Virus record (IMG/VR): IMGVR_UViG_3300021963_000182
Coordinates: 1 to 50,392 of that record
Origin: a virus
Length of the DNA stretch: 50,392 nucleotides
Direction: 5' to 3' (one strand)
Shown: piece after piece, positions 1 to 50,392 of the stretch
How positions within the stretch are numbered: the stretch's first letter is position 1
Layout of the letters: each line of letters begins with the position of its first letter
Program-made: the position numbers and the translations under genes
The notes under the pieces: model-generated
The model's database searches: none
What the model saw: only the letters and a program-made list of their open reading frames with translations
Told to the model about the DNA's origin: nothing

Positions 1-2
1 CA

Positions 3-239
3 TACTTACCAGCAGGTAAGATCCTTGTAGGTCACAAAGGTAAGTCACTATTAGACGCAGGTTATATCTACGCTCCATATGTGCCGTTACAGTTAACTCC
101 AACAATGTACAATCCATTTAACATGACACCGATTAAAGGTATCATGACACGTTACGCAAAGAAAATGGTAAACAACCGTTACTTCGCTGTAATCAACGTA
201 AGTGGTTTACAAACGTTCGATATGAATACTTTAAGATAA
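3..239 (+). CDS. 23: Major capsid protein, C-terminal end (gp23-like), partial
   Basis: This is the last 78 residues of a protein that begins before the window. It reads in one open frame to a TAA stop. The segment with GHKG, then DAGYIYAPYVPL, then MTRYAKK matches the C-terminal end of T4-type major capsid proteins (gp23), where a DAGxxYAPYVPL motif is followed by a TRYG-like segment. Gp23 forms the hexamers of the prohead shell. A strong terminator follows 21 bases after the stop, as expected at the end of a highly expressed late gene. The family call rests on a short fragment, so it is likely rather than certain. Confidence 0.75.
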   Translation, partial: YLPAGKILVGHKGKSLLDAGYIYAPYVPLQLTPTMYNPFNMTPIKGIMTRYAKKMVNNRYFAVINVSGLQTFDMNTLR

Positions 240-260
240 TCTTAAAATTATCATAATAAG

Positions 261-290
261 AACCCTCACAGAAATGTGGGGGTTTTTTTT
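261..290 (+). terminator. Intrinsic terminator after capsid gene
   Basis: A GC-rich stem, ACCCTCACA pairing with TGTGGGGGT around a GAAA loop, is followed by a run of eight T. It lies directly after the capsid gene. Confidence 0.9.
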
Positions 291-305
291 GTAACAAAAT
301 TAACC

Positions 306-313
306 TATATTTG
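306..313 (+). promoter_or_regulatory. Candidate Bacteroidota -7 element TATATTTG
   Basis: TATATTTG is an exact match to the Bacteroidota -7 consensus TAnnTTTG. It ends 5 bases before the ATG at 319, so a transcript from it would be leaderless or nearly so. No TTTG sits at the usual spacing; only T-rich sequence from the preceding terminator is present. Weak call. Confidence 0.3.
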
Positions 314-318
314 TAACA

Positions 319-636
319 ATGGGTGAAAATGTTGATTATAGTAAACTTAGACTAGATGTCCTTGAAAAAATGATATACCAGAGAGGTATTGATTGTAAAA
401 TGAAAAAGGACGAGATGATAAGAGTACTTAAGCTATATGATGAGGGTAAATACGTGGAACCAATGTTGGAAACAACATATGATAAAAGTGAAGGTGGGTT
501 TACAATAGGTATAGATTTAAGAAACCATACACAATTGGTACAAATAGGTAAATTGGTTGAAAAAAAAGAAGCTAAGAGATTAAATCGTTATGCTTCTGGT
601 AGACTATATTATTGGAGCTTAAATAAGCTCATTTAA
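319..636 (+). CDS. Small SAP-domain-like protein
   Basis: A 105-residue protein. Residues 7-45 (YSKLRLDVLEKMIYQRGI, then KMKKDEMIRVLKLYDEGKY) fit the SAP helix-extended-helix pattern: a leading helix with LxxLxxMxxxRGI, then K-K-D-E-M and a second helix. SAP motifs usually bind DNA or RNA. The rest is not recognised. It stands alone after the capsid terminator with a TATATTTG element just upstream, and its 3' end overlaps the convergent gene by 4 bases. The stretch 615-630 is a near-perfect inverted repeat (GAGCTTA-AA-TAAGCTC) inside the gene end and could help terminate transcription. Function unknown beyond the SAP similarity. Confidence 0.6.
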   Translation: MGENVDYSKLRLDVLEKMIYQRGIDCKMKKDEMIRVLKLYDEGKYVEPMLETTYDKSEGGFTIGIDLRNHTQLVQIGKLVEKKEAKRLNRYASGRLYYWSLNKLI

Positions 637-1175
637 GAGCCTTTCTTATCGTTTCTGCGCTCTTCATAGCTTGGCTCAAGATAAGCCTTAATTAGGTCAT
701 CAAATACCCCGTAAACCTCTGCTTTATTTTCTTGTGTAATCTTTAAAATATATTTTTCATTTGCTTCTATTATCTCATTAACACTTGTTGTGACTTGAAC
801 ATCGTCACTTGCTAAATCTTCGGCATAAAGAGCTATGCCACGTTCAAACAGTTGAGTGTCATCATCAAATTCTCTATAAGCATCTTCCCATGAGAGGTCA
901 TCATCAAAATCCGGATCGTCATCGTTCGTCCAATAATAATAACCTTCGTAATATTCATGCGGTACATCATTAAGATAAATGATGTAGGTTTCCTTGGTGT
1001 TTTTTTTCCTTACTAAGCCCCAGTCATCACCTACAATATTACTATGTGTAACTAACACATCAAATGTTGGGGTTCTATCGTCATTTCTTTCGTCGACAAA
1101 TCCATAATCATTAGCAAATCCGTGATCGCTATGTGATTCTAATATTGTTTTAGCTATATTTGTTAAACTAATCAT
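633..1175 (-). CDS. Hypothetical acidic protein
   Basis: A 180-residue protein that I do not recognise. It is very acidic in the middle (a WTNDDDPDFDDD stretch near residues 82-93, then EFDDDTQLFE) and rich in Tyr and Asp. The end is basic. The ATG overlaps the stop codon of the upstream gene by one base (TAATG), so translation is probably coupled. It is the last gene of the minus-strand block with two upstream proteins that look virion-associated, so a structural or assembly role is possible but not shown. Confidence 0.6.
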   Translation of the reverse strand: MISLTNIAKTILESHSDHGFANDYGFVDERNDDRTPTFDVLVTHSNIVGDDWGLVRKKNTKETYIIYLNDVPHEYYEGYYYWTNDDDPDFDDDLSWEDAYREFDDDTQLFERGIALYAEDLASDDVQVTTSVNEIIEANEKYILKITQENKAEVYGVFDDLIKAYLEPSYEERRNDKKGS

Positions 1176-1924
1176 TACCAGGTTTTACATGCCCAATAAC
1201 GAGGTTTCCAACGTGGGCCAGGGCTAGCACAATTATGTCTTGCTCTAAAAGACTTACGTCTTTCAGGATTATTTTTCTTAATAACCATTCTTTTACCTTT
1301 AGCGGATTTACCGCCAAAACCAAAGTTTACTTTAACAACTTTACCTTTGTCATTTTTGACATAAACTTTAAACTTCTTAACATCGCCTTGCATGATTTTA
1401 CCTAATTGAACCTTACGTCCCTGGTATTCAGCCTCATTTAGTATGTTGTTAGTGCTATAATTTGTGTTTTCAACTGAACCGTTATCATCCTCATATATTA
1501 AAACATTAATATTCTCATTGTATTCAAACAATCTATTAAATTGATCTTCAGATATTTGTATGATTTTTCTTTTTTTAACGCTTTCATCGAATTTAACCAT
1601 GGTTGGTTTATTACCTTTACCGATTTTAGGGTCTTTTTTTTCAGCCCTTCTTTTTTGAGAAGTCATAGCTTTTTTTTCTTTTTTATCATATGATGAAGAA
1701 ACTTTAGGTGTTTCTTTAGAAACCTTTTTAGACGGTCTACACTTAGGGTATGCTTTACCATCCGCATCTTTTCTTCCACAAGGTGGGTGTTTACCATCAA
1801 CCTTTCTACTAACATCAACCCATTTTTCTTTGAACCATCGTCTTAAATCTTCTTTTAAAACAACACCAGATTCTAGGCACTCGTTAATATATTGTTTATC
1901 TTCTTTTGATATAATAATTCTCAT
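1175..1924 (-). CDS. Conserved phage protein with Cys-containing N-terminal and C-terminal domains
   Basis: A 249-residue protein starting at the ATG at 1924, one base after the upstream stop; a longer reading to 2011 only copies the upstream gene in another frame. Residues about 25-65 (LRRWFKEKWVDVSRK, then HPPCGR and YPKCRPSKK) resemble a DUF5872-like module of marine T4-like phages. The C-terminal 75 residues contain FKVYVKNDKGKVVKVNFGF and end in RKSFRARHNCASPGPRW...RYWACKTW, a module I recall from many cyanophage and algal-virus virion proteins. The middle is a Lys- and Ser-rich linker. Probably virion-associated; biochemical role unknown. Confidence 0.65.
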   Translation of the reverse strand: MRIIISKEDKQYINECLESGVVLKEDLRRWFKEKWVDVSRKVDGKHPPCGRKDADGKAYPKCRPSKKVSKETPKVSSSYDKKEKKAMTSQKRRAEKKDPKIGKGNKPTMVKFDESVKKRKIIQISEDQFNRLFEYNENINVLIYEDDNGSVENTNYSTNNILNEAEYQGRKVQLGKIMQGDVKKFKVYVKNDKGKVVKVNFGFGGKSAKGKRMVIKKNNPERRKSFRARHNCASPGPRWKPRYWACKTW

Positions 1925-1925
1925 A

Positions 1926-2459
1926 TTATTTACATTTTTTCCATCCACCGCCTTTAGCTTTATAATTTTTTGCTGCCCAACCATTCGCATACGCTGAAGG
2001 GTAAACGTCAAATTTTCTTTTTGCAGCCGCTTTTGATGCAGCCCATTTTGCTGGATCTGTAGGACAGTTTTTACTTTCGTCTATTTCTTCTTCTTCTGAA
2101 ATGTCCTTAGGTGTAACACCCCTTTTTTTCATGTTAATTGCAATTGCTGATCGTTGTTTAGCACTAGAGGCTTCATTAATATCGCCTTGTTGATCACCTT
2201 CAATTTGCTGCTTAATAAAATTAGCTACTTCTTCAATATCATCTTTTGATGTTGTTATATGATCACCAGCCCATGCGTGTTCACCGGTAACCAATTGAGG
2301 GAACATGCTGTGATGTTTATATTTTAGGATGAGTTGAATATCGTCCATTATTTGTTGAAGGTTTTGTAAAACCATATACGTCCCTTTTTCGGTAATATGC
2401 TCTTCTCCTTCTTTTACAATTTGTTTAAGGTGTTTTCTCACGATTTTATTGATTTCCAT
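1926..2459 (-). CDS. Conserved phage protein with VYPSAYANGW C-terminal module
   Basis: A 177-residue protein beginning MEINKIVRKH at 2459. I chose this start over an in-frame ATG at 2495 because a TATTTATA late-promoter-like octamer lies at 2463-2470, just before it, and because it avoids overlap with the upstream gene. The first 90 residues look helical (MVLQNLQQIMDDIQLILKYK). The C-terminus has CPTDPAKWAASKAAAKRKF followed by DVYPSAYANGWAAKNYK and GGGWKK, a module common in cyanophage and large DNA virus proteins. It pairs with the next gene, which carries a related Cys-rich module. Function unknown; a virion component is plausible. Confidence 0.65.
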   Translation of the reverse strand: MEINKIVRKHLKQIVKEGEEHITEKGTYMVLQNLQQIMDDIQLILKYKHHSMFPQLVTGEHAWAGDHITTSKDDIEEVANFIKQQIEGDQQGDINEASSAKQRSAIAINMKKRGVTPKDISEEEEIDESKNCPTDPAKWAASKAAAKRKFDVYPSAYANGWAAKNYKAKGGGWKKCK

Positions 2460-2462
2460 GAT

Positions 2463-2470
2463 TATAAATA
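2463..2470 (-). promoter_or_regulatory. Late-promoter-like octamer TATTTATA
   Basis: TATTTATA on the coding strand, ending 3 bases before the ATG at 2459. It is one of 15 similar sites upstream of virion genes in this window. Confidence 0.5.
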
Positions 2471-2472
2471 TT

Positions 2473-3846
2473 TTACTTTTCTGAGACAATCTCAAATTTT
2501 ATAACATCATTATAGTAGATGTACTCATTATGCTTTTTACCCTTAATTTCCAAGTAGTATTCTCTCGGTATTAAATAAGATGTGTCTAACATAAATGAAT
2601 TTTCATTTGTTTTATCTAACAATGTCCAATCGAAGACATTTACATTTGTTTTACCTTCTCTAATGTATATTCTATAGAAAACCTCATCAAATAGGACATT
2701 TTGAGGTGTGTCAATTGATCTGAATGTGGTGACAATTTTTCTTATTTCACCACTTTTAATCTTTTCATTTAGTCTTATTCCAAAAAACTGGACAGAATAC
2801 CTTTCTAGTTCTTTAATGTTTTCACCAACACTAAAATTAAATGTATACGGTTTAGGTACAAACTTTTGTATAACAGGATTGATACCTACACCGTCTAGGA
2901 TTAATCCTTTCCATTTGTCATGATAAAATCTCTTACCGTCACATAAAACTCCGGTTAAACCAAATGTAACCTTATATACCCCTTTTCTTATTTTGGTTGT
3001 TGCTAGATTTGCTAATCCAGAAAGAACAGCACCATTGCTATCTGTTATGTCTACAGTTGGTAATGTTGCTAGGTCATAAAAATTATTACCCTTTGTTACA
3101 TACAAATATAAATTTTGATTTACCTTTTCAATGAAATTTTGTCGATTATCATATATTGTATCATCAAAATGTGTTTCAACAAAAGGTTCAAAAAAGGTTT
3201 GTGTGTACTTGGTAAAAAAAGCAACAGATTGATCAACTTCAGCTTCAATATCTTGATATAAGACGGCAAATGCCAATCCTAAACCATGGTTAGTATTACC
3301 GGAAACAATAATACCGTTTACGTAATTTGTTATGTCAGCAGACAAATCCTCGTTTCCATTATCAAAATGGATAGTTTTAATTATGGTTGGATTGTTACTA
3401 TATACCCCTTCATTAGCCCATGCGTCTAGGGTTGTTCTATTAAACCAGTTTGATGGTCTTTCATCAAATGTGTTATTACCATCTGTAAAATCAAAAACCT
3501 GGTCTTCATAGTCGAAACCAATACCCTCATCCCAGAACTCTGATATTTTAAATAGGATTAAATCAAATGAAGTTGTCCTATCTCTACCTCTACCATTTTT
3601 TTGTCTAAGTAGAGACTCGTCCCCAAAAATTGTGTTTGTAAGATGTAGCGTATGTGTTGTACCACTATTAACAACAAATTCACCAGAATTTACTTTATTT
3701 TTTAATTCTGTAAAATCAACTTTGAATATGAATTTTGAGAAGGTAGAACCATATATTAGTTCTGTATTAGGGTTCTTAGAGGTATTAACCTGAGAATCCT
3801 TTAAAATGGTGTTGTTTTTCTCGAAGTAAGAGCGAAAATATGACAT
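2473..3846 (-). CDS. Probable virion structural protein, beta-rich
   Basis: A 457-residue protein, rich in aromatic residues and predicted largely beta. Residues about 35-230 (for example LHLTNTIFGD, then DITNYVNGIIVSG and HGLGLAFAV) look like a jelly-roll-type domain. A later part (DNRQNFIEKVNQNLYLYV, near 235-250) opens a second beta region. The C-terminal 150 residues have Ig-like alternation (FYRIYIREGK). It lies directly downstream of the OB-fold baseplate gene and has its own late-promoter-like octamer. I infer a baseplate or fibre-attachment component, but do not recognise the exact family. Confidence 0.6.
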   Translation of the reverse strand: MSYFRSYFEKNNTILKDSQVNTSKNPNTELIYGSTFSKFIFKVDFTELKNKVNSGEFVVNSGTTHTLHLTNTIFGDESLLRQKNGRGRDRTTSFDLILFKISEFWDEGIGFDYEDQVFDFTDGNNTFDERPSNWFNRTTLDAWANEGVYSNNPTIIKTIHFDNGNEDLSADITNYVNGIIVSGNTNHGLGLAFAVLYQDIEAEVDQSVAFFTKYTQTFFEPFVETHFDDTIYDNRQNFIEKVNQNLYLYVTKGNNFYDLATLPTVDITDSNGAVLSGLANLATTKIRKGVYKVTFGLTGVLCDGKRFYHDKWKGLILDGVGINPVIQKFVPKPYTFNFSVGENIKELERYSVQFFGIRLNEKIKSGEIRKIVTTFRSIDTPQNVLFDEVFYRIYIREGKTNVNVFDWTLLDKTNENSFMLDTSYLIPREYYLEIKGKKHNEYIYYNDVIKFEIVSEK

Positions 3847-3856
3847 CTTTTTATTT

Positions 3857-3864
3857 AATAAATA
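3857..3864 (-). promoter_or_regulatory. Late-promoter-like octamer TATTTATT
   Basis: TATTTATT on the coding strand inside the 23-base gap before the ATG at 3846; part of GATATTTATTAA. Confidence 0.5.
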
Positions 3865-3869
3865 TCAAA

Positions 3870-5375
3870 TTAATTTATTCTAATCGAAGAATTAACCATA
3901 TCTATCTTGGCACGCTCAATTAATCGCTTTAAACTGTCTGTAGTCGCTTTAAAATACTTTGGTGGGGTAATTATACCGTGGGTGTGATTTAGTAAAATAA
4001 GGGTAATTAACTCTAGAATTTCAATTAGTTTTTCACCTCTAACAGACGAAAAGGTATTTGGTAAAATTCTCATTAAATAATCTTCCTGCGTATACTCATA
4101 TTTGTCTAATGAACCAATATCTATGTTTTTACCATCCACCCCACTACTTGTTGTTGATATTTGTAAAATATGGTCAGCTGTAATGGCCGCAAATGTTTGA
4201 TCTAGATCACTTGTTTTTTTAAGAACAGGAACTTCCTTTTTTTTACTAATTATAGGTACTTCAGCGGATGTTCTACTGTAAATTAAACCATTACCACCGG
4301 ATTTGTTAATATAATATACGTTTGATAAAAATTCAGCAGAACCAAGTTGTGCTCTTAAATCATTTTTTGGTCTAAAATAAAATGGGTGCGCAGGAATATC
4401 TAAAAGTGATGGATCAATAATAATTAAATTTTCCCTATCAATTCTGGAAATAAAGTCTCTCACAAGAATATAGGCTTCCTGTTGTTTATTAGAAGATTCT
4501 AGTGTTTGGGTGTCTTCATATATTAATTCTGCAGACGGTGTTGCAGACGGATCATTAGTTACTAATTCAAGTTCTGTGTTTAAACCAAAAACATCTGTTT
4601 TATATTTTTCACCAAAACTTTTGTTTATTCTGTAAATGTATAATGTTAATTCAGTGGGTTGTAAAACATTATCTAATTTATATTCAATAACGTGTTTTAT
4701 ATCTGTTCTGCCCACAACATTATCGACGATTATTTCTTTATCTACTCTTAATGTTTCTGGAAATTTCTTTAAACTTATTTTAGCTTGTTTTTTAGAATAA
4801 ATTGGGTACTTAGAAAGTTCAGTTCTAAATTTTGGATTTGTGGCTAATTTATCAACTAGTTTTCCGGCTCTAAGTTGTACACCATGTTCTGTTAGTATAA
4901 GGTCTGATCCATAATTTCCAACAAGTCCAATATCATTCAATTTTGGTAAACTACCAACCGATTCAGCCCTAATAAATCCGTCATCAAAAGATTTTTTCTC
5001 GCCATTAAAAGATTTAATTGCTGGTGACTTCTCAGCTCTTTTTGAATAGGTTGTTTCTGTTAATTGTGATAACTCATTTTGATATGCATAGTCAAATGTT
5101 GTTGTAAATGGGCCAGGGATATATTCTTGATTTTGTAGGTCCTTTTCATTATCATACCTAATTAATTTAACAGCTTGTTCTTTCTGTGGAATGATATTAA
5201 GATGTGTTGGTAGAAACGGAGAATAAACAAAAGGATCGTCTTTACTCCATTGTTCCCATTTGATAATGGAATTCGATCTATCACTTTCTGTTTCAGAAAT
5301 GTCTCTAACTCTAATTCTACCTATACCTCTCGGATCTTTGTTATCAACACAAATACCAATATTTATTATTTTCAT
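3870..5375 (-). CDS. Baseplate hub/spike protein with OB-fold (gp5-like)
   Basis: A 501-residue protein. The N-terminus (NIGICVDNKDPRGIGRIRVRD, residues 5-25) is the characteristic strand of the gp5/VgrG OB-fold, where a D-P-x-x-x-G-R-I-x-V pattern recurs. Residues about 150-170 (LVGNYGSDLILTEHGVQLR) resemble the gp5 segment after the OB-fold that leads into the spike. No lysozyme domain is visible between them, unlike T4 gp5. Near the C-terminus NHTHGI is typical of such spike proteins. The hub/spike sits at the tip of the tail tube and pierces the host envelope. The next gene starts within its upstream end (4-base overlap), fitting a baseplate operon. Confidence 0.7.
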   Translation of the reverse strand: MKIINIGICVDNKDPRGIGRIRVRDISETESDRSNSIIKWEQWSKDDPFVYSPFLPTHLNIIPQKEQAVKLIRYDNEKDLQNQEYIPGPFTTTFDYAYQNELSQLTETTYSKRAEKSPAIKSFNGEKKSFDDGFIRAESVGSLPKLNDIGLVGNYGSDLILTEHGVQLRAGKLVDKLATNPKFRTELSKYPIYSKKQAKISLKKFPETLRVDKEIIVDNVVGRTDIKHVIEYKLDNVLQPTELTLYIYRINKSFGEKYKTDVFGLNTELELVTNDPSATPSAELIYEDTQTLESSNKQQEAYILVRDFISRIDRENLIIIDPSLLDIPAHPFYFRPKNDLRAQLGSAEFLSNVYYINKSGGNGLIYSRTSAEVPIISKKKEVPVLKKTSDLDQTFAAITADHILQISTTSSGVDGKNIDIGSLDKYEYTQEDYLMRILPNTFSSVRGEKLIEILELITLILLNHTHGIITPPKYFKATTDSLKRLIERAKIDMVNSSIRIN

Positions 5376-5569
5376 TTATATCTCTTATTTAATTCTCCAT
5401 TAATGTTATTATATAATACTTCAATCGATTCTAATTGTCTTGTCAATTCAATAATAATTTCTTTTGTTTTATCAAATTCACCAATTAAAAAATCTCTAGC
5501 TTCAACTAGATCTTTGTTTCCAGTATTTACAACATCATTACCGATTTCTATAACTTTATTCAATTCCAT
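5372..5569 (-). CDS. Small coiled-coil protein
   Basis: A 65-residue, almost entirely helical protein (DLVEARDFLIGEFDKTKEII, then ELTRQLESIEVLYNN) with heptad-like hydrophobic spacing. It ends by overlapping the start of the OB-fold baseplate gene by 4 bases and begins one base after the stop of the large upstream gene, so it belongs to the same operon. It may be a small baseplate or assembly factor. No family is recognised. Confidence 0.55.
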   Translation of the reverse strand: MELNKVIEIGNDVVNTGNKDLVEARDFLIGEFDKTKEIIIELTRQLESIEVLYNNINGELNKRYK

Positions 5570-5570
5570 A

Positions 5571-7454
5571 TTATGTTAATTTACCATGTGCTTTTAATAA
5601 TCCTGGTGGTATAACCGCAACGCCACCTAATGGCGCAACTGGAATCTGAGCATAATCTAAACTCACCTGAACAAATGAGTTTTCATCCATTTCTTTCTGA
5701 TTACCCTTCACGATTGAGGATATGAAAGCAACAACATTGTTATCTTGTCCATATAAGTCACCTGTAGTTATTCCATTTGATTCTAAAAATTCGCCAATAT
5801 TCATAATGGCTCTATCCTCACTATATCCTGGAAGTTTTTTTGATAATTGTAATAATAAACCAGGTATTTTTTGAGACACTCCGACTTTTAGTAAATTTAA
5901 TAATTGTAGAATTGCGTTATAAAAATCTTCACATGAAGCAATTCCAATAAAAGGTATTAATGAAGTTAAAATATTAATTAACGACGTTAATATTGTCAAG
6001 TATCTTTTTTTAGAATTCTTTAATATTCTTTTTGCTAAGTCTTTTAAAATAAGTGCTAATTGTGGTTTAACTTTTAACCAAAAAATAGTTAAGAACTTAT
6101 TGAAAACGTCTTTAATAATACTGTAAATCATTTTTGTTAAGTTCTTCATTATTGTTGCAATCGTTGTAACAGCATTCATTGCTGCAGATTTTAAAATTTT
6201 CCAAAGAACAACAATAGGAAAGAACATTTTTGCTGAAAATAAAGATGATATTAATGCTTTAGGTAAATTAGTTAAAGCTTTAAAATCCAGATTTGCTGCA
6301 AATTGTGGAAACGGAATAGATACACTTTGATTTGCAGCATCTTTGGCCACCTTGGATAATGCACTATTATATACTTCTGTCACATCATTTTTTGTTGTTG
6401 AAAAAAAAGCAAACTCCTCAACAATCCCTTGATTTACTGGTATTGTAAAATTATTACAATCTGTAAATCTTAACACTTTTTGATATCTTAAATTTTCTTC
6501 ATCAATATCAATTCCCTCAACATCATCAAAGTTAAAAAATGAGCCAAAATCAACATCGTTTTCATTAAATTGATCAACCGCATTTTGTTTTAATGATGTG
6601 TTTTGTGGCGAACCACAAACTGCGCATATTTTATCAATTACTCTAGTTAGTTTATTTAAATTAATATCATAACTACCATTAGTTACATTGATTCCGCCAG
6701 CCGGGATCAACATGGAAAAACTATTTTTTAAAATATCTGAAATTTTTGGAAACTCTATAGTCTCATAGTATTTTGTTATGAACTGGTCAATCGTTGTACC
6801 AGCACCTTGAAGTCCTTCTATTTTATATTTTTGAATGGCACTATCCCACTCCATTGAAAATAATTGTGTTTCATCTATTGATTGAAATATATATGATCCT
6901 CCGCTAAACTTTTCATAAAATATTTTATTCATTTTTATTTTATCACCACTAGATTGTACACCCTCATATATGATTTTACCTAGCCCAGTTTGTGGGTCGG
7001 TTTGTAACATTTCTAAATAATCAAATTCTTTGGGAGATATTGTCAATCCACTAACTGGCATTAGTGTTGTGGTACCACAATTCATATCACTATCACTAGC
7101 AAAAAATAACTTTCTGACATTATCTAAAAAAATAGGTTTAATTGATTCTGTTGTTTCTTTTACGGAATCTCTAGTTATTTTTCTAAGCATACTTTCGCCA
7201 TCTTTCTGTTTGACTGGAAGTATTTTTTGGAGGTCTTTAGTTATTTTTTCAAATATATTTTCAACGTTTGGTATCTTTTTTTTTGCTATATCAGCATAAC
7301 TCTCTAACGTACTAGCAACTTGACCTTGTAAGTTTTCTAAAGTATCGTCATATTTTTTTAATAGATCATCAACATCCTTTTTTCTATCACTAGCTTGTTG
7401 GATGATTTTAAACTTGGATTTAATTTCCCTTTGTTTATTTTTAAGATCTATCAT
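5571..7454 (-). CDS. Large probable virion protein with long hydrophobic region
   Basis: A 627-residue protein of unknown family. Residues 1-100 are coiled-coil-like (VDDLLKKYDDTLENLQGQV). Residues 110-390 are a mixed domain with one CxxC (C277, C280). Residues about 396-506 hold several long hydrophobic helices (LISSLFSAKMFFPIVVLWKI; FLTIFWLKVK; YLTILTSLINILTSLIPFI), enough for two to four membrane-spanning segments. The end (PVAPLGGVAVIPPGLL) is Pro/Gly-rich. It lies between the OB-fold spike gene and the sigma factor gene, and its ATG overlaps the preceding stop (TAATG). I infer a tail-tip protein that might insert into the host membrane during DNA entry; this is speculative. Confidence 0.55.
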   Translation of the reverse strand: MIDLKNKQREIKSKFKIIQQASDRKKDVDDLLKKYDDTLENLQGQVASTLESYADIAKKKIPNVENIFEKITKDLQKILPVKQKDGESMLRKITRDSVKETTESIKPIFLDNVRKLFFASDSDMNCGTTTLMPVSGLTISPKEFDYLEMLQTDPQTGLGKIIYEGVQSSGDKIKMNKIFYEKFSGGSYIFQSIDETQLFSMEWDSAIQKYKIEGLQGAGTTIDQFITKYYETIEFPKISDILKNSFSMLIPAGGINVTNGSYDINLNKLTRVIDKICAVCGSPQNTSLKQNAVDQFNENDVDFGSFFNFDDVEGIDIDEENLRYQKVLRFTDCNNFTIPVNQGIVEEFAFFSTTKNDVTEVYNSALSKVAKDAANQSVSIPFPQFAANLDFKALTNLPKALISSLFSAKMFFPIVVLWKILKSAAMNAVTTIATIMKNLTKMIYSIIKDVFNKFLTIFWLKVKPQLALILKDLAKRILKNSKKRYLTILTSLINILTSLIPFIGIASCEDFYNAILQLLNLLKVGVSQKIPGLLLQLSKKLPGYSEDRAIMNIGEFLESNGITTGDLYGQDNNVVAFISSIVKGNQKEMDENSFVQVSLDYAQIPVAPLGGVAVIPPGLLKAHGKLT

Positions 7455-7828
7455 TATAGTTCATATTTTTGACCTTTGTCATTATCGTTGTCTCCAACTA
7501 ATTTTTCAAGTAATTCTCTATCCTCATCAGTAAGTGTCATTTTACCTCCTGAGAACTTATCTGTAGATCCTCCACCCTTTTGAATAAGGGTATTCTGAAT
7601 CTTAACTAAAGATAATTTCTTTTCGGTACATTCGTTTAGGATCTTTTGTTGCTCTTTAATTACTGGTCCAATAACGGACATGTCTTCAGATTCCTTCATA
7701 AAAGAAAGCATCTTTTTCATAATCAGTGTGGCAGTATTTTTTTGCTCTACAATATCATGGTAGATTTCCTGCATCAGTGCTAGCGCAGAATCTGTATCTA
7801 TCGCTAAATTTTTCTTTGGTGGTCTCAT
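7454..7828 (-). CDS. Hypothetical helical protein
   Basis: A 124-residue helical protein (IYHDIVEQKNTATLIMKKML, then VIKEQQKILNECTEKKLSLV) with a Gly-rich turn (KGGGSTDKFSGGK) and an acidic end. It is translationally coupled to the 627-residue downstream gene through a TAATG overlap and has its own late-promoter-like octamer 3 bases before its ATG, so it probably opens a late baseplate operon. No family recognised. Confidence 0.55.
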   Translation of the reverse strand: MRPPKKNLAIDTDSALALMQEIYHDIVEQKNTATLIMKKMLSFMKESEDMSVIGPVIKEQQKILNECTEKKLSLVKIQNTLIQKGGGSTDKFSGGKMTLTDEDRELLEKLVGDNDNDKGQKYEL

Positions 7829-7831
7829 AAT

Positions 7832-7839
7832 AATAAATA
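7832..7839 (-). promoter_or_regulatory. Late-promoter-like octamer TATTTATT
   Basis: CTATTTATTATT directly before the ATG at 7828 on the coding strand; opens the baseplate operon 7828 to 3870. Confidence 0.5.
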
Positions 7840-7843
7840 GGGT

Positions 7844-8542
7844 TTACTCTAAAAATCTACCTAAAACACCATCATATAATAATTTATATCTTTTAAGTGA
7901 TATTCTAATTTCCTTAGTTGATAGGGATGTCATTTCTCTTAAAGACAAAAGAATTAAATTCTTGTTAAACTTATTACCGTCACCTATTTGAAAAATCTGG
8001 TCAAAGTTGCTAAAAATCTCTAGAAGCGCATACCCCAATTTTTTTTCATTATCAGTTAGATCTTCTTTTTCAATGAAATCCTCTAATTTGTTAGTTAAAT
8101 TAATTATAACTGTTGTATAATCAATATGGTACTCATCTATAGTATACGAAAACTCAACTCTACTTTCGATGTCTTCAGATATATCTTCGTATGAAATGCT
8201 TCTGTTTTGTTCTTTAGTGTCTTTTTGAATTGCACCCATTAAGTAGTTCTTACATATTGTTCCAAAGTAAGAATACGCTTTATGGTTTTTTGTGTGATCA
8301 AATTTATTAATTTTTGTTATTAGAAAGGACATTGTATCGGTGTGTAAGTCCTCAAAATCCATATCTTTTCTGTATAGTTTGTATCTTCTTATGATACTTT
8401 CAACCATAATAACTAGGGGTTCTCGTAAATATTCATTGAATATCTTATTTCTTTCTGCCTCATCAATACTGTCTAGGTACATGACTACCGCCTTTTCTTG
8501 ATCCTCCCCAAAATAAACTTTTTGGGTTCTTTTTCTTGGCAT
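7844..8542 (-). CDS. 55: Late-transcription sigma factor, gp55-like
   Basis: A 232-residue protein. Residues 61-111 (DFEDLHTDTMSFLITKINKF, then AYSYFGTICKNYLMGAIQKD) match sigma-70 region 2 as found in T4 gp55, where a KF/NFD segment is followed by HAYITQACFNAFVQRIKK. T4 gp55 replaces the host sigma factor and directs RNA polymerase to late promoters. There is no clear region 4, in line with gp55. The C-terminal 60 residues (LLSLREMTSLSTKEIRISLK) could hold a small helix-turn-helix. The start is shared with the stop of the glycosyltransferase gene (TAATG). The encoded factor is the natural candidate to read the TATTTATA octamers in this window. Confidence 0.72.
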   Translation of the reverse strand: MPRKRTQKVYFGEDQEKAVVMYLDSIDEAERNKIFNEYLREPLVIMVESIIRRYKLYRKDMDFEDLHTDTMSFLITKINKFDHTKNHKAYSYFGTICKNYLMGAIQKDTKEQNRSISYEDISEDIESRVEFSYTIDEYHIDYTTVIINLTNKLEDFIEKEDLTDNEKKLGYALLEIFSNFDQIFQIGDGNKFNKNLILLSLREMTSLSTKEIRISLKRYKLLYDGVLGRFLE

Positions 8543-9327
8543 TAATTTCCATTATAATTTACTTCTCGTTTATTGGTAAAGAAAAATTCTTTTTTTGCTG
8601 TTTCCACCCAGAATTTGGCTTCGTTTTCTGCTAGCTTTGTTTTTTCATCATTTTTATATAACCAGAATAATGAGTCTTCTCTTAAATTAACATGTCTGTA
8701 ACCAATTCTAGGAACAACCATAATTTTTGCCCCATTATGTGTAAGTCTTAATAAAAATTCATAACCAAAGGTTAATTTAACATTTTCTTTAAACCCACCA
8801 TTTTCTTTAACAACCTTTGTTTTATATAAACCGCCACTGATTTGATAACTTTGATATTCAAGTAAAACTTCGTTATCGATCATACCTTGTTTTTCCGAAA
8901 ACCCATATGCCCAAACAGATTCATTTGTGAAGTTTGTAAAATTACCCTCCTCATCAACATCTTTAACAATAGGTAAAAAAACATCAACATCCGCATTTTC
9001 TTTGATATGTTGATTAATAGACTTTAGCCATATTTTTTGATACTCATCATCAACTTCTAAAATTGAAAACCAATCTGTTTTACAATTATCTATACCCTCA
9101 TTTATTTGAGAACAAAAATCCGTATTTTTACTATGGTATTTGTATTCGATCTCTAGCTTTTTACCTAAGTCTACAGCCTCTAGGGCACCTTTTAATGTTG
9201 TAGGTGCAACGATCATTAGTTTAACATCGTTGTAAAATTCTTTTGCTGATTCTACAGCGTTTTGTAACATTAAATTATAATCATCGTCTAGTTTGTGAAC
9301 CGGTAAGATTATTGTTATATTTTTCAT
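8542..9327 (-). CDS. Glycosyltransferase, GT-A fold (family 2-like)
   Basis: A 261-residue protein with the GT2 pattern: an N-terminal MKNITIILPVHK strand, a nucleotide-binding region (DFCSQINEGIDNCKTDWFSI) and an acidic metal-site stretch EVDDEYQ (residues 91-97) at the place of the DxD motif. SGGLYKTKVVKENGGFKE followed by FGYEFLLRL corresponds to the acceptor-site GG and ED-like region. It would transfer a sugar from a nucleotide donor. Its ATG overlaps the stop of the upstream glycosyltransferase (ATGA), so the two probably work together. The acceptor (virion protein, phage DNA or host glycan) cannot be told from sequence. Confidence 0.8.
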   Translation of the reverse strand: MKNITIILPVHKLDDDYNLMLQNAVESAKEFYNDVKLMIVAPTTLKGALEAVDLGKKLEIEYKYHSKNTDFCSQINEGIDNCKTDWFSILEVDDEYQKIWLKSINQHIKENADVDVFLPIVKDVDEEGNFTNFTNESVWAYGFSEKQGMIDNEVLLEYQSYQISGGLYKTKVVKENGGFKENVKLTFGYEFLLRLTHNGAKIMVVPRIGYRHVNLREDSLFWLYKNDEKTKLAENEAKFWVETAKKEFFFTNKREVNYNGN

Positions 9328-10391
9328 ACAGTTTCTTCTTGTTTTAATTTTTCTAATCCTTTTAAAATCGTTTCTTTTCTTTTAGAATTAAATGATTCAA
9401 AAATGTTAATGGTATTGTTTTTTGTTATTTCTTTATTATATGGTAATAAGGTTTCTTGCATTTTTTGTTTTACATCATCATTAATTTCAACACCCTCTAA
9501 CCAAGCTAAACAATATGTGCCTAGTAATTCAATAAGTTTACTTTCATCATATGTCCACATACCATTTTCAGATAACCAATCAGGTTCTGTCATTGGTATT
9601 TTACCAATAATTGGTACACCCGATTTCATAGACTCTAATGGAAAAGTTCCAAAAGTACTATCATCATCTAACCATAATGAAACAAAACATTCCTTTAATC
9701 CTTCAGCAAATTCTGAATTTGACATTTGAACCATATCTCTAAATGTAACCCATCTTAGTTGTGGATATTTTAAATAGAATTCAGATATTAGTTTTCTATG
9801 TTTAACCCTATCTCTACAACTAATAGCAATAAAAGGTTTTGATGGGGACGTAGGTACACTAAAATGATCCTCAATAACAGGAGGAATAATAAAGACTAAA
9901 GATTCTGGAAAGTATTCTAAAATATATTTTTTAGCTGATTCTGTTGTTGTGATAACTTTATCAAAGCCAAAATCACTAAATCTACTTCCAATAGATAGTG
10001 TGTCAAACATGTATTCTTTTTGTTGAACTAACATTATTTTAGTACATCTAACATTCGCTAATTGTTGTAAAACGTTAGCATAACTTTCTGGTACAACGAG
10101 AATATCGTCAATACTCATTTCTACCTTATCTTCCTTAATTGATACTACTGGTATTTCTTTATAAGAATCTCCAAGCCACGCTGATACCCCACTATACTTT
10201 GAGTCTTCAACGAGTATCTTGGCATTCATACCTGCTTGTTTTAAATATAATGCCATATCATAGATATGTTTAACTGAAGCCCTAGCATTACCTTTAGTGT
10301 CATAACACAAAAAATAAATCGCATTTTCTTTGGATTCAATTCTGGTTAGAGCGTCTTCTAATTTTTCGATGTTTTTTAATTTTTCACTCAT
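9324..10391 (-). CDS. Glycosyltransferase, GT-B fold (GT4-like)
   Basis: A 355-residue protein with a two-domain GT-B layout. The N-terminal half begins with AIYFLCYDTKGNARASVKHI, where a Gly-rich turn follows the first strand. The C-terminal half has FIAISCRDRVKHRKLI and the donor-binding FGTFPLESMKSGVPIIG (about residues 247-263), which fits the E-x7-E-like region of GT4 enzymes (only the first Glu is clear). It overlaps the downstream GT2-like gene by 4 bases. It is one of three glycosyltransferases in the window. Substrate unknown. Confidence 0.75.
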   Translation of the reverse strand: MSEKLKNIEKLEDALTRIESKENAIYFLCYDTKGNARASVKHIYDMALYLKQAGMNAKILVEDSKYSGVSAWLGDSYKEIPVVSIKEDKVEMSIDDILVVPESYANVLQQLANVRCTKIMLVQQKEYMFDTLSIGSRFSDFGFDKVITTTESAKKYILEYFPESLVFIIPPVIEDHFSVPTSPSKPFIAISCRDRVKHRKLISEFYLKYPQLRWVTFRDMVQMSNSEFAEGLKECFVSLWLDDDSTFGTFPLESMKSGVPIIGKIPMTEPDWLSENGMWTYDESKLIELLGTYCLAWLEGVEINDDVKQKMQETLLPYNKEITKNNTINIFESFNSKRKETILKGLEKLKQEETV

Positions 10392-10395
10392 TTTT

Positions 10396-10680
10396 TTATA
10401 TTTCTTCGTTTATTATTCCGTATTGTATTAGGGTATTAAAAGCAAGATTAAATGATAATGATCCCGGCCCATCTTTTAAAGAAGAAAGCATATCATCTTC
10501 ACCTTCGTCTTCAAATTCATTTAATACTCTATCTAACATCATTTTTATTAACTCATATTTAAAAACGTTTATTTCAATAACGTCTTTACCCTCCTCGTCA
10601 CTTATTGTGCCGCCTGTTCTACATTTTTCAACGATTCCGTCGATATCAATGTAATAATCTTTTCCATGAAACTTATGCAT
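10396..10680 (-). CDS. Hypothetical small acidic protein
   Basis: A 94-residue acidic protein (YYIDIDGIVEKCR near the N-terminus, FEDEGEDDMLSSLKDGPGS in the middle). It overlaps the end of the HAD-like gene by 8 bases and is followed 5 bases later by the GT-B gene, so it sits in one operon with them. No domain recognised. Confidence 0.55.
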   Translation of the reverse strand: MHKFHGKDYYIDIDGIVEKCRTGGTISDEEGKDVIEINVFKYELIKMMLDRVLNEFEDEGEDDMLSSLKDGPGSLSFNLAFNTLIQYGIINEEI

Positions 10681-11305
10681 CTAATTGTTTTTGTTCGTCT
10701 TTATTGAATATAATATTGTTTTGATTATCAATATTAATATCACTTAATTTATTAATTTTTTTCTCGTAAGTAAAGAAATTGTTATAGGTTGTTTCAAATA
10801 ATATAAATTCTTTATTATCTGGTTTTAAATCTAAAATTCTTTTAGAATCAGATATCCATACATCAGCTTTATCCCATTCTTGACTAATATTTTCACTTAA
10901 AATAAATTTAATATTATTGGGCATAAAACCACTTCTAGCTAAGAAAAATAATGTTGCTGGTTTTGCTTTAGCATATTCATCCAAACCGACTAAATAAACG
11001 TCATGATCTTTATAATCAAAGACAAATTTATTAAATTCGTTATACACGTTGATATAACTAACTGGAGAGTGGCCATAGAGTTCCATTGGATATTCTATGT
11101 ACTGAAAGTGATCGCTTTGCTCTTTAGATTGAAAAGCAAAATGATCTGTTAGGTTTAAATTAGTGATTGGATCAGTAATTTTATATTCAAAAGTATCTGT
11201 TGATCCTTCCTCTTCATCAACATTTATGTAAGCATTTTCATAATGATAATGAAACCTGTTTACAAAATTACGTAAAACCCCATCGATTGAAATATAGATA
11301 TTCAT
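10673..11305 (-). CDS. HAD-like protein lacking the nucleophile aspartate
   Basis: A 210-residue protein with a HAD-type N-terminus: YISIDGVLRNF (residues 4-14) lines up with the DxDGVL motif I, but the first, nucleophilic Asp is Ser6; Asp8 remains. A later segment KADVWISDSKRILDLKP fits the HAD motif IV position, where DD or GDxxxD is usual and here S-D-S is seen. The fold is therefore probably a HAD phosphatase, but phosphatase activity is doubtful. It is the first gene of the group that continues with the two glycosyltransferases. It might be a regulator or a binding protein. Confidence 0.6.
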   Translation of the reverse strand: MNIYISIDGVLRNFVNRFHYHYENAYINVDEEEGSTDTFEYKITDPITNLNLTDHFAFQSKEQSDHFQYIEYPMELYGHSPVSYINVYNEFNKFVFDYKDHDVYLVGLDEYAKAKPATLFFLARSGFMPNNIKFILSENISQEWDKADVWISDSKRILDLKPDNKEFILFETTYNNFFTYEKKINKLSDINIDNQNNIIFNKDEQKQLDA

Positions 11306-11348
11306 ATTCCAAAAGATAGGGTTTATTTTAAAAAAAGTAAATGAGTAA

Positions 11349-12062
11349 TTACTCGTATCTATTTAATATTTCACCAATGATTGGGTTTCTAACAATATCC
11401 TCATGTCCAAATTCAAAAACACCAATTCCTCTAACGCCGTCTAATCTTTTTTTGGCGTCATATAATCCTGATTTCGTTTTATCTTTATATTTGTCAGATT
11501 GTTCTAGATCTCCAGATAAGAAAAATTTAGAATTAAAACCAATACGGGTTAATAGTAATTTTATTTGAGACGGAGTGGCATTCTGGGCTTCTTCAAAAAC
11601 TAGAATTGTATTATCAACATTCCATCCTCTCATATATGCTAATGCAGCAACTTCGATATAACCCTCATCTTTTAGTTGTTCTCTAGCTTCTTTACCGATT
11701 ATTTTATTTAGTAAATAATATGATGGATAAATGTAGGGATCTAATTTTTCTTCTAGTCCACCAGGTAAAGAACCTAATTTTTCTTCAGCTTCAACGGCCG
11801 GTCTAACTATGATGATTTTTTCAAATTTATTATCATCATCATGTAGTAAATCTACAGCCCTTTTCATTGCTATATATGATTTACCAACACCAGCGGGACC
11901 AAAACATAACGTTATTTGGTTTTCGCCTAAAATATCCCAATATTTTTCTTGATTTTTAGTAAGGAACTTTTCTTTTGGTTTTTTGATGATTTCTCTAATT
12001 CTCTGCTTATGTGGTATTTTCTTTTCTTCTACTAGTCCTGGTTTTGTTTTCGACTTAATCAA
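11349..12062 (-). CDS. phoH: PhoH-like ATPase
   Basis: A 237-residue P-loop ATPase of the PhoH family: Walker A GPAGVGKS (residues 55-62), the PhoH-specific IIIVRPAVEAEEKLGSLPG and AYMRGWNVDNTILVFEEAQN (Walker B), and LTRIGFNSKFFLSGDLEQSD. PhoH-like genes are frequent in marine phages; the role is uncertain, and links with phosphate stress and RNA handling have been proposed. Translation appears to start at TTG (12060-12062), because the next in-frame Met lies beyond Walker A. A TATTTATA octamer lies 36 bases upstream. A 12-base palindrome, GAGTAATTACTC (11343-11354), spans the stop codon. Confidence 0.9.
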   Translation of the reverse strand: MIKSKTKPGLVEEKKIPHKQRIREIIKKPKEKFLTKNQEKYWDILGENQITLCFGPAGVGKSYIAMKRAVDLLHDDDNKFEKIIIVRPAVEAEEKLGSLPGGLEEKLDPYIYPSYYLLNKIIGKEAREQLKDEGYIEVAALAYMRGWNVDNTILVFEEAQNATPSQIKLLLTRIGFNSKFFLSGDLEQSDKYKDKTKSGLYDAKKRLDGVRGIGVFEFGHEDIVRNPIIGEILNRYE

Positions 12063-12098
12063 GTTGTTTGAGTTTTAATTTACGATTATTGTCACACT

Positions 12099-12106
12099 TA
12101 TAAATA
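12099..12106 (-). promoter_or_regulatory. Late-promoter-like octamer TATTTATA
   Basis: GATATTTATAAG on the coding strand directly after the dUTPase stop and 36 bases before the TTG start of the PhoH-like gene. Confidence 0.45.
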
Positions 12107-12724
12107 TCACTTAATTCCACTAGAATTAAATCCACCATCACCTCTTAAGGTTTCATTAATCACCTCTGTTTTAGCTAAAATAATCTTACCCTCACCGAAC
12201 ACTGGCATAATCACGGCTTGTGCAATTCTGTCACCTTTTTGTATTGTAAACGGCTCTTCTCCTAGATTAATTAACGGAATCTTAACTTCTCCTCTATAAT
12301 GACTATCAACTGTTCCTGGGCTATTTAAAACAGTAATGCCATTTTTTATGGCTAAACCACTTCTTGGTCTAACTTGTATTTCTGTACCTTTTTCTAATTC
12401 AAAATATAGTCCAGTTGGGACTAAAACTCTTTTCAAAGGGTTTAAAACGATTGGTTCATCAATATCCGCTCTAAGATCAAACCCACTATCACCCTCGTAC
12501 GCAAATTTTGGATCTTCATTGGTAGATTTATTTATATATTTAACCGAAAGTTTTGAATATTCCTCTTTCTGTGCATTATAAATTTCATTATTTAAATCAT
12601 CCAATGTTAAATTTATTTGCTTGGCTAATTCTTCATCAATTGTATCATCAGTATCATCTACCGATAATAGTTTTTCATACTCTTTTAATTTATCTAGAAT
12701 TTCTTGAAAATTACCTTGTTCCAT
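12107..12724 (-). CDS. dut: dUTPase (deoxyuridine triphosphatase)
   Basis: A 205-residue trimeric-type dUTPase, which hydrolyses dUTP to dUMP and pyrophosphate, keeping uracil out of DNA and feeding dTMP synthesis. All five motifs are visible: DSGFDLRA (79-86), RPRSGLAIKNG (119-129), GTVDSHYRGEVKIPLINLG (137-155), RIAQAVI (166-172) and RGDGGFNSSG (194-203). The first 55 residues are an extra, mostly acidic helical extension compared with the usual ~150-residue enzyme. Its start overlaps the HD-domain gene by 14 bases, so the two are probably co-translated. Confidence 0.93.
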   Translation of the reverse strand: MEQGNFQEILDKLKEYEKLLSVDDTDDTIDEELAKQINLTLDDLNNEIYNAQKEEYSKLSVKYINKSTNEDPKFAYEGDSGFDLRADIDEPIVLNPLKRVLVPTGLYFELEKGTEIQVRPRSGLAIKNGITVLNSPGTVDSHYRGEVKIPLINLGEEPFTIQKGDRIAQAVIMPVFGEGKIILAKTEVINETLRGDGGFNSSGIK

Positions 12725-13280
12725 ATTTTTCTTCTATTAATGCTAATTCAAATCCGTGTTTCATTACTTGGCTTAAAATTAATGAATGCCATTTGGCCAT
12801 TTTATCATCAGAATCTTTGTCTATGTTTATAATCGCTTGGTATTCATCTTCTTCTAACGAACAACCATATTTGGTTGCATAGTAAACACTTCTTTCTCCA
12901 ACTTTAAGAGCTGTCATTCCTTCTGAATTATAAACGTACATTTTACCTAAATTGGTTCTATGCCATTCACTATCATTCATTTTAAAAAGAAACACTTTTC
13001 CTATTTGAGAGAGAAAAACGGTTTTTATTATTTTTTCTTTATTTAATTTTATTTTTTCTGGTAGAATATCGTTTATGTTTAATGAGTACTTACAAACCTT
13101 CATTAAATGATCTAATAGACCTCCAGGATAGCAACCATATAAATCTAAAGAAGGAGAAGCTGGGGCATGATAAAAATCACTCCCCAGAAACTCCTCTAAC
13201 TCTTTTGTAAAAATATTATACCTTAGGTTAGTTTCTTGAAATTTTTCTTTATTTTTTTCAATCCTATCCTTAGATATCAT
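12711..13280 (-). CDS. HD-domain-like protein with altered metal site
   Basis: A 189-residue protein resembling phage HD-domain proteins: CYPGGLLDHLMKVCKYSLNI gives the first His helix, and SQIGKVFLFK lines up with the HDxGK motif, but the HD pair reads SQ. YNSEGMTALKVGERSVYYAT and EDEYQAIINIDKD continue the family pattern, and KWHSLILSQVMKHGFELA supplies a C-terminal His. With the HD dyad lost, nucleotide phosphohydrolase activity is uncertain. It lies directly upstream of dUTPase, suggesting a nucleotide-related role or a partner function. Confidence in the fold is moderate. Confidence 0.65.
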   Translation of the reverse strand: MISKDRIEKNKEKFQETNLRYNIFTKELEEFLGSDFYHAPASPSLDLYGCYPGGLLDHLMKVCKYSLNINDILPEKIKLNKEKIIKTVFLSQIGKVFLFKMNDSEWHRTNLGKMYVYNSEGMTALKVGERSVYYATKYGCSLEEDEYQAIINIDKDSDDKMAKWHSLILSQVMKHGFELALIEEKYGTR

Positions 13281-13283
13281 ATT

Positions 13284-13514
13284 TTATTTGTAATATTCTG
13301 GTGTGTTTTTTTCATCAATGACACACTCAATTTGCATCTTAGAGACGCTTAGGCTCTCACTACCTCTGATATCACCAGATCGATACTTGGCAGCAACGAT
13401 AGTTGCTTCTTCTACAGAGTTAGCTTGCAACACATACTTAACTTTTTTAATTCTTGGGTTACCTTCTCTGTCCGTTTGTTCGGTTTCGTAACCAATTGTA
13501 ATTAGATAATACAT
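13284..13514 (-). CDS. DUF4494-like small protein
   Basis: A 76-residue protein. YYLITIGYETEQTDREG, then KVKYVLQANSVEEATIVAAK, matches the layout of DUF4494, a family found mostly in Bacteroidota and their phages: a beta strand, a basic stretch, then a short helix with the EAE/EAT pattern. Function unknown. It is the first gene of the HD-like and dUTPase operon, and has a host-type promoter 26 bases upstream. Confidence 0.6.
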   Translation of the reverse strand: MYYLITIGYETEQTDREGNPRIKKVKYVLQANSVEEATIVAAKYRSGDIRGSESLSVSKMQIECVIDEKNTPEYYK

Positions 13515-13539
13515 AATTTTTATATTTTATTGTTCGTTA

Positions 13540-13571
13540 CTAATATAGATGATTTAATTTATAAAAACAAA
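13540..13571 (-). promoter_or_regulatory. Host-type Bacteroidota promoter TTTG-N20-TATATTAG
   Basis: On the minus strand TTTG (13568-13571) is followed after 20 bases by TATATTAG (13540-13547), one mismatch from the TAnnTTTG consensus. The predicted start is about 20 bases before the ATG at 13514. It would drive the DUF4494-like, HD-like and dUTPase genes, probably early. Confidence 0.5.
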
Positions 13572-13582
13572 AAAAGTAACAA

Positions 13583-14812
13583 TTATTTGGTGGTAATTAA
13601 TTTTAAAAACTCAACCCTATCATCACACACCTTTTTTAAGGAGTAATTAACCTTAACGGTTTCATATAGTCTGTTACCTAAGTCTTGAACTAAATTAGGG
13701 TTATTGACTAGCCTTTTCATATGTTTAGCCCAATCTTTGTGGTTTTTTCTAGGTGAAACCACAAGCGCGTTACCTTTATCGTTGAATACACCATTGTCAA
13801 CCGCCGACACTAAATCTATTGTATATGGGTTAGTTTCACTTGCGATAATTGCTTTTTTATGAAATCCGGCTTCAATAACTTTTAATTGAGATTTGCACGA
13901 ATTAAAAAAAGATTCAACAAGTGGAGCTAACGATACATCAAAATAGTTGTAGTTCATAGCATACTTGCTAACTTCTTGTGTCCATCTTCTAACATAAGGA
14001 ACATCCATTGATTCGTAATCAATTTGTTTAAATGATGTTAAGTGGTTCTTATAGTTCTCGTCTAATACTTTATATGAGTTTGTAAAAATACTCTCATATT
14101 TGCTCCAAACCGTTTCGTGTGGCATAATTGGTCTTTGTCTTTGTTGACCAGTTGATTTGTCTATTTCTGTGACGCTTCCTCTAATATCAAAACCGCATAA
14201 AACAAACTGTGTTTTATTTAAATCGGTGCTTTGTATACTTTCAATTCCAGATTTTAATAATTCAATATCATGTAAGTGAGATGAACCGCCTAACCAGCCA
14301 AATCTTAATCTATCGGATTGAATTGGATTTGGTTTAAATTGTGGTTCGTTTTCATCAACCGCATTTGGGAAAACAAAAATATTTTTTGTTAGGTTTAACC
14401 TTTTTTTGATTTCATTAGCAAAAAATGGTGTTGTACACGTGATGTAGTCAACTAGCTTTAATAGTTCAGCCTTTTTTTCACCAACTTTAGCAAGTCTTAT
14501 TTGTTCATATAGTGGGTGTCTTTGATCAACGGTCCAAAAGTCATCAATATCCATTACTGTTTTAATTCCTTTGGCTTTTAACCACTTAACTCTTTCTACG
14601 TTTCTTTCGTGATTAACCTGATGAATGAAGCTATGAAAAATGACAACATCGTAATTATCGAAAACAGCATCGTTGTCTTCTAAGTTCATAACAATATCAA
14701 CATGAATATCATTATTAAAATTGTTACCAATAAATTTAAATGGATCTAATATCCTGTATTTCCCAACTCCGTGAGCGTCTGATGGAATGGCTAAAACTCT
14801 TACTTTTGACAT
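13583..14812 (-). CDS. Glycosyltransferase, GT-B fold (GT4-like)
   Basis: A 409-residue protein starting VRVLAIPSDAHGVGKYRILD, a typical first strand and Gly-loop of GT-B enzymes. YDVVIFHSF and VMDIDDFWTV follow in the N-terminal domain, then IFVFPNAVDE at the interdomain linker, LRFGWLGGSSHLHDIELL at the donor domain, and CKSQLKVIEAGFHKKAIIAS as the E-containing donor-binding helix. It is the third glycosyltransferase of the window and is not in the same tight operon as the other two. Acceptor unknown; phage surface decoration or host glycan change are both possible. Confidence 0.8.
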   Translation of the reverse strand: MSKVRVLAIPSDAHGVGKYRILDPFKFIGNNFNNDIHVDIVMNLEDNDAVFDNYDVVIFHSFIHQVNHERNVERVKWLKAKGIKTVMDIDDFWTVDQRHPLYEQIRLAKVGEKKAELLKLVDYITCTTPFFANEIKKRLNLTKNIFVFPNAVDENEPQFKPNPIQSDRLRFGWLGGSSHLHDIELLKSGIESIQSTDLNKTQFVLCGFDIRGSVTEIDKSTGQQRQRPIMPHETVWSKYESIFTNSYKVLDENYKNHLTSFKQIDYESMDVPYVRRWTQEVSKYAMNYNYFDVSLAPLVESFFNSCKSQLKVIEAGFHKKAIIASETNPYTIDLVSAVDNGVFNDKGNALVVSPRKNHKDWAKHMKRLVNNPNLVQDLGNRLYETVKVNYSLKKVCDDRVEFLKLITTK

Positions 14813-14830
14813 ATATTAATATTATATGTC
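14808..14830. repeat. Inverted repeat over the glycosyltransferase start
   Basis: GACATATA and TATATGTC are exact 8-base arms around a 7-base loop. The ATG of the glycosyltransferase gene (14810-14812) lies in one arm, so a hairpin in the mRNA would hide the start codon. It could also be an operator. No late octamer is present here. Confidence 0.4.
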
Positions 14831-14860
14831 TAGTATAAGGGATTAAAAAATAAAAGTAAA

Positions 14861-15460
14861 TTACTTCGCTTTATTTACACCAGTGATTTTACCCTTAAAA
14901 ATAGAATCACCAACCTTTAACACCAAATTTTCATTAATCGATGCTGTTGTAGATGCACTAAGGATTTGATTTAATTTTTCATCCATCACTTTGCGAACTG
15001 TGTTTTCAATAAGAACTGCGATTGCGTTCATATCAACATTACCAGCTGTAGTTGTACTTGGGGCTTGTCTTTGCTGTGGCTGTGTTTTTTTAGAAGGGAC
15101 ACCTTCTTGTTCCATTAATCTCTTTGCCCCTTTTATAAAATCCATGTCCAGTGTTTCATTTAATGAAATTTGCGGCATTTGTTGTATTGGATTCTCCCTC
15201 ATAGCTTTTTTGATTGCATCGGGTAATTTGGAGTTTTCTATTTTATCAAAATTAACCGGGGCTGATACATTTCTTGTCTCGGATAATGGTGGCATATTAT
15301 TTGTATGAATATATTCTTCTGGATCATTCATTAATACTTGCTCATTAACGTGACCTCTCTCGAAATTACCCGTATCTACTTTATTCATTATCTTTTTTGC
15401 TTGCGCCAATTTTTGCATCAAATCGTTTGAACTAATTGGGCCGGTATTTAATTGTGTCAT
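14861..15460 (-). CDS. Hypothetical virion-type protein
   Basis: A 199-residue protein of low complexity in the middle (KKTQPQQRQAPSTTTAGN) flanked by helical parts. Residues about 78-95 (LPDAIKKAMRENPI) form a short motif seen in several marine phage proteins. The C-terminal 65 residues (IAVLIENTVRKVMDEKLNQI, then LKVGDSIFKGKITGVNK) combine a coiled coil with a small beta hairpin. It has its own late-promoter-like octamer. Likely a minor head or scaffold-type protein, by inference only. Confidence 0.55.
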   Translation of the reverse strand: MTQLNTGPISSNDLMQKLAQAKKIMNKVDTGNFERGHVNEQVLMNDPEEYIHTNNMPPLSETRNVSAPVNFDKIENSKLPDAIKKAMRENPIQQMPQISLNETLDMDFIKGAKRLMEQEGVPSKKTQPQQRQAPSTTTAGNVDMNAIAVLIENTVRKVMDEKLNQILSASTTASINENLVLKVGDSIFKGKITGVNKAK

Positions 15461-15463
15461 ATT

Positions 15464-15471
15464 AATAAATA
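15464..15471 (-). promoter_or_regulatory. Late-promoter-like octamer TATTTATT
   Basis: ATATTTATTAAT on the coding strand, ending 3 bases before the ATG at 15460. Confidence 0.5.
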
Positions 15472-15497
15472 TATTCTAATTATAACCAAAAATAAAG

Positions 15498-16505
15498 TTA
15501 AAAATACGAAATAAGTTTTTTAACTCTATGAACAAAAGATTCACTTAGATCATATCGATTTTCATCTTCTGGACTTTTGTTTGGTTTTTCAGTTTTTTTA
15601 GGTTCTGGTAGTTTAGTTTTATCTGTAGATTGATTTGGTTCGTTTGGTTTTTTAGTTGGTTTTTTAGTTGGTTCTGGTATGTTAATTTCTGGTTCTGTTT
15701 TAATGGCTCTATTAGCACTTAAAAATTTCTGAACATTAACATTTTTCATATCGACACCAGACTGTGCAATTTGATTAACTAGATCATCAATCTTAACTAC
15801 TAGTTCCTTTTTCTTTGCTGTTAAATCTTTTAATGTGTTTAAAAGAGGTTCTGCTTCCGGAGTATCTTTAACTTGTTTGTATTTTTCGTTTGTTGATTTT
15901 AAATCAGAAACAATCTTTGCCAAATCATTTTGTGCTGTTGTCATTTCTTTATCAAAATTTCTGGTTGTTTTTGTTACTCCAGGTTTTTTTGTTGGTTTTA
16001 CTGGTTCAGCTTTAGGGGCTACAACTTTTGGCTCCGGTTTTACTTTTGGTTCTTTTGGTTTAGCTGAGAAATCAGTACTAACATATGTTACACTCATTGA
16101 CTTGTCATCACCACCACCGTTAAATTTTTCTCTAGGGGTATCAAAAGTTTCATCTTTTAAAACGTTAACATTATTCATTCTTACTGCCAAAAATGTTCTC
16201 CAACCATAATTTGCTTTTTCGTTTCCAACATTACTAGGTGTTCCTCTTTTTGATACCGAAGGATTATCGATCCACGCTCTAACAACAAGTCTACCTTTTT
16301 TATTTAATCCTAATGCAACGGGCTCCGCTTTTACACGATAACCAGCCCTTACACTTGTTTTTTTAGGTTTTCTTGGGCCAGTATAGAAAAAACTAATAGG
16401 ATGCCTATTTGTAATAGCATCCACTAAAGGTTTATTTTTAGTTGTTTTAAGAACAAGATCATTTTGTTCTTCTAGTATATCAATATAGTATTCGTTTAAT
16501 GTCAT
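15498..16505 (-). CDS. WYL-like domain protein with Lys/Pro-rich tail
   Basis: A 335-residue protein starting MTLNEYYI at 16505, one base after the upstream stop; an extended in-frame start at 16538 would overlap that gene. Residues about 25-130 (AITNRHPISFFYTGPRK, then GYRVKAEPVALGLNKKGRLV and VRAWIDNP, ending with WRTFLAVRMNNVNVL) follow the WYL pattern: a strand, an EPVALG turn, a second strand, and a W-R-x-F-x-x-x-R-x-x segment. There is no N-terminal helix-turn-helix, unlike WYL transcription regulators. The rest is Lys/Pro/Glu linkers around a coiled coil (LKDLTAKKKELVVKIDDLV). Probably virion-associated. Confidence 0.55.
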   Translation of the reverse strand: MTLNEYYIDILEEQNDLVLKTTKNKPLVDAITNRHPISFFYTGPRKPKKTSVRAGYRVKAEPVALGLNKKGRLVVRAWIDNPSVSKRGTPSNVGNEKANYGWRTFLAVRMNNVNVLKDETFDTPREKFNGGGDDKSMSVTYVSTDFSAKPKEPKVKPEPKVVAPKAEPVKPTKKPGVTKTTRNFDKEMTTAQNDLAKIVSDLKSTNEKYKQVKDTPEAEPLLNTLKDLTAKKKELVVKIDDLVNQIAQSGVDMKNVNVQKFLSANRAIKTEPEINIPEPTKKPTKKPNEPNQSTDKTKLPEPKKTEKPNKSPEDENRYDLSESFVHRVKKLISYF

Positions 16506-16506
16506 A

Positions 16507-17160
16507 TTAAAAATCTGGATAACCTTTTGTTGCGCCAAATTTATTTCTAGCTACACTATCATTTCTTAAATTAATATCAGTTAATGATCCAATAGATCCA
16601 TTGTTTTCACCTTTTCCTTTTTCGTCACCATCTGATAACGCATTAGGGTTTGTGCTATTATAACCATTTTGATTATTATATGGGTTTCTACTTAAGCTTT
16701 CGGTTCTAGTCTTTATGTCAGTTAGTGACCCGATTTTACCATTATTCTCACCTTTTCCCTTCTCATCATCGTCTGATAATGCATTAGGGTTAGTTACACC
16801 ATAACCTTTGTTTTGAAAGTATGTGTTTTTAGCCATTAGCTCATTTCTGGTTAGTATATCAACAGAAGACCCAATAGTACCATTTTCGCCCTTTCCCTTT
16901 TCATCACCATCTGATAATGCATTAGGGTTTTTTGAATTATATTCATTATTTGAAGAATAAGGGTTTTTAAGTAAATTATTAACTCTAGTTTGAATATCTA
17001 GAGATGAACCAATTGTGGCAGTTTCACCCTTACCTTTTTCGTCACCATTTGATAGTGCATTTTCATGTGTTGTACCATAACCATTTTTTTCAATGTATGA
17101 ATTTCTTGTTAAATGTGCCTGTCTTTCTTTTTCAGCAATAATTTCTAATTGTGTTGCCAT
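16507..17160 (-). CDS. Protein of four 46-47-residue tandem repeats
   Basis: A 217-residue protein made almost wholly of four repeats. Each contains NALSDGDEKGKGE, then IGSxxDIxTR and an NPY or NxY segment; the NALS motif recurs at residues 34, 80, 126 and 173. The spacer varies (Asn/Gly additions) while the acidic-basic DGDEKGKGE core is nearly invariant. No membrane segment or signal. It lies in a cluster of unknown late genes, one base from the WYL-like gene. It could be a structural strand or linker, with each repeat binding one copy of a partner. Not recognised as a named family. Confidence 0.6.
   Translation of the reverse strand: MATQLEIIAEKERQAHLTRNSYIEKNGYGTTHENALSNGDEKGKGETATIGSSLDIQTRVNNLLKNPYSSNNEYNSKNPNALSDGDEKGKGENGTIGSSVDILTRNELMAKNTYFQNKGYGVTNPNALSDDDEKGKGENNGKIGSLTDIKTRTESLSRNPYNNQNGYNSTNPNALSDGDEKGKGENNGSIGSLTDINLRNDSVARNKFGATKGYPDF
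16546..17103 (-). repeat. Tandem repeats of 138-141 bases in coding sequence
   Basis: Four in-frame copies of a 46-47-codon unit. The DNA is less alike than the protein, so the copies are old and kept by selection on the protein. Confidence 0.7.
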
Positions 17161-17162
17161 AT

Positions 17163-17654
17163 TTACATTAATTTTTTAATTCTTTTAATTTGCTCAAATA
17201 AACCGTTCTGTTTTAGTGAGGAAACTGAATTTTCTTCTGAATTTGATTTTAATAAATCAACAGACATTTTATTACTGTGTTTTCTTTCACCTTCTTTTCT
17301 AAATGGATTCTTTCTCAACCCATTCATTCCCGTATTATTATTAATATTATGTGAAGCAAGTTTTTTTGATCTAACTAATTGCCTCTCACCATCTAAAAAA
17401 GTATTAGACCATTTTTCCATTACCTCGCCACCATATAAATTATATCTGGTTTGTTCGGTGTTTTTATCAAGATTCTTGATGTCGTGAATAATTCTTTTTA
17501 ATTGTCCGTAGGTTACTTTTTTATCATTAATCAATTTTTTAGCCCTATCTATTCCAATTACATTTGGATCTTTGATAGTAGAAAGCGTTGAATTAATTTT
17601 ATTTAACACTTCCTCTGGGACATCATAAACGTTATTTTTTAATTGACTATTCAC
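17163..17654 (-). CDS. Hypothetical basic helical protein
   Basis: A 163-residue basic protein (VLNKINSTLSTIKDPNVIG, then AKKLINDKKVTYGQLKRIIH in the N-terminal half; Lys/Arg/Asn-rich later). It overlaps the 260-residue upstream gene by 8 bases and ends 2 bases before the repeat-protein ATG. No domain recognised. The KVTYGQLKRIIHDIKN segment recalls short helical motifs found in several phage structural proteins, but this is weak. Confidence 0.5.
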   Translation of the reverse strand: MNSQLKNNVYDVPEEVLNKINSTLSTIKDPNVIGIDRAKKLINDKKVTYGQLKRIIHDIKNLDKNTEQTRYNLYGGEVMEKWSNTFLDGERQLVRSKKLASHNINNNTGMNGLRKNPFRKEGERKHSNKMSVDLLKSNSEENSVSSLKQNGLFEQIKRIKKLM

Positions 17655-18429
17655 CTTTTAGACGTTTTACTATTTTATCAACCGGAATATTATTTTTTAT
17701 TAAAGTTTTTTTAAGTGAATCTATTTGTTTTAATATTAATGGATTAACGGTTTGTTCATCTTCTTTTTCTAAAACATCCGAATCTTGAGATTTTTTAACC
17801 AAAACGCTTTCAATATAGTCCTGCATGAATTTTTTAGGATTCTCGACCAATCTAACTAAGTCTTTTTGTCCCTCTATATACCCCATCGCGGCTAATCTAT
17901 CTTTAGCTTCATCTTCTGGAAGACCTAAGTCTTTAATAAAGTAGTTATACGCTTCGTCATATGTTTTGTCATCACCCATGGTATTTTCATATCCCAGGGT
18001 ATCATCCATCGCAATTTCTTTTACATCTTCTTTTCCCCCATTTTCTTCATATAGGTTATTAAAATTATTAATTACTGAAGAATATGTTCCGTAAATACTA
18101 TGAGAACCCATCGCCCCACTAGCTGCTTTTACAACTTTATCTGTTCTTTTTTTAGCCCCAACTAAAGATTTTTTAATTTGAGTTGGGATATCACCTCTCT
18201 TAATATTACCCTTTTCATCAACAACTTCTTCAATATCTTCCTCTTTATTTTCTACTTTATCTGGTATTTTTTCAAAATTAGTGTCGCTAGAAAACTCGCT
18301 AGCCCACTTTTTCCACTTTTTCTTTTCTTTTTTAGGTGTACCCTTTTCATTGGCTTTCGCGTAGAAATACCTTTGTTGAGCTTTTGATGCAAACTTCTCT
18401 TCTATCACTTGTTTTATAAAATCGTTCAT
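17647..18429 (-). CDS. Hypothetical phage protein with SKAQQRYFYAKA motif
   Basis: A 260-residue protein. The N-terminus (FASKAQQRYFYAKANEKG, then KKWKKWASEFSSDTNFEKIP) matches a motif found at the N-terminus of many T4-like and marine phage proteins. The middle is acidic (VENKEEDIEEVVDEKGNIKR) and the C-terminal region is helical (LGLPEDEAKDRLAAMGYIEG). The same kind of sequence often belongs to proteins of head or packaging clusters, but function is unknown. It heads the minus-strand operon and has a late octamer 14 bases upstream of its ATG. Confidence 0.6.
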   Translation of the reverse strand: MNDFIKQVIEEKFASKAQQRYFYAKANEKGTPKKEKKKWKKWASEFSSDTNFEKIPDKVENKEEDIEEVVDEKGNIKRGDIPTQIKKSLVGAKKRTDKVVKAASGAMGSHSIYGTYSSVINNFNNLYEENGGKEDVKEIAMDDTLGYENTMGDDKTYDEAYNYFIKDLGLPEDEAKDRLAAMGYIEGQKDLVRLVENPKKFMQDYIESVLVKKSQDSDVLEKEDEQTVNPLILKQIDSLKKTLIKNNIPVDKIVKRLKGE

Positions 18430-18442
18430 TGAATCTTTTTTA

Positions 18443-18450
18443 TATAAATA
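18443..18450. promoter_or_regulatory. Late-promoter-like octamer between divergent genes
   Basis: Reads TATTTATA toward the minus-strand gene starting at 18429 and TATAAATA, the T4 late consensus, toward the + strand adhesin gene at 18460. The only shared divergent gap of the two late transcripts is 30 bases long. Confidence 0.55.
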
Positions 18451-18459
18451 TCAAACGGT

Positions 18460-21400
18460 ATGAAAGATATTTATTTAAATATGAATAGTCAGAATATTTT
18501 AAAGTTTTATGGTACAAGACTGGATGCCACGCTAGATTCGTCAGAATTTTATGATTATGAAATCACAAAAGTCGATAATGACTATGATATTGACGTTTTG
18601 AACCTGTATAAGCCAATAGTTTATGAAAGTTTAAAAATAAATCAGGATTTAACCGATTTACAGTGTCAAAAAAACTTAATTAACCTAACTGAAGACAATA
18701 TTTCAGATTTAATTAGTGGTTATACCTATTCTGGGTTGGCAATGACACTTAACTATAATGATTTTACCAATCATTTTGGTGTTAACTATAAAAACATAAT
18801 ATTAGACTCAAATAGATATAAATTCACATTAATTAATGGGGAAACTCATTATTTTAAAATTGGTTCTTATAATTTAGCCTACCCAGATTCAAACGCTTTA
18901 ACTGGTTATACAAAACCACAATTAATTTCTGGATTTACTACGGATGTTTATAAATCAAGAAAAAACATTACTAATTCAAATGCTTGTTCACCTTTGGCCC
19001 CAATTCAGGTTGTTAAACCATGGGCATATGATTTTAATCAGGGTCAAGGGACAGATAATTGTACACCAACATTGGCAAGAAGAACAGAAAAAGGTTGGAC
19101 ATTGGATTTTATTTTTAATAGAAATAACCTAAGTTGGGCTTCTGGTGGTATATTTTACTATTGGGGTGTAAGGGGTACCAACGATATTTCGGACTATGCT
19201 GATAATAATCTTTCCTTTGGTTTTACTTCTGATGGAAGAATAAAATGGTCCGCTTATCGTTATTCCGGTGCATGTGTAAACGGGGAGTACTCTGAATCAT
19301 ATTATCTGTCTAGTGGACAAACACCAACTTTATGTACAACCGATGCAACTAAGGATTTTAATATTACAATAACTTTTGATAGATATAAACATTACGATCG
19401 TTGTGATATTGAAAATGATGGTGGATTTAATGATATGATAGGGTTTAGGACCTCGCCATATCAAGATATAGAAGTCACCGCAGTAACGTCAACACAATTA
19501 ACTGTTTGGGACCCGGCTGAATCTTTAAGCCAAAAATGGGCAGATGAAAGACAAAGAAGATTAGGGACACTTAAGATATATGTTAATGGTAGACCAATTT
19601 ATAAATTAGAAAATTGGGAGGAGGTTATTCCATCAACAAGAGGAACACAACCATTTATACAATCTTGGGGTGCTGGAACTGGATTAATGAATAATATTCA
19701 TAATGGTGTTTGTTGTTTTAAAATGAAATCAATAAAGTATTATGAGGAACCATTAGACTTCGTTCATGTTAGACATGATTTTTTAAATATATTGGAGCAT
19801 TATGATTTCTACATATGTGGTTTAGATTGTGTTGATGATTTGCGTTCAATAGTAACGCCAACACCAACTAGTACACCTATACCAACATCTACGCCGACCG
19901 CAACACCGGTTCCGCCAACAGCAACGCCAACTAGCACACCAATACCAACATCTACACCAACAAGCGCCCCAACTAGTACACCAGCTCCTACAGCAACAGC
20001 AACTGCAGTACCAACCGCAACTCCGGTTGTTTATTACTATTATTATTTAAGAGATTGTAATCAAACACATAATAAAATAGGTAGAAGTTTAACAAGCGGA
20101 TTAGCTGGAATAACATATAGTGTTGGTAATAGTGTGTGTTATGAGATTGTAGGTATTGATTTGGGGCCAACATTTGATTATGATTTGGATACATTAACAA
20201 TAGTTTCTGATTGTAATAATGTTGTGTGTTTAACTCCAACACCAACAAGTACACCAATACCTACAGCAACTGTTACTGTGGAACCAACGGCGACGCCTAC
20301 ACCTACGAGTACGGAAACCCCTACACCAACGAGTACGGAAACACCAACCCCTACACCTACAGAAAGTAGTACACCTATACCAACATCTACTGAAACGCCA
20401 ACTCCAACACCTACAGAAAGTAGTACTCCTACACCTACTAGTACGGAAACACCAACTCCAACCCCTACACCTGCACCACCAGTTGCTGCTGACCCTACAT
20501 TAGAAATTTGGTATGATTATTCGGATAATTCAACAATATCATTAAATGGGAATGAAATTGTTGCAGTTAATGATAAATCAACGGGTACAGTAAAACCATC
20601 AAACTCTACGGGGATAAAGAGGCCTAAACAGGTTACATCTTATCAAAATGGTTTAAACGTTTCTTATTTTGATGGAGTTAATGATTTATTTACAATAAAC
20701 CCAATTACTAATTTCCAATCATTATCCGGTAATACTATGATTATTGTTGGTAAGTTTAATAATCCGGCGGCTACAAACACAATGGTTCAATTAGGTAGTG
20801 GTGGTGATCAAAGAAATGCAAGTTGGTTAGGAATTACTAATGGAAATTACAGGATTGGGATGGGTCAAGGTTTGGCTACTACATTTGCCACACCTATTGA
20901 AACTAGTTTTCATGTTTTTACTGCAGTTTTTGATGGTACACAAGTAGGTAATAATGATAGATTGAAATTTAGAATAGATGGGCAAGAAAAAGTTTTAACT
21001 TTTAGTCAAAATGTTAGTGGAATTACAAGTTCAGATACAAACGTGTTTTATATTGGTGAAACGGCATCAGCTACTGAAGATTTAGATGGTTACATTGGTG
21101 AAATGTTATTATATACTAAAACATTAAATAATAGCGAAATTGTGAACACTGAAAACTATTTAAAAAATAAATGGGGAATACTAGAACCACCAACACCTAC
21201 GGCGACTCCAACACCTACACCTACTTGTACACCGGCCCCTGTTTCAGGTGAGACATCAACTATGATTTCATATGCCACAAATAATGGAATAAATTATACA
21301 ACAGATTCAAGTGGTATTTTATATGAAATTATAACACAAGGAAGTGGTGGATACCCAACGTTATCATCAACGGTTAATACTAATTATATTGGTAAGTTAA

Positions 21401-21621
21401 TGAATAACACAACATTTGATTCGGGGACAAACGCATCATTTCCATTAAATGCACTAATTCAAGGTTGGCAAATAGGTTTACCACTAATACAAGTTGGGGG
21501 AAGAATTAAATTAATCATACCATCATCATTGGCATATGGTTGTAATGGTGGTGGTAGTATACCATCAAATTCTCCATTGTATTTTGATATTACACTTAAT
21601 AGTGCAAATAATACTGTATAA
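18460..21621 (+). CDS. Modular tail adhesin with FKBP-type prolyl isomerase domain
   Basis: A 1053-residue mosaic protein. Residues about 205-430 look like a LamG/concanavalin-type beta domain ([20 protein letters not shown]). A Thr-Pro-rich linker (465-522) leads to a small Cys-containing domain ([12 protein letters not shown] to SDCNNVVC). A second longer linker (592-677) is followed by another LamG-like domain (678-907; [39 protein letters not shown]). A third linker leads to the C-terminal FKBP domain (about 930-1053): [45 protein letters not shown] and PLYFDITL keep the FKBP active-site Tyr, Phe-Asp, Trp, Tyr and Phe. Likely a virion adhesin with prolyl isomerase activity. Confidence 0.72.
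20335..20478 (+). repeat. 54-base tandem repeat in the Thr-Pro linker
   Basis: Two full and one partial copy of an 18-codon unit ([18 protein letters not shown]), starting at 20335, 20389 and 20443. Shorter Thr-Pro repeats extend over 20233-20490 and 19852-20025. The unit number could change by slippage or recombination and alter linker length. Confidence 0.75.
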
Positions 21622-21625
21622 TTAA

Positions 21626-21633
21626 TATTTATA
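21626..21633 (+). promoter_or_regulatory. Late-promoter-like octamer TATTTATA
   Basis: TATTTATA inside the 16-base gap after the adhesin stop, 4 bases before the ATG at 21638. Confidence 0.5.
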
Positions 21634-21637
21634 ACAT

Positions 21638-22006
21638 ATGGAATTTTTTATAAGACAAGGTGCAACTGACCCGATATTAAAACTCAGATTAATTGATGAT
21701 GGAAAGAATGATAAATCATCGTTAAACGATTTATTGGAAAATTCTGACATAACGTTTGAAATGTATGACCACAAAACCGGTGAACCATATGTTTTAAATG
21801 CACAATGTCTTTTAACTACCAGAAACAAAAAATATAATCAGACAACACTAGAATATTACATAACATACAGATTTACAGAGTATCAAACCTCTAAAACGGG
21901 TAAGTTTGAAGGTAAAATTAATGTTCAATTCCTGGACACAAACTCATACCCAACAACAAAATTAATTCTCCCTATACGAGAAAAATTATATATCAATATT
22001 ATTTAG
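21638..22006 (+). CDS. Small BppU N-terminal-like beta protein
   Basis: A 122-residue protein: MEFFIRQGATDPILKLRLID, then DITFEMYDHKTGEPYVLNAQ, and FEGKINVQFLDTNSYPTTK. This strand order resembles the Ig-like N-terminal domain of baseplate upper proteins (BppU) and other phage modules that anchor adhesins to the baseplate. It lies 16 bases after the adhesin gene, which suggests it helps attach that protein. Structural similarity is inferred from sequence pattern only; no catalytic site is expected. Confidence 0.55.
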   Translation: MEFFIRQGATDPILKLRLIDDGKNDKSSLNDLLENSDITFEMYDHKTGEPYVLNAQCLLTTRNKKYNQTTLEYYITYRFTEYQTSKTGKFEGKINVQFLDTNSYPTTKLILPIREKLYINII

Positions 22007-22008
22007 TT

Positions 22009-22040
22009 TTTGTTTTTTTCAAATTTTTTATGTATTTTTA
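22009..22040 (+). promoter_or_regulatory. Host-type promoter TTTG-N20-TATTTTTA before DNA polymerase
   Basis: TTTG (22009-22012) and TATTTTTA (22033-22040, one mismatch from TAnnTTTG) with exactly 20 bases between. The predicted transcript would have a leader of about 57 bases that contains the hairpin at 22058-22074. No late octamer is present. Confidence 0.45.
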
Positions 22041-22057
22041 TGGTTAATTAAGGCTAA

Positions 22058-22074
22058 TTACGGATTTTCCGTAA
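22058..22074 (+). promoter_or_regulatory. Hairpin in the DNA polymerase leader
   Basis: TTACGGA and TCCGTAA are exact 7-base arms around a 3-base loop, 29 bases before the polymerase ATG. There is no T-run, so it is unlikely to be a terminator. T4 gp43 represses its own translation through a leader hairpin; this may be an analogue. Confidence 0.4.
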
Positions 22075-22103
22075 GCTAATGTGTCATCCATAAATTACAA
22101 ACC

Positions 22104-25010
22104 ATGCAAGAGATTATTTCTCAAGAGGTTATCGAAACCTTCTTGAACGGGTCTGACCCCGAAAGATTCATTGTCGGTGTTGAATATGACTACCGAAAGA
22201 ATAAAATTTACAAAATTATACAACACCCAGAAAGAGGTAAAATTGTCCTTGAGGATACTTTTACACCATTTCTTTGGGCCGGAGACTTATCTGGATTTAA
22301 CTTCTATAATGGAAGCAAGGAATTACAGAAAAAGAAAATGGGGCAATATGGTATATTAAGTACCAAGCTTGAAACCATGGGTAATGATAGATTAGAGGCC
22401 GGATTAAAATATCTAGTTAAGAGTACTAATGGTTATCAATCTCTAATAGCATTTTTTAAAGATGGTGGGATTGATCCTTGGGGTGAAGATTTCAAATCTC
22501 AATTTCAAATATTGTCACCAGCTGAACAGTATTTGGTTCAGAAAAAAAAGAGATTATTTAAGGGTATTGAAGATTATTCTGAAGTACATCGACTTGTATT
22601 TGACATTGAGACAACTGGTTTAGATCCGGAGACAACTAATATCATTCTAATCGGAGTTAAAGATAATAGAGGTTATAGCAAGTTATTAAACGCATATGGT
22701 GAAGATGGTGAGAAAAGATGTATTGAAGAGTTTTTTAAAATAATAAAAGAATTAAAACCAAGTATTATTGGTGGATATAATTCTGCTGCGTTTGACTTAC
22801 CATTTATTTTAAAGAGAGCTGAGATTTTGGGTTTGAATATAAATAAATTAACTAAAATACTAAACGACAATCCACTTAGAATAAAAGAGGGTAAATTAAA
22901 GTTAGCAAACGAAGTTGAACCATATACGCAATATGTGTTGTGGGGGTTTAATATTGTCGATATTGCTCATGCTGTTAGAAGAGCACAAGCGATTAATTCT
23001 GAAATTAAAAGCTGGGGATTAAAATATATTACAAAATATCTAGAGAAAGAAAAAGAAAATCGTGTGTACGTTGATGGTGCATTTATTTCTAAAATATATC
23101 TCGATAATGAAAGTTATTATGTAAATCCTAAAACAGGAGGTTATAAGAAAATTGGGGATTTAGGGACTGATGGTTTATTAGAAAAATACCCCGGTAAATT
23201 TGAAATATGGCCAGGTCAAAGAATTGTTGAACAATATCTTGATGATGACTTATATGAAACAATGGTTGTTGATGATTCATTTAGTCAATCAACATTTTTA
23301 TTATCTAAAGTAATTCCAACAACATATGAGAGAATATCAACAATGGGTACCGCAACTCTCTGGAAGATATTAATGCTTGCATGGTCTTATGATAATAATT
23401 TGGCAATACCACTTAAAGACGAAAAGAGACCAATTACTGGTGGATTATCTCGTTTACTAAACGTTGGTTTTTCAAAAAATATTGTGAAGTTTGACTATGC
23501 ATCACTTTATCCATCAATACAACTTGTATATGATGTTTTCCCTGAATGTGATGTAATGGGTGTTCAGAAATCTATGTTAAAATATTTTCGTAACATTCGT
23601 ATTAAATATAAACTTCTTGCTGGTGAATTAAAGAATAGCAATCCGGTTTTATCCGAGATGTATGATCGAAAGCAATTACCAATTAAGATTTTTATAAACG
23701 CATATTTTGGTTCGTTATCAGCACCACATGTTTTTCCTTGGGGTGATATGGATATGGGTGAAACAATTACATGTGTTGGTCGCCAGTGTTTACGAATGAT
23801 GATTATGTTTTTTCAAAGTAAAAATTATAAACCACTTGTTATGGATACAGATGGTGTGAACTTTGAAACACCTGAAGATATTAATGATCACAAATATGTT
23901 GGTAAGGGGCTTAATGAAATGGTTCAAGAAGGTAAAGAATATTATGGTGTTGAGGCTGATACTGCAGAATTCAATGATCTGTTTATGAGAAATGAAATGG
24001 GATTGGATATTGATTATATGGCACCAGCATGTATTAATCTTTCTAGAAAAAATTATATCATTAAAATAATTAAGAAAGGAAAAGAAAAAATAAAACTAAC
24101 AGGTAATACTATAAAATCTAAAAGACTTCAGCAGTTTGTTGTTGAATTCTTAGATGAGGGGTTAGTAAAATTACTTAATGGAGATGGTCAAGATTTTTTA
24201 AACTTATATTATTCAACCATCAAAAAATTATATAATAAAGAAATACCATTAGCTAAGATCGCTAGTAAGGCTCGTGTTAAACAAAGTGCGGATGATTATA
24301 AAAAACATTGTAAGAAAACAACCAAGTCAGGTTCTACAATGTCTCGTCAAGCGCATATGGAATTAATATTAGAAAATAATTACCACGCAACATTGGGTGA
24401 AACAATTTATTACATAAATAATGGTTCTAAAAAAGGTGATGGTGATGTTAAGAAAATAACAAAACCAACGAAAAAAGAGAAAGAAGATTATTTGCTTAAA
24501 TATGGTAATGAAATACCAAAAGATTATATTCAAGTGAATTGTTACATGATTCCAGAAAAAGAATTGGTTAATAATCCTGATATGACTGGAGAGTATAATG
24601 TTGCTAGAAATATTACTACATTTAATAAGAGAATTGAACCACTTTTGGTTGTATTTAAACCTGAAATTAGAGATAGTATTTTAATTGAAGACCCAATTGA
24701 CGAACAACAATTCACAAAAAAACAATGTGAATTAGTTTCTGGGTTTCCACTTAAAGAAGGTGGCCAAGATAGTTTAGATGAGGTAATGACATTATCAGAT
24801 GGCGAGGTTTTATTTTGGAATAAAGTAAATAAAGACCCTTTCTTTATGTATGTTGAAGATAGTTTAAATATTGTAGATCAAAAATGGGTCGATTATAATA
24901 GAAAGGTTGTTTCATTTCAAGCAGAAAGTGTTAAAGATCTTAAAGATGAAGAAATCATTGAGAATAATGGACATGATTATGCATATCACGCTTCTATACC
25001 TATGGATTAA
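22104..25010 (+). CDS. 43: DNA polymerase, family B (gp43-like)
   Basis: A 968-residue replicative polymerase with proofreading exonuclease. Exo I is VFDIETTG with D167 and E169, Exo II is IIGGYNSAAFDLP. Motif A is FDYASLYPS (D464), motif B is DRKQLPIKIFINAYFGS, and motif C is MDTDGVNF with D581 and D583; the last has Gly where Ser is usual (DTDS). It is about 70 residues longer than T4 gp43. The gene has a host-type promoter and a leader hairpin rather than a late octamer, in line with early or middle expression. Its 3' end overlaps the convergent neck gene by 4 bases. No intein or split is seen. Confidence 0.95.
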   Translation: MQEIISQEVIETFLNGSDPERFIVGVEYDYRKNKIYKIIQHPERGKIVLEDTFTPFLWAGDLSGFNFYNGSKELQKKKMGQYGILSTKLETMGNDRLEAGLKYLVKSTNGYQSLIAFFKDGGIDPWGEDFKSQFQILSPAEQYLVQKKKRLFKGIEDYSEVHRLVFDIETTGLDPETTNIILIGVKDNRGYSKLLNAYGEDGEKRCIEEFFKIIKELKPSIIGGYNSAAFDLPFILKRAEILGLNINKLTKILNDNPLRIKEGKLKLANEVEPYTQYVLWGFNIVDIAHAVRRAQAINSEIKSWGLKYITKYLEKEKENRVYVDGAFISKIYLDNESYYVNPKTGGYKKIGDLGTDGLLEKYPGKFEIWPGQRIVEQYLDDDLYETMVVDDSFSQSTFLLSKVIPTTYERISTMGTATLWKILMLAWSYDNNLAIPLKDEKRPITGGLSRLLNVGFSKNIVKFDYASLYPSIQLVYDVFPECDVMGVQKSMLKYFRNIRIKYKLLAGELKNSNPVLSEMYDRKQLPIKIFINAYFGSLSAPHVFPWGDMDMGETITCVGRQCLRMMIMFFQSKNYKPLVMDTDGVNFETPEDINDHKYVGKGLNEMVQEGKEYYGVEADTAEFNDLFMRNEMGLDIDYMAPACINLSRKNYIIKIIKKGKEKIKLTGNTIKSKRLQQFVVEFLDEGLVKLLNGDGQDFLNLYYSTIKKLYNKEIPLAKIASKARVKQSADDYKKHCKKTTKSGSTMSRQAHMELILENNYHATLGETIYYINNGSKKGDGDVKKITKPTKKEKEDYLLKYGNEIPKDYIQVNCYMIPEKELVNNPDMTGEYNVARNITTFNKRIEPLLVVFKPEIRDSILIEDPIDEQQFTKKQCELVSGFPLKEGGQDSLDEVMTLSDGEVLFWNKVNKDPFFMYVEDSLNIVDQKWVDYNRKVVSFQAESVKDLKDEEIIENNGHDYAYHASIPMD

Positions 25011-26122
25011 ATAACATTAAATGGACTTGGCATGGCTCTGAATTTCAGGGCCTTGTTTAGGTTCTCTGCTTCATTACCTTTTCTTTCAAGCATTTTGTCT
25101 GGACGAAGTCTTTCTAATCTTAACATCAATTCTTCATTCAGTTTCATTCTTTCATCTTTTGCTTCTGTAAGTAATGATGTGTAATCTAATTTAACATCAC
25201 TATCTGGCACCTTAAGGTCTCCAGAAAATTTACCATATATTCTACCAAGAGATTCTTTGCAATAAGTTGTAAGGTATTTTCTTACCCAGTTTTGTGCTGG
25301 TCTATTTAACTCATCCCAAGCTAATTGTTGTGTCATAACATCAGACGGTAATTTAATAACATCTTTGTTCTCGTCTAAACAAGTGTCTCTATCCATGGTA
25401 TCATAATACCAATACCAAACTTTATCCTCGTGTCTTTTTATATTACCAAAATCAAATCTTCCACCTGGAACGTTTGCTAAATGTATAAATTTTGTTCCAT
25501 TAGGGCCAGCTGTAATTCTATATGTTAATTCACCACCAAATAATCTATTTTTAATATTTCTGTCTTGCATTCTTAATAATAAGTCAAATGCAGGAAACAT
25601 GAAATAAGAGCCTGATGAACCCACTTGAGCAAAACCACCCATTCCACCAAATCCAACGCCACCTAGGCCACCAAAACCGCCTAAAAACGGATCTGCAACA
25701 GAACCAGCAAGTTCTGCTCTACTAAACCATAACAATTCGTTTATTTCTCGTCCGGCTGGAACTTCATATATTTGTTGATTAGCCACTAATTCAATATAAT
25801 CTTTTTTAAGTACCCATGGGCCGTCAGCTTGTAAACCAACAATTTTAGAATAAGAATGTGTATATTGATTTTCAAAATTCATGTCTCTAGTGGTAAACGC
25901 TCTAGTTAATGACTGATTGTCTACATCCAGTCCAACTAATGACGACCATTGTGATTCTACTAACCAATCGCTTACATACTGTTCATATTCATTTACGGAT
26001 AACTCTAAAAAAGAATCCATTTGTTCTTCGGTTAATTCTACACCCCTAACAGGCATACCTAATAAGTGTAGGATTTGGCTATAAAGCTTTTCCTTTTCTG
26101 GAAGACTAATTACGGTACTCAT
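25007..26122 (-). CDS. Neck protein, gp13-like (probable)
   Basis: A 371-residue protein. The N-terminus (KLYSQILHLLGMPVRGVELT, then EEQMDSFLELSVNEYEQYVS) resembles cyanophage gp13-like neck proteins, where a LRxLGxPVIEINVDDDQ segment is followed by a helix ending in Tyr and acidic residues. Residues about 147-171 are an unusual Gly-rich loop (GGFGGLGGVGFGGMGGFAQ). The protein ends in a basic helix. T4 gp13 forms the head-tail neck. The nearby + strand genes include gp14- and gp15-like proteins, supporting the call, although this gene is transcribed from the other strand with its own late octamer. Confidence 0.5.
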   Translation of the reverse strand: MSTVISLPEKEKLYSQILHLLGMPVRGVELTEEQMDSFLELSVNEYEQYVSDWLVESQWSSLVGLDVDNQSLTRAFTTRDMNFENQYTHSYSKIVGLQADGPWVLKKDYIELVANQQIYEVPAGREINELLWFSRAELAGSVADPFLGGFGGLGGVGFGGMGGFAQVGSSGSYFMFPAFDLLLRMQDRNIKNRLFGGELTYRITAGPNGTKFIHLANVPGGRFDFGNIKRHEDKVWYWYYDTMDRDTCLDENKDVIKLPSDVMTQQLAWDELNRPAQNWVRKYLTTYCKESLGRIYGKFSGDLKVPDSDVKLDYTSLLTEAKDERMKLNEELMLRLERLRPDKMLERKGNEAENLNKALKFRAMPSPFNVI

Positions 26123-26138
26123 TCAGATTTCATTTTAT

Positions 26139-26146
26139 TATAAATA
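26139..26146 (-). promoter_or_regulatory. Late-promoter-like octamer TATTTATA
   Basis: GTATTTATAATA on the coding strand, 16 bases before the ATG at 26122. Confidence 0.5.
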
Positions 26147-26163
26147 CCGGATTTATTATAAAA

Positions 26164-27915
26164 CTATAATAAATTCTTAAGTAACTCACCAGCAAAAGTG
26201 TCACTATATTCTCCGTCACCCATAACCTGGTCAATAATCCCCTTTTTCTTTTGTAAAATATTGTATACCTGGATTTCTATTGTATTTTCAAAAACAGGGT
26301 AATAAACTAATACACTGTTCTTTTGGCCATATCTATATGCTCTATCTTCAGCTTGAGAGTGATCGGCAGGTACAAATGATAGATCATTCATTATTACGGT
26401 TTCAGCCGCTGTTAAAGTAATACCAACGCCACCAGCCTTAATGTTTGAAATGAATATTTTAATTTTATCATTATTTTGAAATTTATCCACACTTTCCTGT
26501 CTCTTTTCTTTACTCATTCTACCATCCAAAATAACAGAGTTCTTTTTGTATTTTTCATGCAACATATCTAAAGATGCTGTGAAGTTTGTAAACACAATAA
26601 CCTTTTTATCTTGTTCAACAAACTTGTCAATGAATTCACAAGTGTATGGTACTTTCTCAATAGCAATTAATTGTCTAAGTTTCATTAATCTATTTAAAGT
26701 AACTGAAACACTTTCGCTGTTTCTTTTTTCTTTGGTAATTCTAATAAAATCTTCTAGTTCGTGATCATAGAATCTACTTTGGAGCTCTAAATAAACAGGG
26801 GTAATGATTTTTTCTGGTAAATCCAAGATGTCAGTCTTCATTCTTCTTAAAACAAGATTTTTAGTCTTTTCCCTTAATTCATCTAGATTAGATGCCCCTG
26901 ATGTGTTCCATACCTTTCTGTTACCAACTCTAAATTGATATCCGGCACAATATCTAAAGACATAACTTTGCCAATTCAAAGTTAAAGGTGATTCAACAAT
27001 TTTAAGCAAATTATAATAGTTAATCGGCCTAGATGTCATTGGTGTACCGGTTAATAACCATACTTTAGGTATTTTACTAAGAATGTCATTTAATAATTTG
27101 GTTCTTTGTGCTGTTGAGTTTGATATGTAATGAGCCTCATCTACAATTGCTAAATCAAATCCAGCATTTGTAATTAATTGATATGCTTCACTATCTTCAC
27201 TTTTATCTGTTGTGTGAAAGTTTTTTAATATATCATAGTTGATAATATAATAGTCAAAAGTAGATCCCCATTTCTTACCTTCAATAAGTAAGATTCTTCT
27301 ATCTGTATAATTTTTAATTTCTCTCTCCCAGTTAATTTTTAAAGATGCTGGACAAACAATTAAAATTTTCTTTGCTCCACTTTCTAAAGACCCAATAACT
27401 GCGGCCGTTGTTTTACCCAGACCCATGTCATCGGCAAGAATGAATTTATCATTGGCTAAAAGTTTTTCGATTGCAGTTTTTTGATGTTCCATTGGTGGTC
27501 TAACATCATAAGGTGAATAATCAATTTCTCTATCTAATTTTTTCTCCTCCTGAACTATCGCCATTTTAGGAACCCAAAAAGAATGCATCTGATCAGATTC
27601 TAAAACTTTACCCCATATATGATATGCCTTATCTGTTTCACATAGTAATTTTTCCACCCAAATATCTTCAGGTGGTTTTGGTAATAACCTATCAAGCATT
27701 ATCTTATCTGCAAAAGATGAAAATAATTTAACTTTTTTTCTAGCTACTTTTGGAATTGTCTTTTCATTCTTGATAATATAATCAGCTTGAGTTCTACTCA
27801 AAGAAAAATGTTTACTTTCTAAAAGCCTTTTTTTAAGTTCCAATAGGTGATTGTTCGAACCAGCATAAGCCAGTAATATTTCTCTACCCACTATTTCCGG
27901 TATTTTAGTTTCCAT
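26164..27915 (-). CDS. SNF2-type helicase
   Basis: A 583-residue superfamily 2 ATPase of the SNF2 type. Walker A is ADDMGLGKTT (161-170), motif Ia LIVCPASLKINWE, motif II VDEAH (258-262), motif III LLTGTPM, and the C-terminal half has VFTNFTASLDMLHEKY, FISNIKAGGVGITLTAA and QAEDRAYRYGQ (motif VI). Such proteins translocate on duplex DNA and are linked with fork regression and repair; in T4-like phages related helicases act in recombination-dependent replication. The leader holds a palindromic CTATTTATAG that also faces the divergent gp14-like gene, plus a TATATTTT element 8 bases upstream. Confidence 0.9.
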   Translation of the reverse strand: METKIPEIVGREILLAYAGSNNHLLELKKRLLESKHFSLSRTQADYIIKNEKTIPKVARKKVKLFSSFADKIMLDRLLPKPPEDIWVEKLLCETDKAYHIWGKVLESDQMHSFWVPKMAIVQEEKKLDREIDYSPYDVRPPMEHQKTAIEKLLANDKFILADDMGLGKTTAAVIGSLESGAKKILIVCPASLKINWEREIKNYTDRRILLIEGKKWGSTFDYYIINYDILKNFHTTDKSEDSEAYQLITNAGFDLAIVDEAHYISNSTAQRTKLLNDILSKIPKVWLLTGTPMTSRPINYYNLLKIVESPLTLNWQSYVFRYCAGYQFRVGNRKVWNTSGASNLDELREKTKNLVLRRMKTDILDLPEKIITPVYLELQSRFYDHELEDFIRITKEKRNSESVSVTLNRLMKLRQLIAIEKVPYTCEFIDKFVEQDKKVIVFTNFTASLDMLHEKYKKNSVILDGRMSKEKRQESVDKFQNNDKIKIFISNIKAGGVGITLTAAETVIMNDLSFVPADHSQAEDRAYRYGQKNSVLVYYPVFENTIEIQVYNILQKKKGIIDQVMGDGEYSDTFAGELLKNLL

Positions 27916-27954
27916 ACATTATAAAATATAACTAATTACAAACACTTTCTAAAC

Positions 27955-27962
27955 TATTTATA
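27955..27962. promoter_or_regulatory. Late-promoter-like octamer between divergent genes
   Basis: CTATTTATAG reads TATTTATA toward the gp14-like gene at 27969 and TATAAATA toward the helicase gene at 27915. Confidence 0.5.
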
Positions 27963-27968
27963 GATATT

Positions 27969-28481
27969 ATGGAGAATAAATTACCGATAACAAGAATGAG
28001 TAAATTCTTTTCTGAAGAGGATTTCAGCCTACAAATACAAATAGGTCAGGAGTATTTGCATGGTGATTTAAACATGAAGTTGGTTCTTTATAGGGTTGAT
28101 AGACAAAAAACTGATAAAGACGATGTATATGGTGAAGTTGGTAAGGATGAGATCAAATATTTTCCACCAATTGAATTCAATGCATTAGTTAAGGTAGAAG
28201 AATCTAAAAATAGTTCATATAAAGGCGGTATGCTTAGGTATTTGGAGCCGGGTAATTTACTTTTATCCGTTTATATTAAACATTTAGAAGAATTAGGTAT
28301 AGATATAAGATATGGGGATTATATTGGATATCCAGAATCTGAAGAAAAAATTAGATTTTATACCGTTACAAATGACGGTAGAGTAACTTCAGATAATAAA
28401 CATCATCTATTTGGTTTTAAACCATACTATAGAACGATTACTTGTGCAATTGCACAGGAACAAGAATTTAGAGGAGTATAA
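27969..28481 (+). CDS. Neck protein, gp14-like (probable)
   Basis: A 170-residue protein. The arrangement of VYGEVGKDEIKYFPPIEFNA, then GGMLRYLEPGNLLLSVYIKH, IDIRYGDYIGYP, and a final HHLFGFKPYYRTITCAI follows the layout of T4 gp14-type neck proteins, where an FGED segment is followed by a beta domain that binds the neck ring. Two bases separate its stop from the next ATG. Gene order gp14-like, gp15-like, sheath, tube matches T4. The call depends on context as much as on sequence. Confidence 0.5.
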   Translation: MENKLPITRMSKFFSEEDFSLQIQIGQEYLHGDLNMKLVLYRVDRQKTDKDDVYGEVGKDEIKYFPPIEFNALVKVEESKNSSYKGGMLRYLEPGNLLLSVYIKHLEELGIDIRYGDYIGYPESEEKIRFYTVTNDGRVTSDNKHHLFGFKPYYRTITCAIAQEQEFRGV

Positions 28482-28482
28482 C

Positions 28483-29718
28483 ATGGGAATACCTAAAAGA
28501 AAAACAGATATTCAAATTTACAAGGGTAAACAGCTTACCGAAAGAAGACAAGAATTATTGGAAAAAATAACCAAATCTGATTCTTATCTTCCGGATTCTG
28601 TTTTACACGACGATTTAGATTCTGGGATGTTGGATTTTATTAAGAAAAACTTTGTTGTTATATCTGATGGCGAACAAATACCGGTTATACCTAAAATATT
28701 AACAATTCAAAGGTGGGCTCAAATTATGAATACCTGGGAATTTTCAGATGATGACGGTAATTTAAAGGTACCATTTGTTGGTGTTATTAGAAGACCAGAC
28801 GTTCAACCGGGAACAAATCCATCAGTTACCAGAACAATACCAGATAGACTTCAGTTTCACTATGCTTCGGTAGCAACTTGGAACGGAACACAAATGGGTG
28901 CAGACGTTTATAAGATTCCACAACCTGTTGCGGTAGATATTACCTTTGAGGTAACAATTGTGTGTACAAAACTTAGAGAATTAAATAGGTTTAACAAAAT
29001 AGTTTTACAAAAATTCGCATCAAGACAGGCATATACCATAGTAAAGGGCCACTATATCCCAATTATAATGGATAAGGTTGAAGATAATTCACCTATTGAT
29101 CAAATAGATGGACGTAGATTTTATATGCAAACGTATCAATTTACCATGCTCGGTTTCTTAATTGACCAAGATGAATTTGAGGTTAAACCAGCCGTTAGTA
29201 GATTTTTCTTGATGAATGAGTTTGCAAAAAATACAAATTTTCAAAAGAAATACATTAATAAAAGAATTGATATTACAATAGCCACATTTAAAGCAGATGG
29301 GTTACAAACAGCATTTAGTGTTGGTGAAAGTATTAGTATGTTATTTAATGTTGCTATAAATGGTCTTTTACAAGAAAGAGAGGTAGACTTTTTTCATATT
29401 GCTGGCACATCAAAAATTACCTTTGCAAGCCCACCGCTTGAGGGTAGTACTATTACAATAACATACTTTAAAGGTAGAAATAGTGTGTTTATTGATAGCT
29501 ACGGTAAGACCTTGCAGGTGTCTACTGAATATTTCACATATAACGGATCAACTTTAATATTCACACTTTTAAATTCAATAGACAGTATTGTTAGTTTAGA
29601 TATTAATGGTCTTATTGAAGAAGAAGGTCAGGGTTTTGATGTTGAGTCATCTAATCAGATCAAACTGAATTTTTCACCAATATCTGGGTCTAAAATTGGT
29701 GTAACATACGTTTACTAA
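28483..29718 (+). CDS. Tail sheath stabiliser/terminator, gp15-like, with C-terminal beta repeats
   Basis: A 411-residue protein starting MGIPKRKT at 28483, two bases after the upstream stop. A central part (PQPVAVDITFEVTIVCTKLR, then FNKIVLQKFASRQAYTIV, and RRFYMQTYQFTMLGFLID) matches the T4 gp15 pattern, in which a strand is followed by a loop, a long helix and a paired strand. Gp15 caps the sheath and tube and joins the tail to the head. The last ~140 residues carry two Ig-like beta units (INGLLQEREVDFFHI; INGLIEEEGQGFDV), absent from T4 gp15 (272 residues), so this gene is a longer version with added surface modules. Confidence 0.6.
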   Translation: MGIPKRKTDIQIYKGKQLTERRQELLEKITKSDSYLPDSVLHDDLDSGMLDFIKKNFVVISDGEQIPVIPKILTIQRWAQIMNTWEFSDDDGNLKVPFVGVIRRPDVQPGTNPSVTRTIPDRLQFHYASVATWNGTQMGADVYKIPQPVAVDITFEVTIVCTKLRELNRFNKIVLQKFASRQAYTIVKGHYIPIIMDKVEDNSPIDQIDGRRFYMQTYQFTMLGFLIDQDEFEVKPAVSRFFLMNEFAKNTNFQKKYINKRIDITIATFKADGLQTAFSVGESISMLFNVAINGLLQEREVDFFHIAGTSKITFASPPLEGSTITITYFKGRNSVFIDSYGKTLQVSTEYFTYNGSTLIFTLLNSIDSIVSLDINGLIEEEGQGFDVESSNQIKLNFSPISGSKIGVTYVY

Positions 29719-29873
29719 TCTTCATCATAAAGATCTGTTTTTTTGGGTTTACAGGTGTCTTCTATTAATTTTTCTAAAATTTTATATATTTTTAATCCCT
29801 TCTTATCACAATATGATTTTAACATTTCGTGGTATTTTTCACTGATTTTTACGTTTTTACTTTTGTTTTTCAT
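29715..29873 (-). CDS. 52-residue ribbon-helix-helix-like protein
   Basis: A short minus-strand gene of 52 residues (ATG at 29873, TAG at 29715) convergent with the gp15-like gene, which it overlaps by 4 bases. It begins MKNKSKNVKISEKYHEMLKS and continues YCDKKGLKIYKILEKLIED, the pattern of a short strand, helix, turn and helix of ribbon-helix-helix or MetJ/Arc-type DNA-binding proteins of T4-like phages. It is alone on its strand between two late + strand genes and may act as a local repressor. Codon use looks typical for the window. Confidence 0.55.
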   Translation of the reverse strand: MKNKSKNVKISEKYHEMLKSYCDKKGLKIYKILEKLIEDTCKPKKTDLYDED

Positions 29874-29955
29874 GTATAAAGATAAATAATGATAAAAAAG
29901 GATAAATTACTATCTAAATACAAAAAAATTGAGAAATCTTTGCTTAAAACAAAGA

Positions 29956-29963
29956 TATTTATT
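29956..29963 (+). promoter_or_regulatory. Late-promoter-like octamer TATTTATT
   Basis: GATATTTATTTGGAAAGAAT upstream of the sheath gene, 36 bases before the ATG at 30000. The bases after the octamer (GGAAAGAA) recur after the tube-gene octamer at 33090. Confidence 0.55.
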
Positions 29964-29999
29964 TGGAAAGAATAAAATTATTTAACCAAACATTTATCA

Positions 30000-32840
30000 A
30001 TGGCAGCAAATTCAAACAGAGTATTCGTGTCTCCAGGTGTGTACACATCAGAGAAGGATCTAACATTCGTAGCGCAAAGCGTTGGAGTTACAACATTGGG
30101 TCTAGTAGGTGAGACTATAAAAGGTCCCGCTTTCGAACCAATATTGATTTCTAATTTCGACGAATTTAAAACATATTTTGGCACAACCAGCCCGGTAAAA
30201 TACGGAGATGGTAACCCTAAATATGAACTTCCGTATGTCGCTAAATCATATTTACAAGAATCAAATCAATTATTTGTAACTAGAGTTTTAGGATTAACTG
30301 GTTACAAACCAGGTAAAACTTATGGTATCCAGACATTGGGTAGCGTAACAGTAGACTTAACAAGTACACCAACAACAAGTGGTAGTACGTTGACTCCAAC
30401 TTCTTTAACAACAATAACAGGTTCAACATTTTATGCTGAACTTTCAGGTAAAACATCAACAGAAGGAACATCAATTACTGATTATTTGATTGCTGGTTCA
30501 AATTCTAATGGTGCATATGCTATTAACGAATGGTTTACAATCGGTACGGTACCAGCATCTGCAACAAGTGGATTAACTGGAACTCAATTATTATCACCTA
30601 TTGGGAATGCTAACAAGAACTGGTATAACAATTACTTTGTAAAAAGTGGTGCTACCGATTCAACAATCCACGGTGTTTATTCTTACTTATTTGTTTTAAC
30701 AGGCGCCACATCATTTAGCGTTACTAGATACAAATATTCAGCAGCATTAAATACTGATTATCATGGAAGAACTGTATGTTTATTAAGATCAAGAGGTTCA
30801 TACATATCAAATGCCCTTGTACATAGAGTAACTGGCTCAACAGCCGTTCAAATTACTGGTGCAACAATAGATACAAATCCATTATCAGAATTTAACTTAA
30901 ATGTTACCGATATCGCATCGATTGCACATAGTTTTGACTGTTCATTTGATATATCTTCTTCAAAATATATAACTAAGATTCTTGGTACTGATGTATTTGA
31001 TAAAGAAAAAAATGAATATCCAGTTTATGTACATGAAGTTTATCCAAACTTAATCAATAATCTATTTGAACAGGGTCTTATTAGAGGCTTAAGCACAGAT
31101 GAACAGGTTTTAACAGAAGGTGACAACTTTGTTACACAATGGGATATGGCTGGTTCATCAACTGTTGTTTCTGAGGTTAGAGGTGGAAAGGTTTTTGATT
31201 TATTCAACTTCCTAACGGTATCCGATGGTGATAATTCTAACTATGAAGTTAAAATAACAATTGCAAATATTGATCTTGACACTGCAGAATTTGATGTTCT
31301 TGTTCGTGATTTTAACGATACTGATGCTAACCAAGTAGTTTTAGAAAAATACACTAGATGTACAATGAATCCAGATTTACCAGGTTTTATCGGTAGAAAA
31401 ATAGGTACATCAGATGGTGAATATGAATTAAGATCTAAATATATTATGCTTGTTTTAGCTAGTGAATATCCAACCGATGCAATACCAGCTGGTTTCAAGG
31501 GATTAACAACAAGATCTGAAATTGGTGAAGTTCTTTTTAAAACAAAATATTATGATGCAGGTGATGTATTATATTATGATGCTAGCGGAAATGCAAACAC
31601 AACAAATGGTGATAAAGTTAAAAAAGTAACTTTAGGATTTTCAACAGACAATCATTTTGAATATGATAGAGACATGTTGAAGTTTAAAAGTAGCAATGCT
31701 GCTGGTGCAACATTTGGTTTTCACTTATCAGTAAACGCTGCAACAATTACAGGTACAACTGGTCATAAACTTTTCAAAACAACAGCATATGACTTAGAAG
31801 GTGTTGTTAAAGGTAAATTAGCCACAACTCCATACAGAAAGTTCACAATGCCAGTATTTGGTGGTTTTGATGGTTGGGACATTTACAGAAACACAAGAAC
31901 AAATGGTGATGGATATATCTTTGGTAAATCAACATATGTAAGTGGTCACACTGGTAACGGTGGTGTATTCAGCAGTACTGTTGGAAACTCAGATTATTAT
32001 GCTTTTTTACAAGGTATCGAAACATATGCAAATCCTGAAGCTGTGGATATTAACATATTTGCAACACCAGGTATTGATTGGAATAATCATAGTTCATTAG
32101 TTAATCAAGCGATTGACATCATTGAAAACGATAGAGCTGATTCATTATACATTATCAACTCACCTAACTATACAACTTCTGATGAAACAATTTCATCTTT
32201 AGATGATTTAGGAATTGATAGTAACTATTCTGCAACATACTGGCCTTGGATTCAAGTAAGAGATACAGATAACGCAACACAACTTTTCATACCACCAACA
32301 GGTGAAGTATTGAAGAACATTGCTTTGACTGATAACGTTTCTTATCCTTGGTTCGCAGTCGCTGGTTATTCAAGAGGTCTAGTTAATGCAATCAAAGCAC
32401 AAAAGAAACTTACTCTTGACGAGAGAGATGATCTTTACAAAGCTAGAATTAACCCAATCGCAACATTCTCTGATACAGGTACCATTATATGGGGTAACAA
32501 AACGTTACAAGTTAGAGAATCTGCTTTAGATAGAATCAACGTAAGAAGATTGTTATTGAGAGCTAGAAAGTTAATCTCTGCAGTCGCTATAAGATTGTTA
32601 TTTGAACAAAATGACGAACAAGTTAGACAAGAATTCTTAAGATTGGTTAACCCAATTCTTGAGTCAATTAAGAAAGAAAGAGGTTTATATGACTTCCGTG
32701 TAAGTGTTTCAAATGATCCAGAGGATATTGATGCAAATACATTAAGAGGTAAAATATACATCAAACCAACGAGATCATTGGAATTCATCGATGTTGAATT
32801 CGTAATTACTCCAACGGGTGCTTCTTTTGAAAATATCTAA
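30000..32840 (+). CDS. 18: Tail sheath protein (gp18-like)
   Basis: A 946-residue contractile sheath protein. The N-terminus (RVFVSPGVYTSEKDLTFVAQ, then TTLGLVGETIKGPAFEPILI and YFG) and the C-terminal domain (NVRRLLLRARKLISAVAIRL, RLVNPILESIKKERGLYDF and KIYIKPTRSLEFIDVEFVIT) are typical of T4-type sheath. It is much longer than T4 gp18 (659 residues); the extra residues are in the middle, rich in Thr/Ser/Gly/Asn (about 115-480), as surface insertions. The sheath contracts to drive the tube through the host envelope. It has an octamer upstream and a strong terminator 20 bases after the stop, as for a highly expressed gene. Confidence 0.93.
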   Translation: MAANSNRVFVSPGVYTSEKDLTFVAQSVGVTTLGLVGETIKGPAFEPILISNFDEFKTYFGTTSPVKYGDGNPKYELPYVAKSYLQESNQLFVTRVLGLTGYKPGKTYGIQTLGSVTVDLTSTPTTSGSTLTPTSLTTITGSTFYAELSGKTSTEGTSITDYLIAGSNSNGAYAINEWFTIGTVPASATSGLTGTQLLSPIGNANKNWYNNYFVKSGATDSTIHGVYSYLFVLTGATSFSVTRYKYSAALNTDYHGRTVCLLRSRGSYISNALVHRVTGSTAVQITGATIDTNPLSEFNLNVTDIASIAHSFDCSFDISSSKYITKILGTDVFDKEKNEYPVYVHEVYPNLINNLFEQGLIRGLSTDEQVLTEGDNFVTQWDMAGSSTVVSEVRGGKVFDLFNFLTVSDGDNSNYEVKITIANIDLDTAEFDVLVRDFNDTDANQVVLEKYTRCTMNPDLPGFIGRKIGTSDGEYELRSKYIMLVLASEYPTDAIPAGFKGLTTRSEIGEVLFKTKYYDAGDVLYYDASGNANTTNGDKVKKVTLGFSTDNHFEYDRDMLKFKSSNAAGATFGFHLSVNAATITGTTGHKLFKTTAYDLEGVVKGKLATTPYRKFTMPVFGGFDGWDIYRNTRTNGDGYIFGKSTYVSGHTGNGGVFSSTVGNSDYYAFLQGIETYANPEAVDINIFATPGIDWNNHSSLVNQAIDIIENDRADSLYIINSPNYTTSDETISSLDDLGIDSNYSATYWPWIQVRDTDNATQLFIPPTGEVLKNIALTDNVSYPWFAVAGYSRGLVNAIKAQKKLTLDERDDLYKARINPIATFSDTGTIIWGNKTLQVRESALDRINVRRLLLRARKLISAVAIRLLFEQNDEQVRQEFLRLVNPILESIKKERGLYDFRVSVSNDPEDIDANTLRGKIYIKPTRSLEFIDVEFVITPTGASFENI

Positions 32841-32860
32841 TATTAGAATAAAAATAAGAG

Positions 32861-32890
32861 TGGGGATGGCTAAAAACCTCCCCATTTTTG
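32861..32890 (+). terminator. Intrinsic terminator after sheath gene
   Basis: TGGGGATGG and CCTCCCCA pair with one mismatch around a CTAAAAA loop, followed by TTTTTG. Confidence 0.8.
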
Positions 32891-32951
32891 TTTATTATAT
32901 TGAATATCAGTAAATTAGTTAATTAGAATAAAAGAATATAAGTAAATCAGA

Positions 32952-33018
32952 ATATTAGAAATATTAGTACATTAGAATATTAGAATTATTAGTATATTAG
33001 TATTTTAGTAAGTTAGTA
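32952..33018 (+). repeat. Short tandem ATTAG repeats between sheath and tube genes
   Basis: ATTAG (or TTAG) recurs about nine times at 8-9-base steps in otherwise AT-rich, non-coding DNA, with sparser copies from 32911. It fills most of the 293-base gap between the sheath terminator and the tube-gene octamer. No gene is visible in the gap. Confidence 0.55.
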
Positions 33019-33089
33019 GCAAAAAGCTAAGGAAAAAAAACGAGAAAAACAACTATTTTGCAAAATAAATTTTATTTCACATATTGATA

Positions 33090-33097
33090 TATTTATA
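33090..33097 (+). promoter_or_regulatory. Late-promoter-like octamer TATTTATA
   Basis: GATATATTTATAGGAAAGAA, 36 bases before the tube ATG; shares GGAAAGAA with the sheath-gene site. Confidence 0.55.
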
Positions 33098-33133
33098 GGA
33101 AAGAAATAAACACAAAAATATAATTAAAAAACA

Positions 33134-33622
33134 ATGGCAGATTTATTAATGAAAATGCCGGTTCCATATGAACCGAAACGTAAAAATAGATTTATCCTAA
33201 GATTTCCATCATCTTTAGGTATAAACGAATGGTATGTAACATCCACTGCTCGTCCTAGTGCTAAAATTAACTCAACAGAAATTCCATTTTTGAATACTTC
33301 AACATACGTAGCAGGTAGATTTACATGGGACCCAATTAAAGTTACTTTTAAAGACCCAATTGGTCCTTCAGCATCTCAGGCTCTTATGGAGTGGTTCCGT
33401 TTACATGCAGAATCAGTTACAGGTAGAATGGGCTACGCCGCAGGATACAAGAAAAATGTAGAGCTAGAAATGTTAGATCCAACAGGGGTAGTAGTTGAAA
33501 AATGGATTCTTGAAGGTTGTTTCTTAACTAGCTTAAACTTTGGTGATTTGAACTATTCTCAAGATGAATTAGCAACAATTGATGCTGAATTGAGAATGGA
33601 TAGATGTATCCAAGTATACTAA
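33134..33622 (+). CDS. 19: Tail tube protein (gp19-like)
   Basis: A 162-residue protein of the T4 gp19 tube type: NRFILRFPSSLGINEWYVTS near the N-terminus, STYVAGRFTWDPIKVTFKD, then ASQALMEWFRLHAE and a final strand SLNFGDLNYSQDELATIDAE. Its length matches the family (T4 gp19 163 residues). Hexamers stack to build the tube that delivers DNA. It lies directly after the sheath gene, as in T4, but has its own late octamer and a terminator 28 bases after the stop, so it is a separate highly expressed transcript. Confidence 0.93.
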   Translation: MADLLMKMPVPYEPKRKNRFILRFPSSLGINEWYVTSTARPSAKINSTEIPFLNTSTYVAGRFTWDPIKVTFKDPIGPSASQALMEWFRLHAESVTGRMGYAAGYKKNVELEMLDPTGVVVEKWILEGCFLTSLNFGDLNYSQDELATIDAELRMDRCIQVY

Positions 33623-33649
33623 TATTACTTTTAAAATAGATTTATTTAA

Positions 33650-33680
33650 ATCCATCAGCCTTTTTGGTTGGTGGATTTTT
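33650..33680 (+). terminator. Intrinsic terminator after tube gene
   Basis: ATCCATCAGCC pairs with GGTTGGTGGAT (two G-T pairs) around a TTTTT loop, followed by TTTT. Confidence 0.85.
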
Positions 33681-33681
33681 C

Positions 33682-33695
33682 GTTCCATGTGGAAC
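33682..33695. repeat. Short palindrome GTTCCA-TG-TGGAAC
   Basis: Exact 6-base arms 2 bases apart, just after the tube terminator and 35 bases before a variant late octamer. The loop is too short for a hairpin, so a protein operator is more likely than an RNA structure. Confidence 0.35.
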
Positions 33696-33729
33696 CTTTT
33701 GGTTTATCAGTTGATTTTCCAATAAATTA

Positions 33730-33737
33730 TACTTATA
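33730..33737 (+). promoter_or_regulatory. Variant late-promoter-like octamer TACTTATA
   Basis: TACTTATATTAATACAAACTA closely resembles the tape-measure site (TATTTATCAATATACAAACTA): both have the octamer followed by ATACAAACTA. A promoter is needed here because a terminator precedes it. Confidence 0.4.
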
Positions 33738-33762
33738 TTAATACAAACTAATTTAATTTATT

Positions 33763-34503
33763 ATGGATAATATTAACCCAATGGTATCATATGATGTGGT
33801 ATCTCTTCCATCTCAAGGAGTTCATTATGAGGATGGTAGAAAAACATTAAGAGTAGCTTATTTAACTGCTGCGGATGAAAACATATTAACATCACCTAAT
33901 TTACTTCAAACAGATACAGTAATAGACGAATTACTTAAAAGAAAAATATTAGACAAAGAATTGAATATCGAAGAATTGGTAGATGAGGATAGACAAGCTA
34001 TATTAATATTTTTAAGAAATACAGCATTTGGTACAGAATATACAATTGATTTAACAGATCCGGTAACTAAAAATACATTTGAAGCAAAAGTGGATTTATC
34101 TGTTTTAAAAACAAAAGAATTTAAATTAATTGCAGATTCAAATGGTGAATATGAATTTTTTTTACCTGTAACAAAAAAGAAAATAACATTCAAGTTCTTG
34201 TCAAATAAACAAGAAAACGAATTAAAACTAATTAAAGAAACAAGTAAAGATGTTATTGTTCCTCTTAATACCAAAAGATTAGAAATGATGATTAGATCTG
34301 TTGATGGTAATAGAGATCAAATGGGGATATACCAATTTATACAATCTTTACCAATCAAGGATTCTCAAGATTTTAAAAGATTTGTTTCAGAAAATAAACC
34401 AGGTCTCGACCTAATTGTTGAAGTAATAGCCCCGTCAGGAGAAAAAGTCCCAGTTTTGGTTGACTTTGGGGTTGACTTTTTTCGTCCCTTCTATGGCATA
34501 TAA
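33763..34503 (+). CDS. Baseplate/tail assembly chaperone, gp26-like
   Basis: A 246-residue protein. YDVVSLPSQGVHYEDGRKTL followed by VAYLTAADENILTSPNLLQ is the pattern of the T4_baseplate family (gp26-like: an LPS-G segment, then a strand and helix). The rest is a mixed alpha/beta domain (TIDLTDPVTKNTFEAKVDLS, LSNKQENELKLIKET). In T4-like phages it takes part in hub assembly, and homologues upstream of tape measure genes act as tail assembly chaperones. It overlaps the next small gene by 11 bases. Confidence 0.6.
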   Translation: MDNINPMVSYDVVSLPSQGVHYEDGRKTLRVAYLTAADENILTSPNLLQTDTVIDELLKRKILDKELNIEELVDEDRQAILIFLRNTAFGTEYTIDLTDPVTKNTFEAKVDLSVLKTKEFKLIADSNGEYEFFLPVTKKKITFKFLSNKQENELKLIKETSKDVIVPLNTKRLEMMIRSVDGNRDQMGIYQFIQSLPIKDSQDFKRFVSENKPGLDLIVEVIAPSGEKVPVLVDFGVDFFRPFYGI

Positions 34504-34624
34504 AAGGTATCAGATTGAATCTATACTTTTTTTACTAACAAAGGGGTTTACTTACCATGATGTATTAATTCTACCAGTACATGAAAGAAATACTATTCTT
34601 AGTTTTTTCCTAGAAAAGGATTAA
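34493..34624 (+). CDS. 43-residue downstream partner of the tail chaperone
   Basis: A 43-residue gene that starts inside the end of the preceding gene (11-base overlap, different frame) and stops at 34624. MAYKRYQIESILFLLTKGFT followed by YHDVLILPVHERNTILSFFL resembles the second part of tail chaperone pairs, where a short helix with Y-x-x-x-L/M-P-x-x-E/R-R follows the first gene. Like the lambda G and G-T genes, it is between the chaperone and the tape measure. The overlap suggests coupling or a programmed frameshift; the shift would be +1 relative to the upstream frame and no clear slippery run is seen. Confidence 0.6.
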   Translation: MAYKRYQIESILFLLTKGFTYHDVLILPVHERNTILSFFLEKD

Positions 34625-34629
34625 TAAAC

Positions 34630-34637
34630 TATTTATC
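34630..34637 (+). promoter_or_regulatory. Late-promoter-like octamer TATTTATC
   Basis: CTATTTATCAATATACAAAC, 22 bases before the tape-measure ATG; the downstream bases repeat those of the site at 33730. Confidence 0.45.
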
Positions 34638-34659
34638 AATATACAAACTATAATAAAAA

Positions 34660-36582
34660 ATGGCTTTAACTGATGCTAAATTAAAGGAACTTGCAGAGAA
34701 AGCTGGTTATACTCCAGGTGAGATTAATGATTATTTAAATTCAAAGTTAAATAGGGCTGCAAAAAGTAGCAGCAGCATTACTGGCCCTGACAAAGGGTTA
34801 ATGGATAAAGTTGCATCAGCAGCTGCTGCTGGGTTTTATGATAGATTTTCAGCAACAAAATCAAGAATTTCAACAGGTACCGTTGAAGCAATTATAAAAA
34901 ATTTAGCAGATTCTGTAACAATTAATCCAATTGCACTTATTCAAAATGCAATATCTCTTGGTTTAGATGGTGCAAAGACAATATTAAAAGATTTAGCAGA
35001 AGTACAAGATGATTTACTAAAAGCAACTAGAGGTTCAGCCGGTTATGTTGGTGAGGTAGGTACTCAAATGTTAGAAGGCCTTAATGAGGCAATGATTGCA
35101 TCAGCAAGACTTGGTGTTACGGTTAATGATTTTCTTGATGCAACAGAAAGTTTAATGGTGAATTCGGAAAGAATGGCGTTGTATAGCGAAGAAACCATAT
35201 ATGCCGGTATGGAAGCATCAATGGCTTACACAAAAAATTCAAGAATATTATTAGAGAGTGCAGAAGAATTTAGAAATGTTGGTTTAGGACTGAATGATGC
35301 AGCTAAATCAATTGAAGCCATTGGTAAAAATTCCATTAACATGGGATTAAGTGCAAAAGCTACTTCCGAAACTTTAATTAAAAATTTGGGTTCATTAAAC
35401 CAATATGGTTTTCAAAATGGTATTAAAGGTTTGGGTAAAATGGTTCAAGAAGCCCAATCACTTAAAATAAATATGGGTGACATATTAAAAGTTGCTGATA
35501 AATTATATGATCCAGAAAGTGCTATAAATCTTGCAGCTAACTTACAAGTTGTTGGCGGTGCTTTTGGTGATTTAGGTGATCCAATTAAACTAATGTATGA
35601 CGCAACAAATAATGTTGAATCCTTACAAACAAGTATTATTGGTGCAGCTAGAAGCTTAGCAACTTATAATGCTGAACAAGGTAGATTTGAGGTTACTGGT
35701 GTCAATTTAAGACGTGCTAAGGCTATGTCTGATGCTTTGGGTATATCAATGGGTGAATTAACCAATATGGCTGTTAAAGGGGCCGCAAAGATGGAAGCTA
35801 TGAGTGCATTGGATATGTTCCCATCACTTAATGATGATCAAAAAGAATTTGTTTCTAATTTAGCTACAATGAAAGATGGTAGAGTTGGTTTTGACCTACC
35901 AGATGACATGGCAGAAAAACTTGGCATTAATAAATTACAAGATGGGTTTGTTTCGATAGATGATTTATCTGGTGAACAAGTAGCAAAACTACAAGAACTA
36001 CAAGCAGCTAATGAAAAATTATCAACGAAAGATATAGCTAGACAACAACTTAATGCAACAACACAGATTATGTCTGTTCTTAGTGCAATGTATTTGAGAG
36101 GTCAAAATGACCTTAGAAGATCTGATACCGGTAAAGGAGTATTAAATAGAACAAAAGCCGCTTCTGATTTTTTATATAACAATTTAGATGCGTCAAAAAT
36201 GAGTTCAGATGAAATGAAAAACTACATATTAGATCAGGGTGAAGAAGCAATTCGTTCAAACTTTAAAGCTATGTTAAAAGAGAGTTCAGACTATCTTGAT
36301 ATTAATATGGAAGAAAAAATAGAACAAGGAATGCAGAAAGCTAAGGAGACATATGATAAATATTTACCAAAAGGTAAAGATTTATTTGAAAAGGGTGTTG
36401 ATAAAGCTAAAGATGTTTACCAAGATGTAAAAGATTTTTTTGGACAGATTGATGTAAAGGTTGATATAAACAGCAGTAGTACACAATTGGCCGGTATTGT
36501 TGTTGATGAAATAGCAAAAAATCCACAATTAAGAGCCGAACTTGCTTCCAACATAGTTAAGAACACTAAAAACTATACATAA
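34660..36582 (+). CDS. Tape measure protein (gp29-like)
   Basis: A 640-residue, mostly helical, Ala- and Leu-rich protein (LIQNAISLGLDGAKTILKDL, then AEVQDDLLKATRGSAGYVGE, AATSIE-type helices through residue 430). The C-terminal part has KAKETYDKYLPKGKDLFEKG, a repeated amphipathic helix. T4 gp29 has 590 residues and sets tail length; the position after a chaperone pair and before baseplate genes fits. It may also be ejected into the host with the DNA. Not identified by a single strong motif, so the call rests on composition and order. Confidence 0.68.
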   Translation: MALTDAKLKELAEKAGYTPGEINDYLNSKLNRAAKSSSSITGPDKGLMDKVASAAAAGFYDRFSATKSRISTGTVEAIIKNLADSVTINPIALIQNAISLGLDGAKTILKDLAEVQDDLLKATRGSAGYVGEVGTQMLEGLNEAMIASARLGVTVNDFLDATESLMVNSERMALYSEETIYAGMEASMAYTKNSRILLESAEEFRNVGLGLNDAAKSIEAIGKNSINMGLSAKATSETLIKNLGSLNQYGFQNGIKGLGKMVQEAQSLKINMGDILKVADKLYDPESAINLAANLQVVGGAFGDLGDPIKLMYDATNNVESLQTSIIGAARSLATYNAEQGRFEVTGVNLRRAKAMSDALGISMGELTNMAVKGAAKMEAMSALDMFPSLNDDQKEFVSNLATMKDGRVGFDLPDDMAEKLGINKLQDGFVSIDDLSGEQVAKLQELQAANEKLSTKDIARQQLNATTQIMSVLSAMYLRGQNDLRRSDTGKGVLNRTKAASDFLYNNLDASKMSSDEMKNYILDQGEEAIRSNFKAMLKESSDYLDINMEEKIEQGMQKAKETYDKYLPKGKDLFEKGVDKAKDVYQDVKDFFGQIDVKVDINSSSTQLAGIVVDEIAKNPQLRAELASNIVKNTKNYT

Positions 36583-36599
36583 TAAAACAATTAATTATC

Positions 36600-36607
36600 T
36601 ATTTATT
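36600..36607 (+). promoter_or_regulatory. Late-promoter-like octamer TATTTATT
   Basis: ATCTATTTATTAGAT, flanked by a short inverted repeat (ATCTA/TAGAT), 14 bases before the ATG at 36622. Confidence 0.5.
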
Positions 36608-36621
36608 AGATAAACAAATAG

Positions 36622-39600
36622 ATGCCAAGTTACTTAGATTTTGATGCAACAAAAGGTTTTAGAAATGAACTACTATCTAAAACTTTAAATGCGCCTAATG
36701 GTCCTCAGACTTTTAGTAGTAGTAACTATCCTATTCAAAGAACAAACAGTTTTCCAAATAAAGATCAGGGTGATGTAATATTAAACCAACAAACATCTAG
36801 AGACGCACAAATAATATCTACTGGAACAAGTAATAGATTTGCACCAGAAAATGGTGATTATGTTGTTGTTGAGGATGTTAGGAATATAGTATCAATAGAT
36901 AATGTTGGTATATATCCATATTTTCCAATTAATAGTGGTATTTTAGGTAGAGGTTTGATAGGTGCGTTAGATTCTAAAAATTATGAATTTGAATCTAAAT
37001 TAGCAAAGTTTGCTAACTATCATATTTCTGAAAGTCCAGATGGACCAGTTCAAGCAAGAATTAGACAAAATTTACAAACCGCAACACTTGGTAGAGTTAG
37101 AGGACTTGATGCGTTAAGTGGTAATTTATCAACTGCTGTTAATTTATTTACCGGTAAAGAAAAATTAATTGAAAGAAATTATAAGATTACCGTTGCTAAA
37201 ACATTAGCTGGTAAAGCAATTGATTTTGTTCAAACAATTGCAGGTGTTGAATTTCCTTTTTCAGAAATTCCTGGTGATTATTTAAGTAATCCTGCTAATC
37301 CTACAATTAATAGACCGGTACCTAAAACAGAATTTGGAAAAATATTTCAAGATGCAACTGGCGCACTTGGATCTTTATTAGGAATTCAAAGAAGACCAAA
37401 ATTAAGTAGAAAGCCATCAGATTTAATGATTGAATATCTGAGTGATGGCCAAAAAGGTATATTATATAATAATTTATCTTTTTCAACATATGCGCCAAAC
37501 TACACACTATCTGCTAGATCACAAAATTCTAGTAAAATATTTAACTTTATTGATAGAGTAGCCTCTGGTATTAATAATATTATTGGTTTAGAAGCTCCGG
37601 CAGGTAAAGCATATATTGGTGACGATAGAGGTAATGATGTCAGAGACACAATAGCCGATTTTAATGGTAACAAAACAAGAAGCCCCTATTATCTTTCTTT
37701 ATTGTTTGATGAAACCGCAACTCGTTTATTTCATAAAGAAAAAAATATTTCAGAAAGAGGTGCGATACCTGGAAAACTAACTTGGTATAGTACTAACAGT
37801 AAAAATAAATTGGGTTATGGTAATTTAGAATACCAAAGTGAAAGTTCAGTATTTGAAGAAACATTATCAACGAAACATACATTTAGAGATGATTCTATTT
37901 TAGGTAAAACACAAGAATTATTAAATTCATTACCTAAAGATGGTGGACAATCAAGATCACACGTCGCTAATGTTATTGATCAAACAAGTAGAATATTCAG
38001 AGAAGGTGATACACTTTTATCTAGAGGGTCTGCAATAAAATATATCGATAAATCTACCGGCAAAGAAGACGGTACGGAATATTGTAGAGTATGGACCAAA
38101 GATAGGGCATACATGAACTATTCCGATACAATGAAAAGAACAGGTTTAATAAGAAAAGTTGAAGACAGTGTTTTATCAACACCATGGAACTTGAATATTG
38201 CACCAATGTCAAATGGTAACGGATCGTTTGATAAAAGTTCAACTAACATCGATGCGGTTGCAGGTAAAGTTAAAAAATACATGTTTTCTCTTGAAAATTT
38301 ATCATGGAAAACATCAAACAAGTTTGGTTATACATATGATGACTTACCATATTGCGAAAGAGGTCCAAACGGTGGCCGTGTTATGTGGTTTCCACCATAT
38401 GACTTAAAGGTTAACGAAACAAATAGTGCAAACTGGGATAAAAATAATTTTTTAGGAAGACCAGAACCAATTTATACATATCAAAATACAGAGAGAAGTG
38501 GTACAGTATCCTTTAAAGTAATTGTTGATCATCCAAGTATTTTAAATTTATTAATAAAAGAGATAACTGATGAGCAGGCGGAAGAATATTTGAATTCAGT
38601 ATTTGCTGGATGTCAAGATATTGATTTTTATACGTTAGTTAGAAAATATACAACATTAGATAGATCTGACTTAGAATTAGTACAAGCGTATATTGATTAT
38701 TATAAAAATAAAAATACATTTGATATATTAGATTCAATAGAATTTAGAAATATTGCTGGTGATGTAACAACAACACCCGGTACAACAACACCTGGAACAG
38801 GTCCTAGTGAAAGTTCTAATCCAGCATTAAATTATAATGGGATTTTATTTTTTCCAAATGATATTCCATTTCCACAAGACGATTTATATGCTAGCGAAGA
38901 TTACGGACAAATTTACTCTGGATACACAAAACAAGAAACAAAAAATATTTTCAATTCAACACTCAATACAGAATTAACTAAGATTTTAACTGTTAATACA
39001 ACAAATAATAAATCAGATAGAAATACTATATATGGTAGTGAAGCACCAACAGGAACAACAGCATCTTTAGTTACTAGAACACAGGGTCAAATAACTACAG
39101 CATTTCAGTTGTTAGAAAATAACTATAGTTCTTTAACGGCAACTTTAACTGAAATAAAAGCCGAACTTACTAAAAACAATTTAAAAAATATTGATATTAG
39201 AATTGAGTCATCAACATCATTTGTTGCTGATGAAAAATATAATATTAAATTATCTTACAGAAGATCTGATAGTGTAATTAAACATATTTTAAAAACACTT
39301 TCAAAAAACAATGATGTACCAGCAAACGTTTCAAAATACTGGACTAAAACTAAAAGCGAACTTGAATCTAAACCTTCTGAAGTTAAAGAAGACTTAACAA
39401 TAAAATTAAAAGACTTAGGTTATGGTGAAGATATTGTTGGTGATATTAATATATCATTTACAAATAAAGGAGAAAATGCAACCAGAACAGGTCCAGAAGG
39501 GTATGATTGTCATAAACAAGAGATAAAAAATACTGGAGGTTTAAAGAAATATACACCAGTTACATTTTATTGTAGATCTGTTGATATTAAACTTCAAGCA

Positions 39601-41394
39601 TATCCTAAACCAACACAAATACCTGCTAAACCAGGAACAGCAATACCAGGTAAATCTGTTATTGGCCCTCCAACAACCGAGATTTTTGTTAATAAAATTA
39701 AACAGAATAAAAAACCACCATTAGATGTGGTTAAAAAACTTATAATGAAGACATTATCTGAATGTTTTTATTTTAAGAAGCTAGAAGAAACCGATCCTGT
39801 TGTTTTTAATTCTCTTAAACAAAAATTTAGATATTTTCATCCTGCGTTTCACTCAATGACACCAGAAGGATTAAATGCTAGACTAACATTCTTACAACAA
39901 TGTATCAGACCCGGTGATACTATACCAATTAAAGGATTAAATGCCGAAAGCAATGGTAATGTTGTTGACGCAAGAAATACAACCTTTGGCCCACCACCGG
40001 TTTGTGTTTTAAGGATAGGGGATTTTTATCATTCAAAAATAGTTATTACAAATCTTAATATTACATTTGAAAATTCAACATGGGATTTAAATCCTGAGGG
40101 TATCGGAGTTCAACCAATGATAGCAGATGTTACATTACAGATAAACTTTATTGGTGGTCAAGGTATTAAAGAACCAGTTGCAAAACTACAAAATGCGCTA
40201 AGCTCTAACTTCTATGCAAATACAGAAATATATGACTATAGAGCAGATTCAACGGTTAATCAATCAGACCTTCAAGCATTCAATCTTGATTTCTTAGAGA
40301 AAATTGCTAATAAAGTTGAAACCCCAAAGAATACTGGTCTTGATGTTTCACAAAATCCTAAGAAAGAAGGAAAGTATGTTGGTACATTAACTGATAAGAT
40401 GACGTACAAAGAAAATAGAGATAAACTATTAGCGGCAACAAATAATTACTTTGATAAATTCAAAGACACTTACAATAAGTTACTGACATCATATGGTAAT
40501 GAAATGCTACCATTGTTTATTTCACCAACATATAGAGTAACAAATCAGTTGGAGATACAAGATACTATTGGTTCAACATCATCAATTACTTTACTTGGTA
40601 ACTATCTTAAAACTAGAGATTTTGTAAATTTACATGGTCGATTAGTAACAAAATTATTAGAAAAGGTTTCCTCTTCTGATCATAATATAGTTTTAGATTT
40701 AGGTATAGATTCAGGATCTACTAAGTATGAGAGATCAAGAACAATTATTGATTCATATATTAAAAAAACGGTTACTGATTTTTTAAACTCAATTAGAGAT
40801 GAAAAATTAATACAAGATCTTGAAACAAATAGAAACACATTAATTGAATTAATTGATGGGTTTAATTTTGTTATGGAAACGGCTGGTAAAGATGCAAGGA
40901 TAGATAAAGAAGTTATTAGTGTTGTGACATTAACAGATTTTGATCACCAAAAATTTTATGCGCAATATAGCGATGCTGTTAATTTAATTAAAGATAAACA
41001 TTCAATGTTTACATCTGATTTAAATTCAAGTGTGGATTTTGCAGACCCTTCTTTTACAGATGATTTATATGATAAAATATTAGCTTTTATAATTAAAAAT
41101 AAAGTAACTAATATTATTAAGGAGTATGAAAATTCACCAGATAATAAATTATTTGATAAAAATGCAATAAACAAAATAGAAAGAAGATTAAATAAATTTA
41201 TTAAAAAAGCAACAGATATTGACGAAAAGAAATTTAAATATAAAAAGGTAGAAAATAAAAAAGATTTTAAACCATACGCAGCAACTCTTACCGGTTCAAT
41301 AACAGGATCTCAAGAAGAGAAAATAAAAAATGTGCATAGTTTAAAAGATAATTCAACAGAATCTAAATTAAACTTTTCTAAAGTAATTAAGTAA
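36622..41394 (+). CDS. Giant baseplate protein with OmpA-like domain
   Basis: A 1590-residue protein. Residues about 585-640 (RVMWFPPYDLKVNETNSANW, GRPEPIYTYQNTERSGTVSF) match a family of large tail-tip or baseplate proteins, followed by a Thr-Pro-Gly linker near 716-732. Residues about 820-900 contain IDIRIESSTSFVADEKYNIK and LSYRRSDSVIKHIL, the signature of the OmpA C-terminal peptidoglycan-binding fold (YNxxLSxRRA), with both Arg kept but the binding Asp changed. Later, PEGLNARLTFLQQCIRPGDT (from about 1079) and VCVLRIGDFYHSKIVI (about 1127) form a conserved tube-initiator-like domain. It starts a late operon with gp53-like and the 1921-residue protein. Confidence 0.65.
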   Translation: MPSYLDFDATKGFRNELLSKTLNAPNGPQTFSSSNYPIQRTNSFPNKDQGDVILNQQTSRDAQIISTGTSNRFAPENGDYVVVEDVRNIVSIDNVGIYPYFPINSGILGRGLIGALDSKNYEFESKLAKFANYHISESPDGPVQARIRQNLQTATLGRVRGLDALSGNLSTAVNLFTGKEKLIERNYKITVAKTLAGKAIDFVQTIAGVEFPFSEIPGDYLSNPANPTINRPVPKTEFGKIFQDATGALGSLLGIQRRPKLSRKPSDLMIEYLSDGQKGILYNNLSFSTYAPNYTLSARSQNSSKIFNFIDRVASGINNIIGLEAPAGKAYIGDDRGNDVRDTIADFNGNKTRSPYYLSLLFDETATRLFHKEKNISERGAIPGKLTWYSTNSKNKLGYGNLEYQSESSVFEETLSTKHTFRDDSILGKTQELLNSLPKDGGQSRSHVANVIDQTSRIFREGDTLLSRGSAIKYIDKSTGKEDGTEYCRVWTKDRAYMNYSDTMKRTGLIRKVEDSVLSTPWNLNIAPMSNGNGSFDKSSTNIDAVAGKVKKYMFSLENLSWKTSNKFGYTYDDLPYCERGPNGGRVMWFPPYDLKVNETNSANWDKNNFLGRPEPIYTYQNTERSGTVSFKVIVDHPSILNLLIKEITDEQAEEYLNSVFAGCQDIDFYTLVRKYTTLDRSDLELVQAYIDYYKNKNTFDILDSIEFRNIAGDVTTTPGTTTPGTGPSESSNPALNYNGILFFPNDIPFPQDDLYASEDYGQIYSGYTKQETKNIFNSTLNTELTKILTVNTTNNKSDRNTIYGSEAPTGTTASLVTRTQGQITTAFQLLENNYSSLTATLTEIKAELTKNNLKNIDIRIESSTSFVADEKYNIKLSYRRSDSVIKHILKTLSKNNDVPANVSKYWTKTKSELESKPSEVKEDLTIKLKDLGYGEDIVGDINISFTNKGENATRTGPEGYDCHKQEIKNTGGLKKYTPVTFYCRSVDIKLQAYPKPTQIPAKPGTAIPGKSVIGPPTTEIFVNKIKQNKKPPLDVVKKLIMKTLSECFYFKKLEETDPVVFNSLKQKFRYFHPAFHSMTPEGLNARLTFLQQCIRPGDTIPIKGLNAESNGNVVDARNTTFGPPPVCVLRIGDFYHSKIVITNLNITFENSTWDLNPEGIGVQPMIADVTLQINFIGGQGIKEPVAKLQNALSSNFYANTEIYDYRADSTVNQSDLQAFNLDFLEKIANKVETPKNTGLDVSQNPKKEGKYVGTLTDKMTYKENRDKLLAATNNYFDKFKDTYNKLLTSYGNEMLPLFISPTYRVTNQLEIQDTIGSTSSITLLGNYLKTRDFVNLHGRLVTKLLEKVSSSDHNIVLDLGIDSGSTKYERSRTIIDSYIKKTVTDFLNSIRDEKLIQDLETNRNTLIELIDGFNFVMETAGKDARIDKEVISVVTLTDFDHQKFYAQYSDAVNLIKDKHSMFTSDLNSSVDFADPSFTDDLYDKILAFIIKNKVTNIIKEYENSPDNKLFDKNAINKIERRLNKFIKKATDIDEKKFKYKKVENKKDFKPYAATLTGSITGSQEEKIKNVHSLKDNSTESKLNFSKVIK

Positions 41395-41714
41395 TGAATC
41401 AATATTTTAACAGATACGAGTATTTTATAGAGGATGGTGAATTTAAAATTGTACCTGGAATTGAGATACCATTAAAGTCAACCGATAAGTATGTTAAGTA
41501 TATGAAGGGTAAAGATAGGTTAGACAAAATGTCACAAGAATACTATAATACACCACTTTTTGGTTGGTTAATCATGTTATCTAATCCAAAACTAGGGTCT
41601 CTCGAATTTGAGATACCCGATAATTCGATTGTCAGAATTCCGTTTCCTCTTATTAATTCTTTACAAGAATACAAAAAGAACGTAGAATTGTATAAACTAT
41701 ATTATGGGGAATAA
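41394..41714 (+). CDS. 53: Baseplate wedge protein, gp53-like (LysM-type)
   Basis: A 106-residue protein of the T4 gp53 / LysM-like type: DRLDKMSQEYYNTPLFGWLI, then MLSNPKLGSLEFEIPDNSIV and RIPFPL follow the D-x-L-x-x-x-S-x-x-x-Y-G/N-x-P-x-x-W-x-I-x-x-x-N pattern, with the final IPxxxxxxIP. Such proteins staple the baseplate wedge. The gene starts at the last base of the previous stop (TAATG) and overlaps the next gene by 11 bases, so it is translationally coupled on both sides. Confidence 0.75.
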   Translation: MNQYFNRYEYFIEDGEFKIVPGIEIPLKSTDKYVKYMKGKDRLDKMSQEYYNTPLFGWLIMLSNPKLGSLEFEIPDNSIVRIPFPLINSLQEYKKNVELYKLYYGE

Positions 41715-44700
41715 TAATTTAAATCAAAATGAAAATATATTAGTAGTAGTTGATCAACAAAATATTGTACACGTTGATCCTAATACAATTATTGATCAAA
41801 ACGGCCAACTACAAAGTAGACTAGTTGATCATGAAAATTTGGTCATGTATGTTAATTTAGAAGCTGATTTAGTTCCTAGAAGTGTTTTTTATTCTGATTC
41901 AGAAAAAAACACACTAACATCACTAGCATCGGGTACCTTTAATATGATGCGAAATCAAGGTGATAAAAATGAATTTGAAAATAATTTTGACACCAATTGG
42001 ACAGAAACTTTTGTTCCAATATCATCAAAGCAAGACGCAATTAATGCGTTTATAAATGCTTTTGCTGGCACAAACTTAAACAGATCAACAACATATGACC
42101 CCACAGCACAAACATTTGGAATTGAAAGTATTAATATTGTTGTTGCAGGGCCTAATAATATTCCACAAGTATCAATAAATTTCCTTGATGTTAGAGGTAA
42201 AACATTATTTGATTCACCAGATAACTCCCCATACAAAGCTTTTTTTCATCAACCATGGCCAATATTTTATTTAACGGTTAAGGGGTTTTATGGTAAAGCA
42301 ATAAGATATCGAATTCAACTTGTTGATTTTAAAACTAAATTTAATGGTAATACAGGTAATTTTGAAATAACAACAAAATTCGTTGGCTCAACATATGCGT
42401 TTTTAAACGATATTTTACTTCAAAATATTGTAAATGCACCATACATGTATATGGTTGAATCTAGCGAACCATACAGAACAAACGAAAAAACGGGGTTTAT
42501 TGAGAAAAAAATATCAAAAACAACAAAAGGATATTCTATTTTAAAATCTGTTTATTCAGATTATATAGCAAAGGGCTACATCCCTAAAGATTTCCCCGTC
42601 AAAACTCTTAGAGAGCTTTTAATGACAGCAACAGGTATAGAAAGTATTATCGAAACGGCACTTTTTAGCCAAACTGTTAATCCAGATGTATTAAGTGATG
42701 TGGCAGAATTTGATAAGCTTTTAGGTAATTTAGAAAATATGGTGATATCCTGGTCTAACAGATATCTATCAAAAACAGAAGAAAAAACAAAAGATGGAGA
42801 TTTTTATTATCCTTTAAATAAAATAACAAGTGATAGAACTCAAACGTCTACCGGCCCAGCTAATGCTGATATCGTCAGCGGAACCACAAATAATTCATCA
42901 TTAAAAAGTAAAATAGACAAATATATTGTTGATTTAGAAGAAAATGTTGCGTTTGGTAAAAAAGCGGGTTCTAAAGAAATAAAAAATAAGGATTCAGTAA
43001 AAACTAAAACAATTTCATTGGATTCTATAAGAAATATAACCGATTTTTTCTTTTTTGACGAGGGAAAGTATTGGGTATCAAATGAAAAATTAGTTGATAG
43101 GATTAAAAAAATTCAAAACGAATTTATTACAAGTAGAGAATCTGTTGAAAAAAGTGTTGAAGATGCTATGAATACCGTTATTCAAAATAATGAAGGCGGG
43201 TTTGGTTTTAAACCAACAATTAGAAACATATTTGCAGTTATTTTAGCTAATGCCGATACCTATATCCGACTAATGAAAGATGTTCATAGAAAAGCTATAC
43301 AACGAGCTGATTTTAGAAAACAAGAAATCATTGGTATTAGTGATAATAAAAACGAAGTAATTTATCCTTGGCCAGAAGTTAAAAAGAAAGGTAATAAAGA
43401 ATCATATTCTTTTTATTACCCAGCTGACAGTCAGGTTGTCGAATCAACAAAGGGTAAGAATTTTTCTCTTTGGCCAGAAGTTGAGTTTGTTGAAACATAT
43501 AATAGTGTTGCAACAAAAAGAGTTGACGCCGAAAGCGGTAAAGAAATTTTCCCATCAGATCTCATGTTTGTTTTTGATGGTAAAGATGAGTCAAGAGAAG
43601 TTAAAGCTGTCAGCACGCTATTCAAAATAAATGACAAATATCCATATACTGACAAATCACTATCATCGATATTATATGAAATTTTTGAAAGAGCACACTA
43701 TATAACATCATATAACAACTTCACAACAGATAAGGTAATAAGCGAAATATGTAATAAAGAGTTTGAAACCTTAAGTAGTGCTATAGATGGTGATGTTGAC
43801 GTTAGAGAAGTTTTAAGTCAACAAATTAAGGGTAAACAAGAATTGGTTAATTTTATGTTCTCCTATTCTAAAAATGAAAGATACCCCTACTATCAAGATA
43901 GATTGCCAACAATTGATTATATAAAAGAACTTGTAGATAGGGATTTTGATATTATTGAATATAATGGCGTTGTAACAAATACCGTTACAGATAGCGCATA
44001 CCCCGAATTACAAGACTATCTTAATAATTACGTGGTTGATCCATATAGATTAAAAGAGTTTCCATTTAATTCAACCCTTTATCAATCCTATATTGGAGAT
44101 AAAGTTTTAAAAGAAAGTGATTACAAATATGTTAACATCTTAAAGGTAAATCAAGATGATAATTTCATTAGTTCACCCATTAATTCAGAAGCATGGATTT
44201 TAAGTGCGTTTACTAAAAACATTTTTACACAAAAAATAACACTTAGTGGGCAAACAAGAAATTTACTTAATACCCCATATTTTCACAAACAGTTATATAA
44301 TGACTTTTTTAAAGGTGGTGTATCCGAAAGATATGTTGGTTCTGCTTATATTCTATTAAACTCATTACCATTTAAAGATCTAGACGATATTATAGATTTT
44401 AATGGAAATAAAATATTAATGTCTTCTTTATTTAAAGAAGTTGCAGCGACACATTACGTTCCATATTATTTAATATTAAAGTGGGGTTCAATATATCATA
44501 GATATAAGAAACAGTTAAAAGAAGGCATTGATATTTTAAGCGGGGTAACAACATCAATAAATGGATCTACCTTTTTTGATAATGGAACAAACGTTACTTT
44601 TAATTTAAGTGGTATAACGCCATCAATGAGTGCTGTTACATATTCGTCTAACTCATATCTTGGGGTATATCCATATTATCATGGTATATTTCATCAAATT

Positions 44701-47469
44701 GTTAATGGTTATAGTTTTTATAACCCATCTGGTTTCACAAAAACAAGTGCAACAGCCGTTAACGCTAGCTCAGAATACAATGGTGTAATAACTAGTGGAA
44801 TTACAAAATATCTTTTAGAGAGACCCACAACTAAAAGCGGATTTACCGCCACATCATTAGTTGATAACTCTAAGTTCAAGTCCACAGATAACAGGTACAC
44901 AATATTACCATCCAATGGCGCATCAAAAATTAGTAATATAGTTGATGACTTTCCGAATCTATTACAAGATTCTTTTAGAATCATATTGGATGATAGTGAT
45001 TTAACAAAACATCCATTATATAATCTTTTATATTTTCCTCAATACAATGAGTTCTTTAAAACAACAAATAATTTATTTTCACTAACAGGAACAAAGAAAA
45101 AAGTGGTTGATCTAATTGCAACCTTTACTCCTAAAATGTTAGATGAGTTTGAAACCATGTTTTTAGAGTTTTCTTCATTAGATTTAGACATTGACAAACC
45201 AAATACTAGTACACATGATTACACATCTTTTCAAGAAATATTAAAAGAAATATGTAGCATTGATAAAACAGGTATTGATTTAACTGTTGATGGTGCTAGA
45301 GAAAAAGTCATTCAGGCACAAAATACTAGATTAGAAGCCTTAACAAAAAATTTATTAGCTAATAAGAATTTAAAAAAGTTAATCATTGGTAATCCAAAAC
45401 AAATTGATAATTTTATTATAAACGGGTTTGTTGGAAAATCTAAATCATATCGCCCAAACATATTTGATTCATCACAGCTAACGGTATCCAATAAAAAATT
45501 AATAGAATTATATATTGGTGAAAATATTACAGGTTCAACTTATAGTGGTATAACCAATTTATATGAGAACTTTTTTCAGGTTAACAATATTGAGGTTTCA
45601 GAAGAAAACATTTATTCTTATAGAGAACTATCTAGAATATATGCTGGATGGGTTAAAAACGGAAAAACAACTGATCAATTTTTTATTCCAACAAACACGG
45701 GGTTTAAAGCATACATAAAGGAGAATATTTTTGATCCACAGGACGTTAAACTTAGAAATTTTTTACAAACACTTATAGGTAAGTTCAGTAAAGGGTTAGC
45801 TAAAGAGAAAAACAAAGAAAAAATAACAGTATATCACGGTCACAATGAAGCTAAAACTACAAAATTAGATTTATATCAATATTTTAAATCATTTAACGAT
45901 AAATGGATTGCTGGTAATGCTGTCGGTCAAAGACATCTAATGGATGAATTTTTATTTTTAGATAGAGCAAATGTAGACATTGGAGACAAGGCATACATAA
46001 GTTTGGAAAGATTAATTTCATTAGGTAATGAAAAAAATGCAAAAATAGATTTATATAGTGCAATATCAACCTTAATACAAGGAACAAATTTTGATATGAG
46101 ACCCTTACCGGCTTATGTAAATTTTTATGGCACCAATAGTAGTAATAAAAAAAGAATAATACCATCTAAAAATTTAGCTAGAAACCTATTTGGTACATTT
46201 TTAGATGTGGATTACCAAGAATCATCACCAAAAATTATTTTACAATATATTAACAAGACATCCCAATATTTGGATATGGCTAGGGTTAACAAAGAGTATA
46301 AGTTTAAAACGGATAGTTTTGACATTAAAGATACAAATAACAACCCACTACTTGTTGAACCAAGAATATTCATGGATACAGACACCGCAAATTCAAATAG
46401 GGTTGTTTCATTTGAAGTTAATTTTGGGGATCAGGCACAAGGTATTTTTAAAAGTATATCACTAGATCAAAGTACATATAAAAATACAAATGAGAGTGCA
46501 CTTGCTCAAGAAAGATTAGCAAGATCACAAGGCGGTGGTGGAACACATTCTGTTGATATTGGATTGTTTGACATTTATAAAACGGCGTCTTATCAATGTA
46601 GTGTTACCTGTATGGGCAACGTTATGTTACAACCGACAATGTATTTTTATCTAGCGAATGTTCCAATGTTTAATGGTACGTATTTAATATTTGATGTTAA
46701 ACACTCAATAAAAGCGGGCGAATTTGAAACATCACTTACTGGAGTTAGAATTTCAAATAGCACACTCCCATCTCTTGATAGCACATTTATGGCAAGTTAT
46801 AGACCATTATTTAGTAGACTATTATCATCTGCGGTTAAAAAGAAGCAAAAAACTAATCCAAAAGTTACAACGGAAAGGGTGATAACAACTAAGGACAAAC
46901 AAAACTTTAGTGTTGATCCAGGATCAGCCGTTGCTAATGAAGATTTATCAAAAATAATTATTAATGAATCTGGTTTATTATATGACATTATACCATTTAA
47001 TGGTGCTAAAATCGGTAATTTAACAGAAAAATATATTCAGTTTATTCAACCAACAAAAGGAGAACTTTGGCTTAGAACTAGAGTTGCGTTATTTGGTGGA
47101 TCAAATTATGACCCAACTGGGGAACTAGATTTGGTTAGCGGGTGGAAAGCATACCCTAATGTCATTAAAAAGTATTCTGATATTAAAGATAGCTTATTTG
47201 ATTATTATTCAATTAGGCTTGTTTTAAACAATACTAACAAAGAAAAAATATTTAAGTATAACACCGAGTTTTATAACCCATCTGCAGGTTTAACATACAA
47301 ACTGGTTACCGATGTAAACCCATCTACAGGTAGATTTGATGGGCCAGTACACAGCGGACCGGACATATCTGACCCTAAAGCTGGTATATATGGTATAGCT
47401 ATGTGTGCAAAGCTTATGAAGAAATTAAAATTAAAGGAAGGGGATGTTGTGTATTTTAGATTAACTTAA
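41704..47469 (+). CDS. Giant baseplate protein, 1921 residues
   Basis: A 1921-residue protein, the longest in the window. Residues about 192-248 (VKGFYGKAIRYRIQLVDFKT, then FNGNTGNFEITTKFVGSTYA) match a tube-fold strand pair of the gp27/gp48 hub type, where a ring domain joins the tube to the baseplate. The central 1200 residues are Asn/Lys/Ile-rich and not recognised. The C-terminal part has GLFDIYKTASYQCSVTCMGN, then a segment MYFYLANVPMFNGTYLIFDV, typical of the last domain of such hub proteins, and a final LysM-less domain. Large size and gene order (after gp53-like) indicate a baseplate wedge or hub role. The rest is inference. Confidence 0.65.
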   Translation: MGNNNLNQNENILVVVDQQNIVHVDPNTIIDQNGQLQSRLVDHENLVMYVNLEADLVPRSVFYSDSEKNTLTSLASGTFNMMRNQGDKNEFENNFDTNWTETFVPISSKQDAINAFINAFAGTNLNRSTTYDPTAQTFGIESINIVVAGPNNIPQVSINFLDVRGKTLFDSPDNSPYKAFFHQPWPIFYLTVKGFYGKAIRYRIQLVDFKTKFNGNTGNFEITTKFVGSTYAFLNDILLQNIVNAPYMYMVESSEPYRTNEKTGFIEKKISKTTKGYSILKSVYSDYIAKGYIPKDFPVKTLRELLMTATGIESIIETALFSQTVNPDVLSDVAEFDKLLGNLENMVISWSNRYLSKTEEKTKDGDFYYPLNKITSDRTQTSTGPANADIVSGTTNNSSLKSKIDKYIVDLEENVAFGKKAGSKEIKNKDSVKTKTISLDSIRNITDFFFFDEGKYWVSNEKLVDRIKKIQNEFITSRESVEKSVEDAMNTVIQNNEGGFGFKPTIRNIFAVILANADTYIRLMKDVHRKAIQRADFRKQEIIGISDNKNEVIYPWPEVKKKGNKESYSFYYPADSQVVESTKGKNFSLWPEVEFVETYNSVATKRVDAESGKEIFPSDLMFVFDGKDESREVKAVSTLFKINDKYPYTDKSLSSILYEIFERAHYITSYNNFTTDKVISEICNKEFETLSSAIDGDVDVREVLSQQIKGKQELVNFMFSYSKNERYPYYQDRLPTIDYIKELVDRDFDIIEYNGVVTNTVTDSAYPELQDYLNNYVVDPYRLKEFPFNSTLYQSYIGDKVLKESDYKYVNILKVNQDDNFISSPINSEAWILSAFTKNIFTQKITLSGQTRNLLNTPYFHKQLYNDFFKGGVSERYVGSAYILLNSLPFKDLDDIIDFNGNKILMSSLFKEVAATHYVPYYLILKWGSIYHRYKKQLKEGIDILSGVTTSINGSTFFDNGTNVTFNLSGITPSMSAVTYSSNSYLGVYPYYHGIFHQIVNGYSFYNPSGFTKTSATAVNASSEYNGVITSGITKYLLERPTTKSGFTATSLVDNSKFKSTDNRYTILPSNGASKISNIVDDFPNLLQDSFRIILDDSDLTKHPLYNLLYFPQYNEFFKTTNNLFSLTGTKKKVVDLIATFTPKMLDEFETMFLEFSSLDLDIDKPNTSTHDYTSFQEILKEICSIDKTGIDLTVDGAREKVIQAQNTRLEALTKNLLANKNLKKLIIGNPKQIDNFIINGFVGKSKSYRPNIFDSSQLTVSNKKLIELYIGENITGSTYSGITNLYENFFQVNNIEVSEENIYSYRELSRIYAGWVKNGKTTDQFFIPTNTGFKAYIKENIFDPQDVKLRNFLQTLIGKFSKGLAKEKNKEKITVYHGHNEAKTTKLDLYQYFKSFNDKWIAGNAVGQRHLMDEFLFLDRANVDIGDKAYISLERLISLGNEKNAKIDLYSAISTLIQGTNFDMRPLPAYVNFYGTNSSNKKRIIPSKNLARNLFGTFLDVDYQESSPKIILQYINKTSQYLDMARVNKEYKFKTDSFDIKDTNNNPLLVEPRIFMDTDTANSNRVVSFEVNFGDQAQGIFKSISLDQSTYKNTNESALAQERLARSQGGGGTHSVDIGLFDIYKTASYQCSVTCMGNVMLQPTMYFYLANVPMFNGTYLIFDVKHSIKAGEFETSLTGVRISNSTLPSLDSTFMASYRPLFSRLLSSAVKKKQKTNPKVTTERVITTKDKQNFSVDPGSAVANEDLSKIIINESGLLYDIIPFNGAKIGNLTEKYIQFIQPTKGELWLRTRVALFGGSNYDPTGELDLVSGWKAYPNVIKKYSDIKDSLFDYYSIRLVLNNTNKEKIFKYNTEFYNPSAGLTYKLVTDVNPSTGRFDGPVHSGPDISDPKAGIYGIAMCAKLMKKLKLKEGDVVYFRLT

Positions 47470-47490
47470 GAAAAATACCAATTATTGAAG

Positions 47491-47498
47491 TATTTATA
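47491..47498 (+). promoter_or_regulatory. Late-promoter-like octamer TATTTATA
   Basis: GTATTTATAGGTATATATTT, 18 bases before the ATG at 47517. Confidence 0.5.
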
Positions 47499-47516
47499 GG
47501 TATATATTTTAACACT

Positions 47517-47714
47517 ATGGAAAAAATAAATAAAACACTAGATAAGTTTTTGAACCAAAAGGTTTCAAGACAATTATCAAATGACTCAATGGAGAGAGAA
47601 GAATGTGATTTACAAACAGGCGAATGCTATGTTATTAGATCAAAAGATGGTATCGTTGAAAGAATAAATAAAAAATACATTACCGAAGACGGTAGACAAC
47701 TATTACAAGACTAA
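47517..47714 (+). CDS. Small conserved phage protein
   Basis: A 65-residue protein (ECDLQTGECYVIRSKDGIVE, then KYITEDGRQLLQD). The TEDGRQLL end is a motif I recall in small T4-like phage proteins. Two Cys seven residues apart lie in a CDLQTGEC segment. It starts a new late transcript and is followed 4 bases later by the next gene. Function unknown. Confidence 0.55.
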   Translation: MEKINKTLDKFLNQKVSRQLSNDSMEREECDLQTGECYVIRSKDGIVERINKKYITEDGRQLLQD

Positions 47715-47718
47715 TACT

Positions 47719-48351
47719 ATGTTAGAACAAAAACTTTTAGAAGAAATAAATAGATATAAATCTATTAACAAAAACGCAAAATCACTTTATTTGATTGATG
47801 AGCAAGAATTACCGCCAGCGCCACCAGCACCAGATATGGCCCAGGGTACTGAAGATCTCCCAATGGCTGAGCCAACAGGCGCGCCTGAAGCTGGATCATT
47901 ACCAGATTCACCAGAAACATCAAGCACAGAAGAAGTGGATGTTACTGATTTAGTTAACATGACTAAAAACATTAAAAACGAATTAGAAGCGTCTAAAGGT
48001 GAACAAAGCGGTGTTATGCAACAGATGGATGCGGTATTCAGCAAGTTAGATGATCTTGAGATTAAATTAGGTAATATGGATGCAGTTATCGCTAAAATTG
48101 ACCAACTAGGTGCAAAGATAGACGATGCCAAACCACAAACTCCTCAGGAAAAATTGGAAATGCGTTCTTTGGATTCATATCCTTTTAATGAGAAACCACA
48201 AGAGTTTTTCGCACATAAACAACAAGAAATGAGAGCTAGCGGTAAAAACGAATATATTTTAACCAAAAGTGATATTCAAAATTATTCCAAAGAAGATGTA
48301 ACAACATCATTTAACCCTTTTGAAGATGAAGAACAACAACCTCAGTTCTAA
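47719..48351 (+). CDS. Virion-type protein with Pro-rich linker and coiled coil
   Basis: A 210-residue protein: a helical N-terminus, a Pro/Ala/Glu-rich linker (PPAPPAPDMAQGTEDLPMAE), a long coiled coil (MDAVFSKLDDLEIKLGNMDA, then VIAKIDQLGAKIDDAK) and a C-terminal domain (SLDSYPFNEKPQEFFAHKQQ) before an acidic end (FNPFEDEEQQPQF). The NPFEDEE tail is common in T4-like phage proteins. Its 3' end overlaps the ferritin-like gene by 32 bases. Possibly a head or scaffold component. Confidence 0.55.
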   Translation: MLEQKLLEEINRYKSINKNAKSLYLIDEQELPPAPPAPDMAQGTEDLPMAEPTGAPEAGSLPDSPETSSTEEVDVTDLVNMTKNIKNELEASKGEQSGVMQQMDAVFSKLDDLEIKLGNMDAVIAKIDQLGAKIDDAKPQTPQEKLEMRSLDSYPFNEKPQEFFAHKQQEMRASGKNEYILTKSDIQNYSKEDVTTSFNPFEDEEQQPQF

Positions 48352-48709
48352 TGTAAATTTATTTCTAGGTTTGCAATGCCAATTTAAGATAATGCATTGG
48401 CAGACAAAGGGTTACGCTAGGCATCAAGCATTTGGTAATATTTATGACACCTTAGATGATCTAATAGATAGCTATGTTGAGATTTGTATGGGGAAACATG
48501 GCAGATTTGTGTTAGATGAATCAACTAGAAATATTGAAATATTTAACCTACAAGATATTGAAATAGTTAAGTTTATTCAAAAAATAAAACAATTTTTAAT
48601 TGATTTAGGTAAAGAATTATCACCAGAGAGCGATACTGATTTATTGAACATAAAAGATGAGATGCTTGCAGAAGTCAATAAATTAGCCTATCTTTTGACT
48701 TTAGAATAG
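48320..48709 (+). CDS. Ferritin/Dps-like helical protein (DUF5856-like)
   Basis: A 129-residue helical protein. NLFLGLQCQFKIMHWQTKGY, then ARHQAFGNIYDTLDDLIDSY and VEICMGKHGRF, follows the Dps/ferritin-like first-helix pattern (a HWQTK motif in place of the HWNVKG of Dps) and the DUF5856-like layout that I recall from phycodnaviruses and large phages. The His-Trp pair and the acidic helix (DTLDDLIDSYVE) could form a metal or DNA-binding site. Either Met (48320 or 48326) may be the start. It overlaps the upstream gene by 32 bases and ends before a terminator. Confidence 0.6.
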   Translation: MKMKNNNLSSNVNLFLGLQCQFKIMHWQTKGYARHQAFGNIYDTLDDLIDSYVEICMGKHGRFVLDESTRNIEIFNLQDIEIVKFIQKIKQFLIDLGKELSPESDTDLLNIKDEMLAEVNKLAYLLTLE

Positions 48710-48739
48710 CCATAAAAATATTTTTTAAAAAAAAGTAAG

Positions 48740-48766
48740 ACCGGATTTTTTAATCCGGTTTTTTTT
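48740..48766 (+). terminator. Intrinsic terminator before SSB gene
   Basis: ACCGGATT and AATCCGGT pair exactly around a TTTT loop, followed by eight T. It separates the late transcript from the SSB gene. Confidence 0.9.
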
Positions 48767-48810
48767 ATGTATATTTTGGTATAAGATTTTTAACAATTAA
48801 AAAAACTATT

Positions 48811-49647
48811 ATGGCAACAGTAGATTCAGTACTAGCACAGTACGAAAAAAACAAAAACGCTACAAGTAGCAACGCAAACAAAATGTCAAGTGAAGACAGA
48901 TTGAAAAGGTATTTTACAACAGTTCTTCCTAAGGGAGTGAAGTCTGGTGAAAAGCGCATCAGAATTCTACCAACATTAGATGGTGAAACGCCTTTTAAAG
49001 AAGGATATTTTCACGAAATTCAAGTTGATGGTAATTGGGTTAAATTGTACGATCCGGCACAAGAAGGTAAACGTTCACCTTTAAATGAAGTAAAAGATGC
49101 ATTATATGCAACTAAGGTCCAATCTGACGCTGAGTTAGCTCGTCAGTATCGATCACGTTTGTTTTATATTGTAAAGGTTATTGATAGAGATAACGAACAA
49201 GATGGGCCTAAATTCTGGAGATTTAAACATAATACTAAGGGTGATGGTATTTTAGATAAAATATTCCCGATCATGCAAAAGAAAGGTGATATTACTGACG
49301 TTCAAACTGGCAGAGATATAACTTTATTCTTAACATTAACCAAATCTGGTAATGGTAAAGAATATACATCAATTAGTTCTGCTATGCCAGAAGATCCATC
49401 ACCTCTTCATGAGGATCCAACACAAGCTAGTGCTTGGGTAAATGATGAAATGACATGGAATGATGTTTATGCTAAAAAACCAGAAGAATATCTAGAAATG
49501 GTTGCTAAGGGAGAAACCCCGACTTGGGATGTTGATACTAAGAAATGGGTATCAAATTCTCAGGGAGAAGAAGTGTTTAAAGCGCCTTCTGCGCCTATTC
49601 AAGATCCTCAAGAAGAAGAGGACACGGATGAGAACTTACCGTTCTAA
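48811..49647 (+). CDS. 32: Single-stranded DNA-binding protein, gp32-like
   Basis: A 278-residue protein with the T4 gp32 layout: an N-terminal basic segment (LKRYFTTVLPKGVKSGEKRI, then RILPTLDGETPFKEGYFHEI) leading to the OB-fold, and an acidic tail (residues 262-278, QDPQEEEDTDENLPF) that in gp32 contacts partner proteins. T4 gp32 holds zinc through three Cys and one His; here there is no Cys at all, so no zinc site can exist. Gp32 coats single-stranded DNA during replication and recombination. It is followed 56 bases later by UvsX, its T4 partner. No late octamer is present upstream, in line with early or middle expression. Confidence 0.88.
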   Translation: MATVDSVLAQYEKNKNATSSNANKMSSEDRLKRYFTTVLPKGVKSGEKRIRILPTLDGETPFKEGYFHEIQVDGNWVKLYDPAQEGKRSPLNEVKDALYATKVQSDAELARQYRSRLFYIVKVIDRDNEQDGPKFWRFKHNTKGDGILDKIFPIMQKKGDITDVQTGRDITLFLTLTKSGNGKEYTSISSAMPEDPSPLHEDPTQASAWVNDEMTWNDVYAKKPEEYLEMVAKGETPTWDVDTKKWVSNSQGEEVFKAPSAPIQDPQEEEDTDENLPF

Positions 49648-49656
49648 TTAATTAAA

Positions 49657-49682
49657 GGGGTGGAGATAACGTCAGAAGCCCC
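49657..49682 (+). promoter_or_regulatory. Possible RNA element between ssb and uvsX
   Basis: GGGG (49657-49660) and CCCC (49679-49682) could close an 18-base loop (TGGAGATAACGTCAGAAG) in the leader of uvsX. In this AT-rich genome such a GC-rich pair is unusual. No T-run follows, so it is not a strong terminator. Function unknown. Confidence 0.3.
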
Positions 49683-49703
49683 ATATTTTAAAACAAAAAC
49701 ACA

Positions 49704-50392
49704 ATGGCAGCAATCAAGAAAAAACAATTTAGCGACGAAGATATTCTAAAAGAATTTTCGACAAAAACAAAATATAAAGATACCAACTATTACTATTGTG
49801 GTCAGGCATATCTAGATGCTTGTGGTATGCCGGGTCCAGTTATGGGTGGTATTAACATGTTTCTAGGACACTCTAACTCATCTAAAACAACAGCAATGAT
49901 TTTAGCTGCGGCAGATGCACAAAAGAAGGGACATTTACCTGTTTTTATTATTACAGAAAAAAAGTGGAACTGGGAACATGCCGTTCAATTAGGACTTCAG
50001 GCTGAGCAAGATGAAGATGGTGAATGGCACGGTAACTTTATCTTTAACGATGGGTTTGATTACATTGAAGAAATTACTGAGTTCATTAATAAATTAATTG
50101 ATGCTCAAGCTTCTGGAAAACTCAATAAATCATTATTAATCTGTTGGGATTCTGTTGGATCTGTTCCATGTAAAATGACATTTGAAGGTAAAGGCGGTAA
50201 ACAACACAACGCTTCAGCATTAGCAGATAAAATTGGTATGGGTATTCATTCAAGAATTTCTAAATCAAAAAAAGAGGATTATCCCACAAAAGAGAACCCA
50301 TTGTATGTAACAATGATTGTTGTTAATCAACCATGGGTAGAACTTCCAGATAACCCTTTTGGACAACCAGAAATTAAAGCAAAAGGTGGGGA
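49704..50392 (+). CDS. uvsX: RecA-like recombinase UvsX, N-terminal part
   Basis: The first 229 codons of a recombinase that continues beyond the window. MFLGHSNSSKTTAMILAAAD (residues 52-71) is the Walker A loop in the UvsX form, where the GK of GxxxxGK is replaced (T4: GPSKSFKS). FIITEKKWNWEHAVQLGL and LLICWDSVGSVP (Walker B) follow, then KGGKQHNASALADKIGMGIH (the UvsX loop 1 region) and VTMIVVNQPWVELPDNPF. UvsX drives strand exchange and recombination-dependent replication, aided by gp32. The ATG at 49704 has a CACA leader with no Shine-Dalgarno. Partial gene. Confidence 0.9.
   Translation, partial: MAAIKKKQFSDEDILKEFSTKTKYKDTNYYYCGQAYLDACGMPGPVMGGINMFLGHSNSSKTTAMILAAADAQKKGHLPVFIITEKKWNWEHAVQLGLQAEQDEDGEWHGNFIFNDGFDYIEEITEFINKLIDAQASGKLNKSLLICWDSVGSVPCKMTFEGKGGKQHNASALADKIGMGIHSRISKSKKEDYPTKENPLYVTMIVVNQPWVELPDNPFGQPEIKAKGG

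Follow-up and report, generated by a model that had tools for sequence, protein, structure and literature searches.

An FKBP domain of Bacteroidota lipoprotein ancestry at the C-terminus of a modular, adhesin-like phage protein

The gene considered here encodes a putative phage adhesin whose last module is an FKBP-type prolyl isomerase, and the relationships of this module lead to the lipoproteins of Bacteroidota. The gene resides in a 50-kb virus record which was analysed at its full length of 50,392 nucleotides, called the window in the following. The preliminary description of this DNA had proposed that an FKBP prolyl isomerase is fused to a phage adhesin with Thr-Pro linkers. This is indeed what we find: a complete FKBP domain forms the end of an adhesin-like phage protein which consists of several domains connected by Thr-Pro linkers. 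The fusion is in frame and free of breaks, and in an alignment all relatives with an intact start begin at the position of its ATG. Neither FKBPs nor modular phage adhesins are novel in themselves, but an FKBP which derives from a Bacteroidota lipoprotein and forms the last module of such an adhesin appears to be new. The features of the locus and of neighbouring genes are compiled in Table 1.

Table 1. Features of the adhesin locus and of marker genes in the window (residue numbers, aa, refer to the 1053-aa protein).
Feature	Position	Strand	Remarks
Divergent conserved gene	17647..18429	-	Constant boundary of the variable locus on its left
Modular adhesin-like ORF with C-terminal FKBP	18460..21621	+	Unbroken 1053-aa frame; start conserved in relatives
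Conserved N-terminal part (aa 1-461)	18460..19842	+	Common to 11 IMG/VR relatives
Thr-Pro linker 1 (aa 463-524)	19846..20031	+	Proteins of close relatives terminate within the equivalent linker
Small Cys-containing module YYYYYLRDC... (aa ~526-587)	20035..20220	+	Also in L018 and L016, elsewhere positioned
Thr-Pro linker 2 (aa 588-677)	20221..20490	+	phrog_15511 match
LamG-like (concanavalin A-like) domain (aa ~679-906)	20494..21177	+	Laminin_G_3, phrog_10356, L022 ORF, Foldseek BFVD
Thr-Pro linker 3 (aa 907-929)	21178..21246	+	End overlaps the lipoprotein-derived segment at Cys923
FKBP segment (aa 923-1053)	21226..21618	+	Pfam core aa 967-1046
Cys923 codon, upstream member of conserved cysteine pair	21226..21228	+	Offset as in L027, L092, L093, L094, L097
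Cys1028 codon, second of cysteine pair, directly after AYG	21541..21543	+	
Conserved 122-aa gene which immediately follows the adhesin locus in relatives	21638..22006	+	75-87% DNA identity; homology resumes at 21618-21638
Family B DNA polymerase	22104..25010	+	Fixed right-hand marker of the variable locus
Contractile tail sheath	30000..32840	+	phrog_23 E=3e-65
Baseplate hub	33763..34503	+	phrog_150 E=3.5e-8

Pfam FKBP_C (PF00254) recognizes the core of the C-terminal domain with an E-value of 3e-17 and 63.1 bits, the cut-off being 21.1. In the PDB the best phmmer match is FkpA (2e-19); the PPI of the T9SS translocon is matched at 1.3e-18. The FKBP motifs FD, GW, AYG, and FD are present without exception (4/4). 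AlphaFold was used to model residues 679-1053, with an input alignment which included locus-derived FKBPs, and the pLDDT across the FKBP part is about 92-98. With this model Foldseek returns FKBPs at E-values around 1e-12. The closest full-length fold is that of the T9SS PPI (6h3i/6h3j chain B) with a TM-score of 0.90-0.92, referred to the target length, and an rmsd of 1.0-1.1 over 123-124 columns. The profile match and the fold thus agree with the earlier claim that the C-terminal ~125 residues form an FKBP with the above motifs. The homologous segment is somewhat longer, i.e., ~131 aa, and begins within Thr-Pro linker 3. Structure prediction had been suggested as a check at the outset; it yielded the FKBP fold. 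In the pocket, with positions numbered as in FKBP12, the residues are kept at 10 of the 10 positions checked (Y26, F36, D37, F46, L at V55, I56, W59, Y82, I91, and F99). At the same time the domain departs from the family majority at 44 of 104 columns. It probably still is an active isomerase, although perhaps only incidentally so. A chance FKBP match was considered and rejected by the E-value and the fold; a frame artefact was rejected as the ORF has no break.

When 395 Bacteroidota genomes were searched with a query of 125 residues, identity to the FKBPs reached up to 63%, over query residues 2-121, and the closest Bacteroidota lipoproteins share 62-63% identity with the phage domain. These nearest bacterial FKBPs are proteins of ~156 aa with a signal peptide and a lipobox-like sequence at their N-termini. 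The similarity runs upstream of the FKBP core, up to a cysteine just ahead of it. In the phage protein this is Cys923 (TPTCTPAPV, in linker 3), located 29 residues before the SG motif exactly as is the second cysteine of the lipoproteins. Among the distinct bacterial members the upstream cysteine is found in all of those with a cysteine after AYG (8/8) vs. 6 of the 52 without (Fisher p=1e-6, kinship not corrected). This co-occurrence suggests a disulfide between Cys923 and Cys1028. In two trees the phage FKBP nests among the Bacteroidota lipoprotein FKBPs, apart from other viral FKBPs; these trees are based on few columns, have moderate support (86-97), and draw on a bacterial sampling which was seeded with, and is biased toward, window-like sequences. 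Neither a signal peptide nor a lipobox is present in the phage FKBP; a Thr-Pro linker takes their place. Taken at the level of sequence, these comparisons show a capture from a Bacteroidota lipoprotein, comprising the folded part from the second conserved cysteine to the C-terminus, joined at a Thr-Pro linker. The donors may have been exposed at the cell surface, but only some of the lipoproteins of this type bear acidic residues behind their lipobox cysteine. In a Flammeovirgaceae bin three FKBP lipoprotein genes follow one another (L028:1023-2866), which suggests that envelope FKBPs expanded in tandem in Bacteroidota.

What precedes the FKBP is of modular design. Three Thr-Pro-rich linkers had been reported ahead of the FKBP, and all three were located (Table 1). 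In these, 35 of the 50 prolines are preceded by Thr. Two LamG-like domains had also been claimed, and here the outcome is divided. The second one is probable: although its Pfam Laminin_G_3 score is near-threshold (25.4 bits, cut-off 27.6), it matches phrog_10356, a virion structural protein in PHROG, it is 72% identical to an ORF of a phage relative (L022, 4584-5687), and Foldseek searches of BFVD lead to ConA-like phage proteins. In the putative first domain no Pfam match was found. Residues 180-390 resemble ConA/galectin-like folds with a Z of about 5 (5.3) in a poor AlphaFold model (pLDDT 39), which hints weakly at a ConA/LamG-like fold. A recognised virion-attachment domain was not found in the N-terminal part. 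The small YYYYYLRDC module occurs in the window (20035-20220), in L016 (8909-9162), and in L018 (7479-7914), i.e., it travels from one adhesin ORF to another within this group of phages.

The N-terminal part of the adhesin is encoded on 11 IMG/VR contigs, with the same gene order in those which were inspected. Identity over residues 1-461 amounts to 83-89% for eight relatives and 54-56% for three. In seven relatives (L008, L009, L010, and L012-L015, all 83-89% identical) the protein has a length of 490-492 aa and breaks off within a short Thr-Pro tail. The adhesin of L011 runs off its contig, those of L016 and L017 end at 489 aa, and that of L018 goes on to 1221 aa with other modules. The latter protein (L018:6001-9666) has a run of about nine short NDLxYxLIP-type repeats among its modules. 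An FKBP is encoded in none of the records of these relatives (0/11), including the 251-kb record of L015. Absence from related adhesins together with a frame break had been named as findings which would speak against the fusion. The absence is real and the break is not, and the absence marks the FKBP as an accessory module, as read from these genomes, and not as an error.

DNA homology to L008 is 90.6% up to position 19841 and resumes with 86.5% at 21626, five bases past the stop codon. Because of this interruption the ~1.8 kb in between is, by alignment, a replaceable cassette. The same interval contains other Thr-Pro-linked ORFs or modules in L016, L018, and L022. L016 and L018 both have the YYYYY module, L022 has the LamG module in an ORF of its own, and the adhesin of L018 is adjoined by a collagen-type tail-fibre ORF. 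To judge from these arrangements the region is a hypervariable adhesin locus in which modules are shuffled with the Thr-Pro repeats serving as joints. Prophage or host contamination was rejected, since syntenic phage genes are positioned on either side. A 217-aa protein encoded at 16507-17160 (-) has about four repeats of ~50 aa which contain NALSDGDEKGKGE; it is conserved in the relatives inspected.

The 0.4 kb which encode linker 3 and the FKBP have no phage relative in the collections searched, as would be expected if phage and Bacteroidota DNA had been joined in an assembly chimera. This is hardly credible. Two exact fusions no more than 0.4 kb apart would be required, and one of these would have to preserve the frame. 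Phage homology is present on both flanks and resumes right after the stop codon, the GC content of 31% equals that of the phage, the reading frame continues exactly across the junction, and the conserved downstream gene follows the stop codon. Another reading is that recombination at the linkers acquired a stable domain which is passive or transient cargo, adding length or solubility and having no specific role. The single occurrence of the domain, its absence from all 11 records of relatives, and the lack of any adhesin-fused FKBP in IMG/VR by homology or motif scans, which have limited sensitivity, are compatible with this. We nevertheless regard it as unlikely, as the pocket residues and the cysteine pair are all kept despite ~38% divergence from the nearest relative and the GC content already matches that of the phage. 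For these reasons the FKBP can hardly be a very recent, unselected arrival.

A further proposal of the preliminary description was that the FKBP folds or stiffens the protein's own Pro-rich linkers. This is disfavoured because relatives carry such Thr-Pro linkers, while no FKBP is encoded in any of the 11 records searched. FKBPs prefer bulky hydrophobic residues before Pro, and with this known preference the many linker prolines which follow Thr also count against the proposal. In a broader version the FKBP would be a built-in folding helper for the protein's own modules, acting, e.g., on cis-prolines of the LamG domain, much as fused SlyD does for recombinant tail fibres. SlyD, itself an FKBP, has been used as a fusion partner for soluble phage and pyocin fibres (PMC9569702; PMC6116203), and the intact pocket of the phage domain would fit such a task. 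Several observations make folding in cis rather improbable. The FKBP is translated last; the records of the relatives which share the N-terminal part and the linkers have no FKBP; the L022 locus with its related LamG shows none either; and the Thr-Pro linkers, with their Thr-preceded prolines, require no fold.

As to the phage itself, which is a large one, the encoded contractile tail sheath identifies it as a myovirus, on the strength of its gene content. The host is probably a member of Bacteroidota because of the ancestry of the FKBP and the distant similarity of the family B DNA polymerase to those of Salinibacter phages, its best matches. The protein combines a conserved proximal part with a modular, variable distal part in a setting of structural genes. 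From this context we infer that it may be exposed on the virion as an adhesin of the tail or the baseplate. A 1590-aa protein of the tail region (window 36622-41394, +) contains an OmpA-like, i.e., peptidoglycan-binding, stretch at residues 840-891 with a sub-threshold score of 20.6 bits (cut-off 27.2).

The reading which we prefer, and which we hold tentatively, is that the FKBP is a host-derived, terminal surface-recognition module, captured from a prolyl isomerase lipoprotein of Bacteroidota. Attachment to tail or baseplate would presumably be the task of the conserved N-terminal part; the linkers would be spacers, and the exchangeable distal domains would come into contact with the cell surface. 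The FKBP would then be the outermost head of the adhesin and would work outside the host cell. Having been adapted earlier to envelope proteins of Bacteroidota, it may bind surface-exposed prolyl segments or the docking surfaces used by host PPI lipoproteins, and such binding could help the phage to hold or to choose its host. Some host PPI lipoproteins are located extracellularly on BAM (PMC12611786, PMC12578637). In favour of a recognition head we count the variable modular locus, the Bacteroidota ancestry, the intact pocket, and the setting with tail sheath, baseplate hub, and the collagen-type fibre of L018; against it count the single instance of the fusion and an N-terminal part with a poor model (pLDDT 39) and no recognised virion-attachment domain. 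A more specific variant is mimicry: by displaying a copy of a host surface PPI lipoprotein the phage might bring its tail to the docking site of that lipoprotein, e.g., on BAM, on the T9SS translocon, or on another machine of the outer membrane. We give this variant little credence. If it were true, essential or near-essential BAM/T9SS complexes would be phage receptors in Bacteroidota.

Alternatively, catalysis and not binding could be what matters. The FKBP would then operate a prolyl switch at adsorption, in a surface or envelope protein of the host, or in a phage protein during penetration. A precedent is the PPIase FkpA, which is required to activate imported colicin M, the refolding of the latter being blocked by FK506 (PMC2615193); the fd prolyl timer is a likeness, and the phage domain retains all pocket residues checked. 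We consider such an envelope-acting isomerase doubtful, as the PPI of the T9SS translocon is without known function (PMC10994853) and the relatives presumably infect without an FKBP.

A comparison with known systems places the recognition head preferred here in context. Bacteroidota lipoprotein FKBPs of ~156 aa (L092, L093, L094) share 54-63% identity with the phage domain over the whole folded part, as well as the cysteine pair and the intact pocket. Yet these lipoproteins consist of a single, lipid-anchored domain equipped with a signal peptide and a lipobox, whereas the phage FKBP ends a 1053-aa protein and possesses neither. BamJ (NCBIfam NF053689) is the closest Bacteroidota-specific named family. 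In the BAM complex of Bacteroidota this PPI lipoprotein occupies a place in the extracellular dome, and it has been inferred to be a surface lipoprotein (PMC12578637); together with BamM, a second lipoprotein of PPI fold, it is described as a surface lipoprotein in the extracellular part of BAM (PMC12578637; PMC12611786). The match to BamJ reaches the C-terminus of the phage FKBP, but with 73.2 bits it remains below the curated cut-off of 100, and the phage domain is without a lipid anchor. Because of this score the phage FKBP is classified as BamJ-like and not as a BamJ, a likeness of sequence. For the T9SS translocon, in which a PPI is a subunit (PMC10994853), the resemblance is one of fold only: the PPI from Flavobacterium johnsoniae is the closest full-length structure, yet its sequence is only 44% identical and belongs to another branch of the family. 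FkpA/Mip-type FKBPs have the active-site pattern in common with the phage domain, and FkpA is its top phmmer match; in contrast, the phage domain has no dimerisation domain, and its FD-GW loop is shorter than that of FkpA. Finally, modular adhesins of Bacteroidota phages with Ig, BACON, and PKD modules (PMC13370021) are similar in their exchangeable modules and likely Bacteroidota hosts. Theirs, however, are Ig-like binding modules, and an isomerase is not mentioned.

Is the fusion known elsewhere? We scanned 2.9 million IMG/VR contigs for a fixed-spacing DNA motif encoding GW...G...P..[AG]YG, an approach which misses FKBPs departing from the motif and thus has limited sensitivity. It returned 22 stretches, i.e., one chance match (L073) and 21 FKBPs of 112-233 aa, none of them on a linker or adhesin. 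A second motif scan of viral contigs added nothing further. Homology searches of viral sequences found no relatives with the FKBP alone, none with an alignment of the nearest subfamily, and only stand-alone FKBPs with a mixed FKBP alignment. In INPHARED the readable matches were FKBPs which stand alone, and several of these came from contigs which are bacterial although they are filed as phage; the N-terminal part had no relative there. Comparison of the model with BFVD structures gave only ConA-like or unnamed matches and no FKBP. The phage literature which was searched mentions FKBPs in two roles only, as host factors and, in the case of SlyD, as a fusion partner at the bench.

The shuffling of binding modules is a known trait of phage adhesins; a host folding enzyme at the tip of an adhesin was not found in the phage collections and literature searched. 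Should the FKBP bind to the host surface or have its action there, this would indicate a class of receptors, namely prolyl segments or the outer-membrane machines served by PPI lipoproteins. In that case inhibitors of the FK506 type and pocket mutants could test prolyl isomerisation in phage adsorption. The FKBP adhesin would likewise provide an outside handle on the surface PPIs of Bacteroidota; for one of these at least, the T9SS PPI, no function is known.

The viral searches brought up two further FKBP settings. A 113-kb IMG/VR contig encodes a viral FKBP fusion (L072:288-989, -) in which PF00254 matches residues 137-230 with an E-value of 1.8e-33 behind an N-terminal domain of ~120 aa. By eye the latter resembles a MazG-type pyrophosphohydrolase; Pfam names the FKBP alone. 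A huge phage (L002; LR756504.1, 636 kb) has a stand-alone FKBP of 199 aa with an N-terminal extension reminiscent of FkpA/Mip. Its gene adjoins an adenylate-kinase-like gene, and IMG/VR has the same FKBP gene twice, on contigs with lengths of 348 kb and 268 kb (L079, L083).
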